Shown here piece by piece: positions 1 through 64,000 of a DNA stretch of 64,000 nucleotides. This DNA comes from Ulva prolifera (taxonomy: Eukaryota > Chlorophyta > Ulvophyceae > Ulvales > Ulvaceae). The stretch lies in NCBI GenBank assembly GCA_023078555.1, contig CM041198.1, positions 6,266,924 to 6,330,923 on the forward strand, read 5' to 3'. How positions within the stretch are numbered: position 1 is the stretch's first letter; each line of letters opens with the position of its first letter. The notes under the pieces were generated by a model. The model was not told the DNA's origin. It worked only from the letters and a program-made list of their open reading frames with translations, and did no database searches. Both the position numbers and the translations under genes were made by a program.

Positions 1-1271
1 ACTGTTTACAGTCCGCACCGTCATTTTGCCACCAGACCGCGGCTGGATTGCGGTAGCATGCAGAGCCAGAATTCTCTGACAGCCCGCCGACCGCGAGCGT
101 GGCGAGAGATGCATATACTTTGGTGTTGGGTTCTGGTATAGGCCGGGTCACACACATCTGTAACGGCCCCAAGCGCGCCTTTCAAACTCAGACACTGGTA
201 CCGCGGTAACCCGTGCATGCGATATATCACTGCGCTGCACAACTTGTCCACCCACTGGCGTGCTGCTGCTGCGCAGGCCATGCGGGCGCATGCTCAATCT
301 GATTACAGAGGAGTATCTACAGAAGAATCTCCACAGAAGAGTGAATGAGAATATACACACACAATAAATGAATCTCTTCCGAATCAACAGCCGCACATGG
401 CCACACGGGAACACCACATGTACATGCCTCAGGCCAGCAGCGCAAGCTGAATCAGGTCTGTGGCGCATACACACCCTGCGCCCCTGCGCGCGCGGATATG
501 CTGCCTGCCTCTCCGACTGCTTCCAGATGGAACATGCATACACCTTCGCACACTGTATGGTATCGCTGCAGCTCTGACGCGGTCTCGCCGAATATTCACA
601 CGGCACCTCAGCGTGCGTTACATCGATCGCGAGGGATATGTACCGATACAAATTTTGATAAAACCCCCGGATGCGGAGAGCTCTGCCGCGTTTTCCGAAC
701 CCCGGATTCAGCAGAGGCCTGCCGGCACGCCGGAGTCGGCTTCACCGTGACCGTTGCGGCCATATGCGGGCACATTTGTCTCGTGGAGACAGATGCCGGC
801 AAATCGTAATCGAGTACTCGCACGTGCGACGATAACATCGCTGCCTTGTGGCGCTCGAAGGCACGCGCAGTTGCGACATTGGCGCAGTCGACCAGACGGG
901 TTCGGTGTTCATGGAATACGATTACGACTTGGTTTGCGGCAGGATATCCGATTCGTGCAGGCTGCATGCATCGTCGCACTGCAGCTGCAGGCCACGATGT
1001 CGCTCACTCAGGTGTCCGCAGACGGCGCAGCCGCCGCGAGGGCCCCGGTACATGTTCCACAGTTCAAATCTTGGTTGTCTGCTATAGCTCGAGCTCGAGC
1101 TAGCGCCCGGCACCATGGGATTGGCAACCGGGTGGCGCCGCTGCACAATCGGCCGGTATCGCTCGGGCTCGTCAGGGTGCCAGCGGCCGGATGACGTTGT
1201 GCCGCCACTTGGCGCGCGCCAGCCGCTAGCTGTAGTGTGCAACGATGAACGATCATGTGTCAGGCCTTGTC
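1..1271. other. Intergenic, no gene seen
   Basis: No open frame here shows a recognisable family or a consistent exon chain; overlapping frames on both strands look like chance frames in GC-rich DNA. The only structured item is a decayed copy of the TTTTGTAA-tailed repeat at 332-389. A short CGAGCT alternation lies near 1088-1100. Confidence 0.5.
332..389 (-). repeat. Diverged copy of the TTTTGTAA-tailed short repeat
   Basis: Reading the plus strand, the block AAGAGTGAA ... GAATCTCTTCCGAATCAAC follows the order of the better-kept copies (for example 1295-1351) but with many substitutions in the middle. The family's shared end, TTTTGTAA, is at the low-coordinate side, so the element is oriented on the minus strand. 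It is much older than the copies at 51-63 kb. Confidence 0.5.
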
Positions 1272-1289
1272 ATCTTGCTGGAGAAAGGA

Positions 1290-1351
1290 GACTTTTACAA
1301 AAGAGTGAACGGGAGAAAACAAACACTGAAACCGAATCTCATCCGAATCAA
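1290..1351 (-). mobile_element. Short retroelement tail, 62 bp, with 18-bp target duplication
   Basis: The insertion is bracketed by a perfect 18-bp direct repeat (1272-1289 and 1352-1369, ATCTTGCTGGAGAAAGGA). Between the two copies lies the core shared by at least ten sites in this window, reading on the plus strand TTACAAAAGAGTGAACGGG, then GAAACCGAATC, then ATCCGAATCAA. In the minus orientation it ends TCTTTTGTAA. The perfect flanking duplication shows it arrived as a unit. A long, variable-length duplication plus truncation opposite the shared end fits target-primed reverse transcription. Confidence 0.75.
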
Positions 1352-1858
1352 ATCTTGCTGGAGAAAGGATGGCACGTTGCTGCAGAGCGATCTGCGCGCA
1401 TACGCATGCATGTGCATCTGTGCAGATGGGGTCCCACGGGTCCCATATGATGCAAACATATGATGCATGGACTGCGTTTGAAACTTTGCCAGACCGCCGG
1501 CGTTGCATGTAACGTGTTTGATTGAACCTGGTTGGCCAACATTGCTCTTCTGTGATACAGAGAGGAGGGGCGAAGGGGAACGAGGCCCCAGCCGGGCCTG
1601 TGTTGAAATGCGTGGCAATTCAGTACATGTGATATGACCGCTATGTATATACACACCGTTTATTCTTTTGTGAATACCAATATACATATACACCACCGGG
1701 CCCTTACACATTGCGACGTTGAGAGAGGTCCTCGTGCTGTGTCTGCTGAGACTCGAGAGAGGCCTTCATGGATGATATCATTCTGCCAATATTAATCATA
1801 TGCATCGATCAATGCATCATTCTGCCAGTGCAGTGTAGAGTTGCCGCAGCTGTGAACG

Positions 1859-1922
1859 CTGATTCGGAAGAGAATTTTGTGCTGTACGTTTGTTTGTCTG
1901 ACACCGTTCACTTTCTGGTGAC
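1859..1922 (+). repeat. Diverged copy of the TTTTGTAA-tailed short repeat
   Basis: The plus strand shows GATTCGGAAGAGAAT, then GTTTGTTTGTCTG, then CCGTTCACTTTCTGG, matching in order the reverse complement of the family core. The end that should read TTTTGTAA is mutated. Orientation is opposite to the copy at 1290-1351. Confidence 0.4.
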
Positions 1923-3598
1923 AAAACAGCTCACGATGTAGCAGGTCACAGCCCCGCCACGATTGCAGACCCCTGTCAACTTGAAGTGGCTGCCACATGC
2001 AAGTCCCCCGCGAGGACTGCATACGCACGCGCTGGACCTGAACGCGTTACACGTGAACCATCCGAGTCATCACAGAAAGCACATGTGCTATCAGCATGTA
2101 CAGGCCACACTTCGGATCTGTTCGAGTGCAGCCACACGAAGGGATCGAAATGCAACCGCGCGGTGGCATTCATGATGTTGCGTGAGGTTGGTCCCCGCTG
2201 CAGTTTCAACAAGTTGTACCGAAGCGCTTAAGCGCGCTTGGCGTCTTCGCAGGCTTCAGAGTGCTACTTGACGTCCCACGATGGTGGCGTGACGGCCTCC
2301 CTCTGTCACGCGGCACGCTGCCGACCCTGACCCTGCCCGACCAAGCGCCCCGAGAGCTGCCCACCCTCACATTCGTGTATACACGATATATCGCGTTTGT
2401 GGATCTCCCAGTGGCGTGGGCATGATGCGAGGATGCCACCCGCGCCATATGATATAATGTTGCGATATCGTTGGAGCCGGGCTGCGCTGCATCATGTGTG
2501 GCTGGTTACACCGTGACGCCACTCGCGGCGTGCAGGGGTCCATTCGAGCAGTGGTCATATCACTGGACATCCACGTCACCACTTGCAAGTGGCAGCGCCT
2601 GTGCACCATATGGTCTATGTGCATGGCCTCACCCTGTGGGTGCTGAGTGCTGGCAGCACTCGTGTAGGCATATCAGCACATGTGTACATGTACATGGCTT
2701 GGGTGTGAGCACTGGGAATGCAGCCTGCGTTTCTTCTGAGAAGGATCAACGAGCATGGGCAAACCTGACACGTGGATGTCTCAGAGAAGATATCCGAATT
2801 CGAAAGCAGCACTGGCACACACAGCCTCACTGCGGCACACTGCGGCTGCAGCACAACTCCTGGTCCCGCAGGGCCGGAACCTGGACTGAAGCATAAGTTA
2901 CCATCATCGGTGCTCATGATGCCCATGATGTCTAGTGCAGCTACTAGCTGCACTAGTAGTACAATAGCTACTTTACGGCACAGGTACGTAGCCAGTTGCA
3001 ACAGCAAGCTGGTAGCCAAGAGCTCTTGGCTCGAGCAAGCTGTACCGTGACAATCCATGTCTTGCCATGTCAGTGCAGTGATGTGTGTGTGCGTGGCAGG
3101 TGGACTGTTGATTCAGAACAGACTCTTTCGAGATGTGTTACGTTGTACAAGGACAAAGGCAGCAAGCTTTCGAGATGTGTGTCTGTTTATGCTGACCCGG
3201 AGTGCAGTGATGTGTATGTGCTGCGGGTTCAACTGCTAAATTGGCCATATATCGTCCCCAACAAGCTGCAGCAGAACTATAGCTAGTAGTACTGCAGTTT
3301 CCTGCAGCACTACTAGTAGAGCTGCATTCTGTCAGGGGACGGTTAACCGTTGGGAGGTGAGTACACTAGCTAGTGTTGCAAACCGTTGGGAGGTGAGTGT
3401 TGCAAGGGAGGCCTCCTAGGAGTGTGTCACAAATTTAAACCACGGGATCCCCTCGATGTGTGTGTCACAAAACACTGGATAGGCTCCAGCAGGCACCAGA
3501 ACCTTATAAGTTAATTAATGGTGCAGGTGCGGGTTGACATGTGGCATGCATGCTCCACTGGCAGGGCAATGACTGGCCAGCTACCTAGGCCTGTGCTG

Positions 3599-3646
3599 CA
3601 ATTGCATTGCACAGTTGTATTGCAATACAACTGTGCAATGCAATTG
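3599..3646. repeat. Perfect 48-bp palindrome
   Basis: The two 24-base halves (3599-3622 and 3623-3646) are exact reverse complements with no spacer; the centre reads TATTGCAATA. It could extrude as a cruciform or, if transcribed, form a long hairpin. No open reading frame or mobile-element terminus accounts for it. Confidence 0.85.
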
Positions 3647-3774
3647 TGTGTAATCATGATGTACACATCATGACCATGTGTGCACTGGGAACCAGTGTGC
3701 ATATCATATGATGTCAACAGGCCTCCTAGGAGGCAGGTGGGCGGTCATGTCACTGCAGTTCATAGCATGATGTA

Positions 3775-3841
3775 AAACAAGTCCGAAAACATTTCACGTG
3801 TGCACCCCGGGGTGCACACGTGAAATGTTTCGGACTTGTTT
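3775..3841. repeat. Near-perfect 67-bp palindrome
   Basis: The left arm (3775-3808) and right arm (3809-3841) are reverse complements apart from one A missing on the right. The centre is CACCCCGGGGTG. There is no loop. It lies 130 bp from the palindrome at 3599-3646 but shares no sequence with it. Confidence 0.85.
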
Positions 3842-5093
3842 CAGGCCCTGTGCCTAGGCACAGCTGGCCATGGTATATTACCAGTATCCATTCCCCAGTG
3901 CCATCACCCAAAGAAGATTTCAGGATCGGAAGTCACAGCCACACAGCTGCACGCATCAGATCCACCTCAAGGCGCATATGTTGCAATTGCACATCCACCT
4001 GCAGCTGAAGCTGCCTGCTCGAGCAGATGGATTCCGGCAGAGGCCATACTATACGGTGGCTAGCAGTGCACTCAGATGCAGGCACCACACACCCGATGAC
4101 ATTCATGTCAAGAAGACATTGATCACATATGCTTGCGGAGGAGGGGCTGTATGAAACAGTGGGTGACAAGCACAAAGCCGGAGAGGCTGCAGGCTGCCAT
4201 GGTAGCACCGCCGGGGACTCCTGTTTACTTCGGAAGTAAACAAGCACAGCAATGCCTTGTGGTACCGTCACGATGTCACGGCAAATCATATGTCAAGGCA
4301 GATCATGCGTGACGCACGGGCGGGCGGCCATATATACTGTCTGGAGCAGTGTGTTCTGAACTGCACATACGTATGCATGTGTCGGTCACATCCGCTATAG
4401 GTGCCCCGGATCTACTAGCATCCATGGCGACATTAATATTAATTAATATTGAACCAAGTATAGGTCGCTTGAAGCGCTTCTCCGTGACACGCAAGTGCTG
4501 CAGAATGGGGGGCCGCAGCCGGATCAGAACATCTACCCTGTGGGGTGCACAATGCATGCCAGTGGGAGCCGACTGCCAGCTAGCGTGGCCGGGGGCACAA
4601 TCACTGAGTGGCATGCCATAGGCGTCACGCTCGCGGGCGGTTGTGGAGGCCGGGGCGCCTCCGCCTCCAAGCTGCTGCATGCAACAGTGTACTGCAGCCC
4701 ACAGGCAGCCGTTAACAATTGCTGGCTGTATGCTAGCGCCATGCTGTGGCTGAGGCGCGAGCTGCAGGATGCAAGGCGGTCCGCACCCCCCCACAGCACC
4801 CGTCTAGGGTTCTCTAGTGCAGTATTTCAGTGCAGTCACCTGCTGGGTAGGCCCTCTCGCGTAGCGTAGCCGACCGCTATGCTGCTGCGCAGCAGCACGC
4901 CCTAGGGCGTCATGCAATGACACCAGTGCCCTGTCACCGTTTGATACCCCCCCCCCCTCTGGTCTCGCGTGCTCCGTCATTGTGTTCCATGTGCACCGAA
5001 TCACTGCAGTACAGGGGGAGTCCGCAGCCTGGATCAGCCTCCGCGCTGCCGCATATGGCCTGAGCCACCAGATAGGCCCACTCATGAGTGCAC

Positions 5094-5193
5094 GAGCAGT
5101 GTGCATTTCATTGCCTTGGCAAATCAAGAGTATATTGGCATGTGGACTTGCCTGGACTCTAGATTTGGCAAGACCATGAAATGCACACTGCTC
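5094..5193. repeat. Fold-back repeat with 32-bp arms
   Basis: The arm at 5094-5125 (begins GAGCAGTGTGCATTTCAT) faces its imperfect reverse complement at 5162-5193 across a 36-bp spacer. The few mismatches lie in the middle of the arms. Either a decayed fold-back element or an inverted duplication; I saw no flanking duplication. Confidence 0.6.
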
Positions 5194-5624
5194 CGAGTAG
5201 GCACTCAGTGCCAGGCTGAGCGCATCCCAAATATAGAGTGTCAATATATTGTAATATTGCACTCGAGTTGCAGCATGCATGCATGCAACATATGTTCAAC
5301 CATAAGAGTTTCCTGATTCATCTTTTCAATGAGTCATGATGCCCAGGTCCTGTGAAGCTTTGCAGCTTATAATTAGGTGAAAGGCACTGTAAGTTCTGGA
5401 GATGGCAGGCCATTGGCAGCTGTTGAATTGGGACAGCGCTAGCCTTCGATTAATCGGAGAGGGTGCCTGCCTCGTTGCAAATCTGGAGAGGCTGCCTGAG
5501 ACCACCTGCTACCTCCCACTGCAACTTTGAAGTGCGTCACTGCAAGCTGCACTGCAGAGAGCAGTTTGAGATGTTAACACGCCCTGTCATCAGCACTCAG
5601 GCTGTGTAAGCACTCAGGCTGTGT

Positions 5625-5893
5625 AAAGTAAAGTAAATCTAAATTTACTGAGCCGCATCCTATTGGACATTGACAACTCCGAATTAACGGGACCACATAT
5701 GCCGAAGGGGTAAACCACCTGGAAACCCCCCTCAGACGACCGTACGCAACTCACAGGGCCTTCTCCTGTGCTAAGCGAGGTGGTCACGTGCGGCCGTTTC
5801 GATTCCCCAAAGCGCACGCAGAATCGAACCCACGACCTCCTGAAACGGAGGGGGTAGCTTTTAATCCGTCCTCAACCCATTGGACCGAGGGGG
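5625..5893 (-). mobile_element. tRNA-derived SINE
   Basis: Read on the minus strand, the element begins with a tRNA-like head (about 5893-5817). It has an A-box-like GGTCCAATGGGTTGAG (5871-5888 region) and a canonical B box GGTTCGATTC (5830-5821), the internal promoter of RNA polymerase III. The head cannot be folded into a convincing tRNA, so it is a derivative, not a tRNA gene. A body of about 180 bp follows, ending in the simple tail TTTACTTTACTTTAC (to 5625). The last 75 bp of the body and the tail recur at 23916-23993 without the head, as expected for a 5'-truncated second copy. Confidence 0.6.
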
Positions 5894-6624
5894 CAGCCCA
5901 CGTGTGTAATCACTGTGACGAAAACAGTCTACAGGAGGTACTGCAGTGGCATCATGCTGTACCATGCTGTACCTGCAGCATATGCTGCAAGTAGTACAGC
6001 ATGTACGTCCTGTCTGCAATTCCCACAGATGAGCCTATAATTTCATTCAGATCATCATCAATGATTCCATTCACTGAATTGGCAATTGCAACTTGAGATC
6101 TGGATCCCCACACTCTGTCTTCCTTGGATTCGTGGTCTGTGATTGTCCTCTTTTGCAGGTCTCTGAAGTGCTGCATGTCCTCTTGGCCAAGCTTGGCAGT
6201 ATGATATCAGCATCACCTTGACAAATTTAAACAGAGCTCAGCTTATGGCCAAGGAACACAGCAGGCGCTTGATCGATTGCAGGCATGTGGCAATCCAGTG
6301 GTATGCAGTCATGTGGCAATCCAGTTGTATAGTAGCCGTATCATTGGATTGCCACAAGTCACCATGGCCAACCTGAATCCAGGTTCAGCAAACGCTTACC
6401 GGTGGCCAGGCTGTTCTCTAGAGTGCATGCCCGGCCTCTGTCCTTTGTAACGCCATACCAACAGTGTGTTGGTCTGTCACACATGCGTGGGGGTGGTTGT
6501 GTGGGAGTGAGGTGCCCCTGTCTGTGCGCTAGGCCTGGTGTCCTTGTGGTATCATCCTTGTGGTGTCCTAGTGCAGCCTGCCTTGCCCTTGTGCGATCAT
6601 GTGTGTCACATAAACGGCGTTGGT

Positions 6625-6682
6625 GTTGATTCCGATGAGATTGTTTTGTGGTATCTGCCTTCTCCCGTTCACTCTTTTGTAA
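6625..6682 (+). repeat. Copy of the TTTTGTAA-tailed short repeat
   Basis: The plus strand reads GTTGATTCCGATGAGATT, a diverged centre, then TTCTCCCGTTCACTCTTTTG and TAA, ending at 6682. The conserved terminal 20 bases match the other copies exactly. An 18-base spacer separates its 3' end from the long G tract that starts at 6700. Confidence 0.65.
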
Positions 6683-6699
6683 TCATGCCATCTCAACAC

Positions 6700-6704
6700 G
6701 GGGG

Positions 6705-6739
<35 letters not shown>
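6700..6739. repeat. Poly(G) tract
   Basis: Forty bases of G with a single A at 6707. Likely to form G-quadruplexes and prone to length change and assembly error. The complementary type of tract (poly C) occurs at 50028-50059. Confidence 0.95.
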
Positions 6740-6740
<1 letters not shown>

Positions 6741-9700
6741 TGCAGCCATGGTTTGTCATGATCCTCACATGCATTCATGCAGATTGACCTTGACCATGAA
6801 CGGTCTGGCCTACCTCTGATAGGTAAGCCCTGTATGTGAGCCATGTACCGGCCATACCATGTCTCAATCTAGTCTAGACATGGTGTGGCTGGTACATGGT
6901 TCACATTTACTTCCGAACTTCATGCCATGTATAAGGTAGGTCAACCGAAATCTCCGTTTGGCTTCCCCAATGTGCCACTCATCTCTTCTGTAGACCATGC
7001 ATATATAAGTCAGCAGAAACATATACGAACAGTCCATAGCATTATGCATGGCTTATATGCATCATGCATATGAACGAATCAGTCAATCTGTCGTCCACCA
7101 CACAGTGCACGGCGTCCCACCATCATCATAGTCAGCCAGCCTGCGTCCACACACGCACCTATACGTCAGCGCCTCCTTGCAATGTGAAGAATACAGTTCC
7201 GTACATGTACTTCCTTTTGGTCATGCGAACACCTGTCACTGATACGGATCTGGAACGCTTGAAGCGCTGAACCCCACGCATGTGCATGGGCGGAGCCGAT
7301 TGGGTGCGGCGCAGGTCGTCGGTGAAAGCTCTATCGACTCACATCATGTGTGCCTGCGAATTCGATCGAGGGTTAATAAGACCCATAAATATTATAATAA
7401 ATGATGAGAAAATTTGCAATAGGGCCAACACGGAAAGGTCCAAGGAGCATGGGTGCCTTCAGTGCTGTCAAGCGTGCTGCCACACTGCTGTGGCTGATCA
7501 ATGAGAGATTTGAATCGACGCACACGTGCACGCGATCGAACACTCATACCTGCATGCATATGGCATGGGCGTCGCCACGTAACGTATGCCACGACTGCTT
7601 GCATACACGCAAAGTCTGTCAACCTCGCCGGATCGAACAGTGTACGCGTGCGCAGTGTTCAGCGTTCGCACACGTGGCAGTGCCCACCGGTCTGCGCATC
7701 CACCAATGCTCTTCAGAATCCAAGGCCCGGCCCAAGCATCAAGGCGCCTGTCTCGTGAGAAATTCGTGTACATATATTGCGTCTGCGGCGATAGCTTGCG
7801 CAGTCTGCCCAGGAATGGCTACATTGAGCTGGCAATTAGTGCTTGGAGCTGATGTCTGTGGCACAGCACAGACACGCATTCCCAAGTTTTACTCAAGCAG
7901 AGCACCAGCCTGACCAATCTTGCGGTACCATGTGTACGTCGACGCAATGTTATGCCTACACATCACGCTTCGACGTCGCGACGCGTCGTGCTGATGCCAG
8001 TGAAACAGCACTACCATGTAAACCTTACGTACATCTGAAACCGATGGGGCCTGTGTCTCAGATGGCGACACCGCCCAGCTAACTCCAGAGAAGCTAGAGG
8101 TATCCTTCCGGAACAATGTGATACTGAAGTTATGCCGAGCACGCCGCAGGTATCTCAGATAGCTAGATGTCGGACATAGCGCCATGCGGCAGGGGGGCGC
8201 CTTCAAGCCATGAGACTGTCCGAATCGCAGTCAGCAGCCTCATGAGGTGATCAAACTCAAGTATTACAAAAGATTCCAGTCATGTCCCGGTGCCGAATGC
8301 CACTGTTTTGGATTTCTCATGCCAGTTGACCCCTCTAGAGGCAGCTGTTGCGCAAAATATCTTTATGACATGCGTCGCTGACGGGACTTCAGCCATTTCA
8401 CCTCGCGTGAGCAACCGCAATCGCAAGCATTGCACTATGACCTCATCGATGCCGTGTGGCACGAGGTCCCGGTGTTGCCGGAGCAGCTGCAGGGGCGGCT
8501 GCAGGTGCGTGGGGGCCTGCACACGTAGCTTCGCGGTGCGAGGTCCTTGTGTTTGTGTGAGCGCGTTCCGAAGATAATCGTCTGCAGCTGTAGCAATCCA
8601 GTCGGACCCGGACCGTCGACGGTCCCAAGGCCAACCTGCGGCACATGCAGCGTCACACAGCACCGGGAAACGATCCCAAGGTCGCGACCGTGACAATTAA
8701 GTGGGCGGCATTCAGTTACAGTCGAGTGGGCGGGTGTAGTCAGAGACTGGGCTACAACTGAATGTTATCTCCTATATAGGAGATAATCGGCAGTGCACGT
8801 GCACTCGGGTTGTATTTCAGAGTGCGCACAGCGCTGCTAGCAGAGATCCCGGCCCCCAGATCTGCCGTGATGTCAAGATACTGCAGACGTCTGACTGTAC
8901 AGTGTCTGTGTGTATCTATGCCCGTACACTCTTCTGTGCCAACGGTGTAGTGTGCTCTGTGCAGCAACGTTGACCAGCGTGAGAACCATCATGATAACGG
9001 TCAGGAGCAGAACTGTATAGTATACTGGAATATGGCACGGTGACAGCATGCATATGCACACTGCCAGTGTGGCACGTGTCCTGCAGCTGCCACAGTATAG
9101 TCCCGGCCACCCAGTGGTGGTGTAGCGGCCATATCTCTGCATTGCCACAACTACCTGTGCTGAAGTTCCATGGCCAGCTGCTTGTACGTACAAGTATACC
9201 AGCTGGAGGGGCCGCAACAGGGGTTGGGGTTTGGGGCACTGGCAGGCGATTGGTTAACCTGCCTGCTTGCAATGCCAAGGTTACGGTGGGGGCCATGCAT
9301 TGGGTGTGCTGTGCTGTGCTGTGTGACTGTCACTGTGCTACATAGCCATCTCAAACTGCTTCTCTTGCACTTGTCCCTCCTGCTTTGGTGACAGAGTTGA
9401 CAGGCAGACACCCACACAGCAGGAGCCTCACAACCGCTGCAGCTCATGTGCCGCCAAGCTGAGTCACGGCACCCTGCACCAAAAGCTATAGCTGTGCCGT
9501 GCTTCCGGCTGTGGTTATATCAACAAAACATGTTTAGTGCTGTGTGCCCTTGGAAGCTGCGCAGCCAACCAGTACAAAGGGTGTACAGCATGCATTCGAA
9601 TGATTCCACAGACTTCGAACACTTCGAAGCTTGGAATCCGCCCATGCAGACAATTGTCTTGCACCAGCACCAACTCACAAGGCCCGGGTTGTTCAAGTTG

Positions 9701-10824
9701 CTACAGACATCCAGATACATGACTTCATGACAGCACGTGCTGAAACTGAGGCCACCTTGCTTCTGGCACTATCATGATATATACTCATTGAGGCATGATG
9801 GTGGCTAGGCTTAGGCATGCACACTACTAGTGCATGCCTGCCAGTACTAGTTACTAAAGTTACACATACCGGGCCATTGTATGGCAAAGCAAACAAACAC
9901 ATCAAGCCAACCAATTGCAACCGATCAGCTGCCACACAAGCAACCAGCAAAGCTCACCTCAGCCAACAACCTGGACAACAGCAAATCACAACTAGTAGTA
10001 CTGGCAGGCACAGCTGTTTCCGCTTCAAGTTGGGACTTTTTTTCGACTTTTTTTCGCCGGATGGCCATGCCCAGTGCTGTGCTGCCCGTTAGGAACAGAC
10101 ACCCACGCAGCAGGAAGATTGTCAAAAAAATTTAAATGTAAAGAACCACGGTGATCACCGAGCAAGGGGGCCCGGCCGGTGGCGATGGCAGTCATTGCGC
10201 AGCACTAGTACTGTGAGGACACACGCCCGTATCATGTGATAATTATGCAGTGAAGTGACAGATTGCTTCGAGGCGAACAGCTGATGATGACGACATACGT
10301 AACAACCACCCGGGCCCGCCCTGCCTCGCAACATCCACACCACTAGAAGCCTGACGACGGTGCACCCATGGGGGAGCTGAGGTGTGGCTTCAGAGGAGGC
10401 GGTGCAGAGCTAGTGCTCGTGGTTAATGCATAGAAGATATGGTATATTATTATTTACTTCAGTTATCAAGCAGTCCGCACAACAAAACATATATCTATAG
10501 CACTGCAACTGGCATTAAAGGGACTTGTGCCCAGCTATACTGCCCTCAGGCAGCTCTCCGACTGACTTGCATTGTTCAATTTACATGTTTCAACGACCTG
10601 TGCAACTCCTATGACATCATACTCGGGCCTCCACATATCTTCACCCACAGCCAGCGACTGTGGAGTTCTATCTCTGCAGGTATCTCCTGGTGCCCACACT
10701 TGAAAACCGGAAAACTCAACCCGACAGGTCGACCTATCACTCTCCTCAAGCCATCATCCTCACAAGTCCCACCCAAGCCGCAAATTTCAGTTCGTCCAAT
10801 GAGTGGTGTGTCCCAGCATAGTGC

Positions 10825-12538
10825 CTACACCATCACGTCCACACTGCTAGCCACCCCCACACCCCACGCACGCGCACCCCCCCGCACAGGGTTGCTGTAC
10901 CCACTCGGCGCACGCGTGAGCACCCCCGCACGGCGCCGCGGCGTGAATGGAGCCGCCGGCGACCTCGGCGACTCAACAGCACCCGCGCCCGCCCCCCCCA
11001 CTCCCTCACCTTTCATCTCTGTCAACGCCTCAGCCTTCAGGACCCCCACAGGGCAGCTCACGTGCATGCCGGCACAGCAGTCAACGGCGAGCGCCTCCGC
11101 CTCAGGCACTCCTGCCCCACCCTCGACGCCCACAGCCACTGCCGGCGCAGCCACCGGCGGAGCATCACCGCACACCACCTCCTCTCCGCACGGCGGGCCC
11201 ACCACGCCCTCGCCGCCCTCTACATCTATATCAGCAAAACCCTGCACCCCTCCCACAGCAGCTGCCCCCGGATCGGCATCGGTGCCGTCTGACGCCCAGC
11301 CGCCAACCGTCAACCCTAGCACCGCATCCACCTCTGACCCCCAGCAACTCGACACGATGCTCTCACCCCCCAGGCTCCCCCCTCTGACACTCCCCTCCCG
11401 CGACTCCCGCCCCTCATCGTCACCCATCAGCTTCGCCCCCTCTGTCTCGTCCGCTTCCTCCTGGTCCTCCTCTTCCGCTGCTGCGGCGGCAGTGTGCTGC
11501 GCCTCCACGGTGTCGATGATGGCAGCGGAGTCGCCGCCGAGCCCGTCCACAGCCGCCGCGAGCGCCGCCTGCACGCCGTCATGCATGCCGAGCGCGAGCA
11601 GGGAATCCCCGAGGTCAGCCTCTGCCGCGGCGGCACGGCCCTCGGCGGCGGCGGCGGCCGCCGTGCAGGCGGCGACGTCGGCCTGCAGGGTGGTGACGGT
11701 GGCGCGGGTGCGCGCGAGGTCGGCGGCGGTGGTGGCGGAGGCCTTCACTGCAGCCTGCGCGTTGTTCATCGCGGCCTGCGCTGCCGCTGCCGCGTCCGCG
11801 ACGGTTCTCTGCATGACGTGATGGCCGTGAAGCACGACGGGGACGTGGATAAAAGGATCACGTGTGGGTGTTGCAAGTGGTTTGTGCCGGCGGGAACCAT
11901 GGTTCGCGCGGCACGCAGAAGGAGACGGGATCACCGCACGCTGGATTAGCAAGAGGGACAATTTGCTGCACGAGCGGGCGTCAGGGTACAGAGATGCACC
12001 GCGAAAGTGAACCATAATCGAGCAGAGGGTGACCTCTCTTGAGAGGCCAGCTGCTCCTCGAGGTGACTCAGAATGCAGCGACAAGAGCGCGTTGAGTGGC
12101 GCTGAACGTGTCCTCCACTCGCACTTATCGGGGTCGTGTCTGGCATATGGACGGTGAATTGAGTGTGCAGCGACCCTGACACTCTGCACATGTGGTGCAG
12201 GCAGACACGGCAACACCTTGCGGCAGAGCATGCATTCAGTGTCACGGAGAAAAAACAAACTTGTTTGTGAAGAGTGCAAAACTATCTTCCGTGAAGGGCG
12301 CAACGGCACAGAGCCACTGGCGTCTGACAAACTCGTAAGGAGTCAACGCCAGAGAATGGTGTGGTCAATGAAGGCGTGGTGCGGCCAGGGACCTCAATTG
12401 GGGGTTCCATACCTGGAGGGTGGCTAGGGTGGCACGAAGGCTCGCGTTGTCGGAGCGCAGGCGGGCGCAGTCCCGCTGTGCCGCCTCCGCCGACGCCCGC
12501 GCCCGCGCCGCGTCGCCCCGCGCCGCCGCAACCTCTCG
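10825..12538 (-). CDS. Alanine-rich coiled-coil protein (3' exons)
   Basis: Two exons join cleanly in phase 0: 12538-12413 (42 codons, acceptor TGTGCAG, donor GTATGG) and 11808-10825 (327 codons plus TAG, acceptor ATGCAG). The first exon and about 70 residues of the second form a continuous coiled coil dominated by Ala, Arg, Glu and Asp. The rest is low complexity: an acidic block with repeated Glu/Asp, then long Gly/Ala/Val-rich and Pro/Arg-rich stretches. No domain is recognisable. Upstream exons must exist because there is no initiator in phase. The minus-strand exon at 13613-13001 may belong to the same gene, but the phases do not meet directly (it ends in phase 1), so at least one exon is missing between them. 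The 460-codon frame on the opposite strand (10439-11821) is its shadow. Confidence 0.5.
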
Positions 12539-13000
12539 CTGCACAGCACACAATCGCCTCAGCCCCGTTCCGAAAGTCATGACTCTCACAGAACCCCCTC
12601 CCTGGCGCAGCGAGAGGCACAGGCGAGACAGGCAGCCACAGGGCACGCCCGAGCGTTAACTGGCAGGGAAGAGCAGCGAGCGCGCGGTCACCATGCATGT
12701 ACACAGCTTGCGCTACCGACGGCATGCACGCACACAGCATGACGCAGTCGATGCACTGCGAAGATGCATTGCATTGCGAAGGCAGACACGAAGAGGCGGG
12801 TCTAGTTAGCGCCTCGGGGCCCATGCGACATATGAACATGGCCGCAGCACACACACGAGCCTCAGCCAGCACCCCACCCGGCACAATCAACTGCTCTGCG
12901 CATACCCACTTGCTAAGCAAACGACCCTGCACACCACACGGGCGACAAGCCCTCCGTGTGTGAGTAGCATGCGTGCTGACCCGTTACACCGTGAACGTAC

Positions 13001-13613
13001 CACCGGTGGTGGAAACAAGCACAGCGCGTCGCACCTCAAGCTGCTCAGTCTTTGAACCCTCCTCGCCGGGGGAGTCCACACGCTTCACCCCGCGATCTTC
13101 GCCATCGACCGCAGACTCCGCATGACCCATGTCCGCCGCCGGCCACTTCTGCGGCTCCTCGACGGCGTCCACGGGGGCGGACACGCGGGCGCCCTCAAGC
13201 CACTCTGCAGTCGCGACGCCGCCCCCGGACAGCGGCTCGCCCTCCCGCGGCAGCGGCAGCGCCAGCGGCTGCGTCTGCCACTGCGCTTGGTAGTAGTCTA
13301 GCAGGTGAGCCTGGTGCGGGTCCTGCTCGCGGAACGCCGCCCAGTCCTCGTCCCCCCAGCCGGCCTGGTAGCAGTAGCCGCAGAGGTGCCATGCATGGAG
13401 CTCTGGGGAGTGGTGGGAAAGCAAGCTCCAGGCGGTGGGGCTCCAGTTGAGGTAGTCGTAGAGCACCCAGGGGCTGGGCAGCACCCCCTGCTGAAGGAGG
13501 ATCGCCACGTCACACATGCCTTCGTTGGCTGGCTGCTGGAGCTGAGGGACTGCTGTGGTCAGCATGAATTCTTCGCTGCTGGAGCCTTCGCTGGTGGGGC
13601 TGGTGGCGCCCAT
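13001..13613 (-). CDS. Unidentified protein, probable first exon
   Basis: An ATG at 13613 opens 204 codons that run to a GTACGT donor at 13001. The predicted protein starts with a Ser/Thr-rich segment and continues with a Trp/Tyr/His-rich stretch (residues about 45-110, with repeated WSP, HLCGYCYQAGW and DEDW motifs). It ends acidic and charged. I do not recognise the family. If not spliced, the frame would stop a few codons later. It is probably the 5' part of the coiled-coil gene at 10825-12538 or a separate small gene. Confidence 0.4.
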
Positions 13614-16600
13614 TGCACCGGTGTTTTCGTTATTCAGCTCGTGGGTGGCAAGAATGCTGCCGTGCCTGTCCTCGCATGGTGTTGTTGGCTTGCTCCTGCA
13701 CTTGTTGCAGGACGTTGGTGGATATGGTAGTACAGCTCCACGTGCAGCTCAGGGCATCCGCAATGGCGGGGATGCTGTTGCATACACAGCAGGGAATGCT
13801 GCTTCGGAGAGCCGCCCGAAATCGGAGATCTTGAGTGGAGAAAACATACATGGGAATACACTTGTATGGACTGGACTGGACTGCGGTCGGGTTTTTCGAA
13901 GAGCAGGTGGGATGGACACACTCGATTAGGTACGTTCCATTGACATAGATAGGTCTGGCGGACAGCCATGGCCAAAACGTCAAATTTGTAGAGTGATGGA
14001 AGGTGAAGCACTTCGGAGATATGGCGGTGTACGTGCACAGAGGTCTCGACACGGGAATCGAAGCTGTCAAAGACTTGAACGCGAGTAGCGATGGGCAACC
14101 AGCACGACCGCCACATCAACAAGGCGCAATTACAGCGGATACACGTTAAATACCATATGTACTCAGTTGCAAGGGAAAGCTCAGCGCATTCTCTTAGGGA
14201 AAATTGGGCTCGACACCACGAGGCACAAGCGCGGTGGCACGACACCGGCAGCACGCGCAGGTGCGCTCGTAGGCATTGCCACGACAGGTTTCTATGACAC
14301 TAATGAAAAAAATTTCAGAAAAACGCTTGCAGGCGTCATTTGAGCGCGCACCAGTGACATGGAGCTGGATGAGGACTCGCGCTCGCTTCGTGACTCGCGT
14401 CGTGAGTCGTGTCCGCCTCAAACGGGGAGGTCCAGCACCGTGCCTGCAAGAATCCAGAGTTCATCAGTACAGCAGTGCTAGTGTCAGAATGGACGCGAAC
14501 TACTGCTTTGAACCTCCTACGTCATCCTGTGGTGCAGCCGATGTTCGCCGGGGCCCGAGAAGCGTGCAGCAAGACAGCACGAAAGGAGCACCTTGTTGTC
14601 ATATTTCATCGTCAATGTGTCTCCCATGTCCACTTTCTTGTAGGCTGTGGTCTTTCCCTGCACACACCGCACGCTCCACCACTGCCTGAGATCGCAATGA
14701 CACCCAGCAGTCACAACAGAAAGAAGCACAGTAGACAAGCTCCTGAACGCAAATTATACAATGCGTAGGCTGCAGATGTGCGACAGCAGTGTTTCGCAAG
14801 CATGGCGTGATGCTGTTGAAGCGTCTAGTCATGGAAGCGCCTAGGCCGACGCAAACGGTAGCCTGCTCGGACAGGAAACACCAAAGCTCAAGCAGAGTTC
14901 TATACACCGAATACACTGGTGATAACACTGGATTTTTCAGAGGCCCCATGCGCAGCAACCGTGGCGTGTGCCAATGCCTTGCTTTGCGACCTATCGATAT
15001 CCTCTGAGGAACAATGACAAAGCATGAAAACCGCGCATACCTTGGTTCCAAATATTCCTGTCAACATGTTGCTGAGGTGTTGCACTGTTGAACTGAAGAC
15101 TGTTCGGATGTACGCGAGTTTGCTGCAGCAATCTTGAGCGAACGACGCGTAAATGATGCCTGTCAGTTCACTGAGAACCATGGCGTCGATGCTCGGCGTG
15201 CTGGCCTTGAACGCTGGTGATCCCGGTGTCCTCTCGGCTGGACATGCTGCGTGTCGTATAGCCCATCCACCGCTGTCGCATCATCTCACGCCTGCTCATC
15301 GACCACAGAATATGAACAGGCGGGCCGCAGGGATTGACGCATGCGTACTCACGGTGTGCATATAGGGTGCCACGTACGGCGCCGCCCTTACTGCATCAGA
15401 CTACGATCTGACACGTCAGGCGTGCCGGTTGTGGCGCGCACAGTTTTGAGGTGTCGGCATGACGCGTCAATTCGTGTACGCAGAATCATTCTACACTGCG
15501 ACACAGTGCTGATGGTAGTCGCTGGTGAGAATGCTTTGGGATCCGCGCTGGAAGGTTCTTCCAGGCCCCGGGCGGGCGCCGCCATGTGCAAGTTTACTAC
15601 AATGTTAGTCATCTAGGCTGGTGCTCTGCACCTCCCTCGAGCCTTGCACATGGCTGCTGTGAAATGTAGCGGACTACCATCGGGCTGTTCGCCTCTCTTG
15701 CTAGGCATCCCTGCCGTGCACGCCTGATGGCTATACCACCTGTTGTTTGCATGCGCAGGCCGTCCCTGGATGGACTTTCGTCTCTGTCCGGTACCGCACC
15801 GGGTCCTCGAGGAGCTCCTGCCGAGAATGCATATGCACTAGGTGAGGGGGGGTGGGTGCGATTCTCGTCTATTAAATCGAAAGTCTATGCAGCAGCCAAA
15901 ACAACAGATGGATGATTCATCTGTACGTGTCTGCATATTCGTTCGTGTGATGCTGGCGCATTGGTGTAGCATTCGCAGTGCAATATGCCTGCTGCATTGT
16001 CTCTTTATCTCGGTTGCCAGTGCTCCACTTGGTTGTCAGGCCAAATGGAGAAAAGGGCTGAGCCGATCTCTGGACAGAATTCTCGCATGCAGCCCCACCG
16101 TTTGCTACATGAAGCACGGTCACACTCGTGATTGCTGTGTTGAGCACACACGCATCATGAATACCAGTCGAGTGATCCCTGGATGGGCGGCAATAAATTT
16201 TTTTGCTGATTTTCGAGTTCCCAGGATCGACGGGAAATGACGTCGCATCCACTTGATGCACACGAAGCAACAAATATGCAAGATAATGTATGCCACAAGC
16301 TGCAGCATACAGTTTCGAGATGATCATCCTCGACGTCGAGGCCCAGCGCTGCACGTGCTCGGTGCACCGATGCAGCGGCCGTCTCGTTGCAACGAGACAT
16401 GTCGGCTCTTATGGTACGTTATGCCATCATCTATGATAGATGGTGGCCGTGCTTCTGCCAGTGGCGTGGGGTGTCAGGTGTTAATTATCATGGCGGCCCC
16501 CGGCAGCAACAGGAGACACGAAATGACGACAGACCACAACTGACACAGGCGGTGCTCGGGTGCCTCAAAGCAAAGGCGGGCCGCGGTTAGATTGAGCTCT

Positions 16601-17585
16601 AGATGTGCATCACACCTGCCCAGGCACTGCCACAGGCGCGCCCACGAGCTTGTCTGAGTGGCTCTAATTAATTTATGGTGTTCCCCTGGCTCACCCAGAC
16701 ACTATAGTGCAGCAAATGAGCAAATCATCAGAGCCACAAATCACCCTCGAAAATTGGGCTACCATGATCAGGTGAGCAACCACGGAATCAGAACGAAATG
16801 GCTGCATGAGTGTTTGTTGGCAACAGTACGAGCTCATGTGCCAGGAACATTCGTCCGTTACAGTTTCAGAGCTGCAGCGGAGCGAAGGATGCCAGTCGAA
16901 CAGTGCCGACTGAAACATGCCCGGGTGCCCTCATATCATCACCACGAAAGGCGAGGAGGGAGGCAAGAAGCAATACACGGTGCACGCCGGTCACCTGGTT
17001 CTCTCACCACCGCCCTGCAGTGTGAGTTTTGGCCTGGATTCAGAGGCTCGGCCCATTCACTACGAAAAACACGGCACTCTATGTCTACATACATCTGCGC
17101 AGCGCCGCCCTAAATCACCGCATCAGGCCAACTCCGTGGAACCAACCCACCGCGGCACAGAGCTGTGTTCCCTCACGTGGCCATGCCGCCGAGCCAGTGG
17201 GGCAGCAATCAGCAGACCATGATTCCAGTCAAAACCATAAAAACCTGTCACCTCAGTGGCACCTCGCCAGAGCTAGGCAGGCGGCACAGCCACCCAGGAA
17301 CCCATTCTGCACTCGGCAGCATGCACGGCGACGGCTGACACCCAGCAAAACGCCTCGCGCTGTGAATACACTTTTCGATGCGGGGAACCACATGCACAGC
17401 AGGTTTTCGTGCCACTACAACATCTGTCCACCTCGCAAGCTACTCGTGATCACTCTGTCCCCACAAGCCACATCTACCATCGCCGCCGCGCAACACGCCG
17501 TGGCTCATCGCAGCCCAGCCCATTGCACACGCCCGCCAGGCAGCCACGGCCACGCCCAGCATTCACATGTACGGTACACCCCCGC
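13614..17585. other. Unassigned region, possible exons of unknown genes
   Basis: Two places look locally exon-like but could not be chained. On the minus strand, an ATG at 15181 opens 46 codons ending at a GTATGC donor near 15043, and a frame near 14060-13940 begins after a GACAG acceptor and ends at GTACCT. On the plus strand, a frame near 16920-17021 ends at a strong GTGAGT donor. None matches a family I know, so they are not called as genes. No repeat structure stands out. Confidence 0.3.
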
Positions 17586-21327
<3,742 letters not shown>

Positions 21328-21877
21328 AGCAGGATCAGCTAAGATAAAGCCGTCTAGCTATAACCTCCCCAACTGTCACAGTATATCCAGTCCTAGCCGT
21401 TCAATGTAGCAATGGTGTAAGGATGTGTTGCGCTTGGATGGCTACCCCGCGCAGGCCATTCGCACACATGTACACAGTCAATGGATGTGCGACTCTCAAG
21501 CGTGAGCCGTGTTCATGTAAGCTCTGGTCGACGTGGCGGAAACGAGACCGCCATGCGAGGCACTCCTCTGTTGCGACAGGTGCGACCGGATACTGAGTCA
21601 GCATTGCTGCGCGGTGGCTCCTCTCTGCGCTGATCTCCGTCGCCAACCGAGCCGGGCACTGGCATGATGCGAGCCGCTCAACAGAATGTTATCGGATGCG
21701 GACATTGCGTCTGCTCGCCCGTGTGATGTGCCGGGATGCTTTTCTACACTGTGCAATGATTCAACAATGCAGCAGCAAACACTGGCGACGATGTCGTCGT
21801 TGCTACGTCCGCGTTCACACACAGTCTGTCCCTAATATATGCCATGATTTTCCTGTACTATTAGGCACGCATATCCG
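21328..21877. promoter_or_regulatory. Shared divergent promoter region
   Basis: This 550-bp gap separates the start codons of the cysteine protease (minus) and ADAT2 (plus), so both promoters must lie here. I see no convincing TATA box or repeated operator. The role is inferred only from position. Confidence 0.4.
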
Positions 21878-23872
<1,995 letters not shown>

Positions 23873-23915
23873 CAGCAGCAAAGCCTTTGCCCTGTCCGCC
23901 TGCGCGTCGGGCAGG

Positions 23916-23993
23916 TGTAAAGTAAAGTAAATCTAAATTTACTGAGCCGTATCCTATTGGACATTGACAACTCCGAATTAACGGGACCACATA
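23916..23993 (-). mobile_element. 5'-truncated SINE copy
   Basis: This block repeats 5626-5702 with one or two differences: the tail TAAAGTAAAGTAAAT, then GAGCCGTATCCTATTGGAC, then GGGACCACATATG. The tRNA-like head is absent. Orientation is minus, tail first on the plus strand. It sits in the 3' flank of ADAT2, starting at GTGTAAAG, and may overlap that gene's polyadenylation region. Confidence 0.65.
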
Positions 23994-24909
23994 TGTGGCG
24001 TGTACGTGTGGTGGGCTGGCAATCCGGGGGTTTATTACCCCCCTGTGTATGTGGTTATGTGGGTTTGACCTGCACTCGCTGCCAGGATGCATGGAGGAGT
24101 TGCAATCGGCCAGGGCATGTTGTTTTATTACTCCGTGTTGTTTGCAAAGACACAGGTGTTCATGATCTGCTTCAGATCGAGTGTTCAGATTGAGTATTCA
24201 AGGCCATGGGCTTGTGTCACCTGCTGTGGCCATTGGGTAGCAAGGACTGTGAAGTTTGGATCATGAAACCGCCGCTGTTACTGCATAGATTGCTCTGGAT
24301 CCAGCATGGGAAGCACCGATGGGTGACTGTCCTCCAGGCACAGCAGCAGGAGAGGCATTCAGCCCTTCTTGGCTTCCGTCCGATGTCTGTCTGCGGTTCT
24401 GGCATGAGCATACTGGATGGGATAATGAGATGCACGACGACCTTGCCTGTCCATGTGCTGCCTGTGTTCTATGTACTGAAGGCCAATCCTGCATGCAGCT
24501 CCAAGGCCACACAGGGCTCCCAGATATGACCTGCTTGAGGAATTGCACAAAGGAAACGTGCCTGCGGAAGTGACGAGGAACACGGAAGACGCGGCGGACG
24601 GACCGGCAAAGTGATGCCCTGTGCGCTGTTGGGGTTGCTGTCCTGTGCACCCCATCTGTAATGCAGTGGCTGTACTTGTAGCGATCATGCGACTCAGTGT
24701 ATGCATTGTAACTGGGGATGTCGTTGAACTCGAGTTCTATTGCGCCTGAGTTCGAATTCAGATGATTCTTTCAAGTCCATTTCAGCTGTTGCTGCTTTTG
24801 TCAGGCTGGCATCAACTCGAGTTTGATGACGTGGTCGAGACTGCATCGCCAGGCCTAAACAGCCAAGCGGACGTGATATTCATCCGCACGTAGCAACCAA
24901 ACGCAGCGA
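23994..24909. other. Intergenic, no gene seen
   Basis: Between the SINE fragment and the start codon assigned to UFSP2. No exon-like frame or repeat is convincing. It should include the UFSP2 promoter. Confidence 0.45.
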
Positions 24910-27438
24910 ATGGATGTAGCTCACATTTTCCTATCTATAGACTTGCGGCACTTTCTATTCGAGAATCGGGACTTGCGGCTGCTCCTTGTTGGCTTTCGAA
25001 CAGACGACGAGATCTATGTTCTCGCGGCGTTAGATCCAGGCATGTTCCTGATCGCATGGTCACGTTGACGAATGTTGATCAGATGGGATCGCGTTAAAGT
25101 CAGAGCTGTACATGCAGGTGTGTCCAGCACACAGGAATCCAATCCAGCGCTCGCTGTAGTGGGACAGTTCGGGGCCCACCCGGAATCACCGGAACAAGGC
25201 GAAGACTGGGCACTGCTCCATATACAACATGATCAGATCATTGCAATGGTCGCTGATCGCGCTGTGCCCTTGCAAATACGGGCAGCGAAGAGCATCCCAG
25301 TCCCGCACGCAGCGCTTGTGCGTTGCTCAGCTACGCTGAAGCTACACATCAGTAGCAGCACAGGGCACCTGTCAGACGTGCAGATCAACGTCGACGAAGA
25401 TGCTCATCATATTTCTGGAGCTCTGTTCCTGGCGCAGGACCTGCAGCCTCCGGTGCTGTCACTGGGGCTAACACCAGCAACAGCGACCTGTGTCTCGCCT
25501 CTCCTCCCCTCTTCAGGCAAAGCCTCCACAGTCACCGCACCTTGCATATCGCTGCGATCTGTAGATGAATTCCGAGCCGGTGTCATCGTGCAACTGGAGA
25601 CGCTGCTGTTCCTGGGCCCAAGCTCGTCGGTGCAAGATGTCCAGAGCAACCTCAGGCTCGCCCTAGCAGCCAAGGTCCATGAAGCAGCAGAGGCACTGCA
25701 GACCTACATCAGGGGAAACCAACATGTACCTAGAGGCCATGTCAAGGAGCCGCAGGCTCGGTATCCTGTTGTCATGCCGCCTTCTTCCGGCGTCCAGTCT
25801 GACGCCTCAGATGACGCAAGTCTATCGGTACTATCACAAGCCACATTGCGCTACTGGGCTAGTCTCATGAAGGATCCGTCCCCAGGCTGTCCAGCCGCCA
25901 AAGGTAAACTATGGCCTGACATGGCCATGCACCGTGCTGACTATGGCAGCGCCTCCAACGTCCACCCGTCCTCACCATCCGTCCTCCAAGGCCGGCTCAT
26001 GCTACTACAGTGCACAATCGTGACAAGACAGAGCACCGGCTGCATCTCCTGTCGCTAGCCGCATGCATCTGCCTCATGCATGCATGCACTTCCTGCATGC
26101 ATGCAGGATCAGGTGAGGCCACAGGTGTGCCCCGGCAGGCCGCCGCCCCCAGCGGGCGGCTGCGTAGCGTGCACGAGGCCGCGGCGCCGTCGCCGGTCCC
26201 GGAGGGCACGCGGGCGACGGTGCGGGGGGTGTACGAGTACTACCACTACGCGCAGGGCGGCGTCGACGACCGCGGCTGGGGGTGCGCGTACCGCAGCCTG
26301 CAGACGATCTGGTCGTGGGCCTGGCACCAGCGCCTGACCGACGCGCAGCCCCCCCCACACCGGTGCGCCCGCCCTCGCCTGTCGCCCACTCGGGCGTGCA
26401 CACATGCAACTGCAATGCATTGATGGTCACGCGGGGATCATGAAGTGGCGATGTGGGTTTCTCCCACATCGTGGGACCATGTGGGCTCCCTAGGTGTGGG
26501 TGTTTTAGCCGGGAATCGGAGGAACCCACACCGACGCCCCTGGCAAACACACCCACACCTGGGGAGCACACATGGCCCCGGCCAGCGGGGTTGCCAATGT
26601 CTCTATGGGTTTGGCTGTGATGCATGCATGCGTACACTGTAGCCGATAGGGGGGTGGTACACGCTCGTGCACGGCGTAGTGCCATGAATGGGTGAGTGGG
26701 TTTTGCAAGTGACTTCCGAGAAACGGCATCGTGCCCGGCCTCTGTACTTTGTAACTACGTACGCTGTAGCTACACACCCTCAGGCATATCCCCTCCACAG
26801 TGACAAGTAGTACAGCCCCCAGTGCGAGCTTCACCCCAAACAGTCATCATCTGAGGCCGGCAGTCTCCTCTCAAGGGTATGGCTTGCACCATATTTCTCC
26901 ATAGTTTGATTGCTTTAATCTCCCAAGTTATCCCTTGCAACCCCTCGAATGCGCAGGAGCATGCAGGGCCATCCAACTGTGCCTAGCCAAGCTCGGCGAC
27001 AAGCCCGCATCCATCGTCGGCTCGCGACAGTGGATCGGCGCCGTCGAACTCGGCCTCGTGCTGCAGAGCCTCCTAGGCCTCTCCTACCGCATCCTCTCGG
27101 CGCCCTCCGGCCGGGACGTCCCCCGCCTCGCCGGCGCCCTCGCCGCGCACTTCCAGACACACGGCACCCCGGTGATGGTCGGCGGCGGGGTGCTCGCGTA
27201 CACGCTGCTTGGGGTTGACTGGGACGAAGACCGGCAGCGGCTCGCGTTCCTGATTCTGGACCCGCACTACGTGGGGGCGGAGGATGCGGAGGCGGTTGTG
27301 AAGGGGGGCTGGGTGGCGTGGCGGGAGTTGCGGGTGGGCGGGGGCAAGGGTGGGGGGCCCGGGCCAAAGGCGGCTGGAGGGGGAGCGCTGTTCCGGGATG
27401 ATGCGTTTTATAATTTCCTGTGTCCGCAACTGCCTTGA
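24910..27438 (+). CDS. UFSP2: UFM1-specific protease 2 (UFSP2-like)
   Basis: A C78-family cysteine protease that matures the ubiquitin-like modifier UFM1 and removes it from targets, typically at the endoplasmic reticulum. Two 3' exons are secure. Exon 26139-26362 carries YEYYHYAQGG and the catalytic Cys in GWGCAYRSLQT. Exon 26967-27438 carries GDKPASIVGSRQWIG, PVMVGGGVLAYT and the catalytic Asp and His in ILDPHY, ending FYNFLCPQLP then TGA. Their junction (CACCG / GGCC) recreates the family's HRxIQ motif. The 5' part is less certain. An ATG at 24910 opens a frame that hits TGA at 25066, and the same frame resumes from 25072 for over 300 codons, so a very short intron (about 25044-25082) is likely. 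The donor before 26139 (phase 0) is unresolved. TGTAA lies 57 bases after the stop. Convergent with WRAP73. Confidence 0.85.
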
Positions 27439-28008
27439 GGCTGGCAGGCCGGGCAGTGCCGTAATGGCTGTGGGCTCTGCTGGGGTGTGGCGGTGTAACG
27501 TGGTATGCCATGCGACATTACACATATAACTCATGGGTGAGACGCCGTTGCTCATGTGGGGGCGTGCATGGGAGCATAGCCGTCTTACATGGTGGATGTG
27601 TTTGTGTTCAGCCTGCTCAGGGTATGAGGGCGAGGGCCGGACCTCCGAGGGAAAGACTGGTGTGTCGCTCAGAGGCGCCTCTGACAGACAATTTGACCTC
27701 ACTTCTTCTACTTTGATCTATCACAGTTCACACGAATCCACACATACACCACCTACAGCCACCTGTGATAAAAAATAAGCCCAAGGGATCCTGTGCCTGG
27801 GGAGCTGGAGCTACGCTCAGCAAGAGCGCGCATGGGCACTGGGGCTTAGCAACATAAGCTCACATCCAGGAAAAACAGACACCATGATTATGCCTCGTGC
27901 CCACCTGATGGACGCGCCGAGTGCTTGTCACCCTGCAGCAATCTGTGCCCCAGCCGGGCCTTTTCCCCACAACCAGACACCTCAGCAGAGCGCGGGAGCC
28001 TGTGGCGC
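27439..28008. other. 3' flank between convergent UFSP2 and WRAP73
   Basis: A 570-bp gap between two stop codons. It contains a TGTAA pentamer at about 27495 on the UFSP2 strand, a candidate poly(A) signal of chlorophyte type. No gene or repeat seen. Confidence 0.45.
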
Positions 28009-31000
28009 TCAAGCCACGTACGCAATGCAGAAGCGGTCCACATCACTCACAGCAGCAGCCATACCACCCGGGCGCCAGGTGACATGCTTCGAGTGCAGGT
28101 TGGGGAGGGGCGTATGCACGCACGATGCGCCGTCGGGTGTCCACAGGTGCAACCTGCACCAACCACAGCAAGGTTCTCACTTTGTACCTGGCACACATGC
28201 CCGGGCGGTGTCCAGCACCAAGCATCAAACGCCATCAAGCACATACACTCGTTCCGAAACAAACGCGCTTCATGTGATACATCGATACGTGCGCAAAAGC
28301 TACATGGGCACATGTGGAGCTCGCCATGCTGACGATGCTCGGCAGGGTGGCGCCAAGCAAGGCTGCTTCCATGCATGCGGGGGCCAGGCGCAGACAGCAC
28401 ACCCCGCATCGCACAGTTTGCGGCCGTCAACAACAGAAATCCGGCGATGCTTTGTGTCACAGATAGAACGGGCGACACTGCAGCACCCCCAATGCATGCG
28501 GGCAAGCGCGGGGCGCACCGGCGGCCAGAGGTGCACACGGCGAGCTTGTCGTGCAGTGGGTCCCACTCAAACGAGGCCACGGGCTGCTGGTGCTGCAGCA
28601 GGCACACGAGGGCGAGGTCCTGGAGGTCCCACAGCCACAGCGCGCAGCGCTGCGCCTCGTTCACGGTCGCGAGGAAGCGGCCTGTGGGTGACGCGCGCAT
28701 GCGCCGCACACCCATGGCCGGGTTGGCCTTCGCCGCCTGGGGCTGCGTCGTCGGGACCTGAAACTTGGCGAAACCCCTTGAGTTCACATGAGCTCAGTAG
28801 GAAGAAGTCGTGTGGCAGAGAACCGGAAAAAATAGAATTAAAATGCACATTGTGCAAGGCTCCGGTGCAGCAGGGGGGGCGTGCCTCAACAGATGTCTCT
28901 TGGACCTCGTAGCGCCACCGCGACGCCGCCGCGTCGGCGTCGGCGCCGTTGTCTGCGGCGTTGGCAGCGTGCGGCAGCTGCTCGGCGTCGGTGGCGGAGT
29001 CGTCGCGGACCTCGGCGAAGATGACCGCCGCATCGGCAGAGACCGAGGTGGTGTGCTCAAATGCGGCACTCTCGTTCCAGGTGATGTGGTTCAGCACCCG
29101 CACCGCCTGCATGCGCCCATCAGCGAGTGTGCGATGGACCCGGTGCGTGGACGTTCGCCGTCTTGCGACTGTACAGGCACATGGCGCGCCTGCCCGAGCC
29201 GATCCACAAGCTTCGCCGCGGCCATGTCCTGGATTCCTACTGCTATGCCACCAAATTCTTGAGCAAGTGCCACAACCACGCTGATCGGCCGCGATGAGTA
29301 GCGTGGCTGCGACCTGTGCTTGGTGGCGCAGCAGTGATAGTGTTATAGAATCCCTTTCCAAAGGCTACATCCTGGAGAGGAGCACCGGGAGCAAAGTAGA
29401 TAACAGCCCCCAAGCCACTGCTGAAGCACAGACCTGCCTTCAGAGACTATGCCTTTGGGCACAACACTGGGGAGCAACTGAAACCGGACCGGGTGAGATT
29501 CATCATGAAAAGTGCACTGCATCACAGCGGGTCCTGGACGCCGTTGGACCTCGATCGGCCTCGAGGCACCATGCGACGCATAGGACATCATGCAGGCTGT
29601 GACCCAAGCACGACGTCTGAGGCTGGTGCTACACTAAAAGGGAACTGGTAGCATTCAATATCACAAACAGTGCGGACGGCGAGGCGACACGAACCCTGTT
29701 CTCAGATTGGCTAAGGAGGCCGCAGCACCCAGAGCAAGGATAGCATGCTCTTCACGTTCATGAGCAGGCATGGCACTGATGCTCAAACATTGTGAGACAC
29801 GCGAGACTGAGTACCTGGGTTCGACTGGGCGATCCCGCCAGTGTTGGCGGGAGTGTGCCCTCCGAAACATGTTTCGAACACCTCCTCAGCCTATACTGAG
29901 GAGGTGCGACGCAAGCTCAGTTAAGTCACCACTCTGGACACATGCAGTCTATGGAGATGATGTAAACTCAGATGTGGACCATCATAGGGAGCACACATTG
30001 TCGTAGCTGCCGATGGCGAGAAACTGGCTGTTTGGGGTCCAGTGCACTGCTCTCAAACCGAGGCCCTTTCCGCTGAGCTGGAACCGCTTCAGGCAGCCGC
30101 CATCCGCGGCCTTGTACACAAATACGGAGTAGTGGAGTGCGCTGTCGCAAACTGCGATGATTGTGCCATCTGGGGACCAGGAAAAGTCATCGGCATCGCT
30201 TGTGGACACACGGAAGCGGTGGCACTTGTCGTCAGGAACGCCTTCTGTGTAGATTGCTATGTAGTCTTTGAGGTTGACTCTCTGCATCACTGGCGCGAAT
30301 TGACTAACTGGCCTGAAACCGCATGGAATTATGGTTTGGCAGAGATGGGCGCAAGTGTCTGTGGCTCGCTTGAATGAGTGCGAGACGGCTTGCAGCCCCC
30401 TCATGATGAGTGGCGCAGTTTTGGCAAGGTCCCAAGTGAGCTGAGACCAGACAGCAGTAGGCACAGCAGCAATGTGATTCATCGGTGCGGATGTTTAGCG
30501 CTGTGAGTTCCAGCCTGTTGCTTCCAACTGAGTTCGAAGTTCAGAGCGGGACAGACACTCAAAACTTGTAAGCTTTTCAGTCAAGCCTGGTGCCCTCAAG
30601 GATGCAGCCAAATCGATGTGCATCGCTGCAGCGTCGTGATTGTGCTCGAGCGTCTGTGATGTCAGTGGGGCGCACCTCAAGAACCGCAAGATGTTTGCCA
30701 CACTTGCTGAAGTGTATGCCCTTGTGTGTATGCTTTGGCCCTTGCCTGTGGACACAGCTCTGTGTGTGCAAGTCCCAGACCGAGATCCGTAGATTGAAGT
30801 CCGCTATGGTCACTACGTCTCGTCCAGTAGCTGACCACAAAGCCCGGAGCAGCCCTGAACACCGCTGACAGTTGGCAGGTTTACATGGCAGCACATATGA
30901 TGGCAGGCAAGTAACATCATGCGCACCTGCTGGTCCTCCGTCAACTTTGCATGTCCAGGCGGGGTCGTTGATGTCCCAGACTTGCACGACAGCTCGTGAG

Positions 31001-31203
31001 TACAAGGCACAGAGGATGTGTTGGCCTGTGGGTGACCATTCGATATACTTGATGCCATCCATGCAAGAAAACATGTGGTATATGATCAGAGTTTCTGAGT
31101 CTCTGATGATGCATTTACTTTCCACCGCTGACGCCACATATTTTCCATCTGGAGAGAAGACCGGAGTCGGGCCTGTGAATTGATACGCTTCGGAGAAGTC
31201 CAT
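28009..31203 (-). CDS. WRAP73: WD-repeat protein WRAP73/WDR8
   Basis: A beta-propeller scaffold. The animal and fungal relatives act at centrosomes or spindle poles with SSX2IP/Msd1-type partners. Six exons give one continuous frame of 446 aa (human protein 460): 31203-30927, 30854-30676, 30281-29997, 29106-28891, 28757-28519 and 28153-28009 (TGA). Exon 1 begins MDFSEAYQF and has FSPDGKYVAS, YIEWSPTGQ and VQVWDIN. Exon 2 has LRISVWDL. Exon 3 has KDYIAIYTE, FSWSPDGTIIAV and WTPNSQFLAIGSYD. Exon 4 starts AVRVLNHITW and ends in an acidic linker. Exon 5 carries ASPTGRFLAT, LWLWDLQDLA and FEWDP. Exon 6 begins LHLWTPDG. The exon 4 end (GTTGAG donor) could instead be 13 bases upstream. Donors are mostly GTGCGC and acceptors TGCAG. 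Exons 1-3 are near 50-55% GC and exons 4-6 near 70%. Confidence 0.92.
29833..29906. repeat. Cluster of three small hairpins in WRAP73 intron 3
   Basis: Within 75 bp lie CCCGCCA facing TGGCGGG (29833-29851 region), CGAAACATGTTTCG (about 29863-29876), and CACCTCCTCAG facing CTGAGGAGGTG (29879-29889 and 29896-29906). They sit inside an 890-bp intron, the longest of this gene. A tRNA B-box-like GGTTCGACT lies just before them, but no tRNA fold exists. Confidence 0.55.
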
Positions 31204-32101
31204 CAGCACTGATCGCCTATGCAGGCATTAGCTGATCCAACGTCTCCCTGATAGTATATCGCAGCGATGCAGGCTATTGAGGTCAGTCTACAGCGAAGCG
31301 AGCGCAATCAGGCACTGGACGTCTCTCCTTACTCCACAAACCTACTCTACGTTGCACACCACTCCCAGTTTAAAATCTGCAGATCAGTAACTGATAACAA
31401 TCGCTTTGGTGAACAGATTTAGACGCTTGCGCCATCAGAAGCCTCATCGGGAACGCGCGTGTTGCAGGTAGCGTGTTCACATGTCCGCACGCGCAAGAAA
31501 CGATCGCCTGACTGCAAAGAATCGATTCAGAGCAGGCACGTAGATGGCAGATCACGGGCATACTGATAGACTTTGTCTCCAAGTACAAATCCGTGCTCGC
31601 CCACTTCAGGACTGCAGGTCGCGGAAGCACCTCTCGACACGGTGCTCAACCATGCGGTGCCCAATCATAGCTTCCTATGTGGTGTCGATTGTAAGCGTCC
31701 GTGTCTGTAGTAACTACGGAACATTACAGCATTCGCACATCGTGCCTTCCTTGAAAGCTTCGCATAAACTGAAGGACCCATGTTTGCGTGGGCACATCGA
31801 CGGTTCTCGCGCACGCCCTGAGTATCAAGGCGATGTCGCATGGCTTGAGAAAGGCAAAATTGGGCCCAATCGATATCTGTGTATTAACGCGCGCATGTGG
31901 ACCCTGGGACACGGATGCGAAGTTCCGTTGAAGGTAGGCAGCGTGCATGCCCATCTACAGCAACGATCACCAAGCATACCATGCGCAGAACATCGCACTC
32001 ATATTCACGCAGAGTACATGCTACGATGTGATTGGCAGCCAATACAGCGACGGTGAATCGCATGTAGCCCCACTGCTCGCAGATCGCTGCAGGTGCCCTC
32101 C
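31204..32101. promoter_or_regulatory. Divergent promoter region of WRAP73 and the plus-strand duplicated gene
   Basis: About 900 bp between two start codons facing away from each other, so it should hold both promoters. A 170-codon plus-strand frame (31544-32056) has no recognisable motif and no partner exons; I treat it as chance. Confidence 0.35.
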
Positions 32102-34817
32102 ATGCGGCCATGCCGCCTGTCCCGTCGCTTACAATCTGTTATATGTCAACGGAGAATGACATCGTCGCCTCAGCAGCGTGCGACGTCCTGGTTCGAGAAT
32201 CTGTTCCGATTTCCGGAAGGCAGTTACCATGAGACTCGGTCTCAATTTGAGCTTCATGGGGAGGCCATTGCCTTGAAGTCGAAGTCGACGGATGGTTCGT
32301 GGTTCATCGGGGAGTTTTCTACTCCATCGCTAGCCTCATTGCGTGCTCGAAGCGACTATCTGCAGCATACGAAACGGAACCTGAGCCTGTCGATAGTCTC
32401 AGGAGACGTGACAGAGCTCCTGTCTGAACCAGAGAACCGCTGGGCTACCTTCCAAGTGGCGTCCCAGCTGAATTGTCTAGAGTTCCCAACACCACTGATT
32501 ACACCTGAGGATGGCATCTCGGGCTACGACACTGACCCCACACAAGGGCCTGCATGCAGCGTTGCCTGCGGCCCTGCAACACTGTATCGCAACTACTTCG
32601 TGCCAGTCACGAGCACCTCGGGAGACGTGAGCATCGGGCAGCGCGCAGAAGCTCAGCTGAATAATGCAGACGAGCTGTTGGCAGCATGTCAGCCTGCTGC
32701 GGCTGGTGTCACTGTCCGGAATGGCTACATGCAAGCAGCCACCGCAGCCAGCCTGGAGTCTCTCAACGCCTTCCTTGCGGGCCAGGACCGGCAGTCACTC
32801 ATGCAGAAGCTCAAAGTCGGTGTTCACAGCGATGTGCAGGTGTGCAGCGTCTTCCCAGTCCAACTGAGATCACAAAGCCATGTTCAACAGCTCAGGCCAA
32901 CAGCTGCGCAGGTCATCTCGGTGACCAGCAATATCTGCAAAGGCTACCCCATAGCACGCCCGCAGCCCTGTCTTCCCGTTTGCATTCCTAATCGTAGCAG
33001 ACGTTGCTGACTCCTGCAGTCGCGCAGGCAGCAAGCTGCACAGCTGAATAGCAACGTCGCTACTCATGTCCATGCACATCCGAGCTACTCCCTGTTGTTC
33101 AAAGCTTGAGCATCAGTGCAAGTTCTCGGAATGTCGTGGGGCTTCCGGCTCTTGCTGTTGGGCTGCAGTCTTGCAGCGGAGGCCCAGGTGCAGCACGTGC
33201 GGGGTGTGGGGTGATCATATTCAGCTACATCTTCTCTCAAATACATGGCCATGTCGCCATGCATGCGTACATACATCTCCCCCCCGTGTGTTGGACCGCG
33301 CCATGCATGCGTGTTTCGGGGGATGCTGAGGGTGCAGTCATGCGGGAGGAGGCATGAATGTGAAGGTCTGCCGGGGCGTGTGCGTGGGAATGGGTGTGTG
33401 TGGTGGTGTTGGCGAGCGTGGGCAGTGTTGCCAGGCAGTGCCTTCCTCCTGTTCTACATGGACTATCAGCGGTGGCTCGCGTGTGCGTGCCTGTACTGTA
33501 CAGGTGACAGGTGACAGGTGCTCGCGGAATGAGCGCCATGAGTGCACACCGTTTACTTTCGCGCCAGAACCATTTGCTGTTTTCTTCTTTTGTTTACCCA
33601 TTATGTTACAGTTGGACGCATTAGAATTTAGCCTGACGGCAGGCTGTACGCACAAGCACACACGCACAGAAACTCATATGGTGGATAAGCCCTTAAGCAC
33701 CAGGGCGTACACGATCGCACATGTTATGGTGCGCGAGACTCCTGTGGCGCTCGCTGCCTCTTCAACTTTGTCCGAGTCACGCATGCCCCCTCCCCCCCTC
33801 CCCTTCCCCCCGCGTGGCTGTCCTTACAGAACGGTCTGTGCAACAAACATGTGGCGCTTCGTACAGGTCACATCAAAGCAAAGCGGCACGCAGCTGCTAG
33901 AGGACCCGGAGCAGCTGGTGACGCAGGTGCGTGCTAGGCCCCCCGCACCACCCGACATTGGGTTCCTCTGGGCCCCTTTATCGCAGCTGATCATGTGCCT
34001 TCCTGCCGCCGTGTCAATTGCAATTTACAGTCAATTGACTATAGCTAGCATGCGATACTGTTGTAGTCGGTGCTTTGGCCGCCATACCACTGGAGCCTTA
34101 CTGGTCGCGACATGCAAGGGTCCAGTGGTATAGCGGCCGTATAACTGGGCAGTGACAGGTACCCCCCTGCACTTCCAACGTAACGGCGGGCGCAGGCGCC
34201 GGCACCTGCACAACCCCTGCACCCCTGCCACCCTTTGTCGCCTTAGCAAGCACTCTGTCACCAGCGGTGTCTCCACGCTGCAGAAACAAACAAGCGCACT
34301 AGGGCATTGATGCATGCTTGGTTGGTCTGCTGCTGCAGCCGTGCCGGCATCCGCCGGCGTGGAGTGGCACTTCACAGCACAGTTGTGATCCATGGCTACA
34401 AGGCCGCATGGACACGCGAGTGCGCGCATGCATGAGTCAACAATCACATGCATGTGATTCGCACACAATAGCGGTCTGCAGGTGTTCTGCTCGGCGTGCC
34501 CGGTCGCATACAGCAGCGTTGCGGCGGCGCTGTGGGAGCCGGTGGCGCGTCTGGTGCTGGAGGCCGCGTACGAGGCCACGCTGCGCGCTGCGGCCCTCGC
34601 CGCGGCGCAGCGCGCCGGCGCCGGCGGCTCGCGGCGCGTCTACCTCACGCTCCTCGGAGGGGGGGTTTTTGGCAACCGCCCAGAGTGGATCGTGGACGCG
34701 ATCGCAGCCGCGGCGGAGCGCTGCGCGGGGCTGGACCTGGACGTGCGGATCGTGATGCACCGTGGCCAGCCGAGTGTGCAGCTTCAGGAGCTGGTGCGGC
34801 AGCATGCGGCAGCGTGA
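32102..34817 (+). CDS. Conserved protein of unknown function, copy A of inverted duplicate
   Basis: Two exons, 32102-32839 and 34482-34817 (TGA), join in phase 0 to give 357 aa. The first 20 residues are Arg-rich and uncharged otherwise (RPCRLSRRLQ), suggesting a mitochondrial or plastid presequence. The core has WATFQVASQLNCLEFP, TPEDGISGYDTD, TQGPACSVACG and YRNYFVPV. Exon 2 has VFCSACPVAYSSV, LVLEAAYEATL and LTLLGGGVFGNRPEW. I recall this motif set from uncharacterised proteins spread across bacteria and eukaryotes, possibly macrodomain-like, but no function is known to me. The intron is 1,642 bp. Exon 2 is near 72% GC, exon 1 near 55%. Copy B lies 1.6 kb away in opposite orientation. The long frame at 33354-34133 is intronic. 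Confidence 0.75.
34077..34138. repeat. 18-bp inverted repeat in the intron of copy A
   Basis: GGCCGCCATACCACTGGA (34077-34094) faces TCCAGTGGTATAGCGGCC (34121-34138) with one mismatch over a 26-bp spacer. A similar half (CCAGTGGTGGTGTAGCGGCC) occurs near 9109-9128, so it may be the end sequence of a small inverted-repeat element. No target duplication found. Confidence 0.45.
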
Positions 34818-36384
34818 GCGCGCCCTGACAGTCTACACTGTAGACTCTACAGCGCATCTGATATGAGGCAGCGGTGAGTCTGCAGCACCTGCTCCTGGCA
34901 GTGGTCCGCTTGACCATTGCCCTAGGTGGAGAAGAGAAGATGTCTTGAAGGGACTCCTTGCCCGCTGACATGTACATTGATCACCGCCCCGTTCGGTTGA
35001 TCGGGACATGCTGCACGCTAGACACCCGTGTTCAAATTGCTGCTTACAGCCACTTGAGCATACATCATGTGGCTAGGGAATGCCTGCTCATTGGCAGCTT
35101 CGTTTGGCACTGCGGTCTCTACCCGTGCTGAAATTTGCTCTGGGGTTCCCTCTGGCCACTCTCTGGCGGTCCATTATTTTCGACACTGCAAAAATGCCGC
35201 ATACCAGGTTGAAGATGTTGTGTACCAGTAGGTTTGCGGGCAGCGGCTCCACCACCTGACACACCGCAATGCCAGGCATCTGAACTCCGAAGCTGGGCGG
35301 GTGTCCGCCGATCGATGCTGTTCAGGCCGTTCAGCATCACCAACAAGTGCCTTGCATGTGGCAACTCAACATCTGGTGGAATTGGTGACTTCGAGATCTG
35401 CTAGAGTTTCAGTACTAGCACAGGTATCGATAGCCAAAGGTTGCGGCAGTGATGGTCCCAGTCACCGAAGTGCCCCGTATGCCCAGACGGTTCTATCCCG
35501 GAGATCTGTGAAAGTTTGTCGGTGTGTGCTGCGGCTCCCAGGCACTTGTGACTCAACAGACCGCGCAGAGGTGCTCGGCAGGCGGTATCCATGTTCAAAA
35601 TACATGTTCAGTCCAGTCACTGGACTGCAGTGGTTTACAGAGCTACGCCTACTGAATCCAGGTATCCTCAGGCAGTGCCGCGTGACTGAAGGTCCTCTTT
35701 GCTGGAAGACTCTGTGGACAAATAGGGTGCTGTTACCTAATGCACGTGCCGTGCACGATGCATCACAGGACTGTAACCGAAGGCAGTTTCGTCACTCGGC
35801 CTGTCCCGTCGGCTGCAGGGCACGCAAGCCACATGCACCTCGCTCCATGGCATAGAATGCCTTTGTCCAATTGGACACTTAAGCTTGAAGAGCCGCAGAA
35901 CGTGCCCTGCCTGTGCAGCATTCACGGCCACAATCACCAAACGACACCATGTACATCCTCTGAGAGGGGAGACTATGAGCGGACACTTGGTGCTGCATAG
36001 CAGTGTTGGGGCGATTTGCAGCATTTCCAGGGCTGCCATCGAGAAATTAGACCTGAAAATATGATCGGGCCGGACGACCCAACACTGCTGCATATGGCGC
36101 TCGCTGCTGCAGTGGACAGACGGACTATTGAGGAGCTCGAGCGATCACGAACTTCCTCACTGACGTGCATCCCCGCTGCGCCACCACCATCCTCCCGCAG
36201 TACACCCCCCTTGCAGCGGGGCCGGCTTCACTCTGCCGGGGCTCAACGCATCCAGCATGCCTGCGGGCGGCCGCTGTGCCCTACTCGCGCCTCTCCCAGC
36301 GGCGGCCACGACCGGCATCTGGACACGTAAGGTCCGACACTGCATGAGTCTCCGCCGCAGCAGTGCAGCAGCAGCTCTGACCCC
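34818..36384. other. Spacer between convergent gene copies
   Basis: This 1.57-kb gap separates the two stop codons of the inverted pair. I see no gene, no palindromic centre and no mobile-element terminus, so it does not show how the inversion arose. Confidence 0.4.
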
Positions 36385-38698
36385 TCACGAGCAGCTGTAC
36401 TGCCGCACCAGATCCCGCAGCTGTGCGTCCGGCTTGCCCCCGTAAAGCACGATCCGCACGTCCAGGTCCAGCCCCGCGCAGCGCTCCGCCGCGGCCGCGA
36501 TCGCATCTACAATCCACTCTGGGCGGTTGCCGAAGACGCCCCCTCCCAGGAGCGTGAGGTAGACGCGCCGCGAGCCGCCGGCGCCGGCACGCTGCGCCGC
36601 GGCGAGGGCCGCAGCACGCAGCGTGGCCTCGTACGCGGCCTCCAGCACCATGCGCGCCACAGGCTCCCACAGCGCCGCCGCAACGCTGCTGTACGCGACC
36701 GGGCAAGCCGAGCAGAAAACCTGCAGACCACTCATGCATGTAACCCATGCGTGTGTTGCTTGGTACATGCATACACGTGCTCCTCTGCCCTGGTGGCACT
36801 CCACAGCGGCACAAGCGGCGCTGCATAGAGCCACTCGACTCCAACACAGGGGCACCCACGACCAGCATGAGCTGCAGCGGTACATGCAGCTGATAGAGGC
36901 AGCATCGTCGTTCGTTCCTTCTATATTTAACTGCACCTTTTGCGGCCGACCCCGGGCTGATGTTGAGTGTGTAGCTGTGGCGTCCAGGACTGCGTCGCAG
37001 GGACACGCCATGGCTGCTCAGAACGACGGTGGCGGGGCGCACAGTCAGCCCGCCTGTCAGGCAGCAGTGCCCCAGTGACAGAGCTGCGCATGCGGCTATA
37101 TCAACATGCATAGATGAGGAGCAGTAACATGTGTGGGGCGGGCACGGACCTGGGTCACGAGCTGCTGCGGGTCGTCGATGAGGTCTCTGCCCCAGTTCAC
37201 CGACGTCACCTGCACCACAGCAGCTGCACGTTGTCATACATGGGCCTGCAAGCTTCTCATGCATGATGACGACGCCGTGGCACAGACATGAGGGTGAAGC
37301 TACAGGTGAATGCTGACGGCGATCAAACGTAGACGATCGAGATTCGCAGACGGCGATCAGATGAAGGAAGTGATCAGATGCAGGGATCGAGTGCAGGGGC
37401 GTTTTCGCAGCAGCTGCTGCACGTGCGATGGTGATGCTGGCCCCTCGCTCGCGGCCACTAGGCCAGCTGCATGAGGCTCACGAGCACTAGATGAGGTCTC
37501 GGGGATCTGCAGCCTGGGATGCTCTGCCATAGGCTGCTTTGGATATGGTGCATGAGCGACATCACTTTGGTCACTGCCATGCTTGTTCGGAGCTGTGACT
37601 TCCCACTTGGACCCAGATCTCAACAGGTATTCTATGTGATCCGGCCAATGAGGTGAACCTGCAAACAGGCTGTCTACATGGGACCTTGCTGCAGGGAGCA
37701 TGGGGTGGCCACCTGTCACCTCGTGTGCTTGAGCAGGTCCTGCAGCCTATGTGGTCGCATAGTGGCTGCGGACAACCACAAGCAGAGGCGGCCATATGCC
37801 TAGCAGGTGTCCTGCTCCCCCTTGAGGCCTGCTTGCCTGTTGCAGGTTCCTTGTTCAATATGATAAGTACTGGATGCTGCAGTATAGCGCAGCGTTCGGG
37901 CGTTGTGCAGAGCTGTTGCAGTTGAAGAGGGACGATGCCGCGCACCTGCACATCGCTGTGGACGCCTACTTTCAGCTTCTGCATGAGTGACTGCCGGTCT
38001 TGGCCTGCAAGGAAGGCGTTGAGAGACTCCAGGCTAGCTGCAGTGGCTACTCGCATGTAGCCATTCCGGACAGTGACTTCAGCCCCAGCTGGGTGACACG
38101 CTGCCAACAGCTCGTCTGCGTTGTTCAGCTGAGCTTCAGCACGCTGACCTTGGCTGACCGCGCCCGAGCTGGCTTTCACAGGCACGAAGTAGTTACGATA
38201 CACGGTTGCAGGGCCACAGGCGATGCTGCAAGCAGGCCCTTGGGTACGATCTGTGTCGTAGCCCGAGATGCCATCCTCAGGCGTGGTGTCCGGGTCCGGA
38301 AACTCAAGGCAGTTGAACTGAGACGCCACTTGGAAGGTTGCCCAGCGATTTTCTGGCTGGGAAAGCAGCTGTGTGACGTCGCCAGTGACCACGGACAGGC
38401 ACAACTTGCGAGTCGCTTGCCGCAGGTGGTCGCTTTCATCGCGCAAAGATGCCAACGTAGGAGTCAAGAAATTTCCAATACACCACGATTTCCCGAGAGC
38501 GCCCGCTGACGCTGCGTCCACGGCGATGGTGTTGTCTCGCACAACAAAGAGAGAGCGAGTCTCCTCGAACCTGCCCTCCGAAAAACCGAAGAGCCTTTCA
38601 AACCACGATGACGGTTGCATCTGAGAGGCAGCAACTCTACAACGGATGAACCTCAAAGTATGTTGGCGCAGGGAGAGGCGACACGGTCGCGGCAGCAT
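36385..38698 (-). CDS. Conserved protein of unknown function, copy B of inverted duplicate
   Basis: Two exons, 38698-37946 and 36720-36385 (TGA), join in phase 0 to give 362 aa. The N-terminus again has PRPCRLSLRQ, supporting the start chosen for both copies. Conserved blocks are WFERLFGFSE, WATFQVASQFNCLEFP, TPEDGISGYDTD, TQGPACSIACG, YRNYFVPV, LLGGGVFGNRPEW and LDVRIV. Exon 1 has drifted clearly from copy A, mostly in the first 80 residues. Exon 2 is almost identical (of 111 residues about 10 differ, clustered at the extreme end). The intron (1,225 bp) shows little similarity to that of copy A. Both copies look functional. Same unknown family as copy A. Confidence 0.75.
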
Positions 38699-40066
38699 GA
38701 ATGATCACAGCGGAGTTCTGCATGCGTTTACAGCTACGGGAATTCAAGTGGCCGTGCGTCGCGTTTGTGTGGGATTGCGGGCAAGTGCAAGCAGCCAAGT
38801 TGGCATGAATGCCGGAATCTTTGCAACCTGTGAATGCCATAGAGTGTCATCGGTGGTGCAGCATGCTTTACGCAGACCCACTCGGTGCGTCTCTCAGTTC
38901 CGACGCCTCACGCCTGCCGCACAGAGCTGCACATGCGAGAAGCACATAAATAGCCAACACAGAGAGCGGTGCAATTTGATGCACGATGATTGCGTGTAGC
39001 TCTACATGCTAACCCAGACTTGGCGTGAAGGGGCGCATGCAGGCACATGGTTACAACTAGCGCTGCGCATATTTTACGTTGGCAGACTCTGCACTATCAC
39101 AGATCGTCCGCAGTGTCAAACGTGCTATTCCTCTCATCGCAAACATGTTGTTCGGAGTCGACACAAATATCGATTCCGCAAGGCACATATTATGGCATAG
39201 GGGTACAAGGCTTCAGCACCAACGAATGGCACTTTCAACAGTCTTTGCTTTTCACTTGCATAAGTATAAGGGGAGTTTTACGTATGGGGCGTTCGTTTGG
39301 ATGCTCGGGGTTTTGAGGTGCTGCAGTTGGTGTGGTCACTGTACACAGATCTGCTCCTAGCAATTGCATACATCGTTTCCTTCAAGCATAAGCAAAGACA
39401 CACGTTGCAGGCCATCTTCGGCAGCTCCCGCAACTTCAACTCAGAGGCTGTGAATTGGTGCGCAGATTGGTCGACAGGCCTGTGCACCGCCATCGGTGAT
39501 TGCCAGACCAAACACACACACACACACATATTGCTCTTCCCTGACGCGCTTGAGCGAATCAGCCGGAACAAAGGTTGTACACATCACATCAGGCAACGGC
39601 CTTAAGTTTTCATCACATCTTGCGACGCATCTTCTTCTTTCACGCTCCCGTCACAGCCACGAAATGCTAGCGAGCCCAGGCCATTCATGGCCACCGGTCA
39701 CAGGCTCTAGGCAGCAAGCACCACATCTACCATGGCACAGCATGGTCCCAGAAGGACTCGCCACGTCTGTGGCGTTTGGGGGCAAACCTCACTTCCTGCA
39801 CACCAGCAACTACAGCTCAGACAGCCTGCAGGACAGCAGGCAAAGCTGTACCAGACCCAGCGCCACAGCCGCCCCTTCACCTCACAGTCCACTGTGCAAA
39901 GGCGATCCCTTGGAGACCCTACAATACACAGCTCGAGCTGGTGATCATGCCAACACAGCGGCAGTGCTGGCTTGTCAGGCACACGCAGTGCGAGCACCCC
40001 CCGGGCTACACTGGAAGACCCAAGACCACAGCAACCAGCGCATGTTTCATACAACTGCTTACTCAC
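38699..40066. other. Intergenic plus unresolved 3' end of the H1-like gene
   Basis: 38699-39700 shows no gene. The minus-strand frame downstream of the GTGAGTAAG donor at 40066 must contain at least one further exon of the H1-like gene, but several TGCAG acceptors are possible (for example near 39830 and 39800) and none could be preferred. A short CA repeat lies near 39510-39528. Confidence 0.35.
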
Positions 40067-40978
40067 TGCGCCAGTGTCCAGAGCAGCAGCAGCGGCAACA
40101 GCAGCAGCAGCAGCGAACCCCTTCTTCTTCAGAACGGCCTTCTGCAGCTTCTCCTCAGCTGCCCGCAGCCGCTCCGCCGCCTTGTCCCGCGCCGACGCCG
40201 CCTTGGCCACTGCCGCCGCGTCCTTCGCCGCCTTGACCGTCTCCTTCGCGGCCTTCAGCGCCGCCTTGGCCTTAGCGTTCGCGGCCTCGGCCTTCAGCGC
40301 CGCGAGCTTCTGCTTCTCCAGCTGCAGAGCCGCCTGCGAGGCAGCCTGTATGGCCTTGGCCTGCCGCACCGCCTCCTCCGCCGCGGCCTGCGGCGCAGTC
40401 GCGGCGGACCCTCCGCCAGCCCCCTCCCGCTTCACCGCCCCGGCCTTTGTAGATGCCTTGGGCGTCTTTGCTGAGGCCTTCGGTGGCGGCGCCACCTTGG
40501 CCACCCCCCCCTTCCGCACGCGTGCCTTCGGCACCTTGCTCGGAGACGCCATTTTCTGCGGTTTAGGGGCGGATGATGCGGCCGGCTCTCTGAACAGGCC
40601 GAGGCGCATCACTTCCGGAAGCTGTAGAGTGTCTGACAGCCACTCCGCTTGCAGTGAATTCATTGGAAATCCAGGCAGCGTGTAGAGGGTTTCGCCTGCA
40701 GCCTTTGGCGTAGCGGCAGCCTTCGGAGTGGGTGCCTTGGGCGCCGTGGTCTTCGCGGTCTTCTTGGATGACTTTGCATGTGATGGTGTCGCCTTGGGTG
40801 ATTTTGTCGGCGTTGCCTTGGCGACGGCGAGCTTAGCAGCCTTGGAGCGTGGTGCGGGTGTCGCGCGGGCCTTGCTCTGTCCGGATAGCAGCGCCTTCTC
40901 GATCTCCTGCAGGTACGGGTCACCCGTGTGCGGCTCGGGCTTGACCTTGGGTTTTCTCTCGGCTTTGACGGCCTTCAT
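40067..40978 (-). CDS. Lys/Ala-rich histone H1-like protein (main exon)
   Basis: An ATG at 40978 opens 304 codons ending at a textbook donor, GTGAGTAAG (40066 downward). The protein is extremely rich in Lys, Ala and Pro. The first third is a run of KAAK, KATP and PKAP-type repeats like a histone H1 tail. A short non-repetitive segment follows (TLYTLPGFPMNSLQ, then LPEVMRLGLF). A long Ala/Lys coiled coil comes next, ending in KKKG and an alanine run. No winged-helix H1 globular domain is visible, so chromatin binding is only inferred from composition. A TCCCGCCGCAG sequence just before the ATG could be a splice acceptor, in which case the true start is further upstream. The last exon is not resolved. 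Confidence 0.55.
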
Positions 40979-42339
40979 CGCTGCGGCGGGAGAGGCGGAG
41001 CGCGGGGCGGGGGCCGTGCGGGGGCGGTGTGGCACAGGAGGGCCGAGGGTGTCGGTGCGCTGTAGATGTACTGGTCACCGTGACCGCGGATCCTGCAAAG
41101 AACTGAGGCTGTGTGGCGTGGGTGATGCCATGAGCCCTTGCGTGGGTGCACGGCGGCGTGGTGCTGCGCACGGGGGCATGCGTCGTGCCTGTGGTCTGCA
41201 TGGCTGAGGAGTGAGGCCAGTGCAGCATGGTTCACGGCACCGGGTGCAAGGTGTGGCATGTATTTTTCGATGCTTGGCGATACATGCAAAGCGACTGGCG
41301 TATCGGCATGTTGACCAGTGATCAATGGGGTCGTTGTTCACACCAAGTCTGCACAGGCAACACCTCCGTGTCGGTCAACTTTAGGTCAGGGGGTCGTGTC
41401 ACATAGAGAATCTTCTGAAGTGCTGGCGTCACCATGCGCTATAGGCTACTAGTAGCGATCATGGTACGTGCATTAGATGTCGAAAGCTGTCATCGGGGAC
41501 TGTGCTGTGCGCAAGGAACGCGAGACTCGAGGACACCGTTTTCGATCCTCGAAAAAACACTGGCAAGACACGTACGAGGATAAGTCAAAGTGCTAGGTGT
41601 CTGTGACTCAGAAAGAGCGACGCGGAGGGATGGAGCGCCTAGCTCCAGCTTGATTTGGCAGCACGCAGCACGAACAGCTCAGGTGCAACCGACGCCGTGG
41701 ACACACACTCGCTGCGCCATCCTTGCTTGATAATTTGCCAGTTAAAACTTTGAACAGTAAATCAAATGTGAAGGCTCGCTGAGAGCGGGACTTGCCTTTG
41801 CCATGTTGAGCGATGTGAGCTCGAGATCCACAAAGCCTTCTGATACGTCTCCAAACAGCTCAAAGCAGACCTATTGTGGGATTGGAACTATTGAAGAGGA
41901 AGTTCAAACACTGCGGAGGATTGCTACATACATATGCGCCATCGAGCTCAAGTGCTGCGTTCTCACGACCGTGGTCGCTGATGACAGCCGACAATTCAAA
42001 GAGCAGCGGCCCATTATCACTACATGCTTGTAGGCATCACTTTTTGAATTCTTTGGGGCCAAGGATTCTTAACATGGAACTGGCCGATTGAGCACCTGCG
42101 AGTCACCACGTAGACACACAAGCACGGCGCTCGCCAATAACGCAAAATCGCGCCCGAATTGGTTTGCGGTCCTTAATGGATGTCGTTCATAGTGCGGGAT
42201 ACATGGCTTGCGCCTAGGCTCCGTACGCCCAGGGCTAGCAGCTACAGTGATACCGATACAGCCGACTTTGGGCGATTCTCCCCAAACCTCCGAGATTAAT
42301 CAGCCATTCTGTTCATGTCACCTAAATAATGCTGAAAGT
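40979..42339. other. Intergenic, one small ORF
   Basis: A plus-strand ATG frame at 41803-42033 (76 codons, ending TAG) has an amphipathic middle (GTIEEEVQTLRRIATYICAI) and could be real or an exon. It has no family I know and no TGCAG-bounded partner. Otherwise nothing is seen. Confidence 0.3.
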
Positions 42340-42421
42340 GTTCCCCAATCTATCAGATTCGTTGTCGATTTCGCGCGCCCTCACTGGGAACACTTCGTAG
42401 CGGGAGTGCATGACCCCCTAC
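42340..42421. repeat. Diverged end of a transposon related to the 5-kb TIR element
   Basis: Reads GTTCCCCAATCT, then TTTCGCGCGCCC, then TAGCGGGAGTGCATGACCCC and CTA. This is the same order and spacing as the right terminus of the element ending at 47904 (TTCCCCAATTT, TTTTGCGCGCCC, TTAGCGGGAGTGGATGACCC, CCTG), with about a quarter of bases changed. The matching left end was not found, so this is a truncated or rearranged relative. It stops 454 bp before the intact element starts. Confidence 0.6.
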
Positions 42422-42977
42422 CGATACGCAACATGAAGTGCACGGGCTTGCCAAAGATTGTAAGTGGAACGCGGTAGGACGATTCACAGGACGTGAAACG
42501 GCCAACTTTCCAAAAAATTTACGAGTGTAGTCCTTGCGTCGGTGCTGGCATGCAAATGGAACTCGCTGCGGCATCACGAGATGGCACGGCCAACACGGCC
42601 AACACGCACAGCGCATTCATACGGAAGCAGCTCTGCCATGCTCGAGCAGCTTGTTGATGAGATGAGATATCCACAAAGACAATCCTGAACCGAGCTACCA
42701 AGGGCGCTGCGTGCGCAATCGCACTCGCTACTTATCACATGCTGCACAGCATCGATCCAGTCCGAACAAAGGCGCCACCTTCCGATCACAGGCGCACCTT
42801 TCGCAGGGGATAAATCACAACTGACTCAACCGTGAGTCAATGTTAGCCGCATGCATAATGGGATCAAGGCTTGTGCAGGGGGTCATCCACTCCCGCTAAA
42901 AGGTGGTCCCCCCCCGGGCGCGCAAAATCCGCTGCGAAACAGCCAAATTGGGGAAGGTTTCCACTATGGTCTATGTT

Positions 42978-44113
42978 GAATGAACAATTCTAGTGTTTTA
43001 GTTCGGAGTCTTGGGGAGAGTTGGCCATATTCGCCGAAATGGCCGGTCTGGTTGGGGAGAACTGTCTGTGGCTTCCCAACGCTGCCCAAAGCTGCCCAAT
43101 CACTCAATTCCTTCCCCAATCTTTCCCAAATTGCATCTTTCAAGTTAATAGGTGTCTTCGGTTGCCTATGGACGGCCGCGCCGGATTGTTCCGTAGCCCG
43201 GTGACGTCCTTTTGTGGCAATTGACTTGCTACTGCTCCGAATCACCTCCTGAGGACGTGCTACAGCTGGGGGACGGTTGTGTCACGACCTATAATCCATT
43301 GCTAACTAGTACTTGATCTCCGCATTCTGTTGTTGTCGCCTTAGTGGCCTGATGCTACAGTGTAACGACTGCAGCTTGCCCATGCTGGTTCAAACCTGCT
43401 ATATATCTGCCTGCTGCTTCTCTGTGCAACAGAGTCCATGCTTGGTATTCAGTCACCTGCAAGTGTACTGCTAGGCAGCAAAGTATTTCTGCTATGTTTT
43501 GTGCATTGCGCTATGTGAATGTGAAATGCGGGTATTTCGTCAGGTGTCCTAGCCTTTCGAAAACCTCTATGATGGCGGCCATTGCCTCTTGCTCCGGTCA
43601 TTTATTTGATGCATTTCGTGCAGACCACGTAATTGACGGTATTGTCGCACAAGCTTTGTCGCCGGGGATTAGTCCAGACTATATACACTGTACAATTTTA
43701 TATCTGTGCCCGATCATATCTCAGGACTCAACATACAAACAAGCGACACTGTTCAGCCACTCAATCATGACATGGTAGATGGCTACATATGTGTACACAC
43801 ATCAAGCATGTGCTGGGATGTCCAATTAGTCAGGCAGGAGAAAGCCTCTGGAGGCTGCAAGGAGAAGGTGGGTGTGGATAGGGTCGAATTACGCCTCTTG
43901 ATTGTCAATTTGCCAGGCATTGTATACATGGCATTGGCAGCAAGCAAGCCTTGAACCCAGGTGGCTTGTCTCCGCTCTGTAAAGGCACTGGCCGCCAGCA
44001 GCCGCTGCCCGGCAAGACCAGGGTAGCGGCGTCCATGAACAGATTTACCTTTCCGCCATACATTATTGAGCTGCAGGAGTTGTAATGACAGGTCATCCTC
44101 CGTCAGTTTACCT
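42978..44113. other. Transposon left interior and overlapping reading frame
   Basis: 42978-43780 is non-coding interior with the subterminal TTGGGGA-type motifs. A minus-strand frame at 44175-43783 (130 codons, no ATG at its upstream limit) overlaps the end of the transposon gene in another frame. It looks protein-like at first (NPVVKQFVRKAQKLVVEGKL, then LQLLQLNNVW), then degrades. It may be the true C-terminus reached through a frameshift, or a remnant. Confidence 0.4.
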
Positions 44114-47100
44114 TCAACTACTAACTTCTGCGCCTTCCTCACAAATTGTTTCACGACTGGGTTGAGGTTTGACACGCTCTTCGAAGATCTTCACTGCTGA
44201 CTCAACATCACGTTTCAATCTGCGAGTCCTCTGCTTACGAACGACCTTTTGAGAGAACTTGAAACGTGCCTGCCCACTCTTGTCGTTGGATCTTCTGGAG
44301 AGCCAATGCATGAAAGAATTGTACACCCGTCCCTTCTGAGACTTGTGTAACCAAAGACTGACGCAGTTGGGGCACATGCCGGATGGATGAGTTGTAGAAT
44401 CAGTGCAGTGGATGGACCGTAACACACGGGCCCCCTTTCGAAAGGTCACCTTTACAGACATCGCAGCTGCAGACTTAGATGCTGATGCATCTGAGTACCA
44501 TTCAAGTAATTCCGGGCGGGCTGTCGGCAAACCGGCACATGGGCACAAAGGCAGTATAGGATCAAGGACGAGATTGGGGGAATCTGTCACGGGGTCATGC
44601 AACTCGTCTCCACCAGCATGCCCCCCTAGACGTTTCCCGCGGCACGCGAGGTCCCTGCAGCATTAATCGAATCCGCCCTCCTGCCTGAATGAAAGTTTTC
44701 AATTGCATGCATAAGCCGAGCCCCATGCGACTTCAACTTCAATGCAGCCATCGCCTCTTCCATTCCAGGGATCCCATGGTCAATTGCATCGGCAATCTCG
44801 TATTCATCAGGGGCAATTGGGATGAGTTTAGCTACGCAGTCATTCCACGCCTCCTTGTACGTTGCGAACAAGTTCTGGGCCTGAATCCCCTACAAACAGC
44901 ATGCTACTAATGACAGGCACCGGATCACGCCAACATCATGAGTTCAACAGGCTTCCGACCAACATCATCACACCATGACGATGAAGGAACAACTCACGTC
45001 AATAATGCTGGCTGCAACCTCTGGTGAACAGTTGACATCTTTGAAAGTGGAATACTGTTTACTGATAATTAGCGGGTGGTCCTTGTATGCTCGTTGCAAT
45101 GCATTCCAAAGTAGGCTGTCTGAATTACTGTCATCGACTTCAATTGTTGGATGTGAGGCGATACTGACGTGTGGAATGGGGAGGGGACGCAGTGGGGAGG
45201 TGGTAATATCGCCCTGCATAGCCGATCTGCCTCGTTTCTCCACCACAGCCTCTGCGGATTGCTCAGTGACCTGAGCAACGATGTCATCGTCCTCGGTATC
45301 AGCTGAAATTTCTGGTTCCTGCTCCGTCTTCTGGGGAGATTCCATGACTAAAACGCCATCATGTTTTTGACGAAGAACCGTCACGGAAGCCATTTCCTGA
45401 ATTTCTGATTTCTTGATGGCTGCTGCAAAGGATGATGCATCTTCAATCTTTTTACCACTCCCACGCAGAAGACCGTGAGTCAGCATCCCTTTTGGTTGAA
45501 TTGTGCCTTGGTAAACATACTCCAAAGCCTCCCGAGGTCGAAATTGCGGCTTGGGCAGAGCTCGTAGCCGGCTACGAGAAGTCAGAAAACGTAATCTAGC
45601 AGTGACCTTACTGTATAAGGAATTCTTGCTCGCCCTACACATCGATTGAGTGAAGTCCCACGGGCATTTTGTACAGACACCATCAGATTAGATAAGCACA
45701 CTGAGTGATGTTCGTAATGCAGTTATCCATTGACAAGCTTAAGGACCAGTATTGGCGTACCACCAGCGCTGTCTCAACTGACCACGAACGCTGTTATTGC
45801 AATCTTCCGAAAGATAGGATATCACAGGGAGAGCATCGCCAGGGGCCTGCACTGTTGCTTCAAGAGCAGACATTGCTTCAACCTACAAATCCAACAAATC
45901 ACGGTTGCACCCCAATTTACATCACAAGCTACCAGCTCAATGGGTTGATTACGCAGCGTACTCGGAATGGCTTGATATCGCCTGCTCGAATAGCCGCTAG
46001 CAAGGCAGCATGTTCTTCCGAAATATTGCAATCAGTCTCGGACGGTTTCTTTATCTTGCTTGCAGCGAATTCCAGCTCCGCAGCTCGATATAAGGCTGTA
46101 TAGCTAGCGGCCGATAGGAGCAGAAAATTTAACAAACACAGCGCATTGTCTTCAATGAAGGCACGGGCACAAACAAATGGATCGCCCCCCGTCATCAGTG
46201 GCAGAAAGGCATTGCAACAATGAAAGTAAACGCCGCCCCTGCTGTGCTTAAAGTCTCCTGCACGCACATACCATTAAGGCTTAAGGCTGGGCTACAATGG
46301 AAACATGCACATGCTGGTACACATTCACTCACACGCACTCATACTTAGCGTATGCAGACACACACGGACAATAATGCGATAAGATATCACACGACTGCGT
46401 GCAAATGTAGACACAGACACAGACAGGCACAGACACACGAGCATTCACCAGCAACAGTACGCAAGATTGCGAACCTGCCACATCATCAAAAACCGGGGTC
46501 TTGTTAGATCGCAGACTTGCGTCCTCGTCGATCCGAGTGTCCATACGGTCTAAGACCTCACAGTACATGCCAGCGATGTCTTCAGTGCTAGCCCCGTCCG
46601 GAAACATGAACCGCAAGTACTTGTCACAATCAAGGGCATGTTGCTTATACTTGACTTCACCAGCCTGCCATTCAATCGCCTACATGACACAAATAAGTGC
46701 TCAGTCCATTACTGATGAATTTTGCAAGTACATGATGCCTAAACTACATTAGGATGACTGCGCACCGCTGTGTGAAGCTCTGTCACCCGTGCCAAGAAAT
46801 CAGCGATCAATGCGTCTGACACCCACTCAGCGGGCATAGGCATGACATTGGCCAAAAGGTCGTCTAGGGCTTCCCTGCACAATACTCGACTGTCTACTGG
46901 TTGTACTGTGGCAGCTTCTATTCCGTGATCCGTACTGGCCTTCGTGGAATTGCGCGCAGACTTCGACACAGATGCCCGAGAGAGCATCTCTATCACAGTA
47001 CATTGAGTGTTTACAACCGACGACCGCTCGTCTGAACCAAGCCCTGTTGGGGCTTCGTCTGGCATGGATGACGGTGTAATCGAGGGGAGGGGATCTTGCA

Positions 47101-47530
47101 AATGGCACGGTGAGGGGTCTCTCTGGCGGGCCCCAGCTGGTGAATCCTACAAGTGCATATGCTGAAGTACAATGCCACGCCATGCCTTCACATGTAAGAT
47201 CACAAAGTTGGAAAGAAAGCGTACCCGCCAGCTACGTGACTGTGCATAATGCGCCAGCCACTCCCTAGCGCCACTGTCGAGCATGAGTTCCACATAGCTG
47301 TTACCACCACTGCCTTTCGTAGACTCGAGGTCAGCTAACTTGAAACAAAACTGGAATATTTCGGCGTCCCTGATCTCATTTGGCACGAGCCTAGCTCGTG
47401 CAATGGCGGGCAACACAGCGTCTTGTAGCTGCCTCGCCGTCACAGGCTTGCGATTGATGTAATAACAAGCAGAAACGTTTTCGACAGCATCATCTAACTC
47501 CTGTTGCGCCGGTCTCGCGCGAGACACCAT
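44114..47530 (-). CDS. Transposon-encoded protein of unknown family, 892 aa
   Basis: Eight exons join in phase to one frame: 47530-47225, 47146-46748, 46679-46475, 46257-45962, 45882-45761, 45634-44998, 44889-44646 and 44583-44114 (TGA). Exon 1 starts MVSRARPAQQ, predicted helical. Exon 2 is Ser/Thr-rich, then helical. Exon 4 has a Cys/His patch (YFHCCNAF) and a hydrophobic helix (ALCLLNFLLLSAAS). Exon 6 is basic, then acidic (EPEISADTEDDDIVA). Exon 8 has a possible zinc-binding cluster (IHCTDSTTHPSGMCPNC) and a Lys/Arg-rich tail (KVVRKQRTRRLKRD). I see no DDE catalytic core, YR-type recombinase motif or helicase. By position it should be the transposase. Introns begin mostly GTACGC and end mostly TGTAG, unlike host genes. 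Exon ends 7/8 are the least certain. Confidence 0.6.
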
Positions 47531-48110
47531 TGTCTGATGGACACAACACAGCCGACAAATGTAGTACTCTCGAACTTCTACCGATCAGGCATCGAGAGTC
47601 ACAAACATGTCATGTAACAACAGTGCAACAAATTATAGCTCATTTTCGTTGTGTTCCTCGGTCTGGAAGCAATGGCGGTTGATTGGGGATGATCTCGCAT
47701 CGTTCCCGCGATATTGGGGAAAACGGCGACATTTCGCCGAAAAGGGCACTCTGCTTGGGGACTTTCCCCAAGACTGAGATCGTACACTACGAGTTCCCAA
47801 TTAACATAGACCATAGTGGAAACCTTCCCCAATTTGGCTGTTTCGCAGCGGATTTTGCGCGCCCGGGGGGGGACCACCTTTTAGCGGGAGTGGATGACCC
47901 CCTGCTTGTGCATGCAATTCCTGGCTGTACACTGCAGCTCATTTCGGGCAGCTGGAAGCCCTCCCGGCTGCAATCTCCTTTGCACTCCAGGGACCCTGCA
48001 CGCCAAGATAGGGAACAGGAACCGCGTACACGTATCAACATATCTGGGCCCCCGCCTCAGCCCCTGCTGCACTACTTGGCAGTGCACCTGTCAACGAGTG
48101 TATCTCAGTG

Positions 48111-48362
48111 TTACAAGGACAAAGGCAGTCAGGCGGGCAGCACCGCGAAAGAAGCAAGCAGAGCAAGCACACACCCAGACACCCACGCACGCAACACCCA
48201 CCACGACCAGAAAACCCATCACCGGCGCAGCAAACGGCACAGATCCGCAGACCGCCAAGCACACACCACACACCCATACGCGCGCGCACAGACCCCACGG
48301 CCCACACACAACACAACCGCTAACACCACAAAACCCGCCGCCGAACAACAGGGCCACACCCC
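48111..48362 (-). mobile_element. 252-bp retroelement insertion with 14-bp target duplication
   Basis: A perfect 14-bp direct repeat AGTGTATCTCAGTG (48097-48110 and 48363-48376) brackets the insert. On the minus strand the insert ends GCCTTTGTCCTTGTAA, again a TTGTAA terminus. The last 45 bases, including the GTGCTGCCCGCCTGACTG block, recur at 53418-53446 (plus), and part of them at 63946-63966. The remainder is CA-rich low-complexity sequence on the plus strand. It looks like a 5'-truncated non-LTR copy from a second family that shares its 3' end with the short repeats. Confidence 0.7.
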
Positions 48363-48540
48363 AGTGTATCTCAGTGTATCTGACAACCAGGGTGTCTCTA
48401 GACACAATTAACGGCTTAAACTGAGCTAGCAGTTCTAAACTGCAATACATTGCAATGGACTCGAAATGGCAGTGAGGCGTTGTGGCTGTAGGCTGCCTGG
48501 TCGTGACAATTGCCTTGTCATTTTCCAAATGGCACAGTTC

Positions 48541-48592
48541 GCCATCGACGGTGTATGCACAGGCCCGGGCCTGTGCATACACCGTCGATGGC
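48541..48592. repeat. Perfect 52-bp palindrome
   Basis: Two exact 26-base complementary halves meet at GGCCCGGGCC without a spacer. It is immediately followed by a second, unrelated palindrome at 48593-48630. Confidence 0.9.
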
Positions 48593-48630
48593 AACTAGAG
48601 CATCCTCCGGGCCCGGAGGATGCTCTAGTT
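48593..48630. repeat. Perfect 38-bp palindrome
   Basis: Two exact 19-base complementary halves meet at TCCGGGCCCGGA. There is no gap between it and the 52-bp palindrome before it. Part of its outer sequence (GCTCTAGTT) is repeated once more directly downstream. Confidence 0.9.
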
Positions 48631-50027
48631 GTGCTCTAGTTCGAGACAAATGTCATGCACCTTTTGTGGCTGGTGGCATGGCGCCAGGTGGTGCACCGTA
48701 TCATGCAGGGCCATCTGCTCCTGTTCCAACAAGGCTCTGTTTCTCTGGGCGTGGCGTATGTAGCACGTGAACAGGTGACACCAGTAAGTTGTCTTGGATT
48801 CACGTCGAGGAAAAACACAGACCGGGGCTTGGAGATTGGACCACACAGTCCGCATTGAGCATTTGAAGCACGAGATGTGGCATTGTCGGGGCTCGGCAAT
48901 CCATAGATGTGTCCGCTACTGCATACACACGGTAGTGTTCACTACTATGCTCCCAGAACCGCGGCAAGATAGTTTGCGCGGTAAACTATCCCGCGGCATA
49001 TACAACTGCTCCAAGGTGTATCTATGATTATTACATCACCACACACCATTGCTTCAAAGACACACACCCTGCGGCTAGACGACGCCGCAGAGGTGCCTGA
49101 TGCCACGAAAGAGACGAATCACGGCACGCGCCATACCGATCATACATCTGCAGCATTATGCCGGCACGCAACTCCGCGAGAACTCCGCCCTTGTAGCGCG
49201 ATCGTCATCGCACGGCAAACCCGCGGGACTCGGCCACTCCACAGGACTGGCTGAGCCCTGCGTATACACGTTATAATCTTGAAAATGTCCGCATGCACTG
49301 AGGTGTGGCACAGCAGCTGGGGCCTACCGTCCACCGCATCTCACACAGCACGCCTGCCACAACGCAGCGCACGAGCCTGCTCTGAAGGCGCCGCACAAGC
49401 CCCGGACACCTCATTCATGCGCATTGCAGCACAGAGTCAGAGCTGCACGGGGGCGCAGGGCCTCACAACTAGGGCTCGGACAGAAATCCGCAACGCCACC
49501 CAGCGGAGCTCGAACCTGTCGCCTCCCGACCTCCGAGACTGCAAAGTCACGCTCCCTGTCCACCAACCAGTCCACACCACTATGAACCAGTCCAAACCAA
49601 CAAGCTCAAAAGACAGTAGTATACACCTTAGTCGGACCTAGAGAACACCATCGGCGTTCCCTATTCGGACATCAGTTTCCGCTGCATCATCTGGCGCATA
49701 AGTTTGTACACACACCAGCGCTCTCCGCTGCATCATCTCTACCTGCTGAGGCCCCACAGGAGTCTCCGAGCCCCGCATGCTGGCAGCACCGCCTCACTGG
49801 CACTGGCAGTCCAACGACTGATTCCATGTGCTCAGTGCAGGCCGTGCGAAGTACGCGCACGCGCTGCGCCACGGCCGCAGATGCACGCAAGCTCCAAGCA
49901 CACGCAGACCCGGCCCTCCCGCCCGCCGCAGGCAGCATGCGACCGCACGGTGGCCCCATTGCTAGACTCCTTCTGCTTCGTAACAAGCCACAGAATGCTT
50001 CAATGTTACGTCGCCGCAGCGCCCCCG

Positions 50028-50059
<32 letters not shown>
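50028..50059. repeat. Poly(C) tract
   Basis: Thirty-two consecutive C residues, preceded by CCCCCG. Likely unstable in length and a probable assembly weak point. Confidence 0.95.
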
Positions 50060-50464
50060 AGCTACACCGGCGGCCGTGCCGACATCGCAAAAATTTTACT
50101 GTCACAATGCACCCTGGCGCTATTGCGCAATGATGTGGGGCAGCGGTGTGGCCTGCGGGAGTTGGCCTGCAAGCTCGCCGCGCTGTCGGCTGCGAGAACT
50201 ACATTCAGCAGATGCACTTCATGGGCATCGCAGCCCATGCTGCACAGGGGCGGCAGGCACGCTCCAAGGACCACTGAGAGCCGGCTCCGCCTTCACACCG
50301 CAGCCGCAGAGGGCTTTGGATCGGTTGTGCCACGGGCGCGGCACGGCCGCAGCGCAGCGTGCGAGCATGGATGTGCATGCAGTCTCGAGGAAGAGCACTT
50401 CCCGCCTGCGGCCTCTATGAACCTCTCGGCACATGCATGCATGCGCACACGCATGCATGCATGA

Positions 50465-53134
50465 CTAGACCACATTTCCGCCAAGGAGCTCTGCGAGCAT
50501 GTACACGCATGTGTCCAGGCTGGGCAGCTTATTCGGCGGCTCCTCTGCGACGGCCCCCGGCCACGCCTCCTCTCGCACCCGCTTGCTAGAGCAGTCCAGG
50601 TCGACACTCGCATGCAGCCGGCGCGTGCCTTCAGCGCAGAATTCCAGCGTCTCACGAGACACGTGCGAAGACGGGGAAAGCTCACGCGGCGGCTGCGCCG
50701 CGACGCCTGCGATGCGCGGCGGGCCGCCGCAGCGGCCGCGCGGCGCTGTCGCCAATCCGTGCAGGCTCGCCATGCATGCGGACAGCGAGGGCGCGCTCGG
50801 CGACGCCTCGAGGTCTCCCGGTGGGGCAACATCAGGTGCAGCGGGGGCGCATCCGCGCGGCGCGGCGGCGGCGACGGGGGTAGTTGTGAGGCCGCGGTGG
50901 GCGGCCCCGCCCGCAGGAGCCGCGTCCGGGCGGCCACCGCGTTGGATGGAGATCGAGCGGCCACAGACGTTGGCGCGGAGGTTGAGGACCTTGAGGGCTG
51001 CGTGGGCCTCGTCCAGGTTCTGGACGCTGATGGTGCGCGGCCGGAGGACGGTCGCGGCGACGTCGGGGGTGGTTTCCGCGCCGCCGCGGCCACCGGGCGT
51101 CGCGGTCACGCAGAACATCAGTGATAGCGGCTGCTGCACATGCATGAGCGCGGCGTGAGCCCCGGACTGCGCGCAATGCAGATGCATGCAGAAACGCTCG
51201 GAGCAGGAGCAATGGTTACAAAAGAGTGAACGGGAGAAAACAAACACTGAAACCGAATCTCATCCGAATCAACAGCAACATACACTCACACACACACGAA
51301 CACCACAACCGCACTCACAACTCAGTCCGGCAGGATCGCGTCCTCCAGGCCCGAGCGGGAGCAATGAGGATTTTGTCCGTCATGAGCAGGAAGGGGGCAG
51401 TCGCACCATCCCGGAGTGCTTCTGGAAGGACAGGACGGGGAATATAAAGTGCTCACGAATCCAGGAGCCACCCTGCAGCCACACGACGGTGTCACAAGCG
51501 CTGGCCACGTGCCTGCGGCTCATGTCTGTTGGTGGACCATTGGATCGCGCATGTCTGTGCATGACTTCCGAAGCGTGTTGCGGTGTTGTGCCATACAGTG
51601 CTCGTGTATGCTCATGTGAGGTTTGCCTGCTCAACACCACGAGATCTGTGCCAGAGTGGAATCAGGCACGTGGGCCGATGTGGACAAAGTGCATGCATGC
51701 ACTGTGCTTGAGGCTCACGGCCTCGGGACGCCTCCCGCGGATGTCGACTGATCGAGAGTCGGCTGGTGCAACAAGTGCTGTGCAGAGGCCTGTGTGGAAA
51801 GGCTGCAGCGCGCAACACGTCGCCATATGGCCATCATATGTATCTTGGGTACGCAGTGCCACAACCACCCACGATGGCTGCTCGCCCGAATTCAAGTAAA
51901 CTGCTGCAGGCAGCGCAGGCCTCTGGCCACGGATGCCTCAGGAGTGAATGCTCAGTTTGTGTGCGGCAACATCCAAATCGTGAGGCTGCAGGCAGCTGCG
52001 ATGCCTCAACAGCCACCGTCGTTCAGCGGCATCGCGGCTCAGAAGGGGGTACATGCATGAGTCGCATGAACCTGCGTCTGTGACTTGGGTGTTCCCGCGA
52101 CTGTGTGTGTTTTGGCCATGGGCGACGTCGGAGTGGCCGGTAGGACGCAGTCGGAGTGGCCGGTGGCACCGCCAGGGCAACGACGCCACAATGCATGCAC
52201 AGCAGGAGATGTACGCCCACGTCGAACCGAAACACGGCGCCCGATGTGGGTGGGCGCACCTCAGGAACGGCGACGTGTGCTAAGCGCCGGTCTTGTGGCG
52301 CTGCAAACATGGTGCCCCCCCGCACGCCGGTGGGCTTCGCGCCGGGTGCCAGCAGCCGCTGCAGCCGCAGGGGCAGGGGACCCCTGTGGGAGAGGACCAC
52401 CTTCTGCGCGTCAGTGACGGCGTCTGCGACGATCTTGACGTCCACGCCCTCCGGAAGCGCGCGGGCCGAGAACAGCGACACCTGCATACACGGGGAGCAT
52501 GCATGGTGATGCCGAGTCGTGCGTGTCACAGCAAGGACCTAGGTGTGTGCTCACGTCCGCTCTGACTGCGACAGATATCTCTCGTGTCACAGCAAGGACC
52601 TAGGTGTGTGGTGTGTGCTCCCGTACACTCTGGCTGCAACAGATATCTCTCGTGTCAATTGACACCTTAAGGAAGAGCAGATGGTCACAGTGACCATTTG
52701 TGACAGTCGCACACAATGCTGACATCTGTCCTGAACCAGGCTCAGCAGATCAGGCCATGTCAACGATCCGTCACAATTACAAAAGAGTGAACGGGAGAAC
52801 ACAAACACTGGAACCGAATGTCATCCGAATCAACGAACCGTTGCATCATCACGTGTCAGGCCCAAGTGCCTACCCACATGATGCGCATCAATGGGTGTGG
52901 GTGAGTGGGAGCCACTGGCAGCGCAGGTGGCATTGGGGCACGCACCTCGAGCATGACATTGACAGGCCAGTCACAGCCTTGCTGGGCAGGCAGCCACACC
53001 GCTGCCCCAGCCTGGATGACCTTCACCTGCACCGCCAGGCCGTCCTCCTTGGCGGCCTGGCTCAAGCATGGTGCCCCAGCCTTGGCAATATCCTGAGCCT
53101 GGAAGCCCTTGTCACTGCAGAAGTACTGCCTCTG
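50465..53134 (-). CDS. Unidentified multi-exon protein (partial)
   Basis: Three exons join in phase 0: 53134-52946, 52481-52260 and 51133-50465 (TAG), 359 codons. Exon junctions have TGCAG acceptors and GTGCGT or GTGCGC donors. The first part (FCSDKGFQAQDIAKAGAPC, then WPVNVMLEV) and the second (DVKIVADAVTDAQKVVLSHRG) look like beta-rich folded domains. The third reads PLSLMFCVTATPGG, then TISVQNLDEAHAALKVLNLR, and continues as Pro/Ala/Arg-rich low complexity. There is no initiator in phase, so 5' exons are missing. I do not recognise the family. Both introns contain copies of the TTTTGTAA-tailed repeat. The end at 50465 may instead be a GTGGTC donor a few codons earlier. Confidence 0.5.
51215..51353 (-). 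mobile_element. 139-bp retroelement tail with 13-bp target duplication
   Basis: AGCAGGAGCAATG (51202-51214) and AGCGGGAGCAATG (51354-51366) flank the insert, differing at one base. The insert shares its whole length with the copy at 62957-63098, including a CA-rich stretch and the far block CCGGCAGGATCGCGTCCTCC. On the minus strand that far block reads as a short coding end, GLEDAILPD then a stop, followed by about 110 bp of 3' UTR ending TTTTGTAA. It lies in the second intron of the gene at 50465-53134. Confidence 0.75.
52777..52834 (-). mobile_element. Copy of the TTTTGTAA-tailed repeat in an intron
   Basis: The core matches the 1290-1351 copy with four substitutions. TCAACGATCCGT (52760-52771) precedes it and TCAACGAACCGT (52830-52841) closes it, a likely 11-of-12 target duplication that overlaps the element's CAAC end. 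It sits in the first resolved intron of the gene at 50465-53134. Confidence 0.6.
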
Positions 53135-55579
53135 CTGCATGTCCTCCCCAACTGCACACTGCCAGGCCCGTCTCTGTGTGCAGCTGTGTGCAGAATCATT
53201 TTGGATTGCTGGATTGCTGCTTTCTCAGAAGCATGTTCAGGACAAGCTAGACTTCCAGCATCCTCATCCCTTCATATCTTTTGAGATGCTGGATAAGGAT
53301 GCACAACGGTGTCAGCCTGATGATCAGTCTGCCACTGGCACGTTGCTGCACACAGCTGTGTGCAGCTGTACATGTGCTAGTCTGCGCTTCACCGATACAC
53401 ACTTGCATTCGTGGTGCTGCCCGCCTCACTGCGTCTATCCTTGTAATAAAGTGACTTTCGTTGTGCAGACAATGCCGTTCCAGCCGTAAGTATGCAGTGG
53501 TGGCGCGGCGCTTCGGCTCAACTACTGATGCTGCACAGGTGCAGAAGCAGCGGCGTTGACCGAGGTGTGACCACTCCCCACACGGCCTCGTCCGTGTCTC
53601 AGCAAGTCAGAGTATGTTGCAACAACAATCATGAGCGGTACTGGGCAAAGCAAAGTTACCAGTGCGCCCGCGGGTTGGAGTCAACCTGCCGGGCCGGACA
53701 AGGTTCATGCGGATGTGGAAGCTGCTTCGCGAGCATTTCTAATTTACCATTTCATATGCAACCGGCTCCTGAACTTCCTTCGATGCCATTGCGCCCAAGT
53801 CCGCTGGCACCAGGCATGGCGCGCCATGGCGGAACACGAGTCTTTGCTCGGAGTACATACGAGTCTTTTCATAGCTGCATGGACTATACCTGAGCGCGTT
53901 CATGTTCTGTCTATACGTGAAAATGCGTGCTTGCAGCCTGCGAGGACAATAGATACACGCGTGATGTTGCGCGAAGAATGCACTTCCCGACGGCTCAGGG
54001 CACAATGTTCATGTGGTCGGCGCCATCGAGTACTTCGTGATGGGCCCCGGTTCGCAGCAGTGTACATTTAGCCAGTCACGCCGTGATCAAAGACTGTGCA
54101 GCATGTACGGAGGTGTCCCAGGAGTCACTCGTCAACACCGTGAACGCGAAGCCTCTACTGAGTTCACGCCCGTACGCACGGCCAGCACTGGCACGTACGT
54201 ATTATGAACAATGAACATGTGCAGTCTCGCGTCATGACGTGAAGCAGCCTGTGTACCTGTGAAAGGTATGCACACCGCTAAGGCGTCATGACGCGCAGTA
54301 CGTACGCATCGCCCGGATCTGGCCGGACCCACATCACATCACATCACGGCACCAGTGCCATGTATGACCACCCATGCATGCAACACATTCAAACTAATAT
54401 GCATGATTGCGACACACCTGCGTCATAGCGCGGTGGCACAGGAACAAAGCCTGAGAGGCAGGAAGCAACGTAGACACATCACAATAAGCGCGCAGAAACA
54501 AGATTCCAGCAAGGCACGCGCGATGTGTACACGCGACTGCATCGCAGCGATCCAACCTGCAGCTGCGGCAAATTTACAGGACCGCCATTCACTGCCAGTC
54601 AGTCACTGACAGCCAAGCTGAAATTCGTCTGTCAGCAAGTGCATGATTCTCGGTGTGTAAAGTTTCATTCTGTTGTGTTCGTTAACTCTTTTTCACGACT
54701 CTCGGTGTCACTGGGTACGTGGTAGACCGGTCTAGGGAGAATTCTCACTTGCAGAAATGCGCCATGGTGGTCGGTGGTATCGCCAAACATCTGCGCATGC
54801 GTGGGTGTACATCTCGGAGATTTGAGTGATAACAATTCTTGTAGCCACACTCACAGGATCTTATCGCTATGCTACGACTACAGTAAAGGTGCTCGCCGCG
54901 CCGGTCGCCTGCATATCTCACGGCACGTTCGCTTATCGCGTGCGTATCTTGGAATGACAGCTAGCAGCAACTCCGGCAGAGCCGACCACGCGTGGCCACG
55001 CTGTACACAGGGTCAGCTCGGGGCTCTCGGGCAGCGCGACGCGCTGGGAGTGTGGACGCTCTTGGGGCGCATGGATATCGAGGCGAACCTGGCACAGCCT
55101 GCTGGCTTGCTGCTGCCTGGAATATAGCCGCCGCGGACACAATCGACATGGTGAAGTCCTCGCCGTGATAAGAAGGAAATCTACTTGCTTCGCGGTCCGC
55201 AGCCTCCGCTGATGTTCGGTGTCAACACAGCTGGCGCAGCACAAACTTGCAGCTGCCCTGAGAGCTTCTCCCCACTGCAGTCGCCGCCCCACAGGATCCT
55301 CAGCCTTCGAGAGTGTGAGCCTGCAAGCGCATGTCATGGATGTAAAATTTACCTCTGTGCATGGGTCATGTGAGGTTCACACGCATCTGCCTACGGAGGA
55401 CAAGTCCTACGCTCTGCAGAGCTCTGTTCGTACTTGCCTCGCGCTGACAAGAGGAGCGAATCCGATGTATCATCGACGGCTCGAAGATCTGGTTGACAAA
55501 CGCTCTGTCATACAATCTCATTTTCTGCAGAGTATCTTGTCAGGGACGGTCATTCCGCGGCCTGGGCCCCTCGCCTGTC
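53135..55579. other. Unassigned region, possible plus-strand exons
   Basis: An ATG at 53631 opens 74 codons on the plus strand, running to a GTACAT donor near 53852. A frame near 54005-54055 reads VHVVGAIEYFVMGPGSQ. A third (about 55300-55579) reads MDVKFTSVHGSCEVH, then RRLEDLVDKRSVIQSHFLQS and is cut by the LTR element. They could be exons of one gene truncated by the retrotransposon, but I could not connect them or name a family. A retroelement-tail fragment lies at 53418-53446. Confidence 0.3.
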
Positions 55580-55860
55580 TGTTGTGATGTACCAGCCGTG
55601 GTACATGTGCACGCATAAATAATCATGGCGTGAGGGGTGTCAGGCATAGCGTGTACTGCATGCATGACACGTCTGATGAGTGTTTAGCGATGATGGCTGC
55701 GCAGTTGATGCGGCAGCCATGCAGAGCACTGTGACATGCAATTGACAATAAGTATGTGGTGTATCGAAGATACACTATCGGTTCAGATAGATCTATAGAT
55801 AGATCTAAGCATATGAGTGCTGTAATATGTACTGCACAGGTCATCTGCTGAATCACAACA
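55580..55860 (+). repeat. 5' LTR of the copia element
   Basis: 281 bp with 9-bp terminal inverted repeats (TGTTGTGAT). It contains the inner hairpin GATAGATCTATAGATAGATC near 55786-55806 and should carry the promoter. It is identical to the 3' LTR. Confidence 0.95.
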
Positions 55861-55873
55861 GGTTATGGGCCTG
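55861..55873 (+). other. Primer-binding site, interior of initiator tRNA-Met
   Basis: GGTTATGGGCCTG starts right after the LTR. GGTTATGGGCC is complementary to the anticodon arm of eukaryotic initiator tRNA-Met (GGCCCAUAACC), not to a tRNA 3' end. Drosophila copia primes in the same way from a cleaved half-tRNA. Confidence 0.75.
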
Positions 55874-56166
55874 CCGCCTTCCACTGCTTAGCCGGTACCG
55901 TTTATAGAAAGGCTCCTAGGTCTTGAGACTCGATAGTGATGCCGGTTTCTTACGGTAGGTGAAAGCCTGGTAGGTAGAGCTTCAGGTTCGGTCAAACGGC
56001 CATCGACTGGTCGCTGAGGACTGAGAAGCACCGCTGTGCACAGATTTGAATCTGCGGGAGCGCAGTGCATAAGATACTGTTTGACGCAGTGTGACGCAGG
56101 TTGTGTGTCGGTCAAAGTTTTTTTTTTGGTTCGACTATCGACGCAACAAGTCAAATCGACGCAACG

Positions 56167-59100
56167 ATGGGAATGTCAGACTTTATGAAAGTCACTCAAT
56201 TGACCATGACAAACTATCACCGATGGAAAGGGGACATTCATTCTGCTTTAATTCTCTGTGGATTCTGGCCGGCTGTGGAACAGAACGCAGAGTACGCGGC
56301 GCTCGACGCTGCCGGGAAGCTTAAGATGTCACAAAAAGCCCTTGCAGTGATACGAATGAACACGTCATCAGGTCTGAGGATTCATATCGACAGTGCCAAT
56401 TCAGCAAAGGACGCTTGGGAAGCACTGGAAAGCATATTCACGACTGAATCTCTCGGTGCAAAGAATCGGATGAGGGATGAGCTGCACGCGTTGCGGCGGG
56501 AAGAAAAAGAAACAGCATTTGAGTTCGCTAGCAGAGCCAAGACTCTGCAATGCAGAATGTTAGATGGCTGTGGAATTCGTGTCCCGGATGATGAAATCAT
56601 TCACGCGGTCATGAGAGGGCTTGGTCCGGAGTATACAATTTTCAAAAGATGCATGTCTCAAACCGTCAAGAGCATGACTCTAAATGAATTTTGCAATCGA
56701 CTGCTCGAGGAGCAGCCAGACTCTTCGATGGAACAATTGGAATCGGAGCTCCAAGCGTTCCATGTGCAGAATTCAGGTGGCAGACAAGCCAAAGCCCCGC
56801 CACCTAGGAGATCGCATAAGCCAAAAGCAGAGGATCCACCAAAATCGAAGCGTTTTACAGGGAAATGTTTCAACTGTGGAAAGAAAGGACATCGTAAACC
56901 GGATTGTCCAGCTTTGAAAATGCAAACTCCTACTGACCAAAACGCCAGTCGAGCAGAAAAAGACCCGCCAGCTATGTGCAACTATCTTGTATACAACGTG
57001 TCAGAAGTTGTAGACAGCCCCAGTGCTGATGAGGTAGAGGAACATGTGGTGGACACTGGAGACGTTTTCAATTTGATGAACTGCGCAAAAGCATGCAAAG
57101 TTCTCATGGAAAACAGCACTGGAATCAGCATCCACACTGTCAGAAATGTATTGCCAACAATGATGATGATACATGAGAAGTATCCAGGAATATCAAACAA
57201 GGATTTGGTTAGCATTTTCCTCGGGACTACCCAGCCCACAATTTCCAAGGATGCGCGTGCCTTGATGCAACAGCATGACTTCATGACTCCGTGGGTACCT
57301 AATTTACATCATGAAGATGACGATTTTGTTTATCATGTCGCAAATCACGCTGCAGCGGGTGAAATGCACATTCAGGGGAAGCTGCAAAGAGTTTTGTTTG
57401 ACTCAGGAACAAACGTACATGTGGCGAATTTCAAGTCAGGTGTAGCCGTGAAGAGCTACACGCCTTTTGCCAGCACAGCTAACAGAAGTGTGCAGATGGG
57501 TGGGGGTGAGAAACACAGGGCGCTGGGTCTCGTGGACTACGAGATTGCAGTGCAAGAAGGTTTCAAGCTGCAGATCACAGGGGCATTGTACGTGCCAACA
57601 GTGACAGCAAACTTGATTTCAGTTAGCAAAGCAGCCAAGTCTTCAAAATCTAGACTCAGTTTTGGAGAGCATGATGTCATCGCCACAGTGGGTGGCAGAG
57701 AAGTGATCATCGGCAAGTTGTCTGGTGGATTCTATGAGACATCTGTAACTCAGCAGAGTTATGAGAAGCCCAAGACTGTGTCATGGGCGGAACCGCTGGA
57801 AGTTTTTCATGTCTCATATGACTTGCTTCACAAGCGACTAGGGCATCCATCGCCCACTGTTATCAAACACATGTGCAAACATGATTGTTTGAAATGCATG
57901 CCAGAGAAGCTAGGTGCACCAAGCCATGTCTGTGAGTCTTGCATGAAAGCGCATCAAGCCAAGTTGCCTTTCGATGAATCTGAGTCAATCGCTGACAAGC
58001 CAATGACACTGGTTCACGTGGACACCATGGGTCCATTCCCACTGCCGAGTATATCAGGTGCAAGATATGCTGTGGTCATGATCGATGACTACTCTCGCAT
58101 GATAGCAGTGGTATGTGTCAAATCAAAAGCTGACATACCGGAGCGATTGACGTTCGCGCTGGGGCAGCTGCAACATTTGTCCAGGCAGCAGATGTTGTTC
58201 ATGAGGTCAGACTACGGGTCTGAGTTCATAAATGCCAGAGTTCGAAAGTTTTTGGACTCGCAATTCATCAAACATCAGAAAAGCTGCGTTTACACACCAG
58301 AGCAGAATGGCAGAGTTGAAAGATCAAATCGGTCACTTATGGAAAAACTGCGGGCTTTGATGTTCGAATCACATGCACCAGCATGCATGTGGGAGGAGGC
58401 TTTGAATACGGCTGTGAAGCTGTACAACATGACAGCCTCCACACGCAGAAAGAAGACTCCATATGAGTTATTCTGGGGGATTAAACCAAGCTGCGATGCA
58501 CTCAGAGTTTTTGGGTGCAAGGCTTTTGTTCAAGTACCCGAACAGAAGAGAAATAAGCTTGATGAGCGATCAGTGGTGGGTACCATGATTGGTTACTCAC
58601 AGTCATCCAAGGCGTACCGGATCCTGATTCCGGATGGTGACAGGTTCAAAGTGACAGAATCTAGACACGTCAGATTCGACGAAAATGCGCCTGGGCCATG
58701 GATGACGGACAAGTCTTGCACAGACGAAGGCATCGATTTCAGTGACAACGTATTGATGCCGAACATGGGGAGAATGTTGCAGCAGCAGGATTTCCACCCT
58801 GCAGCCGCAGGTATCCAGCAGCAGGAAGGTGCAGGTGTTCAGCAACAAGACGTACAGCAACAAGATGAAATGCCTATGCATGAGCCAGAAGTTGCAGGAC
58901 AGCAAATAGATGATGCAGATGAAGTGCATGAACCGCATGAACATCTAGATGAGGCTGAGCTGAATGCACATGACAATGATGGTCAGGTGGCAGCTGCACA
59001 GGACCTGCCGGTAGCTGCACAGGAACAGGGAATGATTGATGCAGACATGCCAGAATTGGAAGATGCATCAGTCGCATCAGATCTACAGGACCCAGAGGAA

Positions 59101-60816
59101 CTGGACGATCATGCTCCTGGGGAGCAGGTGATGCAGGATCAGATAGCACATGAGCCAGAGGCTGGGGAGCCACCAGCACAATTTGGCAGGCCAAAGCGAA
59201 ACACCGGGCCACCAGCTAGATATGCAGATTACAGGGCATATCATGCAGATTTGCAGGAGGAACCCAGAACATTCCATGAAATCAAGTTCAGACTGGACAA
59301 GGAGCAATGGTATGAGGCAATCGCAAAGGAAAATCAGGACATGATCAAAAACGGGATGTATGATGTCATTGATTGCAGCGATATGCCACCGGGAACCAAG
59401 GCAATTCCAACAAAGTATGTGTTTAAGTTCAAAAAGGATGAACTGGGCCGAATTGAGCGATTCAGAGCCCGATTCGTGGCCATGGGATGTGAGCAAAAGG
59501 AGGGCATTGACTACGTTGAGGTTTATGCACCGGTCAGCAAGTATGCTACGGCCAGGATGCTTATGTCAGAGGTAGTGCAGAATGACTTGGATCTGGTGCA
59601 GCTAGATGTCACAGCAGCGTTCATGCACAGTGACCTCGAAGAAACTGTCTATGTCAAACCTCCGCCAGACTATCCAATCAAAGGAAAGGTTTGGAAGCTT
59701 AACAAGGCCATGAATGGTCTAAAGCAAGCAGGGCGTGCATGGTTTATGCACCTCAAGAGATGCCTGCTCAATCTGGGGATGACAGTGGCTCACGCAGATG
59801 AGAGCCTGTACATTTTCAGAGCTGATGGTGACGATAGGGAACCCACGTATGTGCTCGTGTACGTGGATGACCTCATTCTTGCAGGGAAGAGAAACAAAAT
59901 TCAGTGGATCATTGAGTCTCTTAAGAAACAGCTGGAAATCGTTGACAAAGGAGATGCAAAGTTGTTCTTGGGAATGGAAATCATTCGAGACAGAGCCGCC
60001 GGAACGCTGTGGCTAGGTCAGAGTCAGCATGCATCTGATTTACTCAGCAAGTTTGGGATGACTCAGGCAAAGGGTAGAAAAACTCCATTGGATGTCAAAC
60101 TCAGTTTGCAGAAGTTTGATGGAACTGCAAATCAGAAAGATCTGAAGCATTATCAGAGTTTGATTGGAAGTCTTCTCTATCTAGCAAACTGCACAAGGCC
60201 AGACTTGGCGCAGTCTGTGGGTTTGCTGGCACGCTTCATGTCAAATCCGTCGCAGGAGCACATGGAAGCTGGCAAGCAGGTTCTCAGGTACCTTGCAGGT
60301 ACCAAGGAGCTGGGGCTATCGTTTAAAAGGTCCAGCCCTAACAGCATCAAGGGATATTGTGATGCCGACTATGCAGGGGATTTAGATAAACGCAAGTCCA
60401 CGTCTGGATATGTGTTCACTAGATCCGGGGGAGCTATTTCATGGAGCTCCAAATTGCAGAGCACAGTGGCACAGTCCACGTGTGAGGCTGAATTCATAGC
60501 CGCGGCACATGCAGCAAAGGAAGCTTTGTGGTTGCGCGACCTTCAAGCAGAATTCAGAAGACGCGTTGACCCAGTGATGATGTTTGGTGACAATCAGGGA
60601 GCTCTCAAGCTGATTCATCACCCGCATGCGCATCAACGCACCAAGCACATTGATGTGGCCCACCGATTTGTTCAGGACAGAGTGGAACGTGGGGAGCTTC
60701 AAGTAGAGTACATATCTACTCATGATATGGTGGCCGACTGCATGACCAAGGGAGTGCCCATGGCTAAGTTGTGGGAGAACATCCGGGACATGGGACTAAC
60801 CAACAGACCAGCATAA
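56167..60816 (+). CDS. Copia gag-pol polyprotein
   Basis: A 1,549-aa frame from the ATG at 56167 (the frame is open upstream but has no earlier ATG). Order, numbered from that ATG: copia-type gag; zinc knuckle CFNCGKKGHRKPDC (234-247); a segment resembling a helix-turn-helix (about 337-370); protease with DSG (Asp 412); GAG-pre-integrase HHCC region (LLHKRLGH ... CESC); integrase catalytic triad Asp 619, Asp 682 and Glu 718 (D-x35-E); a Gln/Glu/Asp-rich linker; reverse transcriptase with YVDD (1232-1235); and RNase H (DADYAGD from 1399, CEAE, GDNQ). The integrase-before-reverse-transcriptase order defines Ty1/copia. All catalytic residues are present and there is no stop or frameshift. Confidence 0.95.
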   Translation: MGMSDFMKVTQLTMTNYHRWKGDIHSALILCGFWPAVEQNAEYAALDAAGKLKMSQKALAVIRMNTSSGLRIHIDSANSAKDAWEALESIFTTESLGAKNRMRDELHALRREEKETAFEFASRAKTLQCRMLDGCGIRVPDDEIIHAVMRGLGPEYTIFKRCMSQTVKSMTLNEFCNRLLEEQPDSSMEQLESELQAFHVQNSGGRQAKAPPPRRSHKPKAEDPPKSKRFTGKCFNCGKKGHRKPDCPALKMQTPTDQNASRAEKDPPAMCNYLVYNVSEVVDSPSADEVEEHVVDTGDVFNLMNCAKACKVLMENSTGISIHTVRNVLPTMMMIHEKYPGISNKDLVSIFLGTTQPTISKDARALMQQHDFMTPWVPNLHHEDDDFVYHVANHAAAGEMHIQGKLQRVLFDSGTNVHVANFKSGVAVKSYTPFASTANRSVQMGGGEKHRALGLVDYEIAVQEGFKLQITGALYVPTVTANLISVSKAAKSSKSRLSFGEHDVIATVGGREVIIGKLSGGFYETSVTQQSYEKPKTVSWAEPLEVFHVSYDLLHKRLGHPSPTVIKHMCKHDCLKCMPEKLGAPSHVCESCMKAHQAKLPFDESESIADKPMTLVHVDTMGPFPLPSISGARYAVVMIDDYSRMIAVVCVKSKADIPERLTFALGQLQHLSRQQMLFMRSDYGSEFINARVRKFLDSQFIKHQKSCVYTPEQNGRVERSNRSLMEKLRALMFESHAPACMWEEALNTAVKLYNMTASTRRKKTPYELFWGIKPSCDALRVFGCKAFVQVPEQKRNKLDERSVVGTMIGYSQSSKAYRILIPDGDRFKVTESRHVRFDENAPGPWMTDKSCTDEGIDFSDNVLMPNMGRMLQQQDFHPAAAGIQQQEGAGVQQQDVQQQDEMPMHEPEVAGQQIDDADEVHEPHEHLDEAELNAHDNDGQVAAAQDLPVAAQEQGMIDADMPELEDASVASDLQDPEELDDHAPGEQVMQDQIAHEPEAGEPPAQFGRPKRNTGPPARYADYRAYHADLQEEPRTFHEIKFRLDKEQWYEAIAKENQDMIKNGMYDVIDCSDMPPGTKAIPTKYVFKFKKDELGRIERFRARFVAMGCEQKEGIDYVEVYAPVSKYATARMLMSEVVQNDLDLVQLDVTAAFMHSDLEETVYVKPPPDYPIKGKVWKLNKAMNGLKQAGRAWFMHLKRCLLNLGMTVAHADESLYIFRADGDDREPTYVLVYVDDLILAGKRNKIQWIIESLKKQLEIVDKGDAKLFLGMEIIRDRAAGTLWLGQSQHASDLLSKFGMTQAKGRKTPLDVKLSLQKFDGTANQKDLKHYQSLIGSLLYLANCTRPDLAQSVGLLARFMSNPSQEHMEAGKQVLRYLAGTKELGLSFKRSSPNSIKGYCDADYAGDLDKRKSTSGYVFTRSGGAISWSSKLQSTVAQSTCEAEFIAAAHAAKEALWLRDLQAEFRRRVDPVMMFGDNQGALKLIHHPHAHQRTKHIDVAHRFVQDRVERGELQVEYISTHDMVADCMTKGVPMAKLWENIRDMGLTNRPA

Positions 60817-60859
60817 GCAATGGGATGCATTCAATTCAAGCAATGCCTTCCATGGGGAG

Positions 60860-61140
60860 TGTTGTGATGTACCAGCCGTGGTACATGTGCACGCATAAAT
60901 AATCATGGCGTGAGGGGTGTCAGGCATAGCGTGTACTGCATGCATGACACGTCTGATGAGTGTTTAGCGATGATGGCTGCGCAGTTGATGCGGCAGCCAT
61001 GCAGAGCACTGTGACATGCAATTGACAATAAGTATGTGGTGTATCGAAGATACACTATCGGTTCAGATAGATCTATAGATAGATCTAAGCATATGAGTGC
61101 TGTAATATGTACTGCACAGGTCATCTGCTGAATCACAACA
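60860..61140 (+). repeat. 3' LTR of the copia element
   Basis: 281 bp, identical to the 5' LTR. It supplies the transcript end. It is followed directly by the CTGTC target duplication. Confidence 0.95.
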
Positions 61141-61158
61141 CTGTCTCACAGGACGTAC

Positions 61159-61226
61159 GATCACTCTTGTAATCCAGTAGCAATAGTCGGCTATAGCTAC
61201 TGGATTATAAAAGAGTGATCGGAAGA
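61159..61226. repeat. Fold-back formed by a repeat copy and its inverted end
   Basis: GATCACTCTTGTAATCCAGT (61159-61178) is answered by ACTGGATTATAAAAGAGTGATC (about 61199-61220). The right arm is the start of the repeat copy at 61205-61274, so the terminal part of that repeat is present in both directions. Confidence 0.6.
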
Positions 61227-61274
61227 AGACAAACACCAAAACCGAGTCGACGTACGCGTCTCATCCGAAACAAC
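61205..61274 (-). repeat. Copy of the TTTTGTAA-tailed repeat, variant
   Basis: TTATAAAAGAGTGATCGGAAG, then ACAAACACCAAAACCGAG, an extra block of about 13 bp (around GTCGACGTACGCG), then TCTCATCCGAAACAAC. It belongs to the same subfamily as the copy at 61364-61420 (GAAGACAAACACCAAAACCG). Confidence 0.6.
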
Positions 61275-61281
61275 TATGACA

Positions 61282-61353
61282 GTGTATGTTGCAGTTGATT
61301 CGGGTGAGATTCGGTTTCAGTGTTTGTTTTCTCCCGTTCGCTCTTTTGTAAAG
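61282..61353 (+). mobile_element. 72-bp retroelement tail with 9-bp target duplication
   Basis: ACTATGACA occurs at 61273-61281 and 61354-61362 on either side. The insert reads GTGTATGTTGCAGTTGATTC ... CGTTCGCTCTTTTGTAAAG. As reverse complement it is identical to the first 72 bases of the copy at 62957 (same GCGAACGGG and CTCACCCGAATC variants), so both derive from one source. It inserted next to older copies. Confidence 0.75.
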
Positions 61354-61363
61354 ACTATGACAC

Positions 61364-61420
61364 TACAAAAGATTGAACGGGAGAAGACAAACACCAAAAC
61401 CGAAGCTCATCCAAATCAAC
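61364..61420 (-). repeat. Copy of the TTTTGTAA-tailed repeat
   Basis: TACAAAAGATTGAACGGGAG through CATCCAAATCAAC, followed by a CA-rich stretch that departs from the long copies after about 20 bp. Shares the AGACAAACACCAAAACCG variant with 61205-61274. Confidence 0.6.
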
Positions 61421-62841
61421 AGCAACACATACACACACGATCACACTACAGCGACACCCACACCTCAGTCACTGCAGCTGCAGCTGGGTGCGTGCGTGCG
61501 TGGCCTGCGCCACTGTGGCGTGCAGGCGAGCGCTCCTGCACGCGCGCGCAGCTGCAGCTGATAGAAGGACTTGCTTCGTGTTCGTTTTAGTCCGGCCGCG
61601 CTTGTGGACGGCTGGGCTGGAGTGTCCACAGCTGCAGGGCGCTGGTCATGACCGATAGCTAGGGCGCACGCGCACGTGTTCACAGATACAGGCACCAGTC
61701 GCCACGGCTTCGTGCCGTCGTCCTGAGCATTATTCAGGCCGCAGTCACACATGCGCTGCAAGTAACGGTAAGATTTCGTGAATGCGAGGATGTTGGCGCA
61801 CATGTGTGTGTATCTGAACTTTCGCGCGGGTGTAAAACAGAGCTGGGCCATGCATCAACTACTCTTCGCCAGTTTCCACATGTTCTCAGCTGCCCCGAGC
61901 ACTGTAGCTAGCGACGCAGCCTCTAAGAACATCATGTTCAGCTGAGAAACGCCTTACCTTTCAATCAGCTGCAGACCATCGCCGTGTTAGCCACTGCAAC
62001 GTCAACTTGACGGGCGTCGAAGTCCAGCGTGTGTGTACGTATACGAATTGAATGCTGCCACAGAAGCTTGAGCGGGCCAAAAGTGCACAATCCGTGTTTC
62101 TGTCTCGATTTTTAGCCAGCGAATACAAGCTACAAGTTGACTAGCCTTCGTCGTCAAGGTCTCGACAGATGTAGAGGAGCATGTGGGCGGGCTCGCAAGT
62201 GGTCACATGCCGCATGCGCAGCTGTGCGTGTCTCAGATACTATAGTACACGGCAGAGATATACTATAGTAGTACATCACCGGCCGTGGCCGACTTGTGGC
62301 AGAGATTCAAATGGCGCGAGCTCGCAACGATGCTCGAGGTGATTGCACAGTATTTTCAAGACATTGCGCATGCACTGCGGTTGCGCAGCGACGACGATCG
62401 CGATAGAACGCACGCCCACTCCCGCGCGAATGTAGACCGCTCTAGATCTGCATGCAGCGGTGTTTCCGCGCGCGGTTCGCGAGTTGTCGGCCGCGGAGCC
62501 GAGATGTGATGACACAGACGGGAACGGGCACGAGTTTACGCAACACCGGAATCTCCCACGATGAATCTCCCACATGATGAGACGAGCATGCGTGCGTGCG
62601 TGCCGTCAAAATGCACATCGACTACATGTTCGCTGCATTCGCGCTAGCGCTGCAGCGCTGCTCTGTGCCTGTTCTTGTGCGGGAGCTGCTTTATTACAGT
62701 TCTCTTCTACACTATTGCAGTATGCTATTGGTTCAGTGTTCTTTTGTACTAGTTGAGTCACATCCGTTCGATTCTTTGTCAAATGTACTGCCCGAGGAAA
62801 ACAAATCACCCGGCTTAAGCTTAAGGCGAGCGGTGTATATT
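61421..62841. other. Intergenic, no gene seen
   Basis: No supportable coding sequence. A short inverted pair near 62238-62272 (ATACTATAGTA) is the only structure noticed. Confidence 0.4.
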
Positions 62842-62891
62842 TATTACAAAAGAGTGAACGGGAGAAAACAAACACTGAAACCGAATCTCAT
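62842..62891 (-). mobile_element. Shortest copy of the TTTTGTAA-tailed repeat (50 bp)
   Basis: TTACAAAAGAGTGAACGGG through CGAATCTCATCC with no substitution relative to the 1290-1351 copy, then unrelated sequence. Truncated 8 bases earlier than that copy, which again shows a constant TTTTGTAA end and a variable opposite end. Confidence 0.65.
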
Positions 62892-62956
62892 CCACTTCCT
62901 CTATAGATAGACCTAGTCACAGGATCTAGTGACTCGGGTGGCTGTGACGCAGTTGG

Positions 62957-63346
62957 TCTTTACAAAAGAGCGAACGGGAGAAAACAAACACTGAAACCGA
63001 ATCTCACCCGAATCAACTGCAACATACACTCACACACACACACGAACGCCACAACCGCACTCACAACTCAGTCCGGCAGGATCGCGTCCTCCAGGCCCGC
63101 ATCATATCGCAACCCTTGCTCCCGAGAGATGACAAGCCCAGACTTCCGATACATATCCGCATTGCCGCGCTGCAATGACACCGACAACACCCGCAGCGCC
63201 CACTGGACAAACGCGCCTTTGGAGATGCGCCCCCAATGACACCGACAACACCCGCAGCGCCCACTGGACAAACGCGCCTTTGGAGAGGCGAGCGGTGTCA
63301 ATCGCGCCAGTGGCGAGTCACGGTAGGACGACAAGCGGAACACCAA
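62957..63346 (-). mobile_element. Longest retroelement tail, with coding remnant
   Basis: From TCTTTACAAAAGAGCGAACG the copy matches 51215-51353 to 63098 and continues further. On the minus strand the extension reads as a coding C-terminus (QRGNADMYRKSGLVISREQG, then GLEDAILPD and a stop at 63068), followed by the 3' UTR. Upstream of that the frame is broken by a tandem duplication of 61 bp (63174-63234 and 63235-63295), not a multiple of three. This is the best view in the window of the parent element's protein end. No reverse transcriptase motif is included. Confidence 0.5.
63174..63295. repeat. 61-bp tandem duplication
   Basis: AATGACACCGACAACACCCG through GCCTTTGGAGA occurs twice head to tail with a 61-bp period; the copies differ only near the end (GATGCGCC against GAGGCGAG). 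Confidence 0.85.
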
Positions 63347-64000
63347 CGGATTGTTGTGATGTCACACGATTTTTGCAGAGTGTATGAGTAGACACAGCAC
63401 AAGCACCTATCTCACAACATAATATCTCTCGAAAGAGCTCCCGCATACTCAGCCAGCGTCACACATACGACACCGTCACTACGGCAAGACTCTTCGAAGA
63501 GGAGTTCCGTAACAAAATGAATGTGCCTAAGCCCTAGCATACATGTGCCTGCAGGTTGCAGAGCCTCTGGATCCGCATGACAATGCCGATCACGTGGATA
63601 CCTTGAGGGATACTGAATTCAGCTGAATTCAGTGGGCACCATGGTGGGGCCTGTCGAACCGGACCCCGTCGGCTGGTGAGCTTCGTGTGCAATGCTGATG
63701 TCGATCAGTCTCATGATTATTTCACCATTGGCCGGGCACCATTGTCATCCCACCATGCGGATGCACGTGGAACAGAAGAATAGCTGGGCACATGACCATA
63801 TATGCTTCTGAGTCAGCAATCCTAGGATAGGCCTGGCTCAAATTTCTCTCACCAAGGAGCATCACCGCAATATATTGTGTTATTATAATTCCAGCTAGCC
63901 ACAGCCCTGCAGCACACGCACATGTGTGAACATGCAAAAGCCTGTTTTCCGCTTTCGCGGTGCTGCCCGCCTCGCCACCTTTCACATGTAGAGCCCCCCC
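63347..64000. other. Intergenic, window end
   Basis: No gene seen. Near 63946-63966 the sequence CTTTCGCGGTGCTGCCCGCCT matches the insertion at 48111-48362 in opposite orientation, so part of the second retroelement family is present. Confidence 0.4.

Follow-up and report, generated by a model that had tools for sequence, protein, structure and literature searches.

A probable deletion derivative of a cut-and-paste transposon with 8-bp target-site duplications in Ulva prolifera

Element ends and target-site duplications

The window, that is, the whole 64,000-nucleotide stretch of Ulva prolifera DNA analysed here, contains a transposon copy with perfect terminal inverted repeats (TIRs), a target-site duplication (TSD) on each side and a short motif clustered at both ends. 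These features are:

42877-47903, no strand: transposon copy, internally deleted relative of an 8.0-kb form, 5027 bp
42869-42876, no strand: left TSD GCTTGTGC, 8 bp
42877-42977, plus strand: left TIR, 101 bp, perfect, first letters AGGGGGTCATCC
42948-43119, no strand: left TTGGGGA/TCCCCAA cluster, within and adjoining the TIR (element positions 72, 135, 176, 237)
47683-47832, no strand: right TTGGGGA/TCCCCAA cluster, within and adjoining the TIR (element positions 4807, 4838, 4879, 4889, 4950)
47803-47903, minus strand: right TIR, 101 bp, perfect
47904-47911, no strand: right TSD GCTTGTGC, 8 bp

An initial annotation of this DNA had described perfect 102-bp termini. The two ends do match perfectly over 102 bp when the count begins at 42876, but comparison of the copies revealed that any of the four bases can adjoin AGGGGG, depending on the copy. 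The terminal base of each 102-bp end is part of the TSD, and the true TIR is thus 101 bp long. The clustering of TTGGGGA-type motifs at both ends, also described there, stands: the element contains 9 TTGGGGA/TCCCCAA motifs, all of them in the two outer 300-bp ends, compared to 17 in the whole 64 kb (raw counts).

A search of the genome (88.9 Mb) for the TIR ends, allowing up to 3 mismatches, gave 226 matches (119 + 107), and 0 with the reversed-pattern control. The duplications were then surveyed at 41 TIR sites, comprising the window copy and 40 loci picked among 100 ends listed of the 226; 40 of the 41 copies have two ends, while L052 is single-ended. An exact 8-bp duplication flanks 37 of the 40 two-ended copies, a longer one flanks none of them, and the duplications of L031, L044 and L040 carry 1, 1 and 2 mismatches, respectively. 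Note that L018 and L021 have common flanks, so the exact duplication is found in 36 of 39 independent sites; random sequence would give 8 matching bases at about one site in 65,536. The family thus combines terminal inverted repeats with a duplication of fixed length across many copies, the criteria for TIR cut-and-paste elements. The initial annotation had read the window duplication as 6 bp, had used this to argue against hAT, and had named 8-bp duplications flanking other copies as one of the observations that would overturn its reading. Because this is what the tabulated flanks of the other copies show, the 6-bp argument against hAT is refuted, and the groups with 6-bp TSDs are likewise dismissed for a family that duplicates 8 bp.

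The window copy carries a truncated gene

The minus-strand gene model proposed for the window copy, with 8 exons, 7 GT..AG introns and 892 open codons, could be rebuilt exactly. Its exons, together with the damage found in this copy, are:

47225-47530, minus strand: exon 1 of the transposase-type gene
46748-47146, minus strand: exon 2 of the same gene
46475-46679, minus strand: exon 3
45962-46257, minus strand: exon 4
45761-45882, minus strand: exon 5
44998-45634, minus strand: exon 6
44646-44889, minus strand: exon 7 (its junction with exon 8 is placed with the least confidence; ten junctions leave the frame open)
44114-44583, minus strand: start of exon 8, to the first out-of-frame stop
44181-44187, minus strand: 7-bp insertion not seen in L014 or L015, throwing the remainder of exon 8 out of frame
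43813/43814, no strand: junction left by the deletion of 3,011 bp that the 8-kb form has (L015 element positions 942-3952)

Three longer copies of 8033, 8035 and 9488 bp are present elsewhere in the genome. The 8.0-kb form carries a single predicted ten-exon minus-strand gene with a product of 1937 residues, a reading frame followed over its full length in L015. Exons 8-10 are present in all three long copies at 99%, and two of the three have gene lesions: exon 4 is interrupted by a 2-bp gap in L014, and 1.45 kb are inserted into exon 6 in L016. L014 and L015 differ by just 3 bases and one 2-bp gap, and such near-identity among long copies points to recent movement of the family.

Compared with L015, the two parts of the window copy show 99.6% and 99.5% identity, and the copy is most probably a deletion derivative of an autonomous-type transposon with an 8-bp TSD. 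The element had been taken for a complete transposon and its 892-aa product for the whole transposase; neither reading survives the comparison, since 3,011 bp are missing and the 892 codons correspond to residues 1-868 of the 1937-residue L015 product (with 4 substitutions) followed by 24 out-of-frame residues downstream of the 7-bp insertion. What follows in the full form, namely the rest of exon 8 and exons 9-10, is either damaged in the window copy or missing from it. In this way an internally deleted copy can pass for a complete transposon of unknown superfamily, because the missing half held what might have allowed its classification. No second 5-kb copy like that of the window was found in the genome copy searches. 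The family also includes short copies of 1.4-2.2 kb that retain both ends and their TSDs, as expected for elements moved in trans.

A candidate catalytic core in the missing half

Candidate catalytic blocks, centred on D998, D1136 and E1485, appear to lie in the half that the window copy lacks; this putative DDE triad was assigned from conservation and motif order, and not from a profile or a fold. At C4:6899206-6902099, a decayed relative still has the blocks CCDEVAV, GADNAAPHAALARGI and GSQECESFFG.IRSSG. The candidate second D and E are 347-349 residues apart, and no [CD]xxH is found between D1136 and E1485; a DxxH at 1542 and a CxxH at 1557 both lie past E1485. In four of five catalytic-half fragments the NG86 dN/dS was 0.06-0.12, with dS saturated, and in the fifth dS was beyond correction. 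Judged by these substitution ratios, the catalytic-half fragments are under purifying selection.

The initial annotation had proposed a new or very diverged superfamily, in part because the 892-aa product showed no catalytic signature. That absence is explained by the deletion of the half expected to carry the signature, so this reason fails together with the 6-bp one. The proposal itself keeps some ground: neither the full 1937-aa product nor its pieces matched Pfam above cut-off, and no credible match to PDB sequences was obtained by sequence or with two-row profiles. The sub-cut-off Pfam matches (ECSIT_N, HTH_19, Isochorismatase, Vert_IL3-reg_TF, A_amylase_dom_C and DUF1244) were judged to be chance, as were the PDB matches to RET kinase (E 0.25-0.68) and LRD-2V (E 1.4). 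An NCBIfam search confined to exons 8 and 9 gave no support for the DDE triad, and AlphaFold models of 390 aa from exon 8 and of exon 9 (361 aa) had mean pLDDT values of 33.8 and 32.7, too low for use in comparing folds. Scans of viral contigs and of prokaryote genomes found no relative, results of little weight given that one collection is viral and the other prokaryotic. No account of this transposon family surfaced in the portions of the literature searched, which does not equal its being unpublished. As far as sequence comparison goes, the protein of the full copies is unrecognised by the profile libraries tried, and this protein, from a family with 226 TIR ends, offers a target for deciding whether unnamed DDE superfamilies remain in this lineage.

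Proposed mechanism

The family is probably a cut-and-paste DNA transposon with long TIRs, an 8-bp TSD and one large transposase-type gene, of which the window holds a defective copy. The transposase would be the ~1937-aa product of the 8.0-kb form, which may bind the TTGGGGA-rich ends. Its putative RNase-H-like DDE core (candidate D998, D1136 and E1485) would cleave at AGGGGG..CCCCCT and join the ends across an 8-bp stagger, whose repair by the host would generate the target duplication. The 3-kb internal deletion presumably took the candidate catalytic half and the 7-bp insertion shifted the frame, so the window copy would be mobile only in trans.

Superfamily placement

The superfamily may be P-like, Novosib or new. 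One tentative possibility is that the family belongs, as a very diverged member, to the P-element superfamily, in which the TSD is 8 bp, a long insertion of helices interrupts RNase H and the E sits in a helix late in the protein. In its favour, the candidate residues follow the order D, D, long insert and late E, with the spacing given above, and the block SQExxESFFGxIRSxG is similar to the P-like E region. The 8-bp TSD is common to P elements and the Ulva family (PMC7776569), and Drosophila P and THAP9 resemble it further in having TIRs with subterminal repeats and internally deleted copies. The Ulva TIR, however, measures 101 bp, against 31 bp in P, the whole Ulva protein has no THAP Pfam match, and no sequence or profile similarity could be detected. 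PF21787 was unmatched at E<=10 with HMMER filters on, whereas an animal P-like control fragment matched at 2.9e-20; genome-wide, this model gave nothing above cut-off, and the control genomes were also silent. In hhalign, A1 aligned to a two-row P alignment with a probability of 0.12%, away from the D blocks, and the Smith-Waterman scores were reached by 489 and 503 of 2000 shuffles, and so do not rise above them. The candidate insert of the putative triad has no [CD]xxH; a C/DxxH between the second D and the last E is common to P, hAT, MuDR, Kolobok and Dada (PMC9587614).

It is rather doubtful at present that the transposase of the 8-kb family represents a DDE superfamily not described before. 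Such a superfamily would be defined by a protein of ~1940 aa with a D998-D1136-E1485 triad, a ~350-residue insert lacking the known C/DxxH and CxxC/HxxxH motifs, a block rich in cysteine ahead of the core and a conserved domain behind it, along with 101-bp TIRs and 8-bp duplications.

Novosib elements come from green algae and have 8-bp TSDs. Membership of this Repbase superfamily, listed among the DDD/E superfamilies (PMC9587614) and in the protist-only column of one survey table (PMC4438587), is unlikely, the points of comparison being a green-algal host and the 8-bp TSD.

It is quite improbable that the family belongs, in diverged form, to hAT or to KDZ (Zisupton type). With hAT the family has G-rich termini and 8-bp duplications in common, and hAT ends can resemble (C/T)AGGG. 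The Ulva element, however, starts with A, and since the base before AGGGGG varies, its ends are not C/TAGGG, which counts against hAT. PMC12730594 gives 8-bp TSDs for hAT (usually), Zisupton and Dileera, and 7 bp for Kyakuja; Zisupton and Kyakuja are reported from Chlamydomonas relatives (PMC8226300). The Ulva protein nonetheless matches neither hAT nor KDZ Pfam models, it lacks a [CD]xxH between the second D and E of the candidate triad, and the KDZ model PF18758 gave genome-wide a single sub-cut-off match (E 3.35) on another contig, the control genomes being silent too. The CMCT group (EnSpm, Transib, Plavaka), characterised in PMC12730594 by C(2)C and H(3-4)H between the second D and the last E and by a 2-5 bp TSD, was rejected, as these motifs are absent between D1136 and E1485 of the inferred triad and the TSD is 8 bp.

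Finally, the large protein could be the product of an accessory or captured gene with the true transposase encoded elsewhere, as its unusual length and its want of a transposase profile match would allow, but this is very improbable given the selection on the catalytic-half fragments, the ten-exon gene being the sole long gene seen in L015 (plus-strand stop-to-stop frames reach 142 aa at most), and the diverged short copies, which retain pieces of the first and last exons of this same gene.

The element generates 8-bp target-site duplications

We searched the genome containing the window (88.9 Mb, 44 contigs; the window is C3:6266924-6330923) with the 30-base terminus of the element. Base composition and the style of the genes suggest that the host is probably a green alga. 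Allowing up to 3 mismatches, there were 119 forward and 107 reverse matches genome-wide, and the reversed control pattern gave 0. From 100 ends listed among the matches, 40 stretches were selected, which with the window make 41 places, and both ends were present at 40 of them. The initial annotation had described perfect 102-bp inverted termini starting at 42876 and 47904, flanked by a 6-bp duplication. The ends are indeed identical over 102 bases counting from these positions, but the outermost base varies between copies (A, C, G or T), which shifts the boundary one base inward. With the former boundary, a 6-bp repeat is seen in 37/40 copies; after the shift, the same 37 have an exact 8-bp duplication, so the 6-bp duplication was not upheld. 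With this boundary, the window features are:

42877-47903, transposon copy
42869-42876 and 47904-47911, target duplication GCTTGTGC, left and right
44181-44187, 7 extra bases in the window copy

None of the 40 copies with both ends has a duplication longer than 8 bp. The flanking duplications of other copies, whose tabulation had been proposed as a check, are thus 8 bp, against the 6-bp reading. The imperfect ones are those of loci L031 and L044 (1 mismatch each) and L040 (2 mismatches). Because L018 (C4:2835713) and L021 (C4:8304847) share flanks that are inverted relative to each other (368 bp, 97% identity), they are probably a single insertion within a duplicated segment; counted as one, 36/39 independent sites have the exact duplication. 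L037 and L041, at different places, have 51 bp of flank in common at 88%. Base composition at 37 target sites indicates at most a weak G/C preference.

The window copy is a deletion derivative

Three copies are long: L014 (8033 bp), L015 (8035 bp) and L016 (9488 bp). Besides these and the window, the 36 copies with both ends measure 1.4-2.2 kb. A 2-bp gap and 3 base differences separate L014 from L015. L016 carries a 1.45-kb insertion at about element positions 2550-3994, with ends TAGGGCTGGCC and the 8-bp duplication ATGATGGC, which from its ends we take to resemble a short hAT.

The window copy had been considered complete. However, 3,011 bp of the L015 form are missing, since it matches only L015 positions 1-941 (99.6%) and 3953-8035 (99.5%). 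That it is a deletion derivative of a TIR transposon with 8-bp duplications is well supported. A model of ten exons on the L015 minus strand gives 1937 codons uninterrupted by a stop; its nine introns are all GT..AG, and the exon 7/8 junction was picked among ten possibilities that keep frame. Applied to the window copy, these splice sites reproduce exactly the 892 codons previously counted, but only residues 1-868 follow the full product (4 substitutions); the 7-bp insertion shifts the last 24 out of frame. The end of exon 8, which encodes the first conserved acidic block, lies in the deleted stretch together with exons 9 and 10.

The missing half is conserved

Beside the three long copies, the genome contains a decayed relative at C4:6899206-6902099 (larger blocks 57-68% identical, several stops), as well as fragments from lineages that have diverged further. 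The blocks CCDEVAV.QVVDSIPST, GADNAAPHAALARGI and GSQECESFFG.IRSSGSLQNTGAVSCG are conserved. In 4/5 fragments of the missing half dN/dS was 0.06-0.12, rough values because synonymous sites are saturated; in the fifth, dS was uncorrectable. The protein sequence of this half was nonetheless plainly preserved, and D998, D1136 and E1485 are proposed as its likeliest catalytic residues. A diverged lineage is represented by the short copies L069, L070 and L072, in which the first 69 codons of the gene adjoin its last ~104-122 codons (43-57% identity). Because these copies join the first and last codons of the gene, a second long lineage was probably once present.

Superfamily assignment

Superfamily criteria came from PMC7776569, PMC12730594, PMC9587614, PMC4438587 and PMC8226300. 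A P-like family is a tentative possibility. The P-type model PF21787 had no match in the genome, although control genomes were also silent, and direct tests of kinship with P gave no support. The model itself works, since an animal P-like fragment matches at 2.9e-20. A new superfamily is a rather doubtful reading, and membership of Novosib is unlikely. The whole protein and its pieces had no Pfam match over cut-off, exons 8 and 9 no NCBIfam match, and PDB sequences no credible match to the protein; AlphaFold models from 4 and 5 alignment rows had mean pLDDT of 33.8 and 32.7. Between the candidate residues D1136 and E1485 there is no C/DxxH, CxxC or H(3-4)H; a DxxH at 1542 and a CxxH at 1557 both lie C-terminal of E1485. 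A diverged hAT/KDZ element is quite improbable. KDZ PF18758 gives a single sub-cut-off match, on another contig, though control genomes are silent here too.

Other features of the window

A 160-bp relic at 42260-42419 is flanked by a perfect 8-bp duplication, ACCGATAC (42252-42259 and 42420-42427). Its right TIR end is ~79% identical to L034, and its left end is not TIR-like; the relic is from a diverged lineage of the same transposon family. The window also has a tandem repeat at 63173-63290 (61-bp unit, 1.9 copies, 98% matches) and nearly pure G and C runs at 6700-6739 (40 bases) and 50022-50059 (38 bases).
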